Assembly: GCF_012863495.1 (NCBI RefSeq)
Contig: NZ_JAAVJL010000001.1
Location: 372,001 to 436,000 of the forward strand
From: Pseudanabaena yagii GIHE-NHR1
Lineage (GTDB): Bacteria > Cyanobacteriota > Cyanobacteriia > Pseudanabaenales > Pseudanabaenaceae
DNA length: 64,000 nt
Reading direction: 5' to 3'
In this document: positions 1 to 64,000 of the stretch, piece after piece
Layout of the letters: each line of letters starts with the position of its first letter
Position numbering within the stretch: position 1 is the stretch's first letter
Notes under the pieces: model-generated
The model's input: the letters and a program-made list of their open reading frames with translations, nothing else
What the model was told of the DNA's origin: nothing
Database searches by the model: none
Position numbers and translations under genes: made by a program

Positions 1-2
1 CG

Positions 3-92
3 GGTCGTTACAATCTTCGAGATCGCGCTCCCAATACCGATGTCGATGTCTGCTTCTCAGGCAAAATTGCAGTTACACAAATGGGGGTTTAG
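3..92 (+). CDS. C-terminal end of an unidentified protein (cut by window start)
   Basis: An open frame enters from the left edge and stops with TAG at 90-92, giving 29 residues that end in SGKIAVTQMGV. It converges with the cupin gene on the other strand. I do not recognise the protein. It may be only a chance open frame, since the start lies outside the window. Confidence 0.25.
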   Translation, partial: GRYNLRDRAPNTDVDVCFSGKIAVTQMGV

Positions 93-118
93 AACATCTG
101 TAGTTCTTTCTCTTGAAA

Positions 119-547
119 TTAACTGTAAAGACTTGGAGCGTAGAGAACGACATTTTCTTGTTCATTGGGATCATTGCGGGACACGATCGCGTGGGCTGCC
201 TCCGTATCACTGAGGTTATAAGGCTGATGCGGCACACCTGCGGGAATGAAGATAAAATCACCAGCCTCATTAATCACTGATTGGCTCAAACCCTTGCCAT
301 AGCGAGTTTCCACTCTTCCCTTGACTAGATAAATTGCAGTTTCATAGTCCCGATGAAAGTGAGGCTCCGCTTTGCCTCCTGCGGGAATGATCACCAGATT
401 CATCGAAATTCCCTTTGCACCCGCAGTAGTGCCAGATATACCAACAAAATAGGGCAGCTTTTGCAGAGTGGCGGTTTCACTGTCTGGACGAACTGTGATG
501 ATTTGGCTGGAATGGTCAGGTAATTGCTCAGAAACAGAATTAACCAT
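119..547 (-). CDS. Cupin-domain protein
   Basis: A 142-residue single-domain cupin. The first cupin motif is visible as EPHFHRDYETAIYLVKG and the second as GDFIFIPAGVPHQPYN, so the metal-binding His and Glu ligands are present. Members of this superfamily bind a metal or a small ligand in a beta barrel; the substrate cannot be read from sequence. The gene stands alone, with its start ATG at 545-547. A long inverted repeat (648-702) lies upstream and separates it from the rtcB 3' fragment. The function beyond the fold is unknown. Confidence 0.8.
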   Translation of the reverse strand: MVNSVSEQLPDHSSQIITVRPDSETATLQKLPYFVGISGTTAGAKGISMNLVIIPAGGKAEPHFHRDYETAIYLVKGRVETRYGKGLSQSVINEAGDFIFIPAGVPHQPYNLSDTEAAHAIVSRNDPNEQENVVLYAPSLYS

Positions 548-647
548 AGCAATTTCAAGTAAGTTTGGTAGATAGCATTAGCATAGTCACGACAAATGCT
601 AATTACATCATAATAACCAAAAAAATATAGTAGAGGGTATTAGTGAA

Positions 648-702
648 GCCAGATAAATATTTAAAAGCGCGGCTTCGCCGCGCTTTTAAATATTTATCTG
701 GC
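648..702. terminator. 55-bp perfect inverted repeat, likely terminator of rtcB
   Basis: An almost uninterrupted palindrome with a GC-rich core (AAAAGCGCGGCTTCGCCGCG) and AT-rich outer arms. It lies 28 bp beyond the rtcB stop codon, which fits a rho-independent terminator for that gene. The length exceeds what a simple terminator needs. Confidence 0.6.
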
Positions 703-729
703 TTTTAATTCAACGCAACGCTCTGTAAT

Positions 730-928
730 TCAACCTTTTACACAGATAATCTGCTTCAAAGTCGCGACTACTTCTACGAGATCGGATTGCTGATTCATCA
801 CTTGCTCAATCGGTTTATAAGCCGCAGGAATCTCATCAATGATGCCTGTGTCCTTACGACATTCAATTCCTTTAGTCTGCTGAATCAAATCATCTAAAGT
901 GAACTGATCCTTCGCTTTACTGCGAGAG
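730..928 (-). pseudogene. rtcB: RtcB 3' fragment (C-terminus), separated by an insertion sequence
   Basis: Reading the minus strand from the 9-bp duplication gives the end of RtcB: it runs through KDQFTLDDLIQQTKGIEC and IPAAYKPIEQVMNQQSDLVE and ends in LKQIICVKG with stop TGA. This is the conserved RtcB tail, including the final KG. If the insertion sequence and one copy of the duplication are removed, this fragment joins the 5' fragment at 2067-3058 in frame and gives a 393-residue protein, close to the family's usual 400 or so. The fragment has no start of its own and is probably not translated. Confidence 0.9.
920..928. repeat. Target site duplication, left copy (CTGCGAGAG)
   Basis: The 9-bp sequence CTGCGAGAG here is repeated exactly at 2067-2075, directly outside both inverted repeats of the insertion sequence. 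One copy belongs to the original rtcB coding sequence. Confidence 0.93.
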
Positions 929-2066
929 CTTAGTACAGGACAAAAAGTTGCAAAAGTAGGCAGGGAGGGGTTTTATAAAAGATAACCACATCGTAAATAA
1001 AACCCCTATGAAAGAGATTAACCTATTCCGAGAAAAGTTGCAGCAACATCTGCAATGGAATAGAGCAAGACTAGCCTTTGTGTCCATGTTCTTGATCGCG
1101 CTAATGCGAGTAAAGACAGTAAACCTAGCTGAAATTGCCACAGGATTTAGTGGTTATGCCAAAGTCGAATCACACTATAAGAGGTTACAGAGATTTTTTC
1201 GAGACTTTGAAGTGGACTATGAAAAGATCGCACTCATGGTCGTCAAAGTCATGCAAATCCCCGAACCTTGGGTAATTTCTATCGACCGCACCGATTGGGA
1301 ATTCGGTAAAACCGTGTTTAATGTGCTGACATTGGGAATAGTGCATTACGGTATTGCATTCCCGTTGGTATGGATGATGCTGGACAAAAAAGGTAACTCA
1401 AACACCCGTGAGCGCTGTGAATTGTGTAATCGATTTCTGGAAATATTTGGAGACCGCAAAATCGACTTTTTGAGTGCAGACCGAGAGTTTGTCGGTGAGG
1501 ATTGGTTAGATTACTTGTTGTGTGAACCATGTAACCGTTTTCGTATCCGCCGTAAAAATACTTTGCTCAATGACGGGCAGAAAAAACTGCGTGCCGACAT
1601 TTGTTTTCAAGACCTCCAAGTTGGTCAGTCCAAAGTATTGTCCAAGCCCAGAAAGGTTTGGAACCATTGGCTTCGTATAGCCGCTATGCGTCTTGATGAT
1701 GGCGATTTATTAATTGTCGCGACGACTCATGACCCTGATACGGCTATTGCTGACTATGCTAAGCGTTGGGCTATTGAGACTTTATTCGGGTGCTTTAAAA
1801 CCCGTGGCTTTTGTTTGGAGTCCACTCATCTTCAAGATCCTGAACGTCTTTCCAAACTAATTGCTTTGCTTACTCTGGCTTTATGTTGGGCTTTTTCTTC
1901 TGGGCTTTGGTTGGCTCAACTAAATCCCCTCAAGCCTAAAAAACACGGTCGTCTTCCTAAAAGCATTTTTCGCCTTGGTTTTGATTTCCTTCGTCACATC
2001 ATCTTTGACTTACATCTCAATTCTCAAGCCTTCTTTAACTCCATTAAATTTTTGTCCTGTACTTAG
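929..2066 (+). mobile_element. Complete IS4-type insertion sequence inside rtcB
   Basis: The element is 1138 bp. Its ends are 18-bp inverted repeats, CTTAGTACAGGACAAAAA at 929-946 and TTTTTGTCCTGTACTTAG at 2049-2066, which differ at one position. It carries one intact transposase gene whose stop codon lies within the right repeat. Perfect 9-bp duplications flank it. The clean ends and intact gene suggest a recent insertion. Confidence 0.93.
1008..2066 (+). CDS. IS4-family DDE transposase
   Basis: A 352-residue transposase. The DDE triad is visible: first Asp in SIDRTDWEFG, second Asp in SADREF, and Glu in the block YAKRWAIETLFGCFKTRG, which has the IS4-type Y-x-x-R-x-x-I-E-x-x-F-x-x-x-K pattern. 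The length is normal and no stop or frameshift interrupts it, so it is probably active. The TAG stop overlaps the right terminal repeat, a compact arrangement. The short left leader (947-1007) should hold its promoter. It reads opposite to rtcB. Confidence 0.92.
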   Translation: MKEINLFREKLQQHLQWNRARLAFVSMFLIALMRVKTVNLAEIATGFSGYAKVESHYKRLQRFFRDFEVDYEKIALMVVKVMQIPEPWVISIDRTDWEFGKTVFNVLTLGIVHYGIAFPLVWMMLDKKGNSNTRERCELCNRFLEIFGDRKIDFLSADREFVGEDWLDYLLCEPCNRFRIRRKNTLLNDGQKKLRADICFQDLQVGQSKVLSKPRKVWNHWLRIAAMRLDDGDLLIVATTHDPDTAIADYAKRWAIETLFGCFKTRGFCLESTHLQDPERLSKLIALLTLALCWAFSSGLWLAQLNPLKPKKHGRLPKSIFRLGFDFLRHIIFDLHLNSQAFFNSIKFLSCT

Positions 2067-3058
2067 CTGCGAGAGAGTAACCGTCCTGCGCCATGCGAAC
2101 AGGAACAATAACTTTCAGCATTTCCTTTCCCTTTGACAATGAAAGATTTTGCTCCCATTGAACCGGGGATAATGCCATAGTCTTCTGTTCTCGCTCTCAC
2201 TGCACCCTTGCGCGTGACATACACATCTTCACCAAAATGAGTTTCCTTCTCAGCGTAGTTGTGATGACAATTGACCGTTAGCAGAGGCTTACATGGTTTA
2301 CCACCACTAGCATACTTCTCGATAATCTTCTTAAATCGCGCCATCATGACATCACGATTGAAATGTGCATATGCTTGCGCCCATTGCAAATCACGCCAGT
2401 AAGCAGCGAATTCAGAAGTACCTGCCACAAAATAGGCGAGGTCTTTATCGGGTAGAGAAGTTCCTGCTAGTTTTGCTAAATCCTTTGCCGTCTCAATATG
2501 TCTTTGCGCTAGCATATTGCCGATATTTCGAGAACCAGAATGTAGCATTAGCCATATTTGATGATCGGTATCTATGCAGACTTCGATGAAGTGATTTCCG
2601 CCACCGAGGGAACCCATTTGCTTCATCGCTTTACTTTCTAGATGCTGAACGCCACTATGCAAATCGCGGAAGTCGCGCCATCCTTGCCAATTGAGGACAG
2701 GCTTTTCTACTTCTTTATTGTCATTAAAACCGACAGGAATCGCGGCTTCAATTTCTAAACGAATTTGCTTGAGTTTTCCCTCTAAGTGGTCATAGTGAAA
2801 TGGAGTTTTGATCGCAGCCATACCGCAACCAATGTCAACGCCCACAGCCGCAGGTACGATCGCTTCTTTGGTGGCAACGACAGAACCGACGAGTGCACCT
2901 TTACCGAGATGAACATCGGGCATGAGGGCAACATGTTTGAACACAAAGGGCAAGGAGGCAACATTTTTCGCCATTTGGGTTTCCGCATGACCAAGGTCAT
3001 GATCTGCCCAAGACAAGACTGGCTTGGGTGTGGAAATATCTAATTTTTGAAAAGGCAT
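2063..3058 (-). pseudogene. rtcB: RtcB 5' fragment: RNA-splicing ligase truncated by insertion sequence
   Basis: RtcB is a GTP- and Mn-dependent ligase that joins 2',3'-cyclic phosphate (or 3'-phosphate) RNA ends to 5'-OH ends, in RNA repair and tRNA splicing. The fragment keeps VGVDIGCGMAAIKT, LGGGNHFIEV, LMLHSGSRNIG and the SHGAGR motif, whose His (about residue 322) is the residue guanylated in this family. After LLSR the frame runs into the insertion sequence and stops after one further residue in the terminal repeat (residue 331). About 62 C-terminal residues, including the conserved KG tail, are cut off, so the product is probably inactive. The start ATG at 3056-3058 is preceded by a 40-bp palindrome instead of a clear Shine-Dalgarno. 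Confidence 0.92.
2067..2075. repeat. Target site duplication, right copy (CTGCGAGAG)
   Basis: Exact match to 920-928, directly outside the right inverted repeat. It encodes the end of LLSR in rtcB. Confidence 0.93.
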
Positions 3059-3068
3059 AATTTTAATG

Positions 3069-3108
3069 ATGTTTCAATATGTAGTATATATACTACATAT
3101 TGAAACAT
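3069..3108. promoter_or_regulatory. 40-bp perfect palindrome at the 5' side of rtcB
   Basis: Two 20-bp halves (ATGTTTCAATATGTAGTATA and its exact reverse complement) meet with no spacer. It ends 10 bp from the rtcB start codon. It is AT-rich, unlike the GC-cored terminator hairpins elsewhere here, and it is not at a gene end. It could be an operator for a dimeric regulator, or a 5' leader hairpin. Which one applies is not shown by sequence. Confidence 0.6.
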
Positions 3109-3176
3109 GATCATGCAATGTTCCTTACGAGGGAATGATCTTGCAGGGTAATGCTTTGCGCTGCAAAACCAAGAGA

Positions 3177-3215
3177 AATGTTTGAAAGCACCGCTTCGCA
3201 GTGCTTTCAAACATT
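3177..3215. terminator. Inverted repeat after thiE
   Basis: The arms AATGTTTGAAAGCAC and their near-perfect complement surround a CTTCG-type loop, 4 bp beyond the thiE stop. Likely terminator for thiE; it also lies upstream of rtcB. Confidence 0.65.
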
Positions 3216-3219
3216 TTGA

Positions 3220-4269
3220 TTACTTTAATAGCGATCGCATTTGTTTTGCCACCAGATCAGGATGTTCAGCCTTCATCAAGGAACGTACTACAGCAACTCG
3301 CTTTGCACCTGCGGCGATCGCTTCTTCTAAGTTATGTTCATCGATACCGCCGATCGCAAACCAAGGTATCTGGATATTTTGTGCCGCGTAATTGACATAC
3401 TCATAACCTGCGGCTGCTTTATTGGGTTTAGTGGGTGTGGCATGGACAGGCCCCACACCGACATAATCCACTTGATTATTCAGGGCAATCGCTAATTCTT
3501 GAGGATTAGTGGTGGATTGCCCGATGATGTATTGGGAAGCATCACCACCATTAGCATTGAGGATTTGGCTCACTGCGGCAACTGGCAAATCCGTTTGTCC
3601 CACATGGATGCCATCGGCTCCGACGGCGATCGCAATATCCACGCGATCATTTACAAGAAATAACGCATCGTATTTATGGCAAATGTCACAAAGCTGCTGG
3701 GCAAGCTGTAAACGAGTGCCGTCTTCTCCTTCCTTTTGGCGATACTGCACAATCTGCACCCCACCTTGCAGTGCTGACTCCACCACGGAGACAATGTTAT
3801 CCACGGGCATAGTCACCAGATATAAACTCGCAGCTTGTAACTTTTGGCGGCGCATCTGTCCAATATTGGTTGCTTCATAACTTAGTAATTGGCTCTCTAA
3901 GGTATAGACCTGATAGCGCAATTGCTTCATTGCTGCGCCCAAATTGGGATCAACAATTTTGCCATATTCCTCTAAAACCCTGAGCGCCTCCTGCAAGCGT
4001 CCCATATTCGCTCGCAATACCGATTGCACATCCGCACGACTTACCTCATTTGCGTGACTTAATCCCGTGGCAGGGTCATCTGGGGTATTACGGGCGCGAC
4101 GAAATTCTTCTCGATGCCATTGGGCGAGTTCTTGGCGCATCTGTTTACAGCGATCGCATAGGTCGAGATCTTCTAAACCAAAGCGACACCATTCTTCGAT
4201 GGTGCGAATTGCCTCACGGGCGCGATCGAGATTGGCATCAAGGATGCGATAAATAATTTGTTGAGACAT
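3220..4269 (-). CDS. thiE: Thiamine-phosphate synthase, long cyanobacterial form
   Basis: A 349-residue ThiE that joins HMP-pyrophosphate and the thiazole phosphate to give thiamine monophosphate. The C-terminal half (from about residue 148) is the TIM-barrel enzyme: VQYRQKEGEDG, LFLVNDRVDIA, ADGIHVGQTDLP and IGQSTTNPQELA fit the family. The N-terminal 140 residues (LDANLDRAREAIRTIEEWCR) are the extra helical domain found in cyanobacterial ThiE proteins. The length matches those. The gene is flanked by inverted repeats on both sides, so it is probably a single-gene unit. No thiamine-pyrophosphate riboswitch is apparent upstream. Confidence 0.93.
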   Translation of the reverse strand: MSQQIIYRILDANLDRAREAIRTIEEWCRFGLEDLDLCDRCKQMRQELAQWHREEFRRARNTPDDPATGLSHANEVSRADVQSVLRANMGRLQEALRVLEEYGKIVDPNLGAAMKQLRYQVYTLESQLLSYEATNIGQMRRQKLQAASLYLVTMPVDNIVSVVESALQGGVQIVQYRQKEGEDGTRLQLAQQLCDICHKYDALFLVNDRVDIAIAVGADGIHVGQTDLPVAAVSQILNANGGDASQYIIGQSTTNPQELAIALNNQVDYVGVGPVHATPTKPNKAAAGYEYVNYAAQNIQIPWFAIGGIDEHNLEEAIAAGAKRVAVVRSLMKAEHPDLVAKQMRSLLK

Positions 4270-4296
4270 GGGGCAAAAAGGAAAGTTTTTCTAACT

Positions 4297-4327
4297 TAAG
4301 AGGAGTGTGCTTCGCACACTCCTCTTA
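4297..4327. terminator. Inverted repeat after the conserved hypothetical gene
   Basis: TAAGAGGAGTGTGC and its exact complement around a TTC loop, beginning 2 bp beyond the stop of the gene at 4330-6015. Probable terminator; it sits between that gene and thiE. Confidence 0.65.
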
Positions 4328-4329
4328 GT

Positions 4330-6015
4330 TTAAAAGTCAAAATCAAAGTCAAAGGCTGGTTCGGCGCGTAATTTGCCTAAACCTAACTCTTTATCATCCA
4401 TCAGCTTGATTTCGTAATAGCCCAAGATATGATGGGGCGCAGGATTGCCTCGTGAACCGCCTGTAATGCCCATGGCAATAATGACGCAGATATTACCTTT
4501 AGTATTTTTGGCCCGTTGCTTCCAACGTTTGTGATGATCACTATTGAGCGCTTTCCTGTCAAATTCGCCAAAGAGATGGAGATCATCGTTGTTCATCACC
4601 ATTAAGCCCAGTTGGCAGGTATTACCGAGGATATCCTCCGCAGGATTGAAGCATAAAGCGTGGATACCACCAAAGTTATTAATTCTTTCGATTAATTCTA
4701 AGGCTTTGGGGCGGGAGGTCTGAATCATCAGTCCTGCTAAGCCTTCACTTTTTTGAGCAGATGTCGCTATAGGTTTGTCCGCAAGCTGACGATGGATATT
4801 TGTGCTGCGTAAAAACTCCACCTGTGCCCAAGGAATGGTCATCATATGGATCAGGGCATTTTCTGGCCAAAGATCCTCTTTGATCAATGGGGAATCGTCA
4901 TCATCATCGTCATCTTCAACCAAGTTATGTAATTCATCTGCCAGATCGGGCATGGTCTGGACAACTACTTCAATACTTTCCTCGACATCACTATCGAGAC
5001 TGGGGGCATAAATAGTGTAAGTCCCCGTTAAATTACCAAAACTAGATTTCAGGCGATTACTGTACTGTTCCCAGAATTTATTTAAGGCTTCGAGCGCCAC
5101 GGTCAGCGCGATCGCTTCTTCATCGTATAGGTAGGGTCTACCACCTTCGAGAGGATGCAATGTGCCATAGATCGGCTTCATGGGTGTAGAGGCGACAGGC
5201 AATGCCCTCACCTTGCCACGAAATGGAAATGGCGGAAAATCATCTTCCATTTCCAACTCTGGAGTTTCAAACAAATTAAACAGACAGTCTTGATGTAGGA
5301 AGGTTTCTTCGATTTCATCCTCAGAACTGCCTGCAACGATCCGATGGCGAAACTTGACTAGGGATTCTTCGGTGCGGTAAAAGATCACCCCTTGCTCTAG
5401 CCCCATTTTGCCCATGACGATCGCATAGAGGGTTTCTAGATCCCATGCATCCAGCTTGATGGAAATTACCTGATGATCCCAGAGAGAGTTCCAAGGAGCA
5501 TTGTGCCATAGCTGTTCAGACTGTCTATGTAGGGCTTCGGCAAATCGCTCTGGTACTACGGGAGGGTTGGCGGAAAAACTTTCTAAAATATGCGAAAAAA
5601 TTTCATCAATTAAGGGGAGTCGCTCGATATATTCAACGGAAATTCCTAAATCTTGGAGTACGCCACGTAGATAAAATTGCAGTTCGCGATCGCATACCAA
5701 AATCTTTTGTGGCAAGGAGGGTTGGGCAGGACTTTGGGGATGTTCGATCGCTTGCAATAAGGCGCGGACAAAAGCCTCTTGCCCCACTGCCGAATCGACT
5801 ACATCCATCGACCGTACCATGCCCATTGAGCCATCTACCCACAAAATACAGTGGGGCTTGGACTCTTCATCAGGGGCATGAAGCGGAATAATGTTAGAAG
5901 AGTCTTGTGGTTGACGGATCTTGGCAGGTAAAGCACGGCGATCGCCTTCCCAAACCGCAGATGTCTGCTTGAGTTTTTTGAGGCGACGAAGAGTGGATCG
6001 GTTTAACGTGGTCAT
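4330..6015 (-). CDS. Conserved cyanobacterial hypothetical protein (DUF6930-like)
   Basis: A 561-residue soluble protein with no signal peptide or membrane segment. It starts with a basic stretch (TLRRLKKLKQTSAVWEGDRR). The centre reads like an SEC-C/MM3350-type segment (IYGTLHPLEGGRPYLYDEEA). An acidic run EDDDDDDDSP falls near residue 370, and the C-terminus is the low-complexity FDFDFDF. I believe RefSeq labels such proteins DUF6930, but I cannot confirm it here. No catalytic motif is recognised and the function is unknown. The gene appears to be a monocistron. Confidence 0.75.
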   Translation of the reverse strand: MTTLNRSTLRRLKKLKQTSAVWEGDRRALPAKIRQPQDSSNIIPLHAPDEESKPHCILWVDGSMGMVRSMDVVDSAVGQEAFVRALLQAIEHPQSPAQPSLPQKILVCDRELQFYLRGVLQDLGISVEYIERLPLIDEIFSHILESFSANPPVVPERFAEALHRQSEQLWHNAPWNSLWDHQVISIKLDAWDLETLYAIVMGKMGLEQGVIFYRTEESLVKFRHRIVAGSSEDEIEETFLHQDCLFNLFETPELEMEDDFPPFPFRGKVRALPVASTPMKPIYGTLHPLEGGRPYLYDEEAIALTVALEALNKFWEQYSNRLKSSFGNLTGTYTIYAPSLDSDVEESIEVVVQTMPDLADELHNLVEDDDDDDDSPLIKEDLWPENALIHMMTIPWAQVEFLRSTNIHRQLADKPIATSAQKSEGLAGLMIQTSRPKALELIERINNFGGIHALCFNPAEDILGNTCQLGLMVMNNDDLHLFGEFDRKALNSDHHKRWKQRAKNTKGNICVIIAMGITGGSRGNPAPHHILGYYEIKLMDDKELGLGKLRAEPAFDFDFDF

Positions 6016-6401
6016 CGAAAATGTTCTCTAGATTAGCCACTCTCAGGAAATTCGTAAGAGTGCATTGATCGATTTAACTACGATATGGCTAGAAATTGTT
6101 AGGGAAGATCAGAAATTGTAGCAATCATCTAGTCAGAAAGTAGTTATGGGTGCTTAGAATAGCTTCATATTGAGTTTTTATGCCTAGAATGCAGATTCAT
6201 AGGCACAATTCCATAGACCCAAGAACTGATTTTGGGGTGACGTGACTTCGCCACGCCGCAAAAGATCAGTTCCTTATTTTACTGCACGTCCCTTATGTGA
6301 TTGCGATACAATCGTAATAAGTAATTCTTACAGCCCTTGGCATAGTTACTAGTATTTCTAAATATTTCTATTATCTAACCCAAATTACAATTTCTACACT
6401 T
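6016..6401. other. Intergenic stretch with an imperfect hairpin
   Basis: The 386 bp between divergent genes hold promoters for both sides. At 6223-6275 an imperfect inverted repeat (AACTGATTTT against AAAAGATCAGTT, core GACGTG/CCACGC) is the only structure seen. No small coding frame looks convincing. Confidence 0.4.
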
Positions 6402-6608
6402 ATGGACGAGCTAAAACCGATTCTCAATGAGTTCTTAGGGCAACCCGTTGCATTTTTTGGTGGACTCGTTTCGGGCTTTCTCAAGCTCGATCTCCAACAA
6501 GATCCGTTAAAGGGTTGGCTAGAGAAGCAAGGAGCAACACCAGCTAAGACATCCTCTGCTAGTAACAGTGGCAAAAGTGATGGGCCACAATCAATTTCGA
6601 TTGACTGA
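6402..6608 (+). CDS. Small conserved hypothetical protein
   Basis: A 68-residue protein starting MDELKPILNEFLGQPVAFFG. The N-terminal half is ordered and mildly hydrophobic (VAFFGGLVSGFLKLDL), followed by LQQDPLKGWLEKQG and a Ser-rich tail. It lies 150 bp upstream of plsY on the same strand, but two hairpins come between. I do not recognise a function. Its predicted order and terminator support a real gene. Confidence 0.6.
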   Translation: MDELKPILNEFLGQPVAFFGGLVSGFLKLDLQQDPLKGWLEKQGATPAKTSSASNSGKSDGPQSISID

Positions 6609-6636
6609 TACAGCACCAAGTGCTGACTTGAGAAAA

Positions 6637-6673
6637 ATTTTTGAAAGTGTGGCAAAGCCACACTTTCAAAAAT
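6637..6673. terminator. Inverted repeat after the small gene
   Basis: ATTTTTGAAAGTGTGG and its exact complement around CAAAG, 28 bp after the stop. Probable terminator, followed at once by a second hairpin. Confidence 0.6.
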
Positions 6674-6674
6674 A

Positions 6675-6709
6675 AAATTTTAAGGCTCGCTTAGCGAGCC
6701 TTAAAATTT
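6675..6709. terminator. Second inverted repeat before plsY
   Basis: AAATTTTAAGGCTCGC and its complement around TTA, back to back with the hairpin at 6637-6673. The tandem arrangement insulates plsY. Confidence 0.55.
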
Positions 6710-6760
6710 ATGTAGCTTCACGTTTGTAAACCTACTTTCAAATAATTTCAAATACAGCTT

Positions 6761-7402
6761 ATGTGGTTTCCTTATCTCTTGCTGGCGATCGCCTATCTTT
6801 TAGGATCTTTCCCGACGGGTTATCTGGTGGGACGGATGGCAGGTATCGATATTCGTGAACATGGCTCAGGCTCGACTGGGGCAACGAATGTCTGGCGCAA
6901 TGTCGGTAAGTTTGCAGGAATTAGTGTATTTGCGGTGGACTTTGCGAAAGGGGCGATCGCTATTTATGTAATGCAGCAAGCGAATTGGTTGCTCACCAGT
7001 TTTGGGTTAACGGCAAATATAGCGATCGACAATCTGTCGCTGTTTGTAATTGGCGCAGGGATGCTGGCTTTAATTGGTCATAGTCGCCCTGTCTGGCTCG
7101 GCTTTAAGGGTGGTAAGTCTGTAGCAACGGGTGTGGGGATTTTATTTATGTTGAACTGGATTGTGGCAATCGCTGCCTTTAGCGTGTGGCTAGCCACGAT
7201 GGCAATTTGGCGCACGGTTTCTATTAGCTCCATTGCGGCGGCAACTGCTGCCCCCATCTTCATGTGGACTTTACAGGGCAATATTGTTTATTCCAGCTTT
7301 GTTACGGTAGGTTGTATGTTTGTAATTTGGTTACATCGCTCCAATATCGAGCGTATCCTCAATGGCACTGAGCTAACCTTCAAATCAGATTCTAAGGCAT
7401 AA
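6761..7402 (+). CDS. plsY: Glycerol-3-phosphate acyltransferase PlsY
   Basis: A 213-residue integral membrane enzyme that moves an acyl group from acyl-phosphate to glycerol-3-phosphate, the first step of phospholipid and thylakoid lipid synthesis. Visible family motifs are GSFPTGYLVG, GSGSTGATNVWRNVGK and GHSRPVWLGFKGGKSVATG, each on the loops that form the active site. Five hydrophobic segments follow the usual pattern and the length is normal. The start ATG is supported by the immediate membrane segment. A bidirectional hairpin overlaps its stop codon. Confidence 0.95.
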   Translation: MWFPYLLLAIAYLLGSFPTGYLVGRMAGIDIREHGSGSTGATNVWRNVGKFAGISVFAVDFAKGAIAIYVMQQANWLLTSFGLTANIAIDNLSLFVIGAGMLALIGHSRPVWLGFKGGKSVATGVGILFMLNWIVAIAAFSVWLATMAIWRTVSISSIAAATAAPIFMWTLQGNIVYSSFVTVGCMFVIWLHRSNIERILNGTELTFKSDSKA

Positions 7403-7438
7403 AAAAGGCTCCCTTTCGGGAGCCTTTTTTATGCCTTA
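7393..7438. terminator. Bidirectional terminator between plsY and petM
   Basis: TAAGGCATAAAAAAGGCTCC with its complement around a CTTTC loop. It includes the plsY stop codon and has A and T tracts on both sides, fitting use from both converging genes. Confidence 0.8.
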
Positions 7439-7445
7439 GAAAGCT

Positions 7446-7556
7446 TTAAGCTTCTTCTTTTTCTTCGCCTTGGAGCTTGAGCAAAAAGTATCCAAATGCA
7501 ATACCGACGGGAATCAGTACTATGCACAAGACCATCGCGTTAACCATTTCTCCCAT
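7446..7556 (-). CDS. petM: Cytochrome b6f complex subunit PetM (short gene)
   Basis: A 36-residue protein: MGEMVNAMVLCIVLIPVGI followed by AFGYFLLKLQGEEKEEA. One transmembrane helix occupies about residues 7-27, ending in the LLKLQG motif typical of PetM (subunit VII of cytochrome b6f, thylakoid membrane). The acidic tail is short and charged. Length and topology match the family's 35 or so residues. It is transcribed towards plsY and shares its terminator. Other small one-helix photosynthetic subunits were considered, but the KLQG(E) ending favours PetM. Confidence 0.78.
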   Translation of the reverse strand: MGEMVNAMVLCIVLIPVGIAFGYFLLKLQGEEKEEA

Positions 7557-7662
7557 AATTTTCTCTTTAAAATAAATAATATTGCTTAATATTGCTTTAG
7601 GAATTTTACAGTAAAAGATAGCTCACATATAGCACTAAGTAGATCAGCATAGTTTTAAACAA

Positions 7663-7713
7663 AACCCAAATTGCTGTTTCGCACGCATAGCGTGCGAAAC
7701 AGCAATTTGGGTT
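7663..7713. terminator. Long inverted repeat between petM and the overlapping pair
   Basis: AACCCAAATTGCTGTTTCGC and its complement, with a core GCACGC/GCGTGC around ATA. It begins about 9 bp after the stop of the gene at 7723-8610, so it is likely that gene's terminator. Confidence 0.65.
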
Positions 7714-7722
7714 CTAATGAGC

Positions 7723-8610
7723 CTAAGTCAAAATCTCCACATCGATCGCATCGGCGTAGTCTTCTTCATGAGGATGGGATGGTGGCTCCTGCTGTTTTTC
7801 TGTATTTTCGACTTTTTGATAGGAACCATTGAGTTCGGCTTCATCTAGCAAAACAGGACGAATCTCATAGTGCACTCGCAAATTGGGCGGCGTACTCCGT
7901 TCGGCTTCACGGACAAACCGATTCGCTTCCCATTCGGCATGAAAGGTATTGATTAGCTTGAGAGTCTTTACCCTTTGCCGTTCTAGATAAGTCCATACTT
8001 CCCAAGCATTGTATTCAGGTTCCTTAGGTATCTCAGGAGTTTCTTCTGTTGGAGAATTACTTACCGAGCTATCTGAATTATTAGGAATTTTTTGATCGGA
8101 ATTTTCGCGATCGCCAGTTGCTATTTCAACTTCAGGGGAATTTGTTTCTGCACTGGCTTCAGAGTTACCTGTATATGGGGACTGCTCAGTTTCTGGAGTT
8201 GTTTGCTTGTTTGTTGATGGCGCATGTCTAGAAATATCTTCTGGCGATCGCGCCAAACTTTTGATCTCTTTAGCACGAATTTGCTTGACCTGAGCCGCCT
8301 CATCAGAGAGAGACTTTACTTCAATTGCTGTTTGCGATTGATCGACCCACCCTTTAAAAATTAACTCTTCACCGTTAATGACGAGGCGATCGCCAACCTC
8401 TAAGGCAAAGCCTGCTAAAGAACTAAATAAAGGCTTGGGATTGCCTGATGATGACCAAACCCCATGATTTTGATTAGACTGAGCGCTGTAACTAGATGCA
8501 TTTGGGACAGATTCCGAAGCCTGACTAGATTTCCCATTGTCAATCAGGCGTTGGACTCCCCCAATTGTGTCCTCAACTCCACAACTTGCGACTGGAGTGG
8601 CGCTAAACAA
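7723..8610 (-). CDS. Hypothetical protein, overlaps the gene upstream in another frame
   Basis: Up to 295 residues. The first 16 or so residues (MFSATPVASCGVEDTI) are read from inside the coding part of the gene at 8544-8840, so this ATG is doubtful. A folded-looking segment around residues 70-110 (ALEVGDRLVINGEELIFKGW) is followed by a long Ser/Thr/Glu-rich linker and a C-terminal block YNAWEVWTYLERQRVKTLKL. I do not recognise a family. It may be the second half of one protein interrupted by a frameshift at a run of five G near 8560. Confidence 0.6.
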   Translation of the reverse strand: MFSATPVASCGVEDTIGGVQRLIDNGKSSQASESVPNASSYSAQSNQNHGVWSSSGNPKPLFSSLAGFALEVGDRLVINGEELIFKGWVDQSQTAIEVKSLSDEAAQVKQIRAKEIKSLARSPEDISRHAPSTNKQTTPETEQSPYTGNSEASAETNSPEVEIATGDRENSDQKIPNNSDSSVSNSPTEETPEIPKEPEYNAWEVWTYLERQRVKTLKLINTFHAEWEANRFVREAERSTPPNLRVHYEIRPVLLDEAELNGSYQKVENTEKQQEPPSHPHEEDYADAIDVEILT

Positions 8611-8840
8611 CTCTCCACATATGCGGCTAGTTCATGATGTAATACAAAGGGAGCAGGTTCAGGGGGAGCAGCTTCAGGTTTTGCGTCGGTGGTAGGTTCT
8701 GGCGCAAACTCACGGCTCACTACCGCTAAAATCCAATCAGCGATCGCCTGTTGCTTGGCATCGGCTTGGGATTTGATTTGGCTCAATAAAGGCAAAGGAA
8801 AACGAAGATTTACCTGTTTTGTCCTGTGGGGAGTCGCCAT
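8544..8840 (-). CDS. Hypothetical protein, possibly the N-terminal half of a frameshifted gene
   Basis: A 98-residue protein. The basic start MATPHRTKQVNLRFPLPLLS and the following helix QIKSQADAKQQAIADWILAV resemble a ribbon-helix-helix or CopG-like unit (inference). A Pro/Ala/Glu-rich linker follows, then a possible coiled coil (YVESCLAPLQSQVVELRTQL). The frame ends 67 bp inside the next open frame, which is offset by -1. Alone it would be a small DNA-binding-like protein. Confidence 0.6.
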   Translation of the reverse strand: MATPHRTKQVNLRFPLPLLSQIKSQADAKQQAIADWILAVVSREFAPEPTTDAKPEAAPPEPAPFVLHHELAAYVESCLAPLQSQVVELRTQLGESNA

Positions 8841-9443
8841 TATTTGCCCTTAAATTAAAAAATTTATTAAAAAATCTCAGATTTTGATTATAGCAACCGC
8901 TAGCACGCAAAGTTTGAAAAGTAGAGGTCGCGTTTAGCCCATTCTTTACTTTTGGCAATCATTCCGACAAAGTTATGGTAAATTTTATAATAGAATAAAA
9001 ACAAGAAAATTATTCAAAAAATTATTTGAATTCTAATGGAGATTTGCCTAAAGAAATGGCAACCATTACCCATAAAAACAAGCTGGAGCAAGCAAAAGCG
9101 GAGAATACCCCCAAGAAAAAACTATTCCATACAATAACCATTGCCCCTATCTCCTGAACTCACTGTTTAGCCGTATCTACATGTCTACATACATATAGCT
9201 TATTAGCTACGACATGATAAAAAACAAAAATTAATAACTATTTACAGATTTTGCACCCCCGATAACCATAGTTATTTCCGAACAAGCAAACCCAAAAACC
9301 TATTAAAAGCGTTACTTTGCAACGCTTTTAATAGGTTTTTGAGGACATTTTTGAGTGCAAAGCGCTGTAGGTTACATCACAAACTACTTTTTGTGATGTG
9401 ATTTTGATAAAATCTGTCCCTGTACTATCCATATTCAAAACCC
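8841..9443. other. Intergenic stretch, 603 bp
   Basis: It separates divergent genes. One small frame at 9056-9157 could encode 33 residues (starting MATITHKNKLEQAKAENT), but it has no good ribosome site or family match, so I do not call it. The hairpin at 9293-9341 is listed separately. The rest is AT-rich and holds nothing I recognise. Confidence 0.35.
9293..9341. repeat. Perfect inverted repeat upstream of menB
   Basis: CAAAAACCTATTAAAAGCGT with its complement around TACTTTGCA. It lies about 100 bp before menB and not at the end of any called gene, so a plain terminator role is not obvious. Confidence 0.5.
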
Positions 9444-10274
9444 ATGACCGACTGGCAACTCGCCGCCGAATTTGAAGACATTCTCTATCACAAAGCCGAT
9501 GGAATGGCAAAAATTACGATCAATCGTCCTCAAGTTCGTAATGCTTTTCGCCCCAAGACAATTACGGAAATGATCGCTGCCTTCGCTGATGCGCGGGAGG
9601 ATGTGGAGATTGGGGTGGTGTTGTTAACTGGTGCGGGGCCTGCTCCCGATGGCAAATATGCCTTCTGTGCTGGTGGGGATCAGAAAGTACGTGGTGATGG
9701 TGGCTATATTTCGGAATCAGGTGTACCGCGTTTAAATGTGCTTGATTTGCAACGATTGATTCGCACGATGCCTCAACCTGTGATTGCTTTAGTGGCTGGC
9801 TATGCGATCGGTGGTGGTCATGTTTTGCATGTAGTTTGTGACCTCACGATCGCTGCTGACAATGCTATCTTTGGGCAGACTGGTCCTATGGTTGGTAGTT
9901 TCGATGGTGGCTTTGGTGCTTCCTATTTAGCGCGATTGGTGGGACAGAAGAAGGCTCGCGAAATTTGGTATCTCTGTCGTCAATATGATGCTCAGGAAGC
10001 TCTGGAAATGGGCTTGGTGAATAAGGTTGTACCTGTGGAGCAATTGGAAGCGGAAGGTATTCAATGGGCGCAGGAAATTTTGGATAAGAGTCCCTTGGCG
10101 ATTCGCTGTCTCAAGTCGGCTTTTAATGCTGATTGTGATGGTCAGGCAGGTATTCAGGAACTCGCGGGTAATGCGACGTTATTGTTCTATATGACGCAGG
10201 AGGCTCAAGAGGGTAAGCAAGCTTTTCTCGAAAAGCGCAAACCCAATTTCCGTCAATATCCTAAGCTTCCATAG
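9444..10274 (+). CDS. menB: 1,4-dihydroxy-2-naphthoyl-CoA synthase
   Basis: A 276-residue crotonase-fold enzyme that closes the second ring of o-succinylbenzoyl-CoA on the way to phylloquinone, the photosystem I quinone. Family motifs seen are [13 protein letters not shown], the oxyanion-hole segment [36 protein letters not shown] (in part), and [21 protein letters not shown]. The C-terminal FRQYPKLP is typical. Length is standard and the frame is intact. The start follows directly after an AT-rich leader. It stands alone here, away from other men genes. Confidence 0.95.
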
Positions 10275-10280
10275 ATGAGT

Positions 10281-10388
10281 TTAAGCTTCTTGATTAGTGA
10301 CAACACGGCGATAAATTTCAGTCAGAGGTACTTCGGTAGTCAGGCTAGTTAATGTGATTTTTTGTTCTAGGCGATCGCTAATTTGCAT
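10281..10388 (-). CDS. Short open frame of unknown function
   Basis: 35 residues, MQISDRLEQKITLTSLTTEV followed by PLTEIYRRVVTNQEA. It is convergent with menB and divergent from the decayed toxin-like gene. It might be a remnant of a longer gene. No family is recognised. Confidence 0.25.
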   Translation of the reverse strand: MQISDRLEQKITLTSLTTEVPLTEIYRRVVTNQEA

Positions 10389-10684
10389 TTGATGTTAAAA
10401 CACCACTGGGCTTTACTGTCAGGACAACAGACGAATATTGGTAAAAACTTTTAGTCAAACATCCCGATCTCGCAGATTTAGAGGAATTGGTAGAAACTGC
10501 TTTACAGCTACCTGACGAGATTCGAGAAAGTAATCGGGACTCTGATGTGTTTTTGTTTTATTTGCAAAGACGGGAAAGACGTTGGGTAGTAGCAGTAGCC
10601 CGTAAATTAAATGGAGATGGTTTTCTAATTACGGCTTATCAAACTGATGCAATTAAGGAAGGTAGACAGCTATGGCACAGATAA
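10389..10684 (+). pseudogene. DUF4258-like (RelE-type toxin candidate) gene with an internal stop
   Basis: Reading from 10389, the frame gives FDVKTPLGFTVRTTDEYW, then TAA at 10442-10444, then KLLVKHPDLADLEELVETAL and onwards to QTDAIKEGRQLWHR. Both sides of the stop look like one protein, and CAA (Gln) to TAA is the simplest explanation. No ATG is found for the front part. A shorter product could start at TTG 10487 (65 residues). The C-terminal part resembles small DUF4258-type proteins that are often paired with a DUF2283 partner, as here. Function as a toxin is inference. Confidence 0.55.
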
Positions 10685-10902
10685 AAGTTTTTTATGAACC
10701 TAAAATGGAATTGCTAACCGTATTTTGGCAATCTCCTCGCAAGAATCAAATTTGTTCTGAACTGGGTGATGGAATTATTCTGATAAAGGATGCTGATACT
10801 GATGAGGCGATCGGGATTGAGTTGCTTTCTTATCACCCTAATGACAATCGCTTTGATGGCGTGTCGGTGGAATTAGGTCAAGCGAATTTTGATATTTCGT
10901 AA
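10672..10902 (+). CDS. DUF2283 domain protein (putative antitoxin-like partner)
   Basis: A 76-residue protein: MAQIKVFYEPKMELLTVFWQ, then GIILIKDADTDEAIGIELLS and so on. This is the DUF2283 pattern of a beta-rich start followed by D-x-x-x-E-A-I-G-I-E-L-L. It overlaps the end of the preceding frame by 13 bp, so the two were translationally coupled. DUF2283 genes often accompany DUF4258 genes. If the partner is dead, this gene may be a leftover. Confidence 0.75.
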   Translation: MAQIKVFYEPKMELLTVFWQSPRKNQICSELGDGIILIKDADTDEAIGIELLSYHPNDNRFDGVSVELGQANFDIS

Positions 10903-10960
10903 TTTATACATACTTGAGATATCGGTTTATACTGACTAAAATGCGATCGCCTTAAGCACC

Positions 10961-13297
10961 ATGACTCAAGAACCAGAATCAAAACCAAAATTAACTTGGG
11001 AAGAAAAAATTACTGATATCTTACTCAAGGCAATCATGACGGGCGGGATCGGTGTTGGTGGTGCAAATGCCTTTTGGGAATTGTTTATCAAAAGTGACAT
11101 CCCCAAAGCGATCGCCTCGGCGGTGATTGGTGCAGGGATTTCCTATGGGGCAAAGATGCTGATGCCAATCCATAAGCGCAATGAAGAACGGGCTGAGCAG
11201 TTGGGTAAAGCAGTTAATCAGGGAATGGATCGCTTCGGTGAGGCTGTAGCGGCAAAAGTTACCGCCGTAGAAGATCGCTATTTTGAAGCACAGGCGGCGG
11301 ACTGTGAACTTTGTAAGACTGAGGGATTTGGAAAGATTGAAGGCATCGCGACACTAATGCTAGAGGATGTGTTTGTCCGATTGCGCCTCAATTTTAATAT
11401 GGGTATGGCAGGTTTTCGTAATGAGCAGAGGATAGCCAAAAGACTCTTAAACGATCAGGATTTTAATCCAGAAGACTTTACGGTTGATATTTGGCAATTG
11501 TTAGCAAAGGCGAAAAGCGATCCCATATATCGACAAATAGCAATTTTGGCTTGGGGCGGCTATGGAAAAACAACGCTATTACGTCATGTTGCCTATCGTT
11601 TGAGTAGAAACAAACAGGGCCAGAATGTACCACGTTTTGTACCTGTGTTATTGCTATTGAGGAAATATCGAGATTTACTCACTCAAGAAAATCCTGAAGA
11701 TCTGCCCACAATTATCGAAAAATATCATATTCCTAGTCTCAATAATAGTTTGCAGATGCCGACAAATTGGGTGCATGATTTGCTGAATAAAGGCAAGATG
11801 CTGATTATGTTGGATGGATTTGATGAGGTTCCTAAATTACAGCGTCCATTGGTGGCGAAGTGGCTGAATACGCAAATGCGGAACTATCCTAAATCAGTTT
11901 TTATCTTAACGTCTCGTCCCAAAGCCTATACTGAGCAAGGATTTGCTGATTCACTTGATTTGAAGTCTGTATTTAATTTACAACCCTTTACGCCTGAGCA
12001 GATTAGAGAATTTGTGGGGAAATGGTATTGGTCGCAAGAATTTTATAGTTTTGGCAAAACGGATTCACCAGCTATTCGGAGAGAAGCGGAACTCTCGGCA
12101 AAGGATCTCTTGCAACAAATATCTAAGCGTGATGAATTGCAAAAATTAGCTAGTAATCCCCTATTGCTGACGATGATTGCTCGGTTTCATCGTCGCTATC
12201 CTAGTGCAGAATTACCAAAACGCAAGGCGGATCTGTATGAGGAGATCTGTAAGTTGCAACTCAAGGATCGCGTTGAGGCACGTCAATTGCAAACAGTATT
12301 AACGGACGAAGCACAAATAATTTTGCAGATGTTGGCGCTAGAAATGATGCTTCAAAAAGAAGAAAGAATTGATCGCGAAACTTTGCTAGAAAGATTTGAG
12401 GTTTACTTGTCAGAACAAGAAGATGCAATTAATGCGACAGAATTTCTGATTCAAATAGAACAAATTAGCGAATTGCTAGTACAAAGGGAAGTTGATGAGT
12501 TTGAGTTTTCCCATTTAAGTTTCCAAGAGTTTCTAGCAGCGATGGAAATTATTCGTACAAATCAAGAAAGCATTTTATACGAGCATTTTACTGAAGATTG
12601 GTGGAAGCAGGTGATTTTGTTGTATGTGAGTAAGTTTAAGAAGCCTAGCAATCTCATTAAAAAAGCGCTAGATGCAGGGGCAATCGATTTGGCTTTGGCT
12701 TGCACTCAGGAAACGAGAAAGCAGATTGATGCAAATGTCAAAAAGGATTTGCAAGCCCTAGAAGAACAGCGCCTGTTGCAAGCTGTGGAAACTGAGGTGA
12801 AAAATTCTCTCTATCAACAATTAGAGGAGTATCTCAAAAATCAGCAATGGTATGAAGCGGATCAGGAAACTTGGAAGTTGATGCTCAAGGTGACAAATCG
12901 GGAAGAAGAGGGAAATTTAGAGTTAGATAATATTAGAAATTTTCCTTGCGAGGATTTATTAACACTAGATCGCCTGTGGGTGGAATATAGTAAAAAGCAT
13001 GGATTTGAGTTTGGCTTTAGTGTCCAGAAACAGATTTATGTCGAGTGTGATGGTAAGCTAGAGGTTAGCAATCCTAGTTCTAAAACTTGGAATGAGTTTT
13101 GTGATCGCACTGCATGGGCGAGCGAAGGCAAGATGGTGGCATATCCAGACTCATTTTTTAAGAATAATTTTATGTGTGTGAAGGGTCACCTCCCGTCACC
13201 GAGTATGTGGGGGGTATTTATTGGTGGGGTGAGTTGGGTAGGTATGGGAGGTATTACTTCTTTTCTCGCATCGAGACTTGTGAAGTGTAACCTATAA
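10961..13297 (+). CDS. NACHT ATPase with C-terminal GUN4 domain
   Basis: A 778-residue STAND-type protein. Residues 25-75 contain two weak hydrophobic stretches (MTGGIGVGGANAFW and IASAVIGAGISYGA) that could touch a membrane. The NACHT ATPase covers about 190-560: Walker A GGYGKTTLL near residue 198, Walker B LIMLDGFDEV near 280, the Arg of LTSRPKAY as the expected sensor, then LASNPLLLTMIARFHRR and FSHLSFQEFLAAMEI, which are typical NACHT winged-helix features. From about 616 to the end is a GUN4-like fold: WYEADQETWKLMLKV, NFPCEDLLTLDRLWVEYS, FGFSVQKQIY and GHLPSP. GUN4 binds porphyrins in chlorophyll synthesis; here it is more likely a sensing module. Related bacterial NACHT proteins include antiphage defence proteins, but a defence role here is inference. 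No effector domain is recognised. Confidence 0.85.
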   Translation: MTQEPESKPKLTWEEKITDILLKAIMTGGIGVGGANAFWELFIKSDIPKAIASAVIGAGISYGAKMLMPIHKRNEERAEQLGKAVNQGMDRFGEAVAAKVTAVEDRYFEAQAADCELCKTEGFGKIEGIATLMLEDVFVRLRLNFNMGMAGFRNEQRIAKRLLNDQDFNPEDFTVDIWQLLAKAKSDPIYRQIAILAWGGYGKTTLLRHVAYRLSRNKQGQNVPRFVPVLLLLRKYRDLLTQENPEDLPTIIEKYHIPSLNNSLQMPTNWVHDLLNKGKMLIMLDGFDEVPKLQRPLVAKWLNTQMRNYPKSVFILTSRPKAYTEQGFADSLDLKSVFNLQPFTPEQIREFVGKWYWSQEFYSFGKTDSPAIRREAELSAKDLLQQISKRDELQKLASNPLLLTMIARFHRRYPSAELPKRKADLYEEICKLQLKDRVEARQLQTVLTDEAQIILQMLALEMMLQKEERIDRETLLERFEVYLSEQEDAINATEFLIQIEQISELLVQREVDEFEFSHLSFQEFLAAMEIIRTNQESILYEHFTEDWWKQVILLYVSKFKKPSNLIKKALDAGAIDLALACTQETRKQIDANVKKDLQALEEQRLLQAVETEVKNSLYQQLEEYLKNQQWYEADQETWKLMLKVTNREEEGNLELDNIRNFPCEDLLTLDRLWVEYSKKHGFEFGFSVQKQIYVECDGKLEVSNPSSKTWNEFCDRTAWASEGKMVAYPDSFFKNNFMCVKGHLPSPSMWGVFIGGVSWVGMGGITSFLASRLVKCNL

Positions 13298-13471
13298 GGA
13301 TTTTACACTTCTATCAACTTTTGTAAACCGTCCATTAGCTACGACATAATGCGCTTTTCCAAGATCCGTTACCTGTCTGCTCAAGGAAAAAGGAAAAAGT
13401 AGAAAGGAAAAAATAAGATGTAGATAGATTTAGATTGTTTCGGTATTGGTCGTTAACATAAACAGAAATTT

Positions 13472-13501
13472 TTACTTTTTACTTTCTACTTTTTCCTTGA
13501 A
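13472..13501. repeat. Direct repeat, upstream copy, beside the four-helix-bundle gene
   Basis: TTTACTTTCTACTTTTTCCTT also occurs at about 13873-13902, directly after the gene, and as an inverted copy at about 13383-13410. Three copies around one small gene suggest it moves or recombines as a unit. Confidence 0.65.
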
Positions 13502-13870
13502 ATGCAAAGCATTCCTGATCGCACCTTCCAATTCGCCGTCCGTATCGTCAAACTCTGCCAACATCTCGAAGAATCAGGCGGCGTAGCGCGAACAATTGGT
13601 AAACAACTACTGCGATCTGGAACATCCATTGGCGCAAATGTCCAAGAAGGGCAAGCAGGGCAAAGCAAAGCCGACTTTATCAACAAAAATTACATCGCAC
13701 TCAAAGAAGCAAGAGAAACCCTCTACTGGCTAAAACTTCTCGCCGCCACCGAAATCCTCCCCGAAAACCGACTCACTCCAATCGCCCAAGAAGCCCAAGA
13801 TATCACCCGAATCTTAGGAGCAACGATTGTCAAGGCAAAAGGAAAAAATGAAAAGGAAAAAACAGATTGA
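13502..13870 (+). CDS. Four-helix-bundle protein (S23 family)
   Basis: A 122-residue protein of the family once named after 23S rRNA intervening sequences. Helices include DRTFQFAVRIVKLCQHLEES, LLRSGTSIGANVQEGQAGQS and KNYIALKEARETLYWLKLLA, with the conserved RSGTSIGANV and EARETLYWL motifs. It forms homo-oligomeric rings in solved members; the function is not established. The gene is bounded by copies of a pyrimidine-rich repeat on both sides, and the Lys-rich C-terminus (KAKGKNEKEKTD) is partly read from repeat-like sequence. Confidence 0.85.
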   Translation: MQSIPDRTFQFAVRIVKLCQHLEESGGVARTIGKQLLRSGTSIGANVQEGQAGQSKADFINKNYIALKEARETLYWLKLLAATEILPENRLTPIAQEAQDITRILGATIVKAKGKNEKEKTD

Positions 13871-13872
13871 AA

Positions 13873-13902
13873 TTTTTACTTTTTACTTTCTACTTTTTCC
13901 TT
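13873..13902. repeat. Direct repeat, downstream copy, beside the four-helix-bundle gene
   Basis: Near-identical to 13472-13501. It also supplies the stop region of the dead transposase that follows on the minus strand. Confidence 0.65.
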
Positions 13903-14590
13903 CCCCCATACTGTGATATCGCTTCTCCCAGAAATGCCCCGTTTGAGGAGAGGAAGTTTTAGAGGTAGGAAGAGCAACTTCAAAGTTATAAATGGCAGCA
14001 ATCAAATTACAACGTAAACCAAAACGACGACGACGGTTACGATAAGGCAAAGAAAGAATTTTAAAAATCTTCAGCCGACGATTAACATGCTCAATCGCAA
14101 TACGTTGACGAGCAAGTTGGCGATTAAACTACTTATCTTCCTTGGATAAAGAGCCATTTTTAGGCTTTTTGATAGGAACTAGCGAGTTAGGATGCAAATT
14201 TTGTAAACCTTGATAACCCTTATCCGCTAAACCTTGTGTCTACTCGTGAACCCGAACTCCACTGGCTTTGAATAATGAAAAATCGTGCTGCTTACCATTA
14301 CCGTAAGCAGTACAAATAATCTTGAGATTTGTCAGATCAACCACCAGTTGAGCTTTGAGGGCATGGTGCTGTTAACCGAAACTTCTTGGATTTAATTAAG
14401 TCATTTTCTACTTTTTTGACAGTGCGGCAGATCGTTGATTCTGATACCTCCCAATCGTTAGCGATATGAAAATAGGTGCGATATTCACACCAATACTGCA
14501 AAGTAACTAAGAGTTGACATGTCGGTTCAATTGCGACACCTTGGATACGATAAAGGATAGACGGTACGCCGCCTATCCTTTGCCTTTTAG
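13883..14590 (-). pseudogene. Decayed IS5-type transposase
   Basis: The minus strand reads WCEYRTYFHIANDWEVSEST and on through VENDLIKSKKFRL, then jumps to HALKAQLVVDLTNLKIICTA, GNGKQHDFSLFKASGVRVHE and a stop, then QGLADKGYQGLQNLHPNS, a second stop after SKEDK, then NRQLARQRIAIEHVNRRLKI and further. This is an IS5-family transposase with a DDE core. A segment of perhaps 40 codons between KKFRL and HALKAQ is missing, two in-frame stops interrupt it, and the N-terminal part is out of frame. It is clearly inactive. Its front end lies only a few bases from the eno stop codon. Confidence 0.85.
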
Positions 14591-14604
14591 TACTAGAGAT
14601 TTGC

Positions 14605-15894
<1,290 letters not shown>

Positions 15895-16061
15895 CTATTC
15901 CTTGTAATGATTAAGTGAAACTATTCGCAATAATCTTACAGTTTTGCGATGCCCCATTTCTCAAATGTTAGGTTTTGATTAAAAAAATTGACAAATTTGG
16001 CATTTACTCAGTTGATTTGTAGCCTTTAAATCACCCTTATTGCTACGAAATTATCATAAAG

Positions 16062-16430
16062 TTATTCAATTCCCAAAACTAGAGCATCAAGCTTTCTAAT
16101 TCTTTCAACCATTATCTTCATCACGCTAAGCGCAAAATATGGAGTTTGTTGCACTAAAAAAGTAAAGCGTTTCTCATCAATCGGAACCAACTTACATTCT
16201 GTTTTGGCGATCGCTGTAGCACTTCTTGGGGATGCGCTGATGAGAGCCATTTCTCCAACAATGCCACCAGCACCAGTGAGATCTAGCAATTTACCATCTA
16301 TAGAAATTTCTACTTCACCTTCAAGCACTACATACATGCGATCAGCGATCCCACCTTTTTGGAAAATCACTTCACCCGCTGGAATTGTAATGAAGTTTTT
16401 TTCGTTTTTAAATAAATCAATCGTTGTCAA
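16062..16430 (-). CDS. Stand-alone cyclic-nucleotide-binding domain protein
   Basis: A 122-residue protein made of one cNMP-binding domain: ITIPAGEVIFQKGGIADRMY, LEGEVEISIDGKLLDLTG and the phosphate-binding cassette VGEMALISASPRSATAIA, which has the Gly-Glu and the Arg-Ser-Ala expected for ligand contact. There is no DNA-binding helix-turn-helix and no kinase, so it is not a CRP-type regulator. It could act by protein contact. The function is unknown and it is not clearly in an operon. Confidence 0.85.
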   Translation of the reverse strand: MTTIDLFKNEKNFITIPAGEVIFQKGGIADRMYVVLEGEVEISIDGKLLDLTGAGGIVGEMALISASPRSATAIAKTECKLVPIDEKRFTFLVQQTPYFALSVMKIMVERIRKLDALVLGIE

Positions 16431-16565
16431 AATGTAGCTCCGTTTTATTATTGCTTTATCTGAAAATGAATAAACACAAAGTTCATTTACTTATCATGAT
16501 ATGAGATGGTCGAAGCAAAGTTAAGGAACAGTTAACTTACAGCGCTTTGTGCTCAAACCCAAACC

Positions 16566-16614
16566 AAGAAAATTTTTAAAAGCGTTGCTTCGCAACGCTT
16601 TTAAAAATTTTCTT
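16566..16614. terminator. Long inverted repeat after the DUF6918-like gene
   Basis: AAGAAAATTTTTAAAAGCGT and its complement around a GCTTCGC loop. It lies about 20 bp past the stop of the gene at 16635-17069, which fits a terminator. Confidence 0.65.
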
Positions 16615-16634
16615 ATAGTTCTTTTGATCGAAAG

Positions 16635-17069
16635 CTACTTAGCATATTTACCAATTATCTCCGCCAAATCTGGAACCGCGTCTTCAACATGTTTCTTGGC
16701 AGAATCACGAAATTTCTCATAGACTCCTCTCACCAGTTGAATCTTAGTATTTTTTGCTTTTGTATCAGTAACAGCTAACAATGCATCTGCGGTGCGTGAC
16801 TTATTCGCTTTCAGATATTCTACAGGTTCACCTTGTTGGAGTCCCTCTGCCCAAATGGGATCAATTTCGTTAAAGCATGGTTGCGAGAGTGAATCAACTA
16901 CACTATAGATATAATTGGGCTTAAGCCCCTTGAGCGCAGCAAAGGCTGTTTTGAGAGCGATCCCACTCATGCCTGTTTTGCTAGCTAGTTGTGCATCGAT
17001 CATCTCGCAGCATTCTTGGACAATTAAGGCTTTGTTATCAGGGGTTAACAGATTTTCACTTAGTCCCAT
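16635..17069 (-). CDS. Conserved protein, DUF6918-like
   Basis: A 144-residue, mostly helical soluble protein: IVQECCEMIDAQLASKTGMS, ALKTAFAALKGLKPNYI, FNEIDPIWAEGLQQGEPVEY and NKSRTADALLAVTDTK. I believe this pattern matches a family listed as DUF6918, found in cyanobacteria and actinobacteria, of unknown function. It lies 34 bp from the next gene upstream on the same strand, so the two may be co-transcribed. Confidence 0.7.
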   Translation of the reverse strand: MGLSENLLTPDNKALIVQECCEMIDAQLASKTGMSGIALKTAFAALKGLKPNYIYSVVDSLSQPCFNEIDPIWAEGLQQGEPVEYLKANKSRTADALLAVTDTKAKNTKIQLVRGVYEKFRDSAKKHVEDAVPDLAEIIGKYAK

Positions 17070-17103
17070 TACAATTCTTCTAAATATTAAAATTCGCGAT
17101 TTA

Positions 17104-17856
17104 TCATCTCATAATTGCAGCAATCAGAGTCGCGATCGCTGCACCGATGGTCGTATTGATACCATTAACGAGTTCATTGGTGAGCCAGTCATATTTTTCT
17201 TGCAAAGTTGCCCCGATCAGGCTTTCGATATTTGTGGCAATGAAGGCAGCGATCGCACACCAAAGCAAATCCCAAGGACTCGTTAATAAACTCACTGCCC
17301 AGCCAATTGCCGCGATTAAGAGTGAACCAATGATCCCTGCAATAGTCCCTTCGAGGCTGACAGCGCCCTCAGTCCCTGCGGGGACAGGTTTAAGCGTGGT
17401 AATCAAAAATGTACTTTTGCCATATGCCTTGCCAATCTCGCTGGCGGTTGTGTCGGCAAGCTTAGTACTGAGGCTAGCAACATAGGCAAGTAGCCACAGA
17501 GGACTTGGCGCGATCGCATAGCCAATTGCACAAACTGCACCTGTCGCCGCCGAACCCCATAAATTTTCGGGACCTCTTGCCCCGTCGCGTTTTTCGGCAA
17601 TGCCTTTTGCTTCTTTGATGTCCTTACCGATGCGAGTTACCCCAGAACCCACGATCAGATAGCTTAAAATAACTACATAACCTTGCCATCCTAAACAGCC
17701 CCAGATCACAATCCCTAAAATCCATGCATGGTAAATTCCTGCTGTGGTTAAAACTTTGCGAGGTAAGAGTAGGGCGATCGCTCCCAGACAAGTATTTAGG
17801 GCGATCGCGATCAACCAGCCCTGTGAAATGGGGAAACTATTTATCATGGCAGTCAA
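17104..17856 (-). CDS. DUF92 / TIGR00297 membrane protein, phytyl-phosphate kinase (VTE6) candidate
   Basis: A 250-residue protein with about six membrane segments. Family pattern: GCLGWQGYVVILSYLIVGSG, TRIGKDIKEAKGIAEKRDGA, RGPENLWGSAATGAVCAIG, KLADTTASEIGKAYGKSTFL and VPAGTEGAVSLEGTIAGIIG. Plant VTE6 and a Synechocystis relative convert phytyl phosphate to phytyl diphosphate, which feeds tocopherol and phylloquinone synthesis. The match to the family is strong; the specific substrate here is inferred. It is probably upstream of the DUF6918-like gene in one unit. Confidence 0.85.
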   Translation of the reverse strand: MTAMINSFPISQGWLIAIALNTCLGAIALLLPRKVLTTAGIYHAWILGIVIWGCLGWQGYVVILSYLIVGSGVTRIGKDIKEAKGIAEKRDGARGPENLWGSAATGAVCAIGYAIAPSPLWLLAYVASLSTKLADTTASEIGKAYGKSTFLITTLKPVPAGTEGAVSLEGTIAGIIGSLLIAAIGWAVSLLTSPWDLLWCAIAAFIATNIESLIGATLQEKYDWLTNELVNGINTTIGAAIATLIAAIMR

Positions 17857-17899
17857 TCTTAGAAAAATGAATAAGTAATAATTGGCGCTAAAAGCAAAT

Positions 17900-17932
17900 G
17901 TTTATTTCCAAGCCTTTGGCTTGGAAATAAAC
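17900..17932. repeat. Inverted repeat between divergent genes
   Basis: GTTTATTTCCAAGCC and its complement around TTT. It stands between the DUF92 gene start and the DUF1361 gene start, so it is not at a gene end. Confidence 0.5.
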
Positions 17933-17968
17933 ACAACCCTATATTCAACATACTACGGAGTAAAAATA

Positions 17969-18601
17969 ATGACAGAAGCATTTGAACAGTTTTTAGGAAA
18001 TTTTCGGTGGATGGGGTGGAACTTATTTTTGGCAATAATTCCTTGTGTACTTAGCTTTATCTTATTTACGAAGCGATCGCCAAAGCGCTTACCTCAAAAT
18101 TTTATGTGGTGGTTAGGGCTAATAACTTTTATCCTATTTCTGCCTAATGCCCCTTACATAATTACCGATATTATTCATTTTGTGGATGATGCACGTACAC
18201 CTGAGATTTCCGATAATGGTGTGATTTTTCTGATCATCCCTCAATATACTATCTTCATCCTATTGGGCTTCCAATGTTATGCGCTCTCTTTGATCAAACT
18301 TGTGCAGTACCTAGGATGGCTGAAGCTGATTAGAAATATTACGTTCATGGAAATCAGCATGAACTTTATCTGTGCCGTTGGCGTGTATTGGGGAAGATTC
18401 AATCGCTTAAATAGTTGGCATGTACTGACACAACCAAGGAGAGTTTTGGAAACAGCCATTAGCAATCTCGAAAATCCTAACTTCTTCTTTGGCACAATCT
18501 TATTTTTTATAATCTTTACAAGCCTCTACTACATTTTTAAATGGATTAATTTGGCGATCGCTTTCTATTGGCACAATCGTTCCAATCAAGTTTCTGTATA
18601 A
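17969..18601 (+). CDS. DUF1361 membrane protein
   Basis: A 210-residue protein with about five or six hydrophobic segments (NLFLAIIPCVLSFILF, WWLGLITFILFLPNAPYI, TIFILLGFQCYALSLI, FGTILFFIIFTSLYYIF). LPNAPYIITDIIHF is the hallmark of DUF1361. I chose ATG 17969 because CGGAG precedes it by about 9 bp, and the longer frame from 17882 would be read through an inverted repeat. The function is unknown; the gene shares its terminator with the convergent gene that follows. Confidence 0.85.
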   Translation: MTEAFEQFLGNFRWMGWNLFLAIIPCVLSFILFTKRSPKRLPQNFMWWLGLITFILFLPNAPYIITDIIHFVDDARTPEISDNGVIFLIIPQYTIFILLGFQCYALSLIKLVQYLGWLKLIRNITFMEISMNFICAVGVYWGRFNRLNSWHVLTQPRRVLETAISNLENPNFFFGTILFFIIFTSLYYIFKWINLAIAFYWHNRSNQVSV

Positions 18602-18632
18602 AAAAAGGGACGCAAAGCGTCCCTTTTTTTAT
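18598..18632. terminator. Bidirectional terminator between two convergent genes
   Basis: ATAAAAAAAGGGACG and its complement around CAAAG. It overlaps both stop codons and has A and T tracts on both flanks, which suits both directions. Confidence 0.8.
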
Positions 18633-19030
18633 TTGATTAATGATTCCCCAAAAGTCCGAATTGTCGGTAATGTATCTGTAAACCATCCCAACCCTAAACC
18701 TGCTCCAGCAATTAGGGCAAGTACAAAGAAATTCCAACCACGATTATTCATAAATGCGCGTAGTTCAGTTCTCGCTACATACATCAACATTGCCCAGACC
18801 ACGCTAATGCCAAGGGATAATAAAAATTGCTCTTTTTTGATAAATACAAAAATTACTGCCGCGATCGCCCAACCGACTGAAAATATCCACTCTGCACCAA
18901 AAGCGATCGCTCCAGCAGGAATCCAGATCCGCCAGTCAGCTTTATGAATCGATAGCAACCACCCGTAAGCAATATAACCAACTAATACAAGAGCTAGCGA
19001 CAATATTGGCAGTTTTCGTAAAGTACGCAT
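18629..19030 (-). CDS. Hypothetical membrane protein
   Basis: A 133-residue protein with about four transmembrane segments (LPILSLALVLVGYIAYGWLL, IWIPAGAIAFGAEWIF, LLSLGISVVWAMLMYVA and FFVLALIAGAGLGLGWF). It looks like a conserved cyanobacterial membrane protein but I cannot name the family. It converges on the DUF1361 gene and lies about 50 bp downstream of the Sua5/YrdC gene on the same strand, so it could be in that transcript (inference from spacing). Confidence 0.65.
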   Translation of the reverse strand: MRTLRKLPILSLALVLVGYIAYGWLLSIHKADWRIWIPAGAIAFGAEWIFSVGWAIAAVIFVFIKKEQFLLSLGISVVWAMLMYVARTELRAFMNNRGWNFFVLALIAGAGLGLGWFTDTLPTIRTFGESLIK

Positions 19031-19082
19031 ATCTTATATCTCCAGAGTAAGAAATTTCGCAGTTTTAAAATGAACGCTTTAG

Positions 19083-19754
19083 TTAAAAAGGAGCTACCCC
19101 TAATCCTTGACGTAACACGCTTGGATTGAGATCATCGGTTAAATCGAGGATGGTGGAGACTTCGTAGCTATGATCGGAGCCATCATCAACGATGAAATCT
19201 ACTAGTTTAGAAAAGCGATCGAATAGTTCCATCTTTGGCAATTCGCACACATTACGTTGCTTAGCATTTTTGGACTGATGGCTAAAATCCTCTTCATCGA
19301 TATCATCTTCCGTCAGGTTTGCCGATGTGGAGATAATGGGATTTCCCAATGCTTCGATAATGGTTTGAGATACACCATGATCGGGAACTCGAATCCCTGT
19401 GGTTTTACGTTTAGGATTTAATACCAACTTCGGCACAAGTTTGGTGGCTGGCAAAATGAAGGTATAGGGACCGGGAACCAGACTTTTCATGGTGCGATAG
19501 TTGGCATTAGAAACGATCGCATATTCTGAGATATTCGATAAAGAAGAACAGAGAAATGTCAGTGGCTTATCGTTTGACATTTGCTTGAGTTTGCGAACAC
19601 GTTCTATTGCCGACTTAGACATCAAATCGCAACCGATCGCATAGACTGTATCCGTCGGATAGAGCATAATCGCGCCATCGCGTAAAGCATTCACGATCTG
19701 AGCGATCGTCCTTGCTTGGGGATTGTCTGGATGCAGTCGATGAATGGTTGCCAT
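19083..19754 (-). CDS. Sua5/YrdC/TsaC-type L-threonylcarbamoyladenylate synthase
   Basis: A 223-residue YrdC-domain protein. These enzymes make threonylcarbamoyl-AMP for t6A37 modification of tRNAs that read ANN codons. Motifs: GAIMLYPTDTVYAIGCDLMS, RVRKLKQMSNDKPLTFLCSS, LVPGPYTFILPAT, TTGIRVPDHGV and NPIISTSANLT. The length is typical of the short form without the Sua5 C-terminal domain. It lies 45 bp downstream of serS on the same strand, a plausible tRNA-related pair. Confidence 0.9.
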   Translation of the reverse strand: MATIHRLHPDNPQARTIAQIVNALRDGAIMLYPTDTVYAIGCDLMSKSAIERVRKLKQMSNDKPLTFLCSSLSNISEYAIVSNANYRTMKSLVPGPYTFILPATKLVPKLVLNPKRKTTGIRVPDHGVSQTIIEALGNPIISTSANLTEDDIDEEDFSHQSKNAKQRNVCELPKMELFDRFSKLVDFIVDDGSDHSYEVSTILDLTDDLNPSVLRQGLGVAPF

Positions 19755-19799
19755 AGTTGAGCCTTGGATAGTTCTCTAGAAAAACACGCTATGCTTTCT

Positions 19800-21074
19800 C
19801 TAGAGGTATTGTCTGTTAAGTAGAGGTTGTAGCACTTCAGGAATTAAGACGCTTCCGTCAGGTTGCTGATAGTTTTCCAGAATTGCGGACATGGTGCGTC
19901 CGACTGCCAATCCTGAACCATTAAGGGTATGTAGAAACTCCGTTCCCTTTTTGCCCTTACTCTTAAAGCGAATATTGGCGCGACGGGCTTGGAAATCAAG
20001 GAAGTTCGAGCAGCTAGAAATCTCGCGATAGGTATTTGCAGAAGGGAGCCATACCTCAAGGTCATAGCATTTGGCAGCGCTAAAACCTATGTCACCAGTA
20101 CAGAGTTCCAGCACGCGATAGGGAAGTTTTAAAGCTTGCAAAATTGATTCTGCATCACGCACCAATTTTTCATGCTCTTCCGCCGATTTTTCAGGATGCA
20201 CGAATTTAACCAGTTCCACCTTATTGAACTGGTGTAAACGAATCAGACCTCTAGTATCACGTCCATAACTTCCTGCTTCTCGACGGAAACAGGGGGTATA
20301 AGCGCAATGATGAACTGGTAAATTTTCTTCATCAAGGATTTCATCCCGATACAGATTAGTAACTGGAACTTCGGCAGTTGGAATAAGCCACAGTTCATCT
20401 TCTGCACATTTGAATAAATCTTCTGCGAATTTAGGCAATTGTCCTGTGCCTGTCATGCTTGCTGTATTCACCAAAAGTGGCGGCGCAACTTCCACATAGC
20501 CATTGGCAGTGTGGGTATTCAACATGAATTGAATTAGTGCCCGTTCGAGGGCGGCTCCTGCACCCATAAGATTCACAAAACGGGTTTGAGCGATTTTAAC
20601 GGCGCGTTCAAAGTTGAGAATACCTAGCTTTTCGCCAATTTCCCAATGGGGCAGAATATCGGTGCGTGTAGTCTTATATTCATCACCCCAACGTCGGATT
20701 TCCACATTTTCGGTTTCATTTGCACCGATAGGAGTAGTTTCGCTCGGCAAATTGGGCAAGGTCATCAAGATGACATTGCTTTCTTCACGCAACGCTCTTT
20801 CCTTAGGTTCTAGCTCTGCGAGTTGTTGTTTGATTTCGGGCGATCGCGCTTTTAGTGCTTCAATTTCGGCGGCGGGCGCACCAGCTTTCATTTTGATACC
20901 AACTTGCTTGCCGATGTCGTTGCTTTCGGCTTGCAAATGCGATCGCTGAGTTTCTAATGCACGAACTTCCTGCTCTAGTTCGACCAATCTACTAATGTCG
21001 TAACCTTTGCCTCGACTGTTGAGGCGAGCTTGCACCTGTTCGGGCTGCGATCGCACGAGCTTAATGTCTAACAC
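19800..21074 (-). CDS. serS: Seryl-tRNA synthetase
   Basis: A 424-residue class II synthetase that charges tRNA-Ser. The N-terminal coiled-coil arm covers about residues 25-105 ([20 protein letters not shown]). Core motifs include [33 protein letters not shown]-type serine-binding segment ([16 protein letters not shown]), motif 2 [20 protein letters not shown] and motif 3 [17 protein letters not shown]. The length is standard. Start ATG at 21072-21074. The YrdC-family gene lies just downstream. Confidence 0.97.
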
Positions 21075-21160
21075 GGACTTTTATTTACCTAAACGCACTC
21101 AAAGCATCATAACCCACAGCGAAGCACAATCAAGTAACATCAGTTTGCGATAAGTATCTA

Positions 21161-21216
21161 AACCCAAATCCAAAACCTGTGGCGCACGCTGCGCGTGCGC
21201 CACAGGTTTTGGGGTT
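21161..21216. repeat. Long inverted repeat upstream of serS
   Basis: CAAAACCTGTGGCGCACGC and its exact complement around TGC, with AACCC/GGGTT beyond. It stands between the divergent serS and uvrC genes, so it is not a terminator of either. Confidence 0.5.
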
Positions 21217-21242
21217 TTATATTTAATTGCACCCAGCTACTT

Positions 21243-21336
21243 ATATAGCAGTCCTAAATCATTTGTAGATTTTTGGGATTTGTGGAAGCACACCCCTTCG
21301 GGGTGTGCTTCCACAAACCATTTAGGATTGCTATAT
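21243..21336. repeat. Miniature repeat family A, copy 1 (just before uvrC)
   Basis: A 94-bp unit with terminal inverted repeats ATATAGCAGTCCTAAAT and ATTTAGGATTGCTATAT and an inner hairpin TGTGGAAGCACACC/GGTGTGCTTCCACA. It ends 10 bp before the uvrC start, so it supplies the immediate 5' leader. Other copies are at 24139, 34203, 37366 and (half) 55796. Confidence 0.8.
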
Positions 21337-21346
21337 GATTTAGATC

Positions 21347-23224
21347 ATGACGGAGCCATTACTGCAAAATCCTGAAAAATTACAGGCAAGGTTAAAAGAA
21401 ATCCCTCTGGAAGCAGGGGTTTACTTTATGCGCGATCGCCATGATGGGGTCATCTATATTGGCAAATCAAAGGCGCTACGCAATCGCGTGCGATCGTACT
21501 TTCGTAGTAGTCAGGACTTGTCACCACGCATTGCCATGATGGTGCAGTTGGTGCATGAGATTGAGTTTATTGTCACTGACTCCGAAGCAGAAGCCCTTGC
21601 CCTCGAAGCAAATTTAATTAAGCAATATCAGCCCTACTACAACGTTCTCTTAAAGGATGACAAGAAATATCCTTATGTTTGCATTACTTGGTCAGAGGAC
21701 TATCCACGCATTTTTATTACGCGCAAACGGAGAATGGGCAACACAAAGGATAAATACTATGGACCTTATGTAGATGTCTTTAATCTCAAACGGACTTTAG
21801 GAATCATTAAAAGAGCTTTTCCATTGCGACAGAGACCTGTACCCATGTTTAAGGATCGTCCCTGCTTAAACTATGACATGGGCTTATGTCCGGGAGTCTG
21901 TCAGGAGAAGATTTCACCAGAAGAATATCGCAAAACAATGTTACGAGTAGCGATGGTATTTCAGGGGCGCTCTAGTGAATTAGTGGAATCCTTTACGGAA
22001 AAGATGGAAGCGGCAGCGGAAAATTTAGAATTTGAGAAGGCTGCCGATCTTCGCGATCGCATTCAAGTGCTGAAAAATCTTGGCTCCGATCAAAAGGTTT
22101 CCCTACCTGATGATACGATTTCTCGCGATGCGATCGCTTTAGCCTATGACGATCAACATACCTGTATTCAGCTATTCCAGATTAGGGCAGGACGCTTGGT
22201 CGGTCGATTAGCATTTGTCGCGGATAGTCAGAGCAATACACCAGAAGCGATTTTGCAACGTACTCTCGAATCCCATTATCAAAATTGCGATCCTGTAGAA
22301 ATTCCCAATGAAATTCATACCCAATTGGAACTGCCTGAAGTAGAAATTTTGCAAGCATGGCTCAGCGATCGCAAAGGGCGTAAAGTCGCGATCGCTACTC
22401 CCCAGAGACAGCTTAAAGCCGAGTTAATTGAGATGGTGGAACGCAATGCCCAATATGAGTTAGCAAGGATTCAAAAACAAAGCGATCGTAATTTACAAGG
22501 CTTAGAAGACTTAGCTGAACTCCTCAATCTTGATAGTTTACCGCACCGTATAGAAGGTTACGATATTTCCCATATCCAAGGTTCTGACGCAGTGGCAAGC
22601 CAAGTCGTTTTTATCGATGGAATTCCTGCTAAGCAACATTATCGCCATTATAAAATCCGTAACCCTGATATCAAGTCAGGACATTCCGACGACTTCGCCA
22701 GCCTTGCGGAAGTCATCGCCCGAAGATTCAAAAATCATGCCAATCACCAATCATCAATCACCAATTCTCCAGAACCCGATTTCCCTGATGTGGTGATGAT
22801 CGATGGTGGCAAAGGACAATTATCATCGGTGATGAAAATCATCGATAAGTTAGGCTTACGCGATCGCCTAACCGTCATTAGCCTTGCCAAAAAACGTGAG
22901 GAAATTTTCTTGCCTGAGCAGTCGGAACCTTTGATAAGTGGCGATCCAGAGCGGGCTGGGGTGCAGGTATTGAGGCGATTACGAGATGAAGCCCACCGTT
23001 TTGCAATTACGTTTCATCGCCAAAAACGCAGTCAGAGGATGCAGCGATCGCACCTCGATCAAATTACAGGTTTAGGACATCATCGCCAAAAAGTCCTGCT
23101 GGAGAAGTTCCATTCAGTTGAATATATCCGTCAAGCTACAGTTGAACAAATCGCCGAAACTGATGGCATTGGCAAGAAGTTAGCTCAACATATTTATAAT
23201 CATTTTCATCCAACAAGTAGTTAA
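21347..23224 (+). CDS. uvrC: Excinuclease ABC subunit C
   Basis: A 625-residue nucleotide-excision-repair nuclease that cuts on both sides of a DNA lesion. Domains in order: GIY-YIG nuclease ([20 protein letters not shown], residues 15-95), Cys-rich segment ([13 protein letters not shown]), UVR domain near 200-240 ([20 protein letters not shown]), RNase H-type nuclease ([20 protein letters not shown] and [13 protein letters not shown]), and C-terminal helix-hairpin-helix repeats ([30 protein letters not shown]). Length is standard. A mobile repeat abuts its start; a ribosome site in the usual place is not clear because the leader is repeat sequence. Confidence 0.97.
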
Positions 23225-23611
23225 CCAACTCAATCCTTTGTACTGACTTGAAATCCATTAACAACAATTGGAAGCAAAACTTTATAAATGGAATAGATGA
23301 GAAGTAATACCTAAATCGCATATTCTATCACTTCTAAAATAGAGCTTGATAATATATGATAAAACCGCGAAACTTGGTCATATATAATCAAGTTATTAGA
23401 ACCTAACAGAAAAACGAATTCTAGTTAATCACTTAGCTTAGTTAATGCGTTTCAGGTCAATCGTTAGGTTGTCATCAATGGGTATCGCAATAATACTCAT
23501 GACCAATAGTACGCTCAATGTCAAAGAATAATACAGGGTAATACAGAGAAAAAGTGCAGAACAGATTCTGTGACGTTGCCATATATTGTTTATACCTTAT
23601 GGAGGTGTAAT
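23225..23611. other. Intergenic stretch, 387 bp
   Basis: AT-rich with no convincing small frame or hairpin. It should contain the promoter of the secreted repeat protein, whose GGAGGTG ribosome site starts at 23601. Confidence 0.3.
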
Positions 23612-24133
23612 ATGATCAGTTGGAAGAGATTGAGTATATTTGTATCGGGAGTCTTGCTAAGTGTGATGCTTTGGGCTGGCTCTTTTCAAGCTCAGGATCT
23701 CGTTGAGGTCTATCGGTGGTGGCAACCAAACGATAGGGACTGGATTTCGTTAGCAGAATATGAAATTCCTGATGCGAAACTTGAAGAGTGGGGCTATCAA
23801 AATAAAATGTTTCAATTTTACGCTTCAAAAACACCTGTCTCCAATGGAGTAGCCGTGTATCGATGGTGGCAGCCGAACGATAGGGACTGGATTTCGTTGG
23901 CAGAGAATGAGAATTCTGATGCAAAACTTGAGGAGTGGGGCTATCAAAATAAAATGTTTCAATTTTACGCTTCAAAAACACCAGTTCCCAATGGAGTAGC
24001 TGTATATCGGTGGTGGCAGCCGAATGATAGAGACTGGATCTCTGTAGCGAGTAACGAAGTTTCTGATAGCCAAATGAAACAGTGGGGTTATCAACACAAG
24101 CAATTTCAATTTTACGCTTGGAGGAAAAAATAA
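23612..24133 (+). CDS. Secreted protein of three tandem repeats
   Basis: A 173-residue protein. ATG 23612 is chosen because GGAGG lies 6 bp upstream and it gives a signal peptide (MISWKRLSIFVSGVLLSVML then WAGSFQAQ). The mature part is three repeats of about 48 residues, each starting VYRWWQPNDRDWISLA, continuing with an E/S-x-E-x-x-D-A-K-L-E-E-W-G-Y-Q segment and ending MFQFYAS. The pattern is reminiscent of the DUF5648 type (Y-R-hydrophobic-N-P...E...G-Y...FY), known from secreted proteins; that match is not certain. The repeats are almost identical at DNA level, so they duplicated recently. The binding partner is unknown. Confidence 0.75.
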   Translation: MISWKRLSIFVSGVLLSVMLWAGSFQAQDLVEVYRWWQPNDRDWISLAEYEIPDAKLEEWGYQNKMFQFYASKTPVSNGVAVYRWWQPNDRDWISLAENENSDAKLEEWGYQNKMFQFYASKTPVPNGVAVYRWWQPNDRDWISVASNEVSDSQMKQWGYQHKQFQFYAWRKK

Positions 24134-24138
24134 CTGTC

Positions 24139-24226
24139 GCAGTCCTAAATCATTTGTAGATTTTTGGGTTTGAGGAAGCGCCCCCCTGCGGGGTGCGCTT
24201 CCTCAAACCCTTTAGGATTGCTATAT
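24139..24226. repeat. Miniature repeat family A, copy 2
   Basis: GCAGTCCTAAATCATTTGT matches copy 1, and the unit ends TTTAGGATTGCTATAT. The inner arms are TGAGGAAGCGCCCC/GGGTGCGCTTCCTCA. It starts 5 bp after the stop of the secreted repeat protein. Confidence 0.8.
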
Positions 24227-24268
24227 GACAAAAGAAATGATGGAAATATCAGTTACTTACTCATAATT

Positions 24269-24385
24269 AGGCACTTGCTATTTATTAAAGTACCTGTTGG
24301 CTTCGACTCCGCTCAGCCAACGTTAGCTGAGCGAAGTCGAAGCTAGATAACTTTGGTGGGACATTTTTTATCCGCAAGCGCCTTA
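24269..24385. repeat. Miniature repeat family B, copy 1
   Basis: Ends AGGCACTTGC and GCAAGCGCCTTA are imperfect inverted repeats. The core is an inverted repeat, GCTTCGACTCCGCTCAGC and its near-complement around CAACGTTAG. The right part TTTGGTGGGACATTTTTTAT is shared base for base with copy 2 at 30377. Confidence 0.7.
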
Positions 24386-24828
24386 ACAGACACTGCAAGT
24401 TCAAAATAGGGAAAGTTGAGTAACCCAAAAGATTTCTAAATGAGTTTCCCGAGCTACCATTTAGGCTTGGTTATCTTGAAAATTAAAGGGATTTAGCGAT
24501 CTCCAATCTTGTAGTGTAACCTAACGAAATGTAACGCACCTTAGCTGATTCAGAAACTTTTGTTGGATTGTCATTGATGCAAGGCAATTAACTCACAGTT
24601 CAATTATTTGAAGAAGGCAGTGTAAAAATCCACAAAATAAACATGGTCTAGACACTGAGTCGGATCTGACCTCTCAAAAGAGATATTTAAAAGCTAAAAA
24701 TTATTTTAGGCTTTATTCCTAGCGTAGGTCAGTGCGATCGCCGATCTCGTAGGGTGCGTTAATGGAATGTAACGCACTTTTTTAATGCTAAACTCAGCTT
24801 TTGAAGTAAAGTAACAAGTATGGTTTAG

Positions 24829-25333
<505 letters not shown>

Positions 25334-25376
25334 AAGCGCGATCGCCTATTTAGGTTGCATTAATGCAATGTAATGC

Positions 25377-25427
25377 AAAACAAAAAAACGTAAGAATCAC
25401 TAAGTGATTCTTACGTTTTTTTGTTTT
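25377..25427. terminator. Inverted repeat between the toxin-antitoxin pair and glnN
   Basis: AAAACAAAAAAACGTAAGAA and its complement around TCACTAAGTGA. It stands between two converging genes and is symmetrical, so probably a bidirectional terminator. Confidence 0.75.
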
Positions 25428-25440
25428 GGTCAAACTGATG

Positions 25441-27615
25441 TTACTTAATGAATAACATCTCTTGATAGGTAGGCAATGGCCATAGATCATCAGCAACTTC
25501 AGCTTCTAGGGCATCGACATATCCACGGATTGTATCCATCAAAGGACGCACAGTTTGAGCCGTGAACTGCATATGCTCTTCAGTAGAAGCAAAGTCATGC
25601 TTAGCCAAAGCATCACTCAACTTGCTAACACCATCGATCGCCAATTTGGCGAGTGAAGAAACCTTGTCAATGGTTTCTTTATCAAAATCAACACCAACTT
25701 CCTTGAGGCTCAGGGCAGTATTTGCCAATTCTGACAAGTAACGAGTTGCCGCAGGGTAAATCAAAGTCTTCACAATGCTCACAACCAGCTTTGCTTCTAC
25801 CGCAATAGAGTTAATGTATTGCTCAGCATAAGTCTCAAAGCGGCTAGCCATCTCTACAGGAGAGAGGACATTCAACTTGCCAAACAAATCAATGATTTCA
25901 GGTTCCTTGAGCACAGGTAAAGCATCAGCAGTGGTACGGAGATTGCGTAAACCACGCTTCTCAACTGCTTCCTTGTGCCATTCTTCAGAGTAGCCATTGC
26001 CATTGAAGACAATCGCGCCATGTAACTCCATCACCTGCTTGAGCACAGAACCAATAGCAGCATTCAAATCAATACCCTTAGAGATTTCAGCCTCTAATTG
26101 ATCTGCCATCCAGTTGAGGGAGTCTGCCAAGATGGTATTCATGGCAACGAGAGGACCAGCTACCGATTGACCAGAACCGACAGCACGGAACTCAAAGCGG
26201 TTGCCAGTAAATGCAAAAGGAGAAGTACGGTTGCGATCGCCGGGGTCAGTAGGTAGAACAGGCAAGGTATCTACACCAATATGCATCTGACCTTTGCCAG
26301 TGGAACTCTTAAGATCGCCTTGGCGGATTTGCTCAAATACATCCTCAAGCTGTGAACCGAGGTATACCGAGATGATCGCAGGAGGAGCTTCGTTAGCACC
26401 TAAGCGGTGGTCGTTGCTCGCAGTTGCCACCACTGAGCGGAGTAGAGGTCCATACTTGTGAATACCACGGATGACTGCACCACAGAACACCAAGAACTGA
26501 GCATTGGAGTGAGGGGTGTCACCGGGGTCGAGCAGGTTGCCTTGAGTTGCGTTACCAACGGACCAGTTAACGTGCTTACCAGAACCGTTAATACCTGCAA
26601 AGGGTTTTTCATGGAGCAAGCAAACAAAGCCATGCTTCTTAGCAGTGAAGCGCAGCATGGTCATGATCATTTGTTGGTGATCGGTAGCTACGTTAGCTGC
26701 TTCAAATACAGGAGCAATTTCAAACTGTCCAGGGGCAACTTCGTTGTGACGAGTCTTAGCAGGAATACCGAGACGATATAGACGCTCTTCAACATCTTGC
26801 ATGAAAACCTGTACACGCTCTGGGATTGCACCAAAGTAATGGTCATCAAACTGTTGACCCTTAGCCGAAGGCTTACCAAATAAGGTACGACCTGCGAGCA
26901 ACAAGTCAGGACGAGCATTAGCAAAGTTGGCATCAACGAGGAAGTACTCTTGCTCAGCACCGCAGCTAGAGTTAACAGGGGCAATTTCCTTTTCACCCAA
27001 GATTTTTAAAACTCTAGTTGCAGCCTTGTTCATTGCTGCGTTGGAGCGGAGGAGAGGGGTTTTCTTGTCAAGAGCTTCACCAGTCCAAGACACGAAAACT
27101 GTAGGAATACATAGGGTAGAACCATTGTCGGTTTCCATGATGTATGCAGGGCTGGTGACATCCCATGCAGTGTAACCACGGGCTTCAAAGGTGGAGCGGA
27201 TACCGCCATTGGGGAAGGAAGAACCGTCTGGTTCACCTTGGACTAATAATTTTCCTGCAAATTCTGAGATTGCCGATCCATCGCTTTGGACTGAAATGAA
27301 TCCATCATGCTTTTCGGCAGTAGCATTGGTTAAGGGGTAAAAGACGTGGGCATAGTACAGAGCGCCCTTAGAGATTGCCCAATCTTTCATTGCTAGGGCG
27401 ATCGCGTCAGCTACTGAGCTATCAAGGGGTTCACCAGTTTGAATGGTTTTCTTAATGGATTTAAAAACTGGCTTAGGCAGGCATTCCTGCATTTTGCTCA
27501 GAGTAAACACATCGGTCGCCCACAATTCTTCCAATCGCTTGGGAGCTTTTTTGGGCTGTGGCTCGCGATTGGTAATTTGAAAAATGGCTTGAAGGCGCGA
27601 CTCGTTTCCGCTCAT
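25441..27615 (-). CDS. glnN: Type III glutamine synthetase
   Basis: A 724-residue GSIII, which forms glutamine from glutamate, ammonia and ATP. Some cyanobacteria carry it besides or instead of GlnA. Motifs: [78 protein letters not shown]-type segment ([18 protein letters not shown]), [18 protein letters not shown] and [20 protein letters not shown]. Length is normal. In cyanobacteria glnN is usually controlled by NtcA, but I saw no clean GTA-N8-TAC site in the upstream gap. A hairpin follows its stop codon. Confidence 0.96.
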
Positions 27616-27982
27616 GGTTGTTCGTAGGGGATATTGTCAAGTTTTTCTAATCATACTCAAGATATATTTATCAAATAGATAAAAAAGATACCGATTTGAT
27701 CGCACTTGATTGGTATAAACGCGCACACAAAATTTTGAAGAAAAGATTGATGCCTACATATTTTTATTTTTAAGTCACACATATATCAAGAATACGATTT
27801 TTATATATGCACCTAGAATACTCAGTGATTAAAAAACTGCGCGTTGGGGATAACTCAAAATAGTTTTTAAGAGAGGTTCGGCTACGCGAAACCTCTCTTA
27901 ACAGAAAACCTTGCTACACGAGGTTTTCTGCTCTTGATAAATAAAAAAGAGGATTTGCTAAGCAAACCCTCTTTTTTATTAT
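27616..27982. other. Intergenic stretch, 367 bp, with three hairpins
   Basis: The left part is the AT-rich promoter region of glnN. Hairpins follow at 27868-27900 (TAAGAGAGGTT/AACCTCTCTTA), 27902-27930 (CAGAAAACC/GGTTTTCTG) and 27942-27977. No coding frame is convincing. Confidence 0.5.
27942..27977. terminator. Terminator of ilvE
   Basis: AAAAAAGAGGATTTGC and its near-complement around TAA, 6 bp beyond the ilvE stop and with a T tract on the minus strand side. Confidence 0.75.
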
Positions 27983-28903
27983 TTACACTTTAGTTAGCCA
28001 GTGATGATAGTCAGGCAAGAGACCTTGAACAGCCTTACTGTATAAATCACGGAGTTTCTTAGTGATTTCGCCAATAGTGCCATCGCCAACAGGACGATGA
28101 TCAAAACTAGTGATCGGTGCAAGCTCAGTCGCAGTACCAACAAAAAATGCCTCGTCGGCAATATATAACTCAGTGCGATCGATTGTGCGCGATACAGTTT
28201 CTAGTCCTAATTCTTTTGCAGCTAGCTCAATGATCGAACTACGGGTAATACCTTCGAGAATATTGTCAGTAATAGAACTAGTAATCAGCTTTCCTTCTCT
28301 TACTAAAAAGAGATTCATCGCACTTCCTTCTGCAACATGACCTTCATTTGTCAAAACGACAACGTCATCAAAGCCAGAAGCATAGCCATCAGTCTTAGCA
28401 AGGGCAGTATTTACATAAGCACCATTAACTTTTGCTCTCGCAGGAATAGCGTTGTCATCTAAACGCCGCCATGAAGACACACCGACTTTAATACCGTTGC
28501 TAGTATCGAGGTAGCCATCCATCGGCACACTGAACAAACAGAAATCATCATGGGTATGAGGAACTTTGAGAATTGGTCCAATACGAAGGTCAGCTTTGTA
28601 GATAATTGGGCGGATATATGTCGCAGAGTTACATTGATTGCGATGTAATAACTCGGTAGTAAGGCTGATCATTGTGTCAACATCAAGAGGATGTTGCAAA
28701 CCAATAATGCGGCAGCTTTGGATTAAGCGTTGATAATGCTCTTTTAGGCGAAATGCCGCCATGCGGTTTTCTTCAGGTAGCCAATACGCCTTAATCCCTT
28801 CAAAAACAGCCGTACCATATAGAAATGCGTGAGTGCGGACATTGATTGTGGCATCTTCGAGAGGGACAAATGTTCCGCGTATATAGGCGTACTGTGAGGT
28901 CAT
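27983..28903 (-). CDS. ilvE: Branched-chain amino acid aminotransferase
   Basis: A 306-residue fold-type IV PLP enzyme for the last step of valine, leucine and isoleucine synthesis. Motifs: YGTAVFEGIKAYW near the start, YIRPIIYKADLRIG, the PLP-Lys segment RAKVNGAYVNTALAKTDGYA, GFDDVVVLTNEGHVAEGSAM, and ILEGITRSSIIELAAKELGL. Length is standard, and the frame is intact. Start ATG at 28901-28903. It is divergent from moaA and has its own terminator. Confidence 0.94.
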   Translation of the reverse strand: MTSQYAYIRGTFVPLEDATINVRTHAFLYGTAVFEGIKAYWLPEENRMAAFRLKEHYQRLIQSCRIIGLQHPLDVDTMISLTTELLHRNQCNSATYIRPIIYKADLRIGPILKVPHTHDDFCLFSVPMDGYLDTSNGIKVGVSSWRRLDDNAIPARAKVNGAYVNTALAKTDGYASGFDDVVVLTNEGHVAEGSAMNLFLVREGKLITSSITDNILEGITRSSIIELAAKELGLETVSRTIDRTELYIADEAFFVGTATELAPITSFDHRPVGDGTIGEITKKLRDLYSKAVQGLLPDYHHWLTKV

Positions 28904-29029
28904 GGTTTAACACATCTGGATCAATTATTTTTCTATCATATAGCTATGACAAATTAAAACCCAGAAATTAATTTTGACGCGAAGCCTCAAAGTTAATTTC
29001 TTAAATGCAAGCCATGAGGACAAAACTCT

Positions 29030-30013
29030 GTGAACAATGTTGACTACCTTCGCATCAGTTTGATCGATCGCTGCAATTTTCGCTGTACTTACTGTATGCC
29101 AGAAGGCTCGGAAGTCGATTATATCCAAGCACAGGAAAGCCTTACCAATACTGAATTAATTAACCTGTTGCGAGAGGTATTTATTCCATTAGGGTTTAAA
29201 AAATTTCGCCTGACGGGGGGAGAGCCTTTATTGCGGCGCGATTTGGTGCAACTAGTAGAAGCGATCGCCAATCTTCAAGGTGTGGAAGATCTGTCAATGA
29301 CCACTAATGGCTTTTTATTAAGTGATTTAGCAAAACCCTTATACGAAGCAGGTTTGAGACGGATTAATATTAGTCTGGACTCCCTAGATCGCGATGTATT
29401 TCGCCAAATCACAGGACGTAACCTCTGGGAAAAGGTGTGGGCGGGAATCTTGGCGGCTTATGAAGTAGGCTTCGATCCGCTTAAATTAAATGTGGTAGTT
29501 GTGCCAGATGTGAACGATCGCGAAATATTAGATTTAGCAGCCCTCAGCATTGATCGCCGTTGGCATATTCGCTTTATTGAGTTTATGCCTATTGGTAATG
29601 ACAGCCTATTTACCCATAAGGGCTGGGTGGATTCGGCAACCTTGCGGCAACAAATTAGCGATCGCTATGGTTTAGATACTGGCAACTGTAAGGGCAACGG
29701 ACCCGCCGATGTTTTTCAAATCCCCAATGCGAAAGGGACTTTAGGCTTTATTAGCCAAATGTCGGAATGTTTTTGCGATCGCTGCAATCGGATGCGGCTC
29801 TCGGCGGATGGCTTATTGCGACCATGTTTATTAAATGAGTTAGGACAGATCGATCTCAAAACTGCCTTGCGTCAGGGTCAACATTTTGCCGAATTACGGA
29901 TGGCGGTGCGCGATTTACTTAATTTAAAAGAGGAAATTAATTTTAAAGAACGTGATCGGGGCATTGGTGAGCAAAAAAGTTATTTCCGCACCATGTCCCA
30001 AATTGGTGGCTAA
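29030..30013 (+). CDS. moaA: GTP 3',8-cyclase (molybdenum cofactor)
   Basis: A 327-residue radical-SAM enzyme for the first step of molybdopterin synthesis from GTP. The N-terminal 4Fe-4S motif is [14 protein letters not shown]; the second cluster ligands are in [15 protein letters not shown] and [12 protein letters not shown]. The start is GTG 29030 with GAGG about 30 bp upstream in ATGAGGAC, so the ribosome site is weak; the sequence [14 protein letters not shown] fits homologues at the N-terminus. No other mo-genes lie nearby. A strong hairpin follows the stop. Confidence 0.95.
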
Positions 30014-30014
30014 C

Positions 30015-30047
30015 AGAGAGTGGCGGCGCAAAGCGCCGCCACTCTCT
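30015..30047. terminator. Terminator of moaA
   Basis: AGAGAGTGGCGGCG and its exact complement around CAAAG, directly after the moaA stop (30011-30013). Confidence 0.7.
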
Positions 30048-30108
30048 TACAACTAAATAAACAAATAAGGCTCGCATAGCGAGCCTTATTTGTTTATTTA
30101 GTTGTAAG
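30046..30108. repeat. Second long hairpin after moaA
   Basis: A 63-bp near-perfect inverted repeat, arms CTTACAACTAAATAAACAAA with core GGCTCGC/GCGAGCC around ATA. It abuts the moaA terminator, an unusually strong double structure. Confidence 0.6.
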
Positions 30109-30114
30109 AGTACA

Positions 30115-30256
30115 AAATATCCCTTCGGCATCAGTAGCCACCATACCGTATGTGTAGCGGATAGCTCTAGGTCTACTGATTTGCGCTTACCCCTTTCGGA
30201 AGTAATTGCCATTTCGGGGATACTAGACCCACACGGGGGGGAATAGGATGGGTCTG
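30115..30256. ncRNA. Candidate structured RNA of unknown type
   Basis: This GC-richer segment can form several stems: TATCCC 30118-30123 with GGGATA 30217-30222; ATCAGTAG 30130-30137 with CTACTGAT 30173-30180; AGACCCA 30225-30231 with TGGGTCT 30249-30255. The nested, non-tandem stems differ from the simple hairpins elsewhere in the window. I recognise no known family (not tmRNA, RNase P or SRP RNA by motif). Direction is not determined. Confidence 0.35.
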
Positions 30257-30376
30257 CTAATAATGTACAGTAATCGAGATATATTTGCAAGAGTTTATCA
30301 AAAAATTTTTGATGCCCTGCTCAATGAGACATTTTGGAACTAGCACTAAAGTGAGTCTCATTAAAATGAAACTTTT

Positions 30377-30490
30377 AGGGACTTGCTATTAATTAAATTA
30401 TCTAGATTCGACTTCGCTCAGCCAACGTTAGCTGAGCGAAGTCGAATCTAGATAATTTTGGTGGGACATTTTTTATCCGCAAGAGCCTTA
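30377..30490. repeat. Miniature repeat family B, copy 2
   Basis: Ends AGGGACTTGC and GCAAGAGCCTTA; core GATTCGACTTCGCTCAGC and its exact complement around CAACGTTA. The right half matches copy 1 at 24269-24385. The inner hairpin of this copy is perfect, while copy 1 has mismatches. Confidence 0.7.
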
Positions 30491-30667
30491 GGGATAATTT
30501 CAGTATTGCCAATTATCAAGAGATCATAACTTTTACAAGGAGTTGAGGCATAACGTATTCGGTATCATTAAAGGTTGGGAGCTTCACCATTGTTTGGTAA
30601 TTTTTGGGATCTCCCACCGAAGCATGAGCTAAGTTTCGCATTTTCTCTCAACTATTTATTGATATTT

Positions 30668-32779
30668 ATGACTTCCTCGTTGAATTATCTGATGTGTGCC
30701 CCTGATCACTACGATGTAGACTATGTGATCAATCCTTGGATGGAAGGCAACGTCCACAAATCTAGCCGTGATCGCGCTGTGGAGCAATGGCAAAAACTAT
30801 ATGGAGTCCTTAAGGGTTTAGTTAATGTAGAGCTAGTGCCCCCTGCTAAGGGATGGCCAGACATGGTATTTACGGCAAATGCAGGATTGGTACTAGGTGA
30901 CAAAGCCGTATTAAGCCGTTTCCTCCATAAAGAGCGTCAGGGCGAAGAACCCTATTTCAAAGCATGGTTTGAGTCGAAGGGTTTCACGGTGTATGAGCTG
31001 CCCAAGGACTTACCCTTTGAGGGCGCAGGTGACGCTCTATTCGATCGCGCAGGCGGTTGGCTATGGGCTGGTTATGGCTTCCGTTCAGAACTAGATGCTC
31101 ATCCTTATCTAGCAAAATGGTTAGATGTAGAAGTCCTATCTTTACGCCTCATTGATAATCGCTTCTATCATTTAGATACCTGCTTCTGCCCATTAACTGA
31201 TGGCTATTTACTGTATTATCCCCCTGCCTTTGATTCCTATTCCAATCGTTTGATTGAGATGCGGATTCCTGCGGAAAAGCGGATTGCCATTGAGGAAGCT
31301 GATGCGGTTAATTTTGCTTGTAATGCGGTGAATGTTGATCGCAATGTTGTCATGAACAAAATTAGCGATGGCTTAAAACAGCGCATTACGAAGGCTGGCT
31401 TTAATGTGATCGAAACACCGCTTACGGAATTCCTCAAAGCAGGTGGAGCTGCTAAATGCTTAACCCTCAGAACTTTTGAAGTTCCCATTACCAGTGAACA
31501 GGCTGCTCTTGAGCCTAGTGGTGTTGAGGCAAGAATTGTGGAATTAACAGGACATCTACTGGATTCTGGAATTATCAATCGGGCGCTCGATCTAGTTACT
31601 GACAATGGTGGTAGCTTCCAAGTTTTAGAATTTAATCTCGGTGAACAGAGACAAAGTACATCCTTAGCAAGGATTCGCATTTCTGCACCATCCCATGACC
31701 TCATGGAAACCATCATGGGCGAATTGATTGAAATTGGTGCAGTCCTACAGGATCGCGATACCTCCGATGCCAATCTTGAGCCAGTCCTCCAAGATGGCGT
31801 TGCACCCGATGACTTCTATGTCACCACCATCTATCCCACCGATGCCTGTGTCGATGGTGAATGGATTCGTTGCACCAATCAACGGATGGATGCAGCGATC
31901 GCGATTAGTCCCGATGGCAAAACGGCAACCTGCAAGCTCTTGCGTGATTTAGTTGTTGGCGATCGCGTTGTAGTTGGTTACGATGGCGTGCGGACAGTGC
32001 GTAAACCTGAAGCCAGAGACAATGCCAAGAAAGAAGAATTTTCCTTCATGGGTGCAGGTGTATCTAGCGAACGTCGTGTCGAACTTGTGGTCGAACAGAT
32101 TGCATGGGAACTGCGCCAAATTCGCGATCGCGGCGGCAAGTTAGTTGTCTCCTGTGGTCCCGTAGTTGTACACACGGGTGGTGCTCCTCACCTTGCCTAC
32201 TTGATTCGTGAAGGTTATGTGCAGTCGATGCTCGGTGGTAATGCGATCGCTGTTCATGATATGGAACAGTCCTCCATGGGAACTTCCCTCGGTGTTGACC
32301 TTAAGCGTGGTGTCAGCGTCAAGGGTGGACATCGCCATCACCTCAAAGTGATTAACTCTGTCCGTCGCTATGGCAGCATCCACAAAGCAGTGGAAGCAGG
32401 CTTTGTGAAGACAGGCGTAATGTACGAATGTGTCAAGAATAATGTTCCGTTTGTTCTAGCTGGTTCCATTCGCGATGATGGACCTTTGCCTGACACGGTG
32501 ATGGATTTGCTAGAAGCTCAACGCCTCTACAGCGAACAAATTCGCAATGCCGATATGATCTTGATGTTGTCATCAATGCTGCATTCTATCGGTGTGGGCA
32601 ATATGACTCCCGCAGGTGTGAAGATGGTTTGCGTAGATATTAACCCTGCCGTTGTGACGAAACTCTCCGATCGCGGTTCTGTAGAGTCCGTCGGCGTAGT
32701 CACCGATGTCGGTCTCTTCCTCAGTCTCCTCGTTCAGCAATTGAAAAAGCTCGATAGCCCTGTAGCGATCGCTGCCTAA
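30668..32779 (+). CDS. Arginine dihydrolase AgrE/ArgZ (with LOR/SDH-type C-terminal domain)
   Basis: A 703-residue two-domain enzyme. The N-terminal guanidine-modifying domain hydrolyses arginine to ornithine, CO2 and two ammonia; residues 12-270 contain PDMVFTANAGLVLGDKAVLS, FEGAGDALFDRAGGWLWAGY, YHLDTCFCPLTDGYLLYY and the nucleophile Cys in GGAAKCLTL, which counts to residue 264 from this start, the position reported for Synechocystis ArgZ Cys264. The C-terminal LOR/SDH (TIGR00300) domain (about 280-703) is a cyclodeaminase-type domain. ATG 30668 is chosen over 30575 because it gives the family length and start (MTSSLNYLMCAPDHYDVDY). In cyanobacteria it helps mobilise nitrogen from arginine and cyanophycin. 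It shares no operon here. Confidence 0.93.
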   Translation: MTSSLNYLMCAPDHYDVDYVINPWMEGNVHKSSRDRAVEQWQKLYGVLKGLVNVELVPPAKGWPDMVFTANAGLVLGDKAVLSRFLHKERQGEEPYFKAWFESKGFTVYELPKDLPFEGAGDALFDRAGGWLWAGYGFRSELDAHPYLAKWLDVEVLSLRLIDNRFYHLDTCFCPLTDGYLLYYPPAFDSYSNRLIEMRIPAEKRIAIEEADAVNFACNAVNVDRNVVMNKISDGLKQRITKAGFNVIETPLTEFLKAGGAAKCLTLRTFEVPITSEQAALEPSGVEARIVELTGHLLDSGIINRALDLVTDNGGSFQVLEFNLGEQRQSTSLARIRISAPSHDLMETIMGELIEIGAVLQDRDTSDANLEPVLQDGVAPDDFYVTTIYPTDACVDGEWIRCTNQRMDAAIAISPDGKTATCKLLRDLVVGDRVVVGYDGVRTVRKPEARDNAKKEEFSFMGAGVSSERRVELVVEQIAWELRQIRDRGGKLVVSCGPVVVHTGGAPHLAYLIREGYVQSMLGGNAIAVHDMEQSSMGTSLGVDLKRGVSVKGGHRHHLKVINSVRRYGSIHKAVEAGFVKTGVMYECVKNNVPFVLAGSIRDDGPLPDTVMDLLEAQRLYSEQIRNADMILMLSSMLHSIGVGNMTPAGVKMVCVDINPAVVTKLSDRGSVESVGVVTDVGLFLSLLVQQLKKLDSPVAIAA

Positions 32780-32782
32780 TTC

Positions 32783-32818
32783 AAAATAAAAGCCCTGCAA
32801 TTGCAGGGCTTTTATTTT
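32783..32818. terminator. Bidirectional terminator between agrE and patatin genes
   Basis: AAAATAAAAGCCCTGC and its complement around AAT (or no loop), with A and T tracts on both sides. It ends at the patatin gene's stop codon. Confidence 0.8.
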
Positions 32819-33884
32819 ATGAGTGAATAGCAGAGACTAGTGCATCCAGTTGACCATCGCCACCTTGATTTAGAAAATCATTCGCCACCTCTACCAGACT
32901 TACTAAATTAGTAGGATCAGCTTGGAAAGTCGAAATGTGTTTGTTTTTGGGAACTAGAGGCTGATAGCGATTATATTGATCCTTCAGCAATTGGGCAGAG
33001 ATGTAATCAATCAAATCTGCGGAACCATCAGCATATACTTCAAGGAGTGGAATGCCCTTTTTAATATTCAGCCAATCTAGTACGCCCCACGTCTTGACTG
33101 AATCAGCACTAATCCGATCTTCCATCTGTCCTGTTCCAAAGGATGCGACTAGAATATTCTCTAGACTCACGGGTTCGCTACTCCTTTTTAAATTTAGACA
33201 TTCGGCGATCGCGCAAAGTGATGGATTATTAGCAACCACGCCGCCATCAATTAAGGGGACACCATTGCTTTCTGGTGGGATTTGAATTCTTAGAGGGTTT
33301 TTAATAATTGAATGGTCGGGATTTTGTCTGAGGCTAGCAATGTAGGTGGGGTCGCTTAAGATATGCCCTGAAAAAGCAGTAGGAGCAGCCGAGGAAGATC
33401 GGCAAACTTCCCAAATTGGAATTTGCGAAAACTCAGGTTGATTACTCTTGAAAACTACCGCAGTACGATTGTAGGCATCATAGGAAACTACCAGAGTTGG
33501 TTTTGGTAATCCACCAAATAGAATGTCACCAAAAATATCTTTGTCTTGCAAAACTCTATCTAGTCCATCACCAGGAAATAGAGGAAGGGACAAATCTCCA
33601 GTTTTAATCCTGTCAAGCAGGCTGTTCCACAAAAAACTAAGACTTTTCAAATCAGGAAAGATATCTTTGCCCCTATCCTCATAAAACTTACGCAGATCTT
33701 TTGCCGACATCCCTTTAGCGATCGCGCAAGCAATGATACTACCTGTCGAAGTACCTGCGAACATATCAAAATGCTGGTTTAGAGGAGAACCCAGTTTCTG
33801 TTCTAATCGCTCTAAAATTACTGTTGTCAGTAAGCCACGAATACCACCACCATCACAAGCCAGAATTTTGAACTTGGAAGCCAT
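32817..33884 (-). CDS. Patatin-like phospholipase
   Basis: A 355-residue serine lipase of the patatin family. The oxyanion-hole motif is CDGGGIRGLL (residues 9-18), the catalytic Ser is in AGTSTGSIIA, and the Asp of the dyad is in DGGVVANNPS. It likely cleaves acyl chains from membrane lipids or galactolipids. Related bacterial patatins act as effectors in CBASS-type defence, but no cyclase or signalling gene lies next to this one, so ordinary lipid turnover is as likely. No signal peptide. It converges with agrE. Confidence 0.9.
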   Translation of the reverse strand: MASKFKILACDGGGIRGLLTTVILERLEQKLGSPLNQHFDMFAGTSTGSIIACAIAKGMSAKDLRKFYEDRGKDIFPDLKSLSFLWNSLLDRIKTGDLSLPLFPGDGLDRVLQDKDIFGDILFGGLPKPTLVVSYDAYNRTAVVFKSNQPEFSQIPIWEVCRSSSAAPTAFSGHILSDPTYIASLRQNPDHSIIKNPLRIQIPPESNGVPLIDGGVVANNPSLCAIAECLNLKRSSEPVSLENILVASFGTGQMEDRISADSVKTWGVLDWLNIKKGIPLLEVYADGSADLIDYISAQLLKDQYNRYQPLVPKNKHISTFQADPTNLVSLVEVANDFLNQGGDGQLDALVSAIHS

Positions 33885-34367
33885 GAATGTTACCTCTCAC
33901 TTAGTCTAAATATTAATCTGATGCAGCAGCTTGCATAACCAGAAATAGCGAACCGATGAAAGTAGTGACTTACATTACTTTCATAAATTTCACTGGTTTT
34001 TATGACAATACAAGTCACTGTAATGTTTCGTAGTTTTGTAGATGTAGGATGACTAGCCCTAATAGGAAAACAATACAAAGATGATTTTTAGACACTAATT
34101 ATCTAACAAAATAGCGATGATCAACTAAATATGTACCACTAGTTAATTATTTGGATCTAATAATCTAGAGAATAAGCGGTGCAAAACATCACTTATTCTC
34201 TAGAGCAGTCCTAAATCATTTGTAAATTCTGGGGTTTGTGGAAGCGCACCCCGAAGGAGGACGTTTCCACAAACTCTTTAGTCTTGCTCTAGAGCACTAA
34301 ACAATTATTGAAGGGATAAAATAGTTGTAAATTATGAATTCTAGAAACACGTCGCTAAATATTTAAT
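33885..34367. other. Intergenic stretch, 483 bp
   Basis: Upstream of both the patatin gene and the nitroreductase gene. Only miniature repeat A copy 3 (34203-34290) is recognised. Confidence 0.35.
34203..34290. repeat. Miniature repeat family A, copy 3 (diverged)
   Basis: GAGCAGTCCTAAATCATTTG at the left and CTTTAGTCTTGCTCT at the right, with inner arms TTTGTGGAAGCG and CGTTTCCACAAA. It is bounded by TTCTCTAGAG-type sequence on the left and CTCTAGAGC on the right. This copy has more changes than 1 and 2. Confidence 0.7.
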
Positions 34368-34967
34368 ATGGAAAATCCTGCAATTACCAATCACGAAATT
34401 CATCCCTTAATCGCTCAACGTTGGAGTCCTCGTGCCTTTGATAGCAAACTTGTAGAACCTGAAAAACTTGCCCAGTTGTTTGAAGCCGCACGCTGGGCTT
34501 CCTCTTGCTTTAACGATCAGCCTTGGGCATTTATCGTAGCGACCAAAGACGATACGGTGAACTATCAGAAAATGCTGGATTGCCTTGTGCCTTTTAATGC
34601 ATCGTGGGCGCAAGTGGCTCCAGTATTAGGATTAGTGATTGCTCAGAAAAACTTTAAACACAATGACAAGCCCAATGCTTGGGGTGAATATGATGCAGGT
34701 CAAGCAGCAGCAACTCTAGTATTGCAAGCTACAGCTTTAGATCTAGTCGCGCACCAAATGGGAGGTTTTGACGCTGATAAGGCGATCGCTACTTTCAATA
34801 TCCCTGAAACTGCCAAACCAATTGCCGCGATCGCGATCGGTTATGCAGGAGAACCTAGTAATTTGCCAGCAGAATTGCAAGAGCGAGAAACTGCTCCTCG
34901 TTCGCGTAATCCCCTATCAAGCATCGTCTTTACAGGCGAATGGGGAAATTCGGCTACGTTTATTTAG
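34368..34967 (+). CDS. Nitroreductase-family flavoprotein
   Basis: A 199-residue FMN-dependent nitroreductase-fold protein. Motifs: RWSPRAFDSKLVEPEKLAQL, ARWASSCFNDQPWAFIVAT (FMN-contact Ser/Asn region), EYDAGQAAATLVLQATALDL and AIAIGYAGEPSNLP. The substrate is unknown; such enzymes reduce nitro or quinone compounds with NAD(P)H. Length is standard. It is followed by two hairpins. Confidence 0.88.
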   Translation: MENPAITNHEIHPLIAQRWSPRAFDSKLVEPEKLAQLFEAARWASSCFNDQPWAFIVATKDDTVNYQKMLDCLVPFNASWAQVAPVLGLVIAQKNFKHNDKPNAWGEYDAGQAAATLVLQATALDLVAHQMGGFDADKAIATFNIPETAKPIAAIAIGYAGEPSNLPAELQERETAPRSRNPLSSIVFTGEWGNSATFI

Positions 34968-35003
34968 TATTGTTGACTTCGGCTTCGCTCAGCCAACAAT
35001 ACT

Positions 35004-35040
35004 AAAAAAAGAGAGTTCGCTGTGCGAACTCTCTTTTTTT
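35004..35040. terminator. Terminator between the nitroreductase gene and psaK
   Basis: AAAAAAAGAGAGTTCGC and its complement around TGT, with symmetrical A and T tracts. It lies 3 bp from the psaK stop and follows another hairpin (34963-34999, GACTTCGGCTTCGCTCAGCC type). Confidence 0.8.
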
Positions 35041-35043
35041 AGC

Positions 35044-35316
35044 TTATAGCAAACCTGCTTGAGACAAGCCCAAAATCCAACCTGCACCGAGGATATGTCC
35101 TAGGCAAGTTACACCAAGCAATTCAGGAACACCAAAGCCTTCAAACAAACCAGGTAGTTCTATAGGCAAGTTGGGACCAACACCTTTGACTTTGATGCCG
35201 TAGCGAGCAACAACTAATGCAAACAAGTTAGCGGTTACCATGATCAAACCAACACCAGCAGACCATGTTGGGGTAGCGGGAACTGCGGCAAGTAAGTTAA
35301 GAGTTAGATGTGTCAT
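35044..35316 (-). CDS. psaK: Photosystem I subunit PsaK
   Basis: A 90-residue photosystem I subunit with two transmembrane helices (SAGVGLIMVTANLFALVVAR and FGVPELLGVTCLGHILGAGW). Motifs PTWSAGVGLIMVTANLFAL, ARYGIKVKGVGPNLP and LLGVTCLGHILGAGWILGL are typical. The first 12 or so residues may be a cleaved leader, as in other cyanobacterial PsaK. AGGAA 8 bp upstream of the ATG supports the start. It stands alone with its own terminator. Confidence 0.95.
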   Translation of the reverse strand: MTHLTLNLLAAVPATPTWSAGVGLIMVTANLFALVVARYGIKVKGVGPNLPIELPGLFEGFGVPELLGVTCLGHILGAGWILGLSQAGLL

Positions 35317-35445
35317 AAATTTGATTTCCTGAGTTTAATTACCTATTAAAATTTTTTTTAACTGCCATAATCCTAAAGTTAAGTACAGACATCAGGAAAT
35401 TGTTCTTAAGTTAAATTCATTAAACTTAGTAATCGTTTACAGTCA

Positions 35446-35478
35446 ATCAAGAAATTCACTTTGTGAATTTCTTGATTC
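35446..35478. terminator. Hairpin after the transglutaminase-like gene
   Basis: AATCAAGAAATTCAC and its complement around TTT, 12 bp beyond the stop of the gene at 35491-37119. It is also upstream of psaK. Confidence 0.6.
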
Positions 35479-35490
35479 TCTTGATTCTAT

Positions 35491-37119
35491 TTAGATTTCT
35501 TCTAGTACTTTAAAGCGAACATGATTGAGAGCTAATTCACCAATGGAATAGGGCTGAGGTTGAATCGTTTCAAAAAAGATACCTTTGCCAATTTCCACAT
35601 GATACCAAGGAAGTCCCATAAACCAGCGCGTAGGATAGGGGCGATCGCCTGTATCATCAGGATTTGATTCCATTGGCAACCAACCGATACTAGGAATATA
35701 GAATTCAATCCAGACGTGGTTATAGTATTGGTGTAAGGGAACGTTCAACATCAAGTCGCCATCATGGGGACATTTATAGCGTCCGACGGTGCGACAGGCA
35801 ATTCCATTCAATCTTGCAAGAGCGAGCAGTAGCCCGACATATTCCCCGCAGGAACCTGTACCTCTAAGCAAAACTTCTTCTGGAGCCGCAATATATGGTG
35901 TGACACGATAGGACAGTTTATCATACACATAATCGCGAATTAGCAACATTTTTCGCAAAATATTAGTCTCATCACCGACGGCTTCCTTGGCGGCGGCTTG
36001 AATGATCGGATTGTCCATGCTCAAGCCATCATCATCAATGAGATAGAGCTTCTGCATTTCAGGAGATAGATCTGGTACAAATTCCACTTCACTATCCTTG
36101 AGTTCATATTTGATACCATGCAGTTCCAAAGTCGCTTTCCACCCAAACATACGTGATTCTTCGGGTTTGAGATTGCCAAGTTTAAACGCAGCAACCTTCT
36201 GTCCATCGACAATTTCTTCCTCAAAGGGAATGCCAATTGGCTCGATCGCTAATAGCTTTTGGCGATAGGTATCAGTAGGATAGGCAACTCGCCATGTGAG
36301 GTTATAGACAGAAGTCGGTTCCTCAGAAGAGAGTTCTTCGAGATAGATCATTTCCACCTTGTAACCAGAGGTGAGCGTGTAATTTAACTTCCCATCTTGG
36401 TACTGATCAAACCTCAATCGATGAATAAAGGTTTTTTCACGGGCTGCCACGGAAAATGGCTCATCTAAATCGTTAGGACTTTCGCGAATGTAATTCTCAT
36501 CGCCTGAGTAAACCACATATAAATCATCTCCTAGAAATCCTAATCCCATCGGATTGGGGAAAGGTGTCAAGCCACGTTGCAAAATTTCGCCAGACTTTGC
36601 CTTGAGACGATAGACAGTTTCTTCTGTGCGATCGCTTACCCATAATTCTTCACCAACCAAGGTAAGAGCCTCAAAGCCTGCTCCGGGAGCATCCATAATT
36701 CGCAGTAAGGTGCGGGTAGCACGCCCAAATACAAAGATCTTGCCAACTTCGCTAGAACTTACATACACACCACCTTCGGATACGGCAATACCATCAACCC
36801 GATTTGGTAATTCCATAAATGGCTGTAGATCAAAGTCAACTAGATCGCAATAATAAATCCCATTGTCCTTAGTAATCCACAGGGTATCTCCTGCGATCGC
36901 TAAACCTGTTGCGTCTCGAAACTGTGCTGCCGTGTAATTATTCATTACCGTTGCGCCTTCGGAAAATGGATCGATTTTGAGGAGATGTCCTTGATAGGCA
37001 TCAACACAAATTGCGTAGGGTTTGCCCTGATTTGTATTATTATTCGCATCGGTTTGCCACACTAAACCGTGAAGGTTATAAGCGCCAATGGGATAAATCG
37101 TGCTTGGTAAGCTAGGCAT
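35491..37119 (-). CDS. Transglutaminase-like protein with N-terminal propeller-like repeats
   Basis: A 542-residue protein. Residues 1-240 look like a beta propeller: repeated blocks such as DALWITKDNGIYYCDL, GGVYVSSSEVGKIFVF, GEELWVSDRTEETVYRL and GDDLYVVYSGDENYI. A beta-sandwich-like region follows. The C-terminal transglutaminase-like domain (about 370-520) shows the catalytic Cys in GTGSCGEYVGLLLALAR, the His in YNHVWIEFYIPSIGWLP and the Asp in MESNPDD. No signal peptide. The enzyme may be a protease, cross-linker or amidase; the substrate is unknown. Confidence 0.85.
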   Translation of the reverse strand: MPSLPSTIYPIGAYNLHGLVWQTDANNNTNQGKPYAICVDAYQGHLLKIDPFSEGATVMNNYTAAQFRDATGLAIAGDTLWITKDNGIYYCDLVDFDLQPFMELPNRVDGIAVSEGGVYVSSSEVGKIFVFGRATRTLLRIMDAPGAGFEALTLVGEELWVSDRTEETVYRLKAKSGEILQRGLTPFPNPMGLGFLGDDLYVVYSGDENYIRESPNDLDEPFSVAAREKTFIHRLRFDQYQDGKLNYTLTSGYKVEMIYLEELSSEEPTSVYNLTWRVAYPTDTYRQKLLAIEPIGIPFEEEIVDGQKVAAFKLGNLKPEESRMFGWKATLELHGIKYELKDSEVEFVPDLSPEMQKLYLIDDDGLSMDNPIIQAAAKEAVGDETNILRKMLLIRDYVYDKLSYRVTPYIAAPEEVLLRGTGSCGEYVGLLLALARLNGIACRTVGRYKCPHDGDLMLNVPLHQYYNHVWIEFYIPSIGWLPMESNPDDTGDRPYPTRWFMGLPWYHVEIGKGIFFETIQPQPYSIGELALNHVRFKVLEEI

Positions 37120-37365
37120 AGGGTATTAGGCAGGTGGTTTGACTGGTGATTTAGAAAGATGCTGGACTTTCCACAAATTTTGATCTGACTTCAAAAGCAA
37201 CATTACTTCCGTAGCGAAGGTAACAGTAGTTAGAATTGCACGCTGAGTGTGTAATTTCTGAAAGCACAATAATTTTTTAAAATTGTCTTTTCATCTGATA
37301 CAAAACGAGAGCTTATGCCAACTGTATATCGGGCATATCGGGCGGCACAAGCTCCTGTTTTAGTT

Positions 37366-37421
37366 TTGAGGAAGCACACCCCGAAGTGGTGCACTTCCTT
37401 AAAACATTTAGGATTGCTATA
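37366..37421. repeat. Miniature repeat family A, copy 4 (left end lost), overlaps a stop codon
   Basis: The inner arms (TGAGGAAGCACACCCC...GGTGCACTTCCT) and the right end ATTTAGGATTGCTATAT are present, but the left terminal repeat is missing. The right end overlaps the stop codon of the desaturase gene (37417-37419). Confidence 0.7.
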
Positions 37422-38526
37422 TTTTAGTCGCAGCTATACCTAACTCAGGACAATTAACGATCTTTTGTCCTGACCAATCAGTAAATGTAGTTTCATTAAG
37501 ATAATGGCGGGGTGTTTGCAGGAGCAGTTTCCATGCATGCTTAGCATCTATCAGATTAAAGCGATCAGGATAATGCGTCAGCAATAACTTTTGTACCATC
37601 GGATAATAATCTGGATTCATGCCAGGGAAAATATGATGCTCCGTGTGATAGGAAAAGTTGACATGGAGGATATCCAAAATTTTGGGTACACGAATAGAAA
37701 CAGTGTTGACTAAAACATCATTGACACTAGTCATACGGCACAACAAATGATGGGTCAAAATATAGAAAATGGCGATCGCATATCCTATCCAAATTGGTAA
37801 GAAGTAACCAAATAGTATCTTCAGAGGAGAAAGATGTAAGCTAGCTAAAACCGCTATATGGATACCAAAGATTACTAAAGTTTCACCAGCGATCGCAATT
37901 CTATCTTTATCACTAACACTGAATGTTGCTACAGGGTATGTGGCAGCACGATTATTAAAAAATAAGATCGAAGTTAGATGGCGAAACACGTACATTCCCC
38001 AAATATGCCCTAATCCGATTACTAATAGAATTGGATTAACTTCCGATGATGGAAGAAACACATTTTGCAGCCATTTGCCCCAAGTATTCGGTTGTGAATG
38101 TGAATAGTTGCGATCGGGATCTTGTTCAGAATTAGTTTTATTATGATGTTCGCGATTATGCACAGCTTTCCATAAAGTTGGAGACATCCATAGCATCGCA
38201 AAGCCTAAGAGACTAAGGGTTTGACGTAGCCAAGGTGCAGTAATTATAGAACTATGTAGTAACCCGTGGGAACTAAATCCCAAAGTCGCAATGCTATTCC
38301 CCATAACGATCGCAATTGGTAAATATAGCCAGAGATATTGCCAAGCCCACCGATCTAGATAAGATGCGATCGCCCACCCCACGATCAAGAGCATCAAATT
38401 AATTAATAAAATCCAAACTTTGTTGGAATCTGGGAGAAAAGCCTCTGCGGGAAGAAATGGACGCAATTTTTTGGCATAGTCAGCCTGTGTGATCAAGACT
38501 GATTGATCGACAAGATTATTATTCAT
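37417..38526 (-). CDS. Membrane fatty acid desaturase
   Basis: A 369-residue integral membrane di-iron desaturase of the FA_desaturase family. The three His boxes are visible: HGLLH at about residue 87, HNREHH at about 122-127 and HTEHHIFPGMNPDYYPMV near 296-310. Four hydrophobic segments fit the usual topology. It probably inserts a double bond in membrane acyl chains or acts on a carotenoid; the regiospecificity cannot be told. The stop codon is supplied by a miniature repeat. The next gene upstream (38698-40272) is on the same strand, with a hairpin between them. Confidence 0.88.
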   Translation of the reverse strand: MNNNLVDQSVLITQADYAKKLRPFLPAEAFLPDSNKVWILLINLMLLIVGWAIASYLDRWAWQYLWLYLPIAIVMGNSIATLGFSSHGLLHSSIITAPWLRQTLSLLGFAMLWMSPTLWKAVHNREHHNKTNSEQDPDRNYSHSQPNTWGKWLQNVFLPSSEVNPILLVIGLGHIWGMYVFRHLTSILFFNNRAATYPVATFSVSDKDRIAIAGETLVIFGIHIAVLASLHLSPLKILFGYFLPIWIGYAIAIFYILTHHLLCRMTSVNDVLVNTVSIRVPKILDILHVNFSYHTEHHIFPGMNPDYYPMVQKLLLTHYPDRFNLIDAKHAWKLLLQTPRHYLNETTFTDWSGQKIVNCPELGIAATKI

Positions 38527-38553
38527 TATTCACTGTGTAAAGTTCTCACAGAT

Positions 38554-38598
38554 CGCTATGTTGAAAAATTTTGCCAAGCAAAATTTTTCAACATAGCG
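38554..38598. terminator. Inverted repeat before the desaturase gene
   Basis: CGCTATGTTGAAAAATTTTG and its exact complement around CCAAG. It lies upstream of the desaturase start and about 100 bp after the stop of the gene at 38698-40272, so it most likely terminates that gene. Confidence 0.6.
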
Positions 38599-38697
38599 AG
38601 CCATAGGGTCTCAAAAATCCCCATTAATAGACTTACCATATGAACTAAAGTTATATTTCACGATATATTCCAGATTTCGCTTAAATATCTGTAATTT

Positions 38698-40272
38698 CTA
38701 GCTAAATTTACTGAGAAGTTTTAAAATAGTCTGAGTACGTGGCGTAAGCAAAGTTTTTCGATAGGCATCAGCAGCTTTTTTAATGGCATCGGCTTGGGTG
38801 GGATAGGAATGGATCACACCAGAGAGAGTATTTAATCCCTGTTTTGAGGCGATCGCTAAAGTAATTTCGCTAATCATTTCCCCTGCATGACGTGCCACAA
38901 TTGTTGCCCCAAGAATGCGATCGGAGCCGCGTTGATGCAAGATTTTGACAAAGCCTTCAGTCTCGCCATCATAAATTGCGCGATCGACGGAACTAAAAGG
39001 AATCTTAATTTCATCGGTTTCTAAGCCTTGTGCTTTGGCTTCCTTAGCGTATAGACCCACATGAGCAATTTCGGGATCGGTATAGGTCACCCAAGGCATG
39101 ACTAAATCACTGAGCTTACTTTTGCCCAAACCAAAGGGAGAAAAGAGCGTGTTTTTAATTACGATTCTAGCCGCAGAATCCGCAGCATGGGTAAACTTCC
39201 AATTCATACAAATGTCCCCTGCGGCGAAAATTCGGGGATTGGTCGTTTGCAGATAGTCATTGACGACTACACCACGCTGTTTGCTGTATTCCACACCCAC
39301 AGCTTCTAAATTTAGTCCTTCCACATTTGGCGATCGCCCTGCACCGACGAGAATTTCATCGACTTCTATTTGATGGTTAATTCCATTTTGTTGATAATGG
39401 ATGATTTTGCCAGTGCTAGTTTTGGTGATTTGAGCGATCGCACAGTCCAAAAGCAAATGCACACCTTCACGCAGAAACACCTGTTGCACAATTTCAGCAG
39501 CATCCGCATCTTCGCGATCGAATAAATGCGAATTTTTGTGCAGTAATGTCACTTCGCAACCTAAGCGTTGAAAAGCCTGTGCTAATTCACAACCAATTGC
39601 GCCGCCACCAATGACTGCTAGTCTTTTGGGTCGTTCAGTGAGTGAAAATACATTTTCATTGGTTAAATATCCTGCTTCGGTAAGTCCTACTATTTGTGGA
39701 TCAGAGGCTCTTGCACCTGTGGCAATTACCGCTTTTTTAAAATTTAATTTGATGTTTAATTTGATGTTATTAACAGCGATCGCATTACCATCAATAAAAC
39801 TGGCGGAACCAAGAAATACATCAACACCAAGATTCCGAAATCGCTCCGCCGAGTCATGGTGACTAATGCCAGCACGGATTTTTCGCATCCTCTCCATTAC
39901 GGCAGCAAAATCGATATCAATATTCTGAGGTGAGTTAATGCCAAATCTTGTAGCATCACGGATGTCGGCTACCACTCGCGATGAACGAATTACGCATTTA
40001 GAAGGAACGCAACCAACATTGAGACAATCCCCTCCCATGAGATTCTTCTCAATTAGCGCCACTTTCAAACCTAAACCTAATCCCGCCGCTCCTGCTGCGA
40101 CAACCAATCCCGCCGTTCCTGCGCCAATTACGACCAAATCATAAAGCGCCGCAGGTTGAGGATTGACCCAATCTAAAGGATGCACATTTGCAATCAAATC
40201 ACGATTATATGCATCCACTGGCTGAATGAATTCTGCATAGCGATCACTGGAATTTTCTGAGGATTGAGTCAT
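38698..40272 (-). CDS. FAD-dependent pyridine nucleotide-disulfide reductase (mercuric-reductase-like)
   Basis: A 524-residue flavoprotein of the lipoamide dehydrogenase / mercuric reductase family. Motifs: FAD-binding VVIGAGTAGLVVAAGAAGLG, redox-active pair in GGDCLNVGCVPSK, NAD(P)-binding LAVIGGGAIGCELAQAFQRLG, IFAAGDICMNWKFTHAA, and the dimerisation domain ending in a catalytic His-type segment (VIHSYPTQADAIKKAADAYR). There is no N-terminal MerA HMA domain, so it is not a complete mercuric reductase. The substrate is unknown. Confidence 0.9.
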   Translation of the reverse strand: MTQSSENSSDRYAEFIQPVDAYNRDLIANVHPLDWVNPQPAALYDLVVIGAGTAGLVVAAGAAGLGLGLKVALIEKNLMGGDCLNVGCVPSKCVIRSSRVVADIRDATRFGINSPQNIDIDFAAVMERMRKIRAGISHHDSAERFRNLGVDVFLGSASFIDGNAIAVNNIKLNIKLNFKKAVIATGARASDPQIVGLTEAGYLTNENVFSLTERPKRLAVIGGGAIGCELAQAFQRLGCEVTLLHKNSHLFDREDADAAEIVQQVFLREGVHLLLDCAIAQITKTSTGKIIHYQQNGINHQIEVDEILVGAGRSPNVEGLNLEAVGVEYSKQRGVVVNDYLQTTNPRIFAAGDICMNWKFTHAADSAARIVIKNTLFSPFGLGKSKLSDLVMPWVTYTDPEIAHVGLYAKEAKAQGLETDEIKIPFSSVDRAIYDGETEGFVKILHQRGSDRILGATIVARHAGEMISEITLAIASKQGLNTLSGVIHSYPTQADAIKKAADAYRKTLLTPRTQTILKLLSKFS

Positions 40273-40410
40273 GACTTGATATTAGGGAGATAATGATAAA
40301 TAATTGTTGAGATAACTGAAATCTTGCACCCTTCTAAAAAGGGGTTGTGAAAAGACGAGAGATGTGAACAAAAGGGCATATTTAAATAACGATATGGAAA
40401 CCATCGTTGC

Positions 40411-40509
40411 TATAGTACTTACGCAAAAATGCCCCGAAAGTCTAATTTTACCGTAGAGGCAATTCATGAATTGCCTCTAGATCTCGTTTTTTTGAGTAAG
40501 TCCTAATAT
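40411..40509. repeat. Miniature inverted-repeat element C
   Basis: Ends ATAGTACTTACGCAAAAA and TTTTTTTGAGTAAGTCCTA are inverted repeats with mismatches; the inner hairpin is GTAGAGGCAATTCATGAATTGCCTCTA-like (arms TAGAGGCAATTCA). Only one copy is seen. Confidence 0.55.
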
Positions 40510-40624
40510 AACGTCAGTTCGCCGCAAATGGAAAATGGTAAGAATCACTAAGCGATTCTTACCATTTTCCATTTGCGTTGTGCTTCGCATGATGCAAATT
40601 GCTATATCGAATTCACGTTAATAT
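40504..40624. repeat. Miniature inverted-repeat element D, before the giant kinase gene
   Basis: Outer ends TAATATAACGTCAGTTCG and CGAATTCACGTTAATATA are imperfect inverted repeats. Inside is AATGGAAAATGGTAAGAATC and its complement around ACTAAGC. It is joined tail-to-head with element C and ends 34 bp before the kinase start. Confidence 0.55.
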
Positions 40625-40657
40625 ACAAGAAGGCGGATTAGGACACTTCAATCAATT

Positions 40658-43600
40658 ATGGCTAGTAGCGATCGCTTTCTCCCAATTCAAGGCTATCAAC
40701 TAGAGCAGCAAATTTATGCAGGTAGCAGAACAATTGTCTATCGAGGCATAAGCATCGCAGACAGACAGCCTGTCGTGCTGAAAATATTGAGAAGCGATCG
40801 CCCGACCCATCAAGATTTGCTACGGCTGCGAAACCATTACACAATCGCCCAAAGACTTAACTCCCAAGGCATCGCTAAACCTATAGGCTTAGAAAACTAT
40901 GGCAATGGCTATGTATTAGTAATGCCTGATGAGGGATATATATCTCTTTCAGATTACATCTCAGGTAATCCTCTGGATCTAACCGAAGTTTTAGCGATCG
41001 CGATCCAACTGGCAACAATTTTGGACGATCTCCATCATCAGTGCGTGATCCACAAAGATATCAACCCCAGCAATATTCTGATTGAACCGATTACGAAACA
41101 GATTAAAGTAACTGATTTTGGACTAGCGACATTACTGCCCCACCAGACGCAGATCCTAGTTAGTACAAATATCTTAGAAGGTACACTCGCTTATATGGCT
41201 CCCTGCCAAACAGGACGGATGAATCGGGGAATCGACTATCGCTGTGACTTTTATGCTCTAGGCGTAACTTTGTTTGAGCTATTGACAGGACAATTGCCAT
41301 TTCAGTCAGACGATCCCTTGGAAATAGTGCATTGTCATCTTGCTAAGCCCGCACCACTTGTCAGCGAATTGAAACCAGAGATCCCAGAAGCGATCGCCCA
41401 AATCGTCTTTAAACTAATGGCAAAAGATGCAGAGGCACGTTACCAGAGCGCATTGGGTTTAAAGCACGATCTCGAAGTTTGTCTAAATCAGCTTAACCAA
41501 ACTGGAAGCATCACTGAATTTACAATTGGCGCAAAGGATCTCAGCGATCGCTTCACGATCCCCGAAAAACTCTATGGAAGGGAAGCCGAAGTAGGGAGTC
41601 TCTTAGCCACCTTTGATCGAGTTTCCGAAGGTAATAGCGAACTAATGCTAGTAGCGGGATCATCGGGCATCGGCAAAACCGTAGTCATAAATGAAATCCA
41701 TAAACCCATAGTGCAGAAACATGGTTACTTCATCAAAGGTAAATTTGAGCAATACAATCGCAACATCCCTTTTTCCGCCTTTGTACAAGCTTTTCGCAAC
41801 TTAATCGGACAACTGATGAGTGAAAGCGACCATCAACTGAAAGTATGGAAAACCAAAATCCTTGACGCAGTGGGAGAGAACGGGCAGGTCATCGTTGAGG
41901 TGATCCCAGAACTAGAAGGAATTATCGGCAGTCAACCCAACGTTATAGAACTATCAGGAAATGCGGCTCAAAATCGCTTCAACTTACTGATGCAAAAATT
42001 CATTCAAGTTTTTGCCACGCCTGAACATCCCCTTGTGATGTTTTTGGACGACTTACAATGGGCTGATTTATCTTCATTAAGGTTAATGCAACTATTGATG
42101 CAAGATGCAAGATATCTATTGATGGTGGGAGCCTATCGAGATAACGAAGTATCGCCAGTTCATCCATTGATGATGACAATATCAGAAATGATCAAGACAG
42201 GCGTAACCGTGAACACAATTACTCTGCAAGCATTGAGCCAAGCCAATATACATCAATGGATTGCTGATACCTTGATTTGTGATTTGCCCAGCGCTTTACC
42301 TTTGACAGAATTGGTATATCAAAAGACCGCAGGAAATCCCTTTTTCTCAATGCAGTTGCTCAAAGCTTTATATGAAGAACAGAGTATTACTTTTAATTGG
42401 GATTTGCAAAATTGGCATTGCGATATTGCTCAAGCTAGACTGACTCATGCCGATGATGTGGTTGAATTTATGGCAAGCCAATTACAGAAGTTGCCTTTAG
42501 AAACTCAGGATGTCCTCAAAGTGGCTGCTTGCATTGGCGCTCAGTTTGATTTGCAGACCCTAGCGATCGCCTCTCAACAATCTCTAGAAAGTGCAGCACA
42601 AGCACTATGGCAAGCTTTAGAAGAAGGTTTTATTATTCCTACGACGGAAGACTATAAGTTCTTTACGCAGACTGATACGAATGTTGATACGCCAACTGAT
42701 GCGAATGCAACTTATAAATTTCTGCACGATCGCGTTCAGCAAGCTGCTTATTCGCTGATTCCAGAGGAGCGCGAAGCAGAAATCCATTTAAAAATTGGTA
42801 AATTAATTCAACAAAGTTACTCAAAAATAGAACTTGAAGAAAGGCTGTTTGATCTAGTTGGACACTTAAATCAAGGTCAATCATTAATTACTGAAGCAAT
42901 GGAGCGAGAAGCCTTGGCAAAATTAAATCTTAAAGCCGCAAAGAGGGCGAGAATGTCTACAGCCTACGCCGCCGCAAGGATTTATCTTGAAAAAGGAATT
43001 GGTCTGCTACAGGAGAATAGCTGGCAGTATCAGTATGAATTGACTGTGGATTTGTATCTTACATCCGTTGAGGCAAGTTATTTGAGTGGAGACTTTGCAG
43101 GGATGGAACAACAAGCGGATTTGGTATTACAGAAGGCGCAAACTATTGTTGATGAAGTAAAAATCTACGAAATCCAAATTGCGGCAAAAACCCTACAAAG
43201 TCATGTCTTAGAAGCCATTGAAATTGGTAGAAAAGCATTACTCCTATTGGGGATTAATCTCCCGAATGAATCCAATGAAGTTGAAGTTGCTCAAGCGATG
43301 CAAACTCTGGCTAAGCAACTTGAAAACATCCAAATTGCAGACTTGGTTGATCTACCCTCTACAAACGATGCCCAAACTCAATTTGCTATGCGAATTATGG
43401 GAATCTTGTTTTCCCCAATCATTCAAGGGATGCCGAGCTTATTACCTTGGCTTGGCGCAACAATGGTAAGTCTTTCTATCCAATCTGGTAACACGATAGC
43501 CTCAGCGATCGGATATGCCATTCATGGTCTAGTAATGTCGGCATTTCTGACAGAAACAGTTATAGGTTACGCTTTTGGAAAGGTAGCTCTAAATTTACTT

Positions 43601-46600
43601 GAAAAATTTAATAGCACCGAGATTAAGTCGGTTGTGATGTTTCTATTTGGGAACTTTGTTCAGCCTCACAACGAGCCATTGCTAGCGACAATTCCAATGT
43701 TGAAAGCTGCTTACAATGCTGGGATCGAAATTGGCGATTTTATGCACGCTGGATTTTCTCTGGCTACCTACAGTAATTCAATATTTTTTAGTGGTGGAGA
43801 ACTGGAACTTTTTGTTCAAGACATGGCTACCTACAGCGTGAAATTGGCTCAGATCAAACAATCTTCTGCACAAGCCTATATTAATTTAGGAAAACAAACA
43901 GCCGAAAATTTGATTAAACCAGTCAATCATCCCCATATCTTAATCGGCGATACTTACAATGAAGCGGTAATGCTGCCTAAACAGCAACTGGATAATGATC
44001 AAACCGCGATCGCTGAAACCTATATTTATAAACTGCTATTAGCTTACTATTTTGGTAATTATACGGATGCCATTCACTACGTTAAGCAAGCAGAGCAATG
44101 TCTCATCGCCGTGTCAGGATCATTCTTTGTTCCTATTTTTCATTTTTTTGCAGCCCTAACGCATCTAAGACAGTTTCCTGCTCAAATGGAAGTAGAGCAA
44201 TCGGAAATTCTTTTAATGGTGCAGAAACATCAAGACTTTCTCAAGAAAATGTCTCTTAATGCGCCAATGAACTATTTGCATAAATGGCATTTAGTGGAAG
44301 CAGAGCGATATCGCATTTTGGGCAATAAAATAGAGGCTATTGAATATTACGATCGCGCGATCGCTGGCGCAAGAACTAACGGCTACATCCAAGAAGAAGC
44401 GCTTGCCAACGAACTCGCCGCGAAGTTTTATCTTGAGTGGGGCAAAGAAAAAATCGCTCAAGTCTATATGACTGAGGCTTATTACGGCTATGTGCATTGG
44501 GGTGCATCCGCCAAAGTCACCGACCTCGAAAATCGCTATCCCCAACTACTCGCGCCGATTCTTCGAGACTCCCTTGGCGCTTTCCAGAAAAAATCTATAA
44601 GCTCTTCTGGCAATACCTCTGAAGCAATCGATTTAACGACTCTGCTAAAAGCATCACAAGCAATTTCTGAAGAGATAGAGCTTTCAAAACTTTTAGATGC
44701 GCTCCTAAATATTGCCAATATTAATTCTGGAGCTGATAAATGTGTCTTACTCTTGCAATCAGAACAAGAGTTGCAAATTGTCGCGCTCGTGGAATCTGGA
44801 AAACCTTCGCAAATCTTCTCATCCCCCCTATCCTTAGAACACAGTGAAGATATGGCGATTGGTATCGTCAATCAGGTCAAGCATAGTTTAGAACCCATAG
44901 TTTTGAGTGATGCCCGACAAGATGTCCAATTTGCAAGCGATCGCTACATCCTCAAATATCGACCAAAAAGCGTTCTATGTATGCCCATTCTCAAACAAGG
45001 CAAGTTAATCGGGATTTTATATTTAGAAAATAGCTTGACCATAGGAGCATTTACCAGCGATCGCCTTGAATTGCTAAACCTAATTTGTTCTCAAGCTGCA
45101 ATTTCCTTAGAAAATGCCCAACTCTATCAAACACTGTATGAGAGCGAAAATAAATTCAGAACGCTAGTGGAAGGAGCCAATGACATGATCTGGGCTGCAA
45201 ATTCTGATAGCATATTTACCTATCTGTCTCCCCAATTTCAGACCATGTTTGGTTTACCCATTGATGAATGGATAGGACAGTCCGTAATGAAATTGATTCA
45301 TCCTGATGACTTAGACAAGGCTATTGCGCCTGCTAGATTGGCACTAGAGCAAGGAGAGAAGCATCAAAACATAGAATTCCGTCACCTATGCCAAGATGGT
45401 AGTTATCTATGGGTAACACTAAATATGTCCCCCATCTTTGATGTCAATGGAAGTGTGATCGGGCTGCAAGGGATTTTGCATGATATCAGCGATCGCAAAA
45501 ATTTAGAAAAAGAACAAACACGTTTGTTAAAAATTCTAGAAGCATCTTCAGACTATATTGGTACTGCTAGTCCAGATGGTGAAATTACTTGGACAAATCA
45601 AAGATTACGCCAACTTCTAAAACTGGAGGAAAACGAAGCTCTAGCATGTCATCGGATACAAGATTTCCATCCTCAATGGGCTTTAGATCTAATCTATCAA
45701 AAAGCAATCCCTCAAGCAGTTCAACAAGGTTATTGGACTGGAGAGACAGCAATATTGACTCCAGAAGGACAAGAGATTCCTGTATCGCAAGTTTTGATGG
45801 TACATAAAGCTCCATCAGGCGAACTGGAATACCTCTCAACGATTATGCGTGATATCAGTGAGCAAAAAAGAACAGAGGCAGCTTTACAAGCATCTGAATT
45901 AGAACTACGCAGCTTGTTTTTGGGAATGGATGATGTTGTCTTTGTGGTAGATCGAACTGGAACATATCTCAAGGTCGCCCCAACTAATGCAGACAAGCTC
46001 TACCTATCTCCTGATAGACTCATTGGCAAAAGTATTCAAGAGATTTTTCCACCCGAACAATCTGAGCAATTTCTATCAGTAATCAGGAACACTCTAGACA
46101 AGCAAAAAACTCAAGAATATGAATATAGCCTGTTGATCCAAGATACAGAATTCTGGTTTAGTGCAAGATGTTCTCCCTTGAGTGAGCAATCGGTCATTTG
46201 GGTGGCTCGCGATATCAGCGATCGCAAAAAAGCAGAAGAAGATATGCGAGATAGCGAAGAACGCCTGCGTCTAGCACTAATGGCTGCGAATCAGGGACTA
46301 TACGATCTCAATCTGCAAACTGGCGAAACGATCGTCAGCCCTGAATATGCCACCATGTTGGGGTACGAGCCAGCCGAATTTCATGAAACAAACGCCAAGT
46401 GGATCGAACGGCTGCACCCAGACGATCTAGAGCGAGTTGCTGATAATTATCGAGCATATGTGAATGGAGAAATTACTAATTACATCGTAGAATTTCGACA
46501 ACGCACTAAAAATGGTGACTGGAAATGGATTCTTTCCTTAGGCAAAGTTGTCGAATGGGACGGGCTTGGGCAACCTTTACGGATGTTGGGAACTCACACA

Positions 46601-47719
46601 GACATCGGCGATCGCAAAGCTGCGGAAGCCCAACTCCAACAACAAGCCAAACAACTCGAAGAATATACTCAGACTCTAGAACAGAGAGTAGAAGAGCGCA
46701 CCCAAGAACTTTCGCAGGCTCTATCCAATCTTCAGTCCACCCAAGCAGGACTAATTCAATCTGAAAAGATGGCCGCCTTGGGACAAATCACTGCTAGCGT
46801 CGCCCATGAGGTCAATACTCCTCTAGGCGTAATTCGTGCAGCAACGGGCAATATCATCGAGGCAAGCAATGCCTCCCTTCAGCAACTGCCCCAAATTATG
46901 CAAAGCTTAACTTCTCAACAGCAAGTAGAATTTATCGCTCTAGTCAAGGCAGCAATTCAGAAACCTCAATCCCTATCTACCAAAGAAGAACGACAATTGC
47001 GACGACAACTGCAAAGCGAACTAGACAGCCAAGGTATTGCTGATGCTAGAGGCATTGCTAATCAACTTAGTCAGATGCAATTAGGTTCCGATCTACATCT
47101 TTATCAATCTATTCTGCAATCTCCGAAATGTTATGAAATTTTACAGGCGGCTTACAAACTGTTTTTGCAACATCAGAGTATTAGCAGCATTCAGCAGGAA
47201 GTTGATCGCGCCGCAAAGATTGTTTTTGCACTCAAAACATACAGCCATTGCAGCAGTGACGCTGAAGAGAAAAGTCTGATCCAAATCAGCGATGGCATCG
47301 AAATCGTCTTAACGTTATATCAAAATCGTTTGAAACAAGGAATAGAGGTGATTCGTAAATATGCGCCAGTCCCCGATCTCCTATGTAATCCAGATGCGCT
47401 TACACAGGTGTGGGTTAATTTAATTGACAATGCTATCTATGCGATCGGTAAAACGGGGACTTTAGAAATAGCGATCGCCTCTCAAGATGGAAAAGTAATA
47501 GTTGAAATTACAAATTCGGGCGCTGCAATTCCCGAAGAAATAATGCCGCGACTGTTTGAGCCATTTTTTACAACCAAGCCGAGAGGAGAAGGCAGTGGAC
47601 TGGGCTTGGATATAGTGCGCCAAATTGTGCAGAAACATGGTGGTAGTATTTATGTCAGAAATCAGTGCGGAGGGGTCACATTTTCAGTTGTTATTCCTGT
47701 ATCTGAATATACAAACTAG
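40658..47719 (+). CDS. Giant hybrid Ser/Thr kinase - AAA ATPase - GAF - PAS - histidine kinase
   Basis: A 2353-residue cyanobacterial sensor kinase. Domain order: Ser/Thr kinase (1-275; catalytic loop HKDINPSNILI, DFG in VTDFGLATL, the APCQTGRMNRGIDYR activation-segment typical of this class), AAA/STAND ATPase (295-600; Walker A GSSGIGKT near residue 332, LDDLQWADL as Walker B), a long TPR-like helical region (to about 1300), GAF (1345-1490), four PAS segments (starts near 1498, 1623, 1751 and 1871), a coiled coil, and histidine kinase (H-box SVAHEVNTPLG near 2046; N-box VWVNLIDNAIYAIG; G-box GEGSGLGLDIV). Such proteins are known in cyanobacteria, but the signal is unknown. The receiver kinase that follows is the likely partner. 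Confidence 0.93.
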   Translation: MASSDRFLPIQGYQLEQQIYAGSRTIVYRGISIADRQPVVLKILRSDRPTHQDLLRLRNHYTIAQRLNSQGIAKPIGLENYGNGYVLVMPDEGYISLSDYISGNPLDLTEVLAIAIQLATILDDLHHQCVIHKDINPSNILIEPITKQIKVTDFGLATLLPHQTQILVSTNILEGTLAYMAPCQTGRMNRGIDYRCDFYALGVTLFELLTGQLPFQSDDPLEIVHCHLAKPAPLVSELKPEIPEAIAQIVFKLMAKDAEARYQSALGLKHDLEVCLNQLNQTGSITEFTIGAKDLSDRFTIPEKLYGREAEVGSLLATFDRVSEGNSELMLVAGSSGIGKTVVINEIHKPIVQKHGYFIKGKFEQYNRNIPFSAFVQAFRNLIGQLMSESDHQLKVWKTKILDAVGENGQVIVEVIPELEGIIGSQPNVIELSGNAAQNRFNLLMQKFIQVFATPEHPLVMFLDDLQWADLSSLRLMQLLMQDARYLLMVGAYRDNEVSPVHPLMMTISEMIKTGVTVNTITLQALSQANIHQWIADTLICDLPSALPLTELVYQKTAGNPFFSMQLLKALYEEQSITFNWDLQNWHCDIAQARLTHADDVVEFMASQLQKLPLETQDVLKVAACIGAQFDLQTLAIASQQSLESAAQALWQALEEGFIIPTTEDYKFFTQTDTNVDTPTDANATYKFLHDRVQQAAYSLIPEEREAEIHLKIGKLIQQSYSKIELEERLFDLVGHLNQGQSLITEAMEREALAKLNLKAAKRARMSTAYAAARIYLEKGIGLLQENSWQYQYELTVDLYLTSVEASYLSGDFAGMEQQADLVLQKAQTIVDEVKIYEIQIAAKTLQSHVLEAIEIGRKALLLLGINLPNESNEVEVAQAMQTLAKQLENIQIADLVDLPSTNDAQTQFAMRIMGILFSPIIQGMPSLLPWLGATMVSLSIQSGNTIASAIGYAIHGLVMSAFLTETVIGYAFGKVALNLLEKFNSTEIKSVVMFLFGNFVQPHNEPLLATIPMLKAAYNAGIEIGDFMHAGFSLATYSNSIFFSGGELELFVQDMATYSVKLAQIKQSSAQAYINLGKQTAENLIKPVNHPHILIGDTYNEAVMLPKQQLDNDQTAIAETYIYKLLLAYYFGNYTDAIHYVKQAEQCLIAVSGSFFVPIFHFFAALTHLRQFPAQMEVEQSEILLMVQKHQDFLKKMSLNAPMNYLHKWHLVEAERYRILGNKIEAIEYYDRAIAGARTNGYIQEEALANELAAKFYLEWGKEKIAQVYMTEAYYGYVHWGASAKVTDLENRYPQLLAPILRDSLGAFQKKSISSSGNTSEAIDLTTLLKASQAISEEIELSKLLDALLNIANINSGADKCVLLLQSEQELQIVALVESGKPSQIFSSPLSLEHSEDMAIGIVNQVKHSLEPIVLSDARQDVQFASDRYILKYRPKSVLCMPILKQGKLIGILYLENSLTIGAFTSDRLELLNLICSQAAISLENAQLYQTLYESENKFRTLVEGANDMIWAANSDSIFTYLSPQFQTMFGLPIDEWIGQSVMKLIHPDDLDKAIAPARLALEQGEKHQNIEFRHLCQDGSYLWVTLNMSPIFDVNGSVIGLQGILHDISDRKNLEKEQTRLLKILEASSDYIGTASPDGEITWTNQRLRQLLKLEENEALACHRIQDFHPQWALDLIYQKAIPQAVQQGYWTGETAILTPEGQEIPVSQVLMVHKAPSGELEYLSTIMRDISEQKRTEAALQASELELRSLFLGMDDVVFVVDRTGTYLKVAPTNADKLYLSPDRLIGKSIQEIFPPEQSEQFLSVIRNTLDKQKTQEYEYSLLIQDTEFWFSARCSPLSEQSVIWVARDISDRKKAEEDMRDSEERLRLALMAANQGLYDLNLQTGETIVSPEYATMLGYEPAEFHETNAKWIERLHPDDLERVADNYRAYVNGEITNYIVEFRQRTKNGDWKWILSLGKVVEWDGLGQPLRMLGTHTDIGDRKAAEAQLQQQAKQLEEYTQTLEQRVEERTQELSQALSNLQSTQAGLIQSEKMAALGQITASVAHEVNTPLGVIRAATGNIIEASNASLQQLPQIMQSLTSQQQVEFIALVKAAIQKPQSLSTKEERQLRRQLQSELDSQGIADARGIANQLSQMQLGSDLHLYQSILQSPKCYEILQAAYKLFLQHQSISSIQQEVDRAAKIVFALKTYSHCSSDAEEKSLIQISDGIEIVLTLYQNRLKQGIEVIRKYAPVPDLLCNPDALTQVWVNLIDNAIYAIGKTGTLEIAIASQDGKVIVEITNSGAAIPEEIMPRLFEPFFTTKPRGEGSGLGLDIVRQIVQKHGGSIYVRNQCGGVTFSVVIPVSEYTN

Positions 47720-47809
47720 CGATCAGGAATTAATCCCACTGCAAATCTAAATTAAACAACTAACGGATTTTTAATTTCCGAGTAATATCAATTCCAACCG
47801 TAGAAACTG

Positions 47810-49096
47810 ATGACGAATAAACTGACTATTATTTGTGTTGATGATGAACGCAATGTCCTACTGATGCTGAGAAATCAGTTAATGCATTTTTTCTCGGATT
47901 GCAAGATTGAAATTGCTGAAAGTGGAGATGAAGCTCTAGAAGTTATTGAGGAGATATTATCTAACGGGGGGGATGTTGCTCTAGTAATTGCCGACCAGAT
48001 TATGCCGAAGATGAAAGGGGATGAATTTTTAATCGAACTCCATCACCGCTATCCTCAGATCCTCAAGGTGATGCTGACAGGACAAGCCAATGTTGAAGAT
48101 ATAGGCAATGTCGTCAATCGCGGAAATCTCTATCGTTTTATATCTAAACCTTGGGACGAAACTGATTTGAGGCTAACAGTAGTGGAGGCTTTGCGGAGAT
48201 TTGAACAAGATAAACAACTTGCCAAGCATCAGTTAGCCCTTGAGCAAAATAATCTAGAACTAATCGAGCTAAATGCAAATCTTGAGAGAGCTTATGTGGA
48301 ACTCAAGAGCGTTTCTAAATTAAAAGACGAGTTTCTTGCCATGATGAGTCACGAATTACGGACACCATTCAACTCGATTTTAGGCGTGTCAGAATGTTTG
48401 CTTGAAGAAATTTATGGTCAGATCAACCCCCGTCAAAAAGAGGCGATCTCCATCATTGAAAGTAGTGGTAACCATCTTCTGAAATTGATTAATGACATTT
48501 TATATTTCTCAAAACTTACAACAGATTTAGTGAAACTGGATATCGAATCGGTAGCGATCGCCGATTTATGCAATTCTAGTCTAGAATTTGTGAAACAACA
48601 GTCTCTCAAAAAGAAAATTCAAATTACGATAAACATATCCCCAGAAGTAGAAGTCTTTAAAGCCGATCCACTTCGGATGAGACAAGTATTAGTCGAATTA
48701 CTCAATAACGCAGTCAAATTTACTCCCATCGGCGGTAAAGTCAGTTTGAATGTAAAGACAGCTCCTCCACTTGGTGAGCTTGTAACCTCTTCTAATGTAG
48801 CTAAGACATCAGATTCGTTAAATCAGATAGCTGATAATCAGGAAGTTTTGAATACTCACTCTTGGATTTACTTTGAAGTTACTGATACTGGGCTTGGCAT
48901 CGCACCTAGCGATCAAAACAGCCTATTTCAACCATTTATCCAGATTGACAGTGGGCTTAGCCGCAGTTACGAAGGTATAGGAATTGGGCTAGCAATAGTA
49001 AAGAAAATCGTTGAATTGCACAGGGGGGATATAGAACTGAGCAGTCAGATCGGTCGAGGAAGTTGCTTTACTGTGAGCATACCATTTAGGAATTGA
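47810..49096 (+). CDS. Receiver domain - histidine kinase
   Basis: A 428-residue response regulator fused to a kinase. Receiver (about 1-125): acidic pair in VDDERNVLLM, phosphoacceptor Asp in VIADQIMPKMKGDEF, Lys in ISKPWDETDL. A coiled-coil linker leads to HisKA with FLAMMSHELRTPFNSILG (His near 182) and HATPase with LVELLNNAVKFTPIGG and SYEGIGIGLAIVKKIVELHR. It starts 90 bp after the giant kinase stop with no terminator between, so a two-gene operon and a phosphorelay are plausible. Confidence 0.93.
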   Translation: MTNKLTIICVDDERNVLLMLRNQLMHFFSDCKIEIAESGDEALEVIEEILSNGGDVALVIADQIMPKMKGDEFLIELHHRYPQILKVMLTGQANVEDIGNVVNRGNLYRFISKPWDETDLRLTVVEALRRFEQDKQLAKHQLALEQNNLELIELNANLERAYVELKSVSKLKDEFLAMMSHELRTPFNSILGVSECLLEEIYGQINPRQKEAISIIESSGNHLLKLINDILYFSKLTTDLVKLDIESVAIADLCNSSLEFVKQQSLKKKIQITINISPEVEVFKADPLRMRQVLVELLNNAVKFTPIGGKVSLNVKTAPPLGELVTSSNVAKTSDSLNQIADNQEVLNTHSWIYFEVTDTGLGIAPSDQNSLFQPFIQIDSGLSRSYEGIGIGLAIVKKIVELHRGDIELSSQIGRGSCFTVSIPFRN

Positions 49097-49129
49097 CTCA
49101 CTATCAATTGCAATTCTAATAAAGGAAAT

Positions 49130-50013
49130 TTAAAAGAGGGTTAATTGTTGAGGTGGCGGAGTGAGAGCATCCCAAGGCAATGCTGGTACTGGCACATTTG
49201 CTTTTTCTAACATTTCCTGAAAGTACCTTGCATTATGGGGCGATTGCTCTTCGATCGGGCAGTGCATAAAGAAGTATATTTGCGTCCCCTGTGTGAGCCA
49301 TGCTCGTAAATAAGTTTCCCATTCTTGCCAAAAGCGAATATTCAGATCGCGATCAGGATGACTGATAAATCGCACAATACTAAAAGGTGCTGTCACCACA
49401 GGTTGCAAAGGCAAATTGGGTTTGCGCGCTCCTGTTGGACTGGGATCGATAAAGCAGGATCAATCTCATCACCAAAGGGCAAATCATATATGGGGCGCGA
49501 ATCTAGTAATACCCGTCCGATCCCTAAACTTTGTAATAACTGATTGAGGCGATCGCTATGATTTGGTTTAAACCAATCGGCATGACGTACTTCTAAAGCG
49601 ATTTGATAATCCTGTGTTGGTAATGCTTTGAGGAAGTTTTCGAGATCAGTAAAATTTGCAGGGCTATAGCTGGGCGGTAACTGGATAAATGACACACCTA
49701 ATCGATCGCCAAAACCCGATATCAAATCTAAAAACTGGAAGGCTTGCTCGATATAAGGCATCAGCAAACCATTATGGGTGAAATGTTTCGGAAACTTTGG
49801 ACAAAAGCGAAATTCTGTGGGTGTATCCTTTGCCCAACGCTGGATGGTTTGGCGATCGGGGATCACATAAAAAGTGGAATTTACCTCCACCGTCATCAGG
49901 CGATCGCTATAAAGTGGCAAAAATTCCGTTGAACGGCTTCCTTTTGGATAAAAATCACCAACCCAACCCTTAAAAGCCCAAACCGCACAACCTAGATAAA
50001 ATATGTTAGACAT
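49130..50013 (-). pseudogene. DUF72 protein gene interrupted by a frameshift
   Basis: The first part (206-residue frame ending VQQERANPICLCNLW) is a DUF72 TIM-barrel start: WAFKGWVGDFYPKGS, VEVNSTFYVIPDRQTIQRWA, FCPKFPKHFTHNG, GVSFIQLPPSYSP. The second part (49130-49414) continues with LPLQPVVTAPFSIVRFISHP and YFFMHCPIEEQSPHNARYF. The joint lies at the GCGCGC run around 49425; joining ER to KPNLPLQPVV in the correct frame restores a single protein of about 290 residues. The simplest explanation is a dinucleotide slip. Possible sequencing error. Confidence 0.8.
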
Positions 50014-50099
50014 TATAAAAACTAATGAAATTATGATTGTGTTATAAATACAGCCTATGTTAATTTGAGTCCATGTTTTTTAGTGGATGAAATCTAGAT

Positions 50100-50609
50100 A
50101 TGCAACAGTTAAATAAACTCATTGATGCTCCTGTTGATGAACAAATCAATCCCAATCAAGACAAAAATACTTTACGTTATCGGATTGTCCACACTTTAGA
50201 GCTAGTCCAAGACGCGATCGCTATTTCTCTATGTATTGGGCTATTCTGCGTCATGGTGTTGCAACTTAAGGAGATTTTCTTATCATTAATTACAACCTTA
50301 CGCTTTCATGAAATTACCGCTGATATTTTATTTATTCTCATCTTAGTAGAACTATTTCGGCTATTAATTATTTACCTTCAAGAACAACGAGTATCGATAG
50401 GGGTTTCTGTCGAAGTAACCATCGTATCGGTATTGCGGGAAGTAATTGTTAAAGGGTTGCTAGAAGTTGAATGGAAACAGGTATTAGCAACTTGCGCCTT
50501 TTTAGTTGCCCTAGCGTTACTCTTGATCGTCCGAGTTTGGCTGCCCCCCACATTTGAAGGGATCGATCCCGAACAAAAAGCATCACTACGCTTCAAGGGG
50601 CGTAAATAA
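50100..50609 (+). CDS. PsiE-family (phosphate-starvation-inducible) membrane protein
   Basis: A 169-residue protein with about four membrane segments (AIAISLCIGLFCVMVLQL, ADILFILILVELFRLLIIYL, ALALLLIVRVWLPP) and a long soluble start. The pattern fits the PsiE family of small membrane proteins whose E. coli member is induced by phosphate starvation. Function unknown. No Pho box is recognised upstream. Confidence 0.75.
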   Translation: MQQLNKLIDAPVDEQINPNQDKNTLRYRIVHTLELVQDAIAISLCIGLFCVMVLQLKEIFLSLITTLRFHEITADILFILILVELFRLLIIYLQEQRVSIGVSVEVTIVSVLREVIVKGLLEVEWKQVLATCAFLVALALLLIVRVWLPPTFEGIDPEQKASLRFKGRK

Positions 50610-50637
50610 AAAAGGGGGGCTAGCCCCCCTTTTTTAT
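50606..50637. terminator. Bidirectional terminator between two convergent genes
   Basis: ATAAAAAAGGGGGGCTAGCC and the mirror arm. A and T tracts lie on both sides and the hairpin overlaps the upstream stop codon. Confidence 0.85.
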
Positions 50638-50639
50638 AT

Positions 50640-51011
50640 CTATTTGACCTGACTAAGTAACTGCTTAATAGTTTTGATTAATTCAGGTGGATGATAAGGC
50701 TTAGTTAAGTAAGCATCTGCCCCCTGTTTCATACCCCAGTACTTATCAAATTCCTCACTTTTGGTTGTACACATAATTACGGGTACATCTTTCGTAGAGG
50801 CATTATTTTTGATCCAACGGCATAACTCGTAGCCATTCATCCGAGGCATAACCACATCGGTGACAACGAGATCGGGAGTAACAACCTTAAGTTTTTCAAC
50901 TGCGTCAGCACCATCATGGGCTTCTATAACTTCTAGACCATGCTGTTTTAAATGTGCCGAGACCATCTCCAACACCATCGAACTATCGTCCACTACGAGG
51001 ACTTTTACCAT
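50640..51011 (-). CDS. Single-domain response regulator (PilH/TaxP-like)
   Basis: A 123-residue receiver. I start at the ATG giving MVKVLVVDDSSMVLEMVSAH, not 30 bp upstream, because it matches family starts. Phosphoacceptor Asp in LVVTDVVMPRMNGYEL, Thr in VIMCTTKSEEF, Lys in YLTKPYHPPEL. Such receivers couple with CheA-type kinases for motility or light taxis in cyanobacteria. No kinase lies adjacent, so the partner is unknown. It shares a terminator with the PsiE-like gene. Confidence 0.88.
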   Translation of the reverse strand: MVKVLVVDDSSMVLEMVSAHLKQHGLEVIEAHDGADAVEKLKVVTPDLVVTDVVMPRMNGYELCRWIKNNASTKDVPVIMCTTKSEEFDKYWGMKQGADAYLTKPYHPPELIKTIKQLLSQVK

Positions 51012-51298
51012 AACTGCCTTCCTGCTTTTCCAGTTGTGCATTAGCCAAGATCTTTGCTAGCATTCAACTCCCAAAAGAATTAATGCAATTTCCAAAGATC
51101 AATCACTATTGCAATCATAAAATTTCTAAAACCTTAAAAATGAGATAAGGTTAAGAATATTAGCTAATCAACATTAACTGTTTTTTGATTGCGTCTTTAC
51201 AGAATTGTTGACCCAACTCTAGCTGATCAATGAACAATATCAATGAAAAGCATCGTTATTGTTGACAGTATATCAGAATGCATCTTGGTTAGAGTGCT

Positions 51299-52285
51299 AT
51301 GGCGATGGTTACGGTTGAAGGTTTGAGCAAAATTTACAATATTGCGGTCAAGGATTCAGGACTGTTTGGTACTCTTAAGCATTTTTGGCATCGTCAATAT
51401 CGCGAGATCGCTGCTGTTAAAGATATCTCCTTTGCGATCGCCTCTGGCGAAATGGTGGGATTTTTAGGGCCAAATGGTGCAGGCAAAACCACAACGCTAA
51501 AAATGCTAACGGGGTTAATTCATCCATCATCGGGCAATGTGCAAGTCGCAGGGCATATCCCCTTTCGGCGTGATGCAGGCTTTCTTCAAAAAATCACCTT
51601 GGTGATGGGGCAGAAACAACAACTAATTTGGGATTTGCCAGCTCTGGACTCATTACGCATGAATGCGGCGGTGTATGACATTCCCGACAAAATATTTAAG
51701 CATCGTGTTGGCGAATTGACCGAGATGCTATCTCTCGAAGGGAAACTGTCGCAACCAATGCGGAAACTTTCCCTCGGTGAGCGCATGAAGGCAGAATTAC
51801 TAGCGGCGCTATTGCATCAACCGCAGGTTTTGTTTTTGGATGAGCCGACCTTGGGGCTAGATGTCAATGCTCAAGCAAGTGTACGTGAATTTTTGCGGGA
51901 GTATAATCAGCGCTATCAGGCCACAATTTTGTTAACCAGTCACTACATGGCAGACATTACGGCTTTGTGTAAACGAGTATTGCTGATCCATCAAGGGGGA
52001 CTGATCTATGATGGCAGTCTGGATGGCTTGCATAATAACTTTGCGCCCTACCGAGAAGTGCGGGTGGAGTTAGCTCAACCAATAGGAGATCGCAATGATT
52101 TACAGAAATATGGTCAAATCCTGAATATCGATGGTCAAGCGGTTTGCTTTTTAGTGCCACGCGAAAATTTGACAAAGGCAGTTTCTCAGATTCTTGCCGA
52201 GTTAGAAATCTTGGATTTATCGGTAAATGAACCTGCGATCGAGGAAGTCATCGGTAGTGTTTTTCGGGCTGGTACTGTCCATTAA
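51299..52285 (+). CDS. ABC transporter ATP-binding protein
   Basis: A 328-residue ABC ATPase of the ABC-2/NatA type. Walker A GPNGAGKTTTLKMLTG, Q-loop near VMGQKQQLIW, signature LSLGERMKAEL, Walker B VLFLDEPTLGLDV and the switch His in LLTSHYMAD. The long N-terminal lead (GTLKHFWHRQYREIAAVKDI) and C-terminal extension fit ATPases that work with ABC-2 permeases. No permease gene is next to it, so the partner must be elsewhere. A strong terminator follows at once. Confidence 0.93.
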   Translation: MAMVTVEGLSKIYNIAVKDSGLFGTLKHFWHRQYREIAAVKDISFAIASGEMVGFLGPNGAGKTTTLKMLTGLIHPSSGNVQVAGHIPFRRDAGFLQKITLVMGQKQQLIWDLPALDSLRMNAAVYDIPDKIFKHRVGELTEMLSLEGKLSQPMRKLSLGERMKAELLAALLHQPQVLFLDEPTLGLDVNAQASVREFLREYNQRYQATILLTSHYMADITALCKRVLLIHQGGLIYDGSLDGLHNNFAPYREVRVELAQPIGDRNDLQKYGQILNIDGQAVCFLVPRENLTKAVSQILAELEILDLSVNEPAIEEVIGSVFRAGTVH

Positions 52286-52320
52286 GACACAGAGGGTGCT
52301 AAGCGCCCTCTGTGTCTTAA
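52282..52320. terminator. Terminator of the ABC ATPase gene
   Basis: TTAAGACACAGAGGG(T/C)GC arms around TAA. It overlaps the stop codon. Confidence 0.75.
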
Positions 52321-52546
52321 TTCTCAAGCATTGCTATAGATTTTTGTGAGGATATCATGATGTTTAGGAGATTGTAACTTTTGTGTAACCAATAAGTAAC
52401 TTTCAGGTCTATCCAAAATTTATATGCAGTATTAATGTCGTATTCAGCAGTTGGGTTGGCGCGGTTGATTGATTACACGAAAAAACTACGTTTCCACGAG
52501 AAAGATACCAAATGATTTCTATCTGTAGTGTTACTACTAAAAGACT

Positions 52547-52765
52547 ATGTTAAACACTTCTCACTTATTTCCAAGATCTCGACAGTACGGGGAGGCGAAC
52601 AATGAAAACCTTATGTTTAATACAGTTTTGAAAGAGTTTTCTTTGCGGGTCAGCATTATTTACAATCTTCAAACTAATGGAGAAATTTCGTCAAAAGAAG
52701 CTTACTCGCAGTTAGCAGAACTATGGCAACAGCTAGAAAAATCTGCTAAATCTTCAATAGTTTAA
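52547..52765 (+). CDS. Small conserved protein
   Basis: Up to 72 residues. The conserved-looking part is MFNTVLKEFSLRVSIIYNLQ followed by GEISSKEAYSQLAELWQQLE, which would start at ATG 52613; the first 22 residues from ATG 52547 have low complexity. A GGGGAGG ribosome site at 52590 precedes yet another ATG at 52602 in a different frame with a 9-codon reading, so start assignment is uncertain. All-helical and soluble; function unknown. Confidence 0.55.
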   Translation: MLNTSHLFPRSRQYGEANNENLMFNTVLKEFSLRVSIIYNLQTNGEISSKEAYSQLAELWQQLEKSAKSSIV

Positions 52766-52895
52766 CTGGGTTTCCCAATGCGATTGAAACTGTATTTCCC
52801 AAGACACAGGTACAGATATGCATTATCCATATGGTGCGTAACTCAGTCGCTTTTGGTTACTAGCAACAACAGTTTTAAGCATGGTAGTTCGCTAA

Positions 52896-53258
52896 CTATT
52901 CATAAATAGTCTCATCTTCCTTTCGCCAAGCAGGATCGACGATGCAGATAAATACAATTGGTTCATCGCCAATATTTTTGAGAAATTGCTTTGCATTGGG
53001 GGGAATATATACGGCATCACCTGATGCGATCGCACATACTTCCCCATCAATATACATTTCGCCAATACCGCTCAGGATGTAATATACCTCAGAAGTAGTA
53101 AGAGAATGTGGTTGCGAAGTTTCTCCTACTGGCAAAATTGCATGGGCAAGACTATAGCGAAGATCGATCGCTTGTTTATCAGGGTGTAATAATTCGCGCA
53201 ATATAGTCGAGTCACCCGCAATAAACTCTGGACAATCAAGCAATTTTTGGATCAGCAT
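52896..53258 (-). CDS. Cupin-domain protein
   Basis: A 120-residue cupin with AHAILPVGETSQPHSLTTSE and GEVCAIASGDAVYIPPNAKQ as the two motifs. The second His of motif 1 is replaced by other residues compared with the upstream cupin at 119-547, so metal binding may differ. Function unknown; it stands alone. Confidence 0.75.
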   Translation of the reverse strand: MLIQKLLDCPEFIAGDSTILRELLHPDKQAIDLRYSLAHAILPVGETSQPHSLTTSEVYYILSGIGEMYIDGEVCAIASGDAVYIPPNAKQFLKNIGDEPIVFICIVDPAWRKEDETIYE

Positions 53259-53280
53259 AAATAGATTCTCTTAATTTGTG

Positions 53281-53309
53281 ATTAAAGCAGCACTGAGCGC
53301 TGCTTTAAT
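53281..53309. repeat. Inverted repeat after the cupin gene start side
   Basis: ATTAAAGCAGC and its complement around ACTGAGC, upstream of the cupin gene. It forms a pair with the larger hairpin at 53321-53378. Confidence 0.5.
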
Positions 53310-53320
53310 GGAAATGCAAA

Positions 53321-53378
53321 TAAGGAGCCGATTTTTTGTGGTGCGGTGAAGCCGCACCACAAAAAATTTGGTTCCTTA
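53321..53378. terminator. Long inverted repeat after def
   Basis: TAAGGA(G/A)CC...TTTTTTGTGGTGCGG and its mirror around TGAAG. It ends 15 bp or so before the def stop codon on the minus strand and fits a def terminator. Confidence 0.6.
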
Positions 53379-53392
53379 TTAAATCCCTAATC

Positions 53393-53965
53393 TTAGTTAA
53401 TTGCTTGGACATCCTTGGGAGCAAAACCATGGGCGGTTAATTCTTTGTTGAGAGCAACTGCATTTTTGACGCGATCGACAAATAATACACCATTCAAATG
53501 ATCCATCTCATGTTGAATTACTCTTGCTAGCAAACCACTTGCTACAAGCTTTTGAGGTCTACCATCTTCATCGCGATAGGAAACTTCTACTTGATCAGGA
53601 CGGACAACATCAAGAAACACTTCAGGAATGCTCAAACATCCCTCTTCACCAGTGATCAAGTCTCCACCCGAACCCTTAATTTCAGGATTGATCATCACTA
53701 AAGGTGGTTTGCTCTCATCCTTGAGTTCGATATCAATCACGAGTAGTTGTTTGTTAATCCCCACCTGAGGTGCAGCTAGTCCGATTCCATCGTTGCTATA
53801 CATGGTGATCAGCATATCGACAATGATCTGCCGAATTTCGTCGTTGACTTTACTAATGCGTTTAGCGGGCTGACGTAATACGCGATCGCCCAGAGTATGC
53901 ACCTGTAAAGGAGGGTTACTGACTTTTTGCTTGGGGACTTTGATAGAAATTGCAGACATTGCCAA
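53393..53965 (-). CDS. def: Peptide deformylase
   Basis: A 190-residue metalloenzyme that removes the formyl group from new proteins. All three motifs are present: GIGLAAPQVGI, EEGCLSIPE (Cys metal ligand) and QHEMDHLNG (two His ligands and catalytic Glu). Length is typical. It stands alone and is followed by an inverted repeat. Confidence 0.96.
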   Translation of the reverse strand: MAMSAISIKVPKQKVSNPPLQVHTLGDRVLRQPAKRISKVNDEIRQIIVDMLITMYSNDGIGLAAPQVGINKQLLVIDIELKDESKPPLVMINPEIKGSGGDLITGEEGCLSIPEVFLDVVRPDQVEVSYRDEDGRPQKLVASGLLARVIQHEMDHLNGVLFVDRVKNAVALNKELTAHGFAPKDVQAIN

Positions 53966-54089
53966 TTAGCTTGTAAATATAAGCTTGTAGTTAACTATTA
54001 ATATTTTGACATAGATCGCGATTTGCTCTGTCTTGTTGATAGTTTTGCTTGTCCGATTGTGACAGTTGAGCAGTTTTTCGCAATTTGAC

Positions 54090-54548
54090 TTATTCAGGTA
54101 GAAAATCAGGATTTAGAGTTTCTTCTTGGCTAAGAGGCGATCGCATTGGGAAAGTAGAGATATTTAATCCTGTTTCAATAGCGGCTTTTCTGCGACCTTC
54201 TTGATAGCAGTCATCAAAGACTTGTTTTAGGTATGGTTTTAGACTGGGACTTACTTTTAGGGCTTTGAGAATGCGGCTACGATGTTCATCAATGGTATAT
54301 CGCCAACTCGAAGTACGTTTATTGACTTGATATTGATATTTGAGTAAGTGCATCAATAAAACTTCTAAGTTACTTTCTAAAGCAACTTTTTCCTTTCGCG
54401 CCATTGATTCAATTTCTTCTAAAAGGTTCTCAATGTCTAGATTTTCTAATTTCCCTGTGCGGAGTTGTTCGCTAGTCATTTCTAACCACATTAGGTAGTC
54501 TTGTTCGTAGACTGTATTTAAAGGGGAGGGAGTAGTTATGACTGTCAT
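54090..54548 (-). CDS. DUF29 family protein
   Basis: A 152-residue helical protein. The DUF29 pattern is seen in YEQDYLMWLEMTSEQLRTGK, NIENLLEEIESMARKEKVAL-type (DIENLLEEIESMARKEKVAL) and ESNLEVLLMHLLKYQYQ. Function unknown; common in cyanobacteria in many copies. It lies near other toxin-antitoxin-like genes, an observation without functional meaning so far. Confidence 0.85.
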   Translation of the reverse strand: MTVITTPSPLNTVYEQDYLMWLEMTSEQLRTGKLENLDIENLLEEIESMARKEKVALESNLEVLLMHLLKYQYQVNKRTSSWRYTIDEHRSRILKALKVSPSLKPYLKQVFDDCYQEGRRKAAIETGLNISTFPMRSPLSQEETLNPDFLPE

Positions 54549-54677
54549 TGTGGTTGCTCCTTTGACAATATTTCTATATCTATAATCGATATTGAGAGTT
54601 TTTTTACAATTACTTAATCACATCAAATATTTTCAACTGGCGTTAAGATTAAAGTAGATCAGCTCAAAGAAAAACCT

Positions 54678-54911
54678 ATGAACTTAAAACATAGTCTACT
54701 AAATCGTATCACCCAAATTGCTGGGCAATGCGGTGGTCGTCCTTGTATTCGTGGGATGCGAATTCGGGTAACTGATATTTTGGAAATGCTATCGGAAAAT
54801 GTAAGTATTACTGAAATTCTAGAAGATTTTCCTGATTTAGAGCTTGCTGATATTCAAGCTTGTTTAGTTTTTGCGGCGCGGCGTACTGATTTTCCTAGGC
54901 TCACTGCATGA
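54678..54911 (+). CDS. DUF433 protein (antitoxin-like, partner of DUF5615)
   Basis: A 77-residue DUF433 protein: ITQIAGQCGGRPCIRGMRIR, VTDILEMLSENVSITEILED and FPDLELADIQACLVFAARR. DUF433 genes usually stand before a DUF5615 (PIN-like) toxin gene. Here the ATGA overlap at 54908-54911 leads into such a gene, which is then cut off. Confidence 0.88.
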   Translation: MNLKHSLLNRITQIAGQCGGRPCIRGMRIRVTDILEMLSENVSITEILEDFPDLELADIQACLVFAARRTDFPRLTA

Positions 54912-54955
54912 TTATTTGGATTGATGCTCAGTGGCGTTGCACAAATGAAGGATGA
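54908..54955 (+). pseudogene. DUF5615-like toxin gene truncated by IS1-type element
   Basis: The frame reads MIIWIDAQ and then runs into the IS1 end (WRCTNEG, stop at 54953). MIIWIDAQ is the usual start of DUF5615 (Mut7-C-type PIN-like) proteins. The rest of the gene is not found on the other side of the element, so sequence was lost as well. Confidence 0.75.
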
Positions 54956-54956
54956 A

Positions 54957-55313
54957 TCAAGAAAAGGTGGGAATCGATTTGTACTTGAGATAATGAATTA
55001 ACAGACGAATTGAATACCGCAACATTTGTTCAGATTTTGAATAACATAAAGTTTTGCGATGCAATCTGGCAAGATAATGTCTCAGTCTCGTATTTTCACC
55101 CTCAACTCTGGTCATGTAGGTTTTGCTAATAATTTGATCTTCCGAGTTGATAAACATTTTGTAGACACAGTAGCCATCGGTAACCCAGAAATAGCATTGC
55201 CAAACCTTAATCAATGTCCATAGAGGTTCAAAGGTTTTGCTACTCCTATCCCCTAATACCCAAGCCAAGATACCTTGGCTAAAATGATTCACCGCAGTCC
55301 ATAGCCAAATCAA
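54957..55313 (-). CDS. IS1 InsB-like transposase part
   Basis: This 118-residue frame continues InsA in the -1 frame: IWLWTAVNHFSQGILAWVLG, DRSSKTFEPLWTLIKVWQCY, FWVTDGYCVYKMFI and TRLRHYLARLHRKTLCYSKS. It contains the DDE core of IS1 (the W-V-T-D-G-Y segment). It is expressed only by frameshifting from InsA at the run of eight A, as in IS1. Confidence 0.85.
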   Translation of the reverse strand: MIWLWTAVNHFSQGILAWVLGDRSSKTFEPLWTLIKVWQCYFWVTDGYCVYKMFINSEDQIISKTYMTRVEGENTRLRHYLARLHRKTLCYSKSEQMLRYSIRLLIHYLKYKSIPTFS

Positions 55314-55645
55314 GTTTTTTTTGACCCAACAAAAGTCTGGAGTTCATCCAGTTCACCAACATCAGGAATAGTCTCAATCGGTGGATGTTCTGGTAATTGC
55401 TTGGCTGCTTCCTTAACCCAGTTGATGACTGAGTTGTGACTAACATCGGTACATCTCTCAATTTGTCTAAATCCCATGCCGTTGCAGTACATTTTTAGGC
55501 ATATTTTTTTGACATCTTGGGAATATCCCAGCACTGAGTAATGATCAATGAACTGACGACCGCAATCAGCGCAAATATGATTTTGTTTGTCTCCTCGTTT
55601 CCCATTTTTACGAATATGTGTTGAACCACACTTTGGACATTTCAT
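55310..55645 (-). CDS. IS1 InsA-like protein with a frameshift site
   Basis: A 111-residue zinc-finger and HTH protein: MKCPKCGSTHIRKNGKRGDK, ICADCGRQFI, then GMGFRQIERCTDVSHNSVIN. It ends QTFVGSKKT, just after the slip sequence (T CAA AAA AAA C). Alone, IS1 InsA represses transposition; the -1 fusion gives the active transposase. Intact, so the element may be capable of transposing. Confidence 0.87.
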   Translation of the reverse strand: MKCPKCGSTHIRKNGKRGDKQNHICADCGRQFIDHYSVLGYSQDVKKICLKMYCNGMGFRQIERCTDVSHNSVINWVKEAAKQLPEHPPIETIPDVGELDELQTFVGSKKT

Positions 55646-55735
55646 TGTTTTTCATTGCTTAAACTCGTTATCTTTAATATTTACTCATTCATCCCTCATT
55701 TATGCAACGCCCCTAAATGAGTTGAGAGAGACTTC

Positions 55736-55781
55736 GACTTCGCTCAGCCATCGGGATACGATGGCTGAGCGAAGTCGAAGC
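55736..55781. repeat. Hairpin of the repeat B core type
   Basis: CTTCGACTTCGCTCAGCC and its complement around ATCGGGATACGAT. The arm sequence is the same as in the cores of repeats B at 24301 and 30408 and the hairpin near 34980, but the loop differs. Confidence 0.65.
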
Positions 55782-55795
55782 CCTATTTTTCTCAT

Positions 55796-55818
55796 AAATG
55801 ATTTAGGACTGCTATATA
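55796..55818. repeat. Single right end of repeat family A
   Basis: AAATGATTTAGGACTGCTAT matches the terminal repeat of the family A units. No second end is found nearby; it may be a remnant left by deletion next to the IS1 element. Confidence 0.6.
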
Positions 55819-55951
55819 CTCAATTATTTCAAAATTATATCAGGTAGAAACTTTATATTTTCAGAATTGAAGTCTCTTCAGTTAATCACACCATCTATCA
55901 AACATTGCGTTAAAGTTAAACTTAATGCTCAAAGCCCGATCGCATATATCT

Positions 55952-56926
55952 ATGAATATTACCGTCAAGCTTCACCGCCAACCATCACGTACTAGCGAAC
56001 CTACCTATCAAACCTTTGAAATTGAAGCCGATCCAACTCGCACTACAGTATTAGATGTATTGATTAGGATTCAAAGTGAACAGGATGGCTCCGTTGGTTT
56101 TCGGCGTAACTGTCGCAATGCGATCTGTGGTTCCTGTGCAATGCGAATTAATGGGCGATCAGGCTTGGCTTGTCAGAAACATATTAGTGAAGTGATGGGA
56201 GAGCATGATACGGAATTGGTAATTGAGCCGATGCAAAATCTGCCTGTGATTAAGGACTTAATCGTGGACATGACCAAGTTTTGGGATAACCTCCACAAAG
56301 TCGATCCCTATGTCTCCACCGCATCACGACAAATTAGCAAAACTGAATATCTGCAAACCCCTGCTCAACGCGCCAAACTCCAAGCCGCCGCTAACTGTAT
56401 TCTCTGCGGTTCCTGCTATTCCGAATGTAACTCCGCAGCAGTCAGCGATCGCTTTGTGGGTCCCCATGCCCTAGCTAAGGCATATCGCGTCATGGCAGAT
56501 AATCGTGACGATCGCACTGAGGAACGAGTCGAAAAATATAATGAGTCGGGCTTTGTTTGGGACTGCACGCGCTGCTATAACTGCAATGAAGTTTGTCCAG
56601 TAGAAGTGCAACCCCTAGATCGGATTTCCCAAATCAAGCATGAGATTCTCGCTAATCGTGATCTACCAGAATCCATGCCACAGCGTCATCGCCACACTCT
56701 GCTCGATTTAGTCAAAGAAGATGGTTGGATCGATGAAAGTAAATTTGCGGTACGACTAGTCAGTGACGATTTCAAAGATTTAAAAGCATTGCTGGGTATT
56801 TTTCCCGTCGGTATTCGGATGTTGCTAAGTGGCAAAATCCCCTATCCTTGGCAATTCAAAAAGTCGGAAGGAGCTGCCGAAACCAAGGCTCTAATTGAGG
56901 CGATCGCTTCTGCAAAAAATAAATAA
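55952..56926 (+). CDS. sdhB: Succinate dehydrogenase / fumarate reductase iron-sulfur subunit
   Basis: A 324-residue subunit from ATG 55952 (MNITVKLHRQPSRTSEPTYQ); the longer frame from 55925 is less likely. The 2Fe-2S cluster ligands are in RNCRNAICGSCAMRING, with the last Cys in SGLACQKHI; the 4Fe-4S and 3Fe-4S ligands are in CILCGSCYSECNS and CTRCYNCNEVCPVEV. It transfers electrons from the flavoprotein SdhA to quinone. sdhA is not in the window, as usual in cyanobacteria where sdh genes are scattered. Confidence 0.93.
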   Translation: MNITVKLHRQPSRTSEPTYQTFEIEADPTRTTVLDVLIRIQSEQDGSVGFRRNCRNAICGSCAMRINGRSGLACQKHISEVMGEHDTELVIEPMQNLPVIKDLIVDMTKFWDNLHKVDPYVSTASRQISKTEYLQTPAQRAKLQAAANCILCGSCYSECNSAAVSDRFVGPHALAKAYRVMADNRDDRTEERVEKYNESGFVWDCTRCYNCNEVCPVEVQPLDRISQIKHEILANRDLPESMPQRHRHTLLDLVKEDGWIDESKFAVRLVSDDFKDLKALLGIFPVGIRMLLSGKIPYPWQFKKSEGAAETKALIEAIASAKNK

Positions 56927-56956
56927 GAGGGATTGTGCTATGCACAATCCCTCTTA
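56924..56956. terminator. Terminator of sdhB
   Basis: TAAGAGGGATTGTGC and its exact complement around TAT, overlapping the stop codon of sdhB. Confidence 0.75.
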
Positions 56957-56976
56957 ATAACCTGTGGGACTCAAAT

Positions 56977-57549
56977 ATGAAAAGTACATTCCCAGCCAAT
57001 CAGTCACAACTCACGCTACAGGATTTTTTACAACTGCCTGAGACTAAGCCTGCTAGTGAATATATTGACAATCAAATCATCCAAAAGCCAAGGCAACAGG
57101 GAAAACATAGTACATTGCAAGGCGAACTTGTCCCAGAGATTAATCGAATCTTGAAACCGCATCGGATTGGTCGTGCTTATCCTGAATTGCGTTGTACCTT
57201 TGGTGGTCGTTCAACAGTGCCCGATATTACTGTTTTCAAATGGGAGAGAATTCCCCGTGAAGCTAATGGTGAGGTCTCTAATACTTTTGCGATCGCACCA
57301 GATTGGACAATAGAAATCCTCTCACCCGATCAAAGTCAAACTAAAGTAACCAAAAATATTCTGCATTGCCTAAAGCACGGCACACAAATGGGTTGGCTAA
57401 TCGATCCAGATGAAAAAACGGTATTTGTCTATCAGCAAAAACAAGAAATCGAAGTTTTTGACGAACCAGAGGCAATTCTTCCCGTTCCAGATTTTGCTAA
57501 TGGCTTACAACTTACAGTCAAAGATTTATTTGCATGGCTATTAGATTGA
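56977..57549 (+). CDS. Uma2-family (DUF820) endonuclease-like protein
   Basis: A 190-residue protein from ATG 56977; the longer frame from 56935 reads through the sdhB terminator. PD-(D/E)XK-like pattern: YIDNQIIQKPRQQGKHSTLQ, LRCTFGGRSTVPDITVFKWE (Asp and Glu), and PDWTIEILSPDQSQTKVTKN. Uma2 genes are very numerous in cyanobacterial genomes; the biological role is unclear. Confidence 0.85.
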   Translation: MKSTFPANQSQLTLQDFLQLPETKPASEYIDNQIIQKPRQQGKHSTLQGELVPEINRILKPHRIGRAYPELRCTFGGRSTVPDITVFKWERIPREANGEVSNTFAIAPDWTIEILSPDQSQTKVTKNILHCLKHGTQMGWLIDPDEKTVFVYQQKQEIEVFDEPEAILPVPDFANGLQLTVKDLFAWLLD

Positions 57550-57560
57550 GTAGGGTTTTC

Positions 57561-58205
57561 TTAAACCACATCTTGCAACCATTGCCGACAAGCTCTCATA
57601 GCGACACTTCGACCTTGGTGAAGAGCGATCGCTACAAACTGGGGAATTGCTTCGGTAATTTTTAGATTTGGGAAGGTGGGACTCATTGCGGTGGCGATGT
57701 AGCGATCACCTTGCAAAATGTAAATCAATAATTGGCTATCGCTGTAGCACCATAGCTCTTTAACTTGTAAAGCTTCATAAGCTTTTAACTGAGTAATCGA
57801 AGTTACATCTATTTCTATAGATAAGTCAGGTGGTGGATCGACATTTAGATCGAGTCTCCGTTTACCTACCATTTTGTAATGATTGGCGATATAGAAGCAG
57901 GTATCAGGCTCAATACCACTTTTCATATCCTGACGTTTAAATGTAGTTTAGCCAAAGCATTCAAACTCGACACCAAGAGTATCTAAAATCAGTTTGACAA
58001 TATCCCCAATCAACTCTTTGTCAACTTCATGCTCTGGTAAAGGCATCCTTACCTCTAATATTCCATCAAAATAAGCTATTCGAGAAGCACGATGTTCGCC
58101 AAGCTCTCCCAGAATTGATTCAAATTCTTGCCAGCTAAGATCGTGTAGGCGTAATCTTTGACCTTCAGGAATCTCTAGCTGCCGTACCGCTAATTGAACT
58201 GTCAT
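57561..58205 (-). pseudogene. Uma2-family gene with an internal stop codon
   Basis: The first part (58205-57948) reads MTVQLAVRQLEIPEGQRLRL and on to LILDTLGVEFECFG, then TAA at 57948-57950, then TTFKRQDMKSGIEPDTCFYI and the rest to LQDVV, all in the same frame. Homologues read G-S-T-T-F-K-R-x-D-M across this point, so one codon, TCA to TAA, explains the break. The catalytic part lies after the stop. It is either a pseudogene or a sequencing error; leaky reading is not excluded. Confidence 0.8.
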
Positions 58206-58294
58206 ATAAGTCCGTAAATGCGTACATCAATCTTATCGCTGTAGCCTAACATTTTAGATATAGCTACCACCAAAAGTATATCAGGACATAAAAT

Positions 58295-58337
58295 CCCAAA
58301 GAGAGTTGCGGTGCAGAGCACCGCAACTCTCTTTGGG
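58295..58337. terminator. Inverted repeat beside the amidase gene
   Basis: CCCAAAGAGAGTTGCGGTGC and its complement around AGA. It ends just before the amidase stop codon on the minus strand (58341), so probably its terminator. Confidence 0.65.
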
Positions 58338-58340
58338 CAA

Positions 58341-59735
58341 TTAGAAAATGCCTGCAGATTCATAGAGACGACGAATGAGGGCGAGGATTTTGCGATCGTA
58401 GAGAGGATCGATCGCCCAGCGTCCTGTGAGTTGACTTAAGACTGGGGCAACGCCTCGCGCCACTAAATGGAATCTCGGTGCAACAACAGGTTGAAATAGA
58501 GGAGCATTGCTCGCATAGGCTTTGAGATGTTGGATATGCGCTCTTACACCTGTGCGCTGATCGGCAAAACTCGCTCCTGATATTTTAGCCGTTGCACTTG
58601 CTGAAGGTGCAGCACCAAGACTCGCGAAGTTATTTTGTTCAGGTTCAATACCTCTACCAAATCGGAGAAATCCTGTCTCAATACACATTTGACAAAAGGC
58701 AATATCATGATTTACGCCTTCAATCTCTGCTTCCTCACGATATATATGTGGTAAATCGCCATAGTTTGTGAGGGCAGTCTCATTATTATTTTTTAGGAAC
58801 ATCAGCAACTGCACTTCAGAGGCATTACCCACACCCATGATCTGATCAATTTGCCCCGTGAATACCTTAAAAATCGTTTTTAGATAGAGGGTGCGGGTGG
58901 TGCTATCCCAAGATACAGAAGTATTCAGTTCACGTAGGGCGATCGCCTGTACATAGACAATACTTTGATAGCGCAGACGACAGGTTAAAGGAATTTGACT
59001 CAGATCGAAACCGAGGCGATCGACTAAATCGGCTGGAACTAAGACATTGCCTGCAACTAAAATCCCCTTTTCTTCATAACTCTGTCCATTGAGATTGATA
59101 TTAATTTCTGGATAGGTAACAGGCTTAGTGACGGGGATACGGTTTGCGGGAGTGAATACAGGAATCGTAGTTGCCGTTTCATTAATCCATGCCTGTAAGC
59201 CATCGGCAATACCGATCGCATAGTCCCGCCGCCTTGTTTGCATTAGTAGGCGATCCTGTGAAGTATTTGCAAAAACTAATTCCAACAAAATTGAAGGAAT
59301 GACAATTTGGCGACAAAAGCTCAAATTGCCAATACTAGCGATCGTGTCCGCTTTTGCGCCTCGATTAGTAATTTCAGGAACACGCTTTGTTAAGGCATTG
59401 GTAATAATTTCCGCTTGACGTTTGCGAATCGTATTATTGGCGATGTAATAGGTTGTGGCTCCTCGTAATTCTGGTGAAGTAACTGTATCGAGATTGAGGG
59501 ATAGAGCCACATCTTGACTAGTTGCCCTTGAATTAATCCATGCGATCGTCTCTTCTAAGGTCAGGTCATCACTAGGTACAGCGATCGCAATCCCCCGCGA
59601 TCGTAATTCAGCAATTAATAGATCTCTAGTAGCTACCAATTCAGCCATTTCGATTATGCCGCCAACTCCTTCACTGAGATCGCGGAACGAACCTTCAAAA
59701 ACGCTATGACCTGCGGAAATAAATATTTTGCCCAT
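58341..59735 (-). CDS. N-acetylmuramoyl-L-alanine amidase with glucosaminidase-like C-terminal domain
   Basis: A 464-residue cell-wall hydrolase. The N-terminal half is amidase_3-like (GKIFISAGHSVFEGSFRDLS, LSLNLDTVTSPELRGATTYY, GAKADTIASIGNLSFCRQIV, ILLELVFANTSQDRLLMQ), with His and Glu metal ligands. A middle beta-rich stretch follows. The C-terminal segment (YREEAEIEGVNHDIAFCQMC, IETGFLRFGRG, NNFASLGAAP) resembles the glucosaminidase/FlgJ fold with Glu at a catalytic position. No signal peptide is seen, so its route to the periplasm is unclear. Confidence 0.85.
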   Translation of the reverse strand: MGKIFISAGHSVFEGSFRDLSEGVGGIIEMAELVATRDLLIAELRSRGIAIAVPSDDLTLEETIAWINSRATSQDVALSLNLDTVTSPELRGATTYYIANNTIRKRQAEIITNALTKRVPEITNRGAKADTIASIGNLSFCRQIVIPSILLELVFANTSQDRLLMQTRRRDYAIGIADGLQAWINETATTIPVFTPANRIPVTKPVTYPEININLNGQSYEEKGILVAGNVLVPADLVDRLGFDLSQIPLTCRLRYQSIVYVQAIALRELNTSVSWDSTTRTLYLKTIFKVFTGQIDQIMGVGNASEVQLLMFLKNNNETALTNYGDLPHIYREEAEIEGVNHDIAFCQMCIETGFLRFGRGIEPEQNNFASLGAAPSASATAKISGASFADQRTGVRAHIQHLKAYASNAPLFQPVVAPRFHLVARGVAPVLSQLTGRWAIDPLYDRKILALIRRLYESAGIF

Positions 59736-59820
59736 ATCCCTATCTGCTAGTCCATTTCAGCAAGCAAAAAAGTCTCCGTGAGTTTATCAGCTTTTGTCCT
59801 GTTTGACTATTTATTTATCA

Positions 59821-59855
59821 ACTAGAGAAGCGGTGCTTCGCACCGCCTCTCTAGT
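59821..59855. repeat. Inverted repeat between amidase and NIL-ferredoxin genes
   Basis: ACTAGAGAAGCGGTGC and its near-complement around TTC. Located between divergent genes; no gene end nearby. Confidence 0.5.
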
Positions 59856-59983
59856 ATTTGTTTCCAGACCTTCAGGCGGGAAACAGATCCTTTCGATATT
59901 TTCGATGATAAAAATCCCAGCATTAGTTTCATAATTAGTATTGCTGATTGATTAGGGCGGGTAATACCCCAAAAATACCAACT

Positions 59984-60388
59984 ATGAAAAAAAGAGTTAA
60001 TCTCACCTTCCCTAAACGGGCGATCAACATTCCCCTCACCTATCGGCTTGCCAAAGATTTTAATATTGCAGCAAATATCATCCGCGCTCAAGTGGCTCCC
60101 AATAAAGTCGGCAAGATGGTACTAGAGCTATCAGGGGATATCGACCAGCTCGAAGAAGCCATCGAATGGATGCGATCGCAAGATATCGAGGTTTCATTAC
60201 ATGGGCGCGAAATTGTAATTGACGATACTGCCTGTGTTGACTGTGGCTTATGCACTGGTGTATGCCCCACTGAAGCTCTGACCCTCGATCCTAAGAGCTT
60301 TCAACTCACCTTTACGCGATCGCGATGTGTAGTTTGCGAACAATGTATAGCGGCTTGTCCTGTAAACGCCATCTCGATTAATCTATAG
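59984..60388 (+). CDS. NIL-domain 4Fe-4S ferredoxin
   Basis: A 134-residue protein from ATG 59984. The NIL domain (about 1-75; KKRVNLTFPKRAINIPLTYR, NKVGKMVLELSGDIDQLEEA) is followed by a ferredoxin with two clusters: CVDCGLCTGVCP and CVVCEQCIAACP. NIL domains are found in methionine ABC transporters and, fused to ferredoxins, in cyanobacterial proteins linked with sulfur metabolism (inference). The longer frame starting at 59948 uses a weak start and is less likely. Confidence 0.85.
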   Translation: MKKRVNLTFPKRAINIPLTYRLAKDFNIAANIIRAQVAPNKVGKMVLELSGDIDQLEEAIEWMRSQDIEVSLHGREIVIDDTACVDCGLCTGVCPTEALTLDPKSFQLTFTRSRCVVCEQCIAACPVNAISINL

Positions 60389-60537
60389 TTAGTAGTATCT
60401 TTACCTGCGCTAGCTGAAAATCCAGTCTAAGGGCTGACGTATAGGTCTGTTTTTTGACGGACAAGCGCCTATAATGATACAAAAAGTAACAATTTTTTAT
60501 ATACAAATTTAGCCCACTAGACTTTGAGTTACAACTC

Positions 60538-61290
60538 ATGCATTTTGAGTTTTTTTCGCTAGAAATTATTCAAGAATGGACGCAACAGTATGGATACTGG
60601 ATCGTTTTCTTGGGCATTATGCTTGAGAATGCTGGCATCCCATTACCGGGGGAAACGATTACGCTGGTAGGCGGCTTCCTAGCAGGAAATGGTGAATTGC
60701 GCTATCCATTAGTTTTGCTATGTACTGTAGCAGGAGCAATCCTCGGAGATAGTGCAGGCTATTGGTTAGGTCGTTGGGGTGGTTTACCAGTTCTAGAAAA
60801 AATCGGTAAATTATTTCGGATGCCCACCGATGAGATTGCGATCGCCCGTGAAAAATTCCGTGGTAGTGCCGATCGCGCAGTTTTCTTTGGAAGGTTTATC
60901 GCCATCTTGAGGATTTTTGCAGGTCCAATGGCAGGGCTGTCGGGGATGTCCTACTCAAGGTTCCTCTTTTTTAACGCTACAGGTGCTTTGGTTTGGGGTG
61001 TAGTTACTACAGGTGTTGCCTACTATGCAGGCACGCTAATTCCCCTTGAAACCCTAGTATCTGGAGTTGTGAAAATTAGCTCTATCATTTTAAGTGCAGT
61101 TGTCCTGTGGTTTGGCGCACCACCCGCATTTCGTTTCCTAAAAGCCAAGTTCATTGATTGGCGCACTTCCCGTAAGCCTCAAAATGCTAACCCTAGTCAT
61201 CCACATCTACAAGCAGGGCAAGAGTCACCTGTATTATTACCGATCGCTGAGGATAAGGTAATGGTTAAACAAGCGATCGAAAATGACTAA
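60538..61290 (+). CDS. DedA/SNARE-associated membrane protein
   Basis: A 250-residue DedA-family protein with several membrane segments. Signature pieces: ENAGIPLPGETITLVGGFLA, GAILGDSAGYWLGRWGGLP, FFGRFIAILRIFAGPMAGLS and MSYSRFLFFNATGALVWGVV. Members act as flippases or polyprenyl-phosphate/undecaprenyl-phosphate and lipid transporters. The substrate here is unknown. Length is typical. The start is right at a leader with a weak ribosome site. Confidence 0.9.
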   Translation: MHFEFFSLEIIQEWTQQYGYWIVFLGIMLENAGIPLPGETITLVGGFLAGNGELRYPLVLLCTVAGAILGDSAGYWLGRWGGLPVLEKIGKLFRMPTDEIAIAREKFRGSADRAVFFGRFIAILRIFAGPMAGLSGMSYSRFLFFNATGALVWGVVTTGVAYYAGTLIPLETLVSGVVKISSIILSAVVLWFGAPPAFRFLKAKFIDWRTSRKPQNANPSHPHLQAGQESPVLLPIAEDKVMVKQAIEND

Positions 61291-61322
61291 AACAAAAGGG
61301 CATTCCTAGCAATACTTCATTA

Positions 61323-61354
61323 CAAAAAAAGCTACCTGACGGTAGCTTTTTTTG
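61323..61354. terminator. Terminator shared by dedA and the tRNA gene
   Basis: ACAAAAAAAGCTACC and its complement around TGAC. The T tract on both sides allows use by the plus-strand dedA gene and the minus-strand tRNA gene. Confidence 0.75.
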
Positions 61355-61362
61355 TTTATTTA

Positions 61363-61447
61363 CGGAGAGAGAGGGATTCGAACCCTCGGTTGCTTTCACA
61401 ACATTCGATTTCAAGTCGAACGCATTCGACCACTCTGCCATCTCTCC
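61363..61447 (-). tRNA. trnS-UGA: tRNA-Ser (anticodon TGA)
   Basis: On the minus strand the acceptor GGAGAGA pairs with TCTCTCC, the anticodon arm CGACTTGAAATCG has TGA in its loop, a long variable arm (class II) follows, and the T arm GAGGGTTCGAATCCCTC is standard. The CCA end is not encoded. It serves codons UCA and UCG (wobble). serS in this window charges it, though not adjacent. Confidence 0.97.
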
Positions 61448-61754
61448 CGTTGGATATTCTAAAGCATCAATACGCACAATACAAGCAAAAAAGCTCGCAA
61501 AGAGAGCTTTTTTATAATTAACGCAAGTTCGAGATAATTTGAAACTTTGAGAGAGGGTTTGCTACGCAAACCCTCTCTCAAAGCCCAAAAGTAAAAGCCT
61601 TGCTTAGCAAGGCTTTTACTTTTGGGCTTTGAAAATTTGCCAGCTTAACCAGAAATGACATTAAAAAACAGCTTCCAATAAATAAAGGCAACGCGATGCG
61701 TTGCCTTTATTTGGGTTTAAGCAAAATTTATATTGCTATCTCTGGATAAAGGTT
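61448..61754. other. Intergenic stretch with four hairpins
   Basis: Between the tRNA-Ser gene and the histone-like gene lie inverted repeats at 61487-61513, 61546-61582 (TTTGAGAGAGGGTTTGC and complement), 61581-61629 (AAGCCCAAAAGTAAAAGCCT and complement) and 61681-61711. No coding frame is convincing. The last is likely the terminator of the next gene. Confidence 0.6.
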
Positions 61755-62885
61755 TTATGCCTTAACCGCAGACATCGACAAGGTGTAATAACCTAGCTGA
61801 TTAGGAACTCTTTCCCACTTACCATCTAGCTTGCCCTTAGACAGGTTTTTGGTAACACGATCCTTGGCTTGGCGGAAATTCTCAACCGAAAGATCGCCAT
61901 ACAAAGCCTTGACGACGCTATCAGCATTAACGAACTCACCCTTACGCTCTTGTAAAACCTTCTCAATCGCATCGGTTAAAGTATTACCTTGATAAAGAGG
62001 ACGGAAAGCCAAGGAGCTAGAACGACCAGATTTTTTGGGCTGAGCAGCTTTGGATGCCGCAGCCTCAGACTTTTTTGCTTTAGCAGGAGTCTTAGGTGCA
62101 GCAGCTTTAGCAGTAGCTTTAGGAGCCTTGGTAGCCTTGGCAGCAGCTTTAGGAGCCTTGGCAGCAGCTTTAGGAGCCTTGGCAGCAGCTTTAGGAGCTT
62201 TCTCTACCTTAGCCGCAGGAGCCGCAGCCTTAGCCGCACCTCTACCTCTCTTGATGGTTGATGTAGGAACTGTTTTCAAACTTTCGAGGGAAAGTGTGTA
62301 GTAACCGAGCTGATTAGGAACACGCTTCCATCTATTTTCACCTTTACCCTTCGATAGGTTCTTAGTGACACGTTCTTTGGCTACACGGAAAACAGTTTCA
62401 GGGAGATCTCCATAAAGGATATTGACTACATCATCTGCATTAACTGCTTGTCCTTGGCGCTCATTCAAAATCTTTTCGATCGATTCTGTCAGGGTTAGTC
62501 CTTCGTAAGCAGGACGAGTTGTCAATGAACCCCGACGATGTCCTCTTCCTTTTCCTTTAGCAGCAGGTGTGGCGGCAGGAGCTGCTTCAGGTTTAGCGGC
62601 GGCTTTGGGTTTACGACCTTTGGTAGGGGCGGCTTTGGGAACTTCAGCAATTACGGGAGCAACTACAACAGGAGGAGCAACTACAGCTTCTTTCTTTTTA
62701 CCTTTGGCTTTAGGAGCTTCGGCAGGGAGGCTGCCAAGGAGGGCTTCAACGTGAGCGAGTTGAGCGCGGGCTTGAGCGACTTTATCTTCATATTCTGCGA
62801 GGAAACCTTGCAAATGGGATTGCAAAGCTTGTAAAGACGCGCCAAAACCATCTGGCTGTAGACTTACAGGTAGATCTATACTCAT
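61755..62885 (-). CDS. Histone-H1-like protein with duplicated domain and Ala/Lys/Pro linker
   Basis: A 376-residue protein. Residues 1-54 are helical and coiled-coil-like (LQGFLAEYEDKVAQARAQLA). Residues 120-200 and 291-370 are two copies of one domain of about 80 residues, each with ESIEKIL/DAIEKVL, V-NADDVV/NADSVV, ILYGDL/ALYGDL, RVTKNLSKGK and RVPNQLGYYTLS. The copies are 55-60% identical by eye. A Lys/Ala/Pro linker (about 205-285) includes the heptad KAPKAAA repeated several times (a 21-bp tandem repeat in the DNA, 62139-62200). The linker resembles histone H1 tails, suggesting nucleic-acid binding, but this is inference. The repeated domain is not one I can name; it looks like a small winged-helix or HARE-HTH-type domain. 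Single-gene unit. Confidence 0.85.
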   Translation of the reverse strand: MSIDLPVSLQPDGFGASLQALQSHLQGFLAEYEDKVAQARAQLAHVEALLGSLPAEAPKAKGKKKEAVVAPPVVVAPVIAEVPKAAPTKGRKPKAAAKPEAAPAATPAAKGKGRGHRRGSLTTRPAYEGLTLTESIEKILNERQGQAVNADDVVNILYGDLPETVFRVAKERVTKNLSKGKGENRWKRVPNQLGYYTLSLESLKTVPTSTIKRGRGAAKAAAPAAKVEKAPKAAAKAPKAAAKAPKAAAKATKAPKATAKAAAPKTPAKAKKSEAAASKAAQPKKSGRSSSLAFRPLYQGNTLTDAIEKVLQERKGEFVNADSVVKALYGDLSVENFRQAKDRVTKNLSKGKLDGKWERVPNQLGYYTLSMSAVKA

Positions 62886-63048
62886 ATTATGGGAACCAAA
62901 GAGATAATAATGATTGATTGATTTGATTAGTTTGTTTCCTCATACATTTGCTTATGATGGAATAAACTCATCATTTCGTTCTATCACGTTTTGAGAGAAC
63001 TCGCAATAGTTTAGAAAGAATTCTCACCATTATCTGTTTTTCTAAAAG

Positions 63049-63076
63049 AGAGAGGGTGGCTGAGCCACCCTCTCTT
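63049..63076. terminator. Terminator of the small gene at 63076-63339
   Basis: GAGAGGGTGGC and its complement around TGA, overlapping the stop codon on the minus strand. Confidence 0.7.
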
Positions 63077-63339
63077 TATTTCTTTAGGTCTAACAGAAAT
63101 CTGGCTTCAGCAGCGCGATCGCTGTTAGGATATCTCTCTAGTAGCCTTTGTAAATAGCTGGGTTGCTCACTGAGAAAGAAGCTAGAAAATAGTAAATCAT
63201 CGATATAAGGACTTTGAGGAAATTTGACCTGTAACTCGGTGATAATGCTATCGATTCGTCGCTGGTAGTCAGAGAGCATACTCTTTTCCCGTTGTTCGTA
63301 ATCTTGATAAGAGTAGCTACGTCTACGGCGTTGTTGCAT
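63076..63339 (-). CDS. Hypothetical helical protein
   Basis: An 87-residue Arg- and Gln-rich protein starting MQQRRRRSYSYQDYEQREKS, then DYQRRIDSIITELQVKFPQS and LLERYPNSDRAAEARFLLDL. The last segment looks like a TPR helix (YPNSDRAAEARF). Function unknown; the next upstream gene is on the other strand. Confidence 0.6.
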   Translation of the reverse strand: MQQRRRRSYSYQDYEQREKSMLSDYQRRIDSIITELQVKFPQSPYIDDLLFSSFFLSEQPSYLQRLLERYPNSDRAAEARFLLDLKK

Positions 63340-63394
63340 AAAAAGGGGAAGAGAAGGTAAATTAGATAAAAATCAGGAGATGGAGTCCCAGCAA

Positions 63395-64000
63395 ATGACA
63401 CAGAAACATGAGATCCGCAACTGGACAGAGTATAACGCAGGGCTAAAACAAAGAGGAAGCCTGACTTTTTGGATGAGCGAAGAAGTAATTGAAGGATGGT
63501 TAAATCAAACATTAAGTGGCAAACGGGGAGCTTCCAAAGATTACAGTGATATAGCAATAGCGACATTTATCACGGTCAAAGCGGTATATCAGCAAGCAGG
63601 AAGACAAACGCAAGGACTGTTAGAGTCAATATTTGCCTTGATGGGAATAGATTTACCAGTACCAGACCACAGCACCGTGTCAAGACGGACAGCAAGTTTA
63701 AGTGTGACCTTACCAGTAATCCCGAAACAGGGAGCAGTGCATGTAGTAGTTGATTCGACAGGGATCAAAGTATACGGCGAAGGGGAATGGAAAACACGGC
63801 AGCATGGAATTAGTAAGAGACGGACATGGCGCAAATTACACCTAGGAGCCGATGAATCAACAGGAGAAATACTGGCTGCGGTCGTCACCACGAATGATTG
63901 CCACGATGGAGAAGTACTCGCCGATATTCTCGATGCGATTGATGCTGAAATTGCTCAAGTTTCCGCAGATGGAGCTTATGACCATCGTCATTGTTATGAC
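63395..64000 (+). CDS. IS5-family transposase (cut by window end)
   Basis: At least 202 residues from ATG 63395 run to the window end without a stop. It reads MTQKHEIRNWTEYNAGLKQR, then FWMSEEVIEGWLNQTLSG, DHSTVSRRTASLSVTLPV, VVVDSTGIKVYGEGEWKTRQ (first catalytic Asp), and ILDAIDAEIAQVSADGAYDH (second catalytic Asp). This is an IS5-family (ISL2/IS1031-type) DDE transposase, distinct from the dead one at 13883. A GGAG lies 8 bp upstream of the ATG. It appears intact so far; the right end and any target duplication lie beyond 64000. Confidence 0.88.
   Translation, partial: MTQKHEIRNWTEYNAGLKQRGSLTFWMSEEVIEGWLNQTLSGKRGASKDYSDIAIATFITVKAVYQQAGRQTQGLLESIFALMGIDLPVPDHSTVSRRTASLSVTLPVIPKQGAVHVVVDSTGIKVYGEGEWKTRQHGISKRRTWRKLHLGADESTGEILAAVVTTNDCHDGEVLADILDAIDAEIAQVSADGAYDHRHCYD

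Follow-up and report, generated by a model that had tools for sequence, protein, structure and literature searches.

A Pseudanabaena protein with two predicted winged-helix domains on a Lys/Ala/Pro linker: a candidate DNA-bridging nucleoid protein of cyanobacteria

Introduction

The bacterial nucleoid proteins H-NS, MvaT, Lsr2 and Rok are described as sharing an N-terminal oligomerisation part, a flexible linker and a C-terminal DNA-binding domain; in H-NS, MvaT and Lsr2 an acidic N-terminus is combined with a basic linker and DNA-binding part, features that have been proposed for finding new members, and plasmid-borne relatives of H-NS and Rok are known (PMC6936261). In yeast Hho1 two globular domains flank a Lys-rich stretch, and the second domain is reported to hinder compaction (PMC10470511). 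In the bacterial protein Hc2, low-complexity basic repeats vary in number between strains (PMC2848022). For cyanobacteria, a paper of 2024 states that the nucleoid-associated proteins remain unidentified and proposes cyAbrB2 of Synechocystis as one of them (PMC11368403).

Here we describe a protein of 376 aa from Pseudanabaena yagii GIHE-NHR1 that combines features of these systems. Like H-NS, MvaT, Lsr2 and Rok as outlined in that source, it has a putative N-terminal oligomerising part, a flexible linker and C-terminal predicted DNA-binding domains, and its family includes plasmid-borne versions. It differs from them in that no sequence match was found, its winged helix appears to be of another family and is doubled, and its Lys/Ala/Pro linkers are much longer. 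With cyAbrB2, as presented in the 2024 paper, it shares a cyanobacterial host and an equal proposed role, although cyAbrB2 is AbrB-type and belongs to a different protein family.

Results and discussion

The gene and its parts

The window analysed is a stretch of 64,000 nucleotides, in which an open reading frame with an ATG start, 376 codons and a stop lies on the minus strand. The gene sits on a 3.69-Mb contig and is the sole gene of its kind in the genome. Its parts are as follows.

61755..62885, minus strand: whole gene, 376 aa (ORF list and genome search)
62733..62852, minus strand: N-terminal helix, aa 12-51, heptad-patterned; the first 60 aa are net -4 (full-length AlphaFold2 model, heptad test and charge count)
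62520..62723, minus strand: basic spacer, aa 55-122, predicted to be disordered (pLDDT below 50 for aa 53-116; charge count)
62604..62618, minus strand: GRKPK motif, aa 90-94, present in 24 of 25 distinct Pseudanabaena proteins
62292..62519, minus strand: predicted winged-helix domain 1, aa 123-198 (family profile boundaries and predicted structure)
62007..62291, minus strand: Lys/Ala/Pro linker, aa 199-293, net +21 (composition and predicted structure)
62133..62198, minus strand: 21-bp direct repeat in 3.1 exact copies, encoding the KAPKAAA heptad three times (repeat search, 100% match)
61779..62006, minus strand: predicted winged-helix domain 2, aa 294-369, nearly invariant within the genus (profile, predicted structure and pN/pS)
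61827..61886, minus strand: helix 3 (the recognition helix) of domain 2, aa 334-353, basic (predicted structure; 98% of 48 diverse copies have K or R at the K341 position)

The initial annotation, made from the sequence alone, had read this frame as a histone-H1-like protein in which two homologous domains are joined by a Lys/Ala/Pro linker built from a repeated heptad and preceded by a coiled coil, and these parts were borne out. The two domains are identical at 56 of 89 positions (63%, E 6e-41) and are set by the family profile at 76 aa each; the linker between them is 95 aa long, 67% of it K, A or P, with the exact 21-bp unit in the source strain. The N-terminal region has an a/d hydrophobic periodicity above that of 300 of 300 shuffles and is modelled as one helix, from which we infer the coiled coil. 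Within the basic spacer, the GRKPK motif resembles an imperfect AT-hook; the canonical AT-hook core RGRP occurs in none of 104 family proteins.

Predicted fold and its nearest relatives

Modelled by AlphaFold2 with 22 Pseudanabaena rows as input, domain 2 reached a mean pLDDT of 90.0 and a pTM of 0.80, with helices at model residues 16-26, 34-42 and 47-66 followed by a two-stranded wing. The full-length model has a mean pLDDT of 57.9, placing the two domains and the N-terminal helix at moderate confidence and leaving the remainder disordered, with pLDDT below 50 in the spacer and for aa 208-290. Structure comparison with the domain model gave the LACTB2 winged helix as the best match (Z 9.6, rmsd 3.6 over 78 residues), then Z-alpha domains up to Z 8.6 and, at Z 7.3-7.7, the archaeal chromatin protein TrmBL2, AspA (5k5q, Z 7.6) and linker-histone globular domains, including H1.0 (Z 7.5, 75 residues, rmsd 3.6). 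Because several Z-alpha domains match by fold, Z-DNA binding was considered, and it is not claimed here. Foldseek likewise ranked LACTB2 first, with cullin chains above H1.0, which came fifth, and the Rok DNA-binding domain sixth (5zuz; E 0.082 and TM-score 0.42, a likeness in structure comparison only); no Foldseek match reached E<=0.001, and we took the Wadjet/MukE-like and cullin matches to reflect a general winged-helix likeness. The predicted winged-helix class is well supported by these models, and a specific relative is not.

Sequence searches agree with the earlier view that the domain has no assigned family, since no curated Pfam or NCBIfam model was matched over its cut-off: in single-sequence searches all matches were sub-threshold and mostly low-complexity. 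The PDB searched by sequence returned ribosomal L19 chains alone, and with the profile a partial match of SpoIIAA type (E 0.005) came up beside the DEK protein (E 0.12), neither of which we take as evidence. Nor was a published description or function of this cyanobacterial family recognisable in the open-access literature, as judged from titles and abstract openings, again in line with the initial annotation.

The label histone-H1-like stands in part. As in linker histone H1, a predicted winged-helix domain is combined with a disordered region rich in Lys, Ala and Pro, and Hho1, as its source describes it, has an equal two-domain sandwich; layout, composition and fold class therefore fit the label. 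Membership of the H1 family does not, as the linker histone profile (PF00538) had no match at E<=1 in the source genome. Among 10 genomes examined, a lone sub-threshold match (E 0.955) lay in another genome, and true H1 membership was rejected on this sequence test. The protein further differs from H1 in its added N-terminal helix and in being bacterial, in cells without nucleosomes, and many winged helices other than H1 were matched too.

A distant relationship to HARE-HTH (PF05066) is possible on sequence comparison. Weak matches were found in 3 of 48 family members (best E 0.0021), and hhalign gave a probability of 75.6 over 27 of 76 columns, covering helices 1-2 only, with shuffled sequences (at most 1.9) as the sole control. 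Unlike a true member, the family fell under the Pfam cut-off in every test, by which membership was rejected: the HARE-HTH profile had no match in the source genome and, across 12 genomes with relatives, none over 25.9 bits at the place of this family.

Winged helices bind RNA or protein elsewhere, and the rank of LACTB2 and cullins above H1 counts against a DNA reading of the modelled domain. LACTB2-type nuclease winged helices may bind RNA, and the HARE-HTH family includes an RNA polymerase subunit. The protein could then be an RNA-binding or RNA-polymerase-associated factor, whose winged helices bind RNA or the transcription machinery and whose basic linkers hold RNA. The best structural match and the weak HARE-HTH signal would suit such a factor, as would weak BLACT_WH sequence matches in 4 of the 48 members (best E 0.0096) and the acidic spacers of one branch; the charge asymmetry and basic inter-domain linkers given below, however, fit DNA bridging at least equally, and no operon with RNA genes was seen, the neighbouring tRNA aside. 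We regard this reading as unlikely.

A basic face on helix 3 and the wing

The third helix and the wing are the usual nucleic-acid face of the winged-helix fold. In an alignment of 48 diverse domain copies, several helix 3 and wing positions besides the one at 98% are K or R in 56-77%, and columns 44-66, which span helix 3 and the wing, have a mean net charge of +5.1 against +0.6 in random column sets (0 of 20,000 as high), where the columns were picked after inspection of the alignment and their choice is a simple measure of our own. Helix 2 is net positive in none of the 48 copies. Taken whole, the domains carry little net charge (0 to +3 in Pseudanabaena), which counts against the DNA-bridging model proposed below. 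The basic helix 3 and wing of the predicted fold fit binding of DNA or RNA, without proving it, in keeping with the nucleic-acid-binding type of domain first proposed from the layout.

Charge layout, N-terminal helix and a model for DNA bridging

The charge contrast described for H-NS, MvaT and Lsr2, though not for Rok, recurs here. All 25 Pseudanabaena proteins combine an N-terminus of -3 to -5 with a spacer of +7 to +12 and a first-domain-to-end region of +18 to +30. In the wider family, an acidic first 60 aa together with a basic region from the first domain to the C-terminus is seen in 80 of 101 proteins, which are related rather than independent and exclude three fragments (L076, L091, L112), against 3 of 29 other ORFs in the window. 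Ahead of the first domain, 69 of these 101 proteins have a basic spacer and 30 an acidic one, so that an H1-like basic spacer is not a family constant. Of 55 multi-domain proteins, 51 have only net-positive links between their domains; in the other 4 not every linker is positive. The heptad pattern, scored by a simple periodicity measure of our own, beats at least 280 of 300 shuffles in 14 of 17 relatives and is not above shuffles in three (L074, L082, L095), of which L082 and L095 may have starts set too early; these three, like the 4 proteins with a non-positive linker, speak against the model below.

Codon usage sets the gene apart within the window. Its codon adaptation ranks first of 36 ORFs of at least 150 aa (0.708 against 0.583 expected, sd 0.018, with 0 of 2,000 draws as high), four str operon genes being the reference and window codon usage the source of the expectation. 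A five-gene reference gave the same ranking; its fifth member, later removed, looked to us like triosephosphate isomerase. Of 17 related loci that could be tested, 16 likewise have the homologous gene in first place; three more, each with under four ORFs, were left out. Such str-operon-like usage suggests high expression and abundance, as for a structural protein.

We propose a model, to which we give a probability of roughly one half, in which the protein is an abundant architectural nucleoid-associated protein that bridges DNA as a coiled-coil dimer carrying four winged helices. Its fit to the charge contrast that is a hallmark of bridging proteins, together with the heptad pattern, leads us to this dimer of four heads on basic straps, and dimerisation, DNA binding, bridging and abundance are all inferred. 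The N-terminal helices would pair two chains, and the resulting dimer would have four DNA-binding heads held by flexible Lys/Ala/Pro straps. These straps would neutralise DNA phosphates and let the heads of one dimer occupy separate duplexes, so that DNA would be bridged and compacted in the manner of H-NS, and doubling of the head would add avidity and lengthen reach. Family members with a single head would be built alike, and those borne on plasmids may coat the plasmid that carries them. This model agrees with the bridging layout suggested at the outset, in the predicted form of a heptad-patterned helix, flexible basic linkers and two C-terminal domains. As the second domain of Hho1 can mask the Lys-rich stretch, the strength of compaction by the 376-aa protein is not predictable.

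The same parts could instead form a tether, with the N-terminal helix holding a granule or other partner and the Lys/Ala/Pro and winged-helix parts holding the nucleoid, a role that has been suggested for AlgP and PhaF. AlgP is described as an alpha-helical N-terminus followed by a KPAA-repeat DNA-binding C-terminus and as required for even spacing of polyphosphate granules, and the 376-aa protein likewise has a helical N-terminus and K/A/P stretches; among its conserved Pseudanabaena neighbours (DedA/VTT, NIL-ferredoxin, amidase), however, no granule gene was recognised, and we consider a tether quite unlikely.

Conservation within Pseudanabaena and variation of the linker

All 26 of the 26 Pseudanabaena genomes searched have the gene, and in each it encodes the domain twice. 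On loci of sufficient length, its neighbourhood (a short upstream gene, a DedA/VTT protein, a NIL-ferredoxin and an amidase) is largely retained; the 20 related loci with record titles are mostly from Pseudanabaena. Comparison of 25 genes in 300 pairs gives pN/pS values of 0.022 in domain 2, 0.096 in domain 1 and 0.143 in the N-terminus; purifying selection on domain 2 is very strong. Presence throughout the genus, synteny and the value for domain 2 together mark a real gene.

The linker behaves differently. Its length ranges from 73 to 116 aa across the 25 Pseudanabaena proteins, and this, beside the low pN/pS of the folded parts, indicates that the domains are strongly constrained and that the strap changes by gain and loss of repeats. 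The exact 21-bp array was found in the source strain only, among the 25 Pseudanabaena genes compared; relatives have tandem units of 9 to 60 bp, and 5 of 24 have imperfect 21-bp arrays (58-86% match). As the unit differs by strain, the KAPKAAA heptad is a local form and not a family constant. The idea that length variation of the 21-bp repeat tunes reach thus keeps its variable linker length and loses its unit: different species carry different repeats, the exact array is not a conserved length-tuning unit, and the heptad was dismissed as one. Strain-variable repeats in a disordered Lys/Ala/Pro-rich region are shared with AlgP, PhaF, Hc1/Hc2 and BpH1, in which, however, they make up a tail or the greater part of the chain, whereas here they join two conserved folded domains.

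Several features lie around the gene. A co-directional ORF of 87 aa upstream (63076-63339, minus strand) is kept in 20 of 20 Pseudanabaena-type loci and has no Pfam match at E<=0.01; near it a DDE transposase (DDE_Tnp_1_5; 63380-64000, plus strand) runs off the window end. Just downstream of the gene lies a tRNA-Ser with anticodon tga (61363-61447, minus strand), the sole tRNA found in the window. Elsewhere in the genome, all three HU-family genes found (PF00216) are on contig C4 and none on the large contig C1.

Distribution, domain number and plasmid-borne relatives

A search with a single domain matched 116 of 388 genomes in the class, rising to 139 (55 of 160 genera) with a 48-row profile built partly from the same 388 genomes; in a phylum-wide sample, 35 of 244 genomes have the domain. 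Relatives carry one, two or three copies after the N-terminal part. In a tree of 75 rows, whose deep forks are weak, the Pseudanabaena copies fall beside single-domain relatives from their own family (support 85/91). Two other groups (96/96 and 99/98) hold the first and the second domains of another family together with those of Nostoc and Trichormus plasmids, a separation that suggests independent doublings of the domain.

Eighteen plasmid records match, from Nostoc, Trichormus, Gloeocapsa, Rippkaea, Halotia and Acaryochloris, of which 17 are annotated as hypothetical protein at the match and one is without an annotated feature there; all six plasmid-borne proteins that were translated have two domains. 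PHROGs and PADLOC gave no significant match, none of 24 pattern matches in viral contigs was confirmed and phages searched with one domain of a relative gave no match, so that a phage origin or defence role is unsupported.

The plasmid copies bear on a further alternative, a site-specific regulator or plasmid-partition adaptor spread from plasmids, like the winged-helix centromere protein AspA. AspA is among the structural matches. On Gloeocapsa pGLO7428.02 and on a Halotia plasmid, ParA/ParB are adjacent or close to the relative, and on Nostoc pNsp_a ParB is about 6 kb from it; but annotated Par genes flank just 3 of the 14 plasmid neighbourhoods viewed, and the Pseudanabaena gene is chromosomal, as judged from contig size, syntenic and found throughout the genus, with codon usage that suggests abundance. 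This alternative seems decidedly improbable to us.

Returning to DNA bridging, we tentatively put forward a wider view that we hold as possible rather than probable, in which the family would be its own lineage of major cyanobacterial chromosome-bridging proteins, coiled-coil dimers with one to three winged helices per chain. Pseudanabaena would have converged on the linker-histone plan of winged helix and Lys/Ala/Pro strap seen in yeast Hho1, the head would have doubled independently in at least two branches, and plasmid copies would be self-packaging factors. Widespread and experimentally tractable, the family is a second candidate nucleoid protein family in cyanobacteria, beside cyAbrB2, and would provide a bacterial example of convergence on the layout of linker histones. 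Its domain is defined and has conserved residues open to mutation, and its natural variants bear one, two or three heads and basic or acidic spacers, by which linker length, valency and charge could be tested as control knobs of DNA bridging.

Two variations in layout were noted among relatives. In L061 (aa 161-258), L080 and L127 (about aa 185-287), proteins of a Rippkaea plasmid and a relative, a further helix-turn-helix-like segment can be discerned by eye between the two domains. A distant relative of another family, L095, has a Lys/Ala/Pro spacer of its own, with KAPAAKA-type repeats, ahead of its single domain; this was apparently gained independently.
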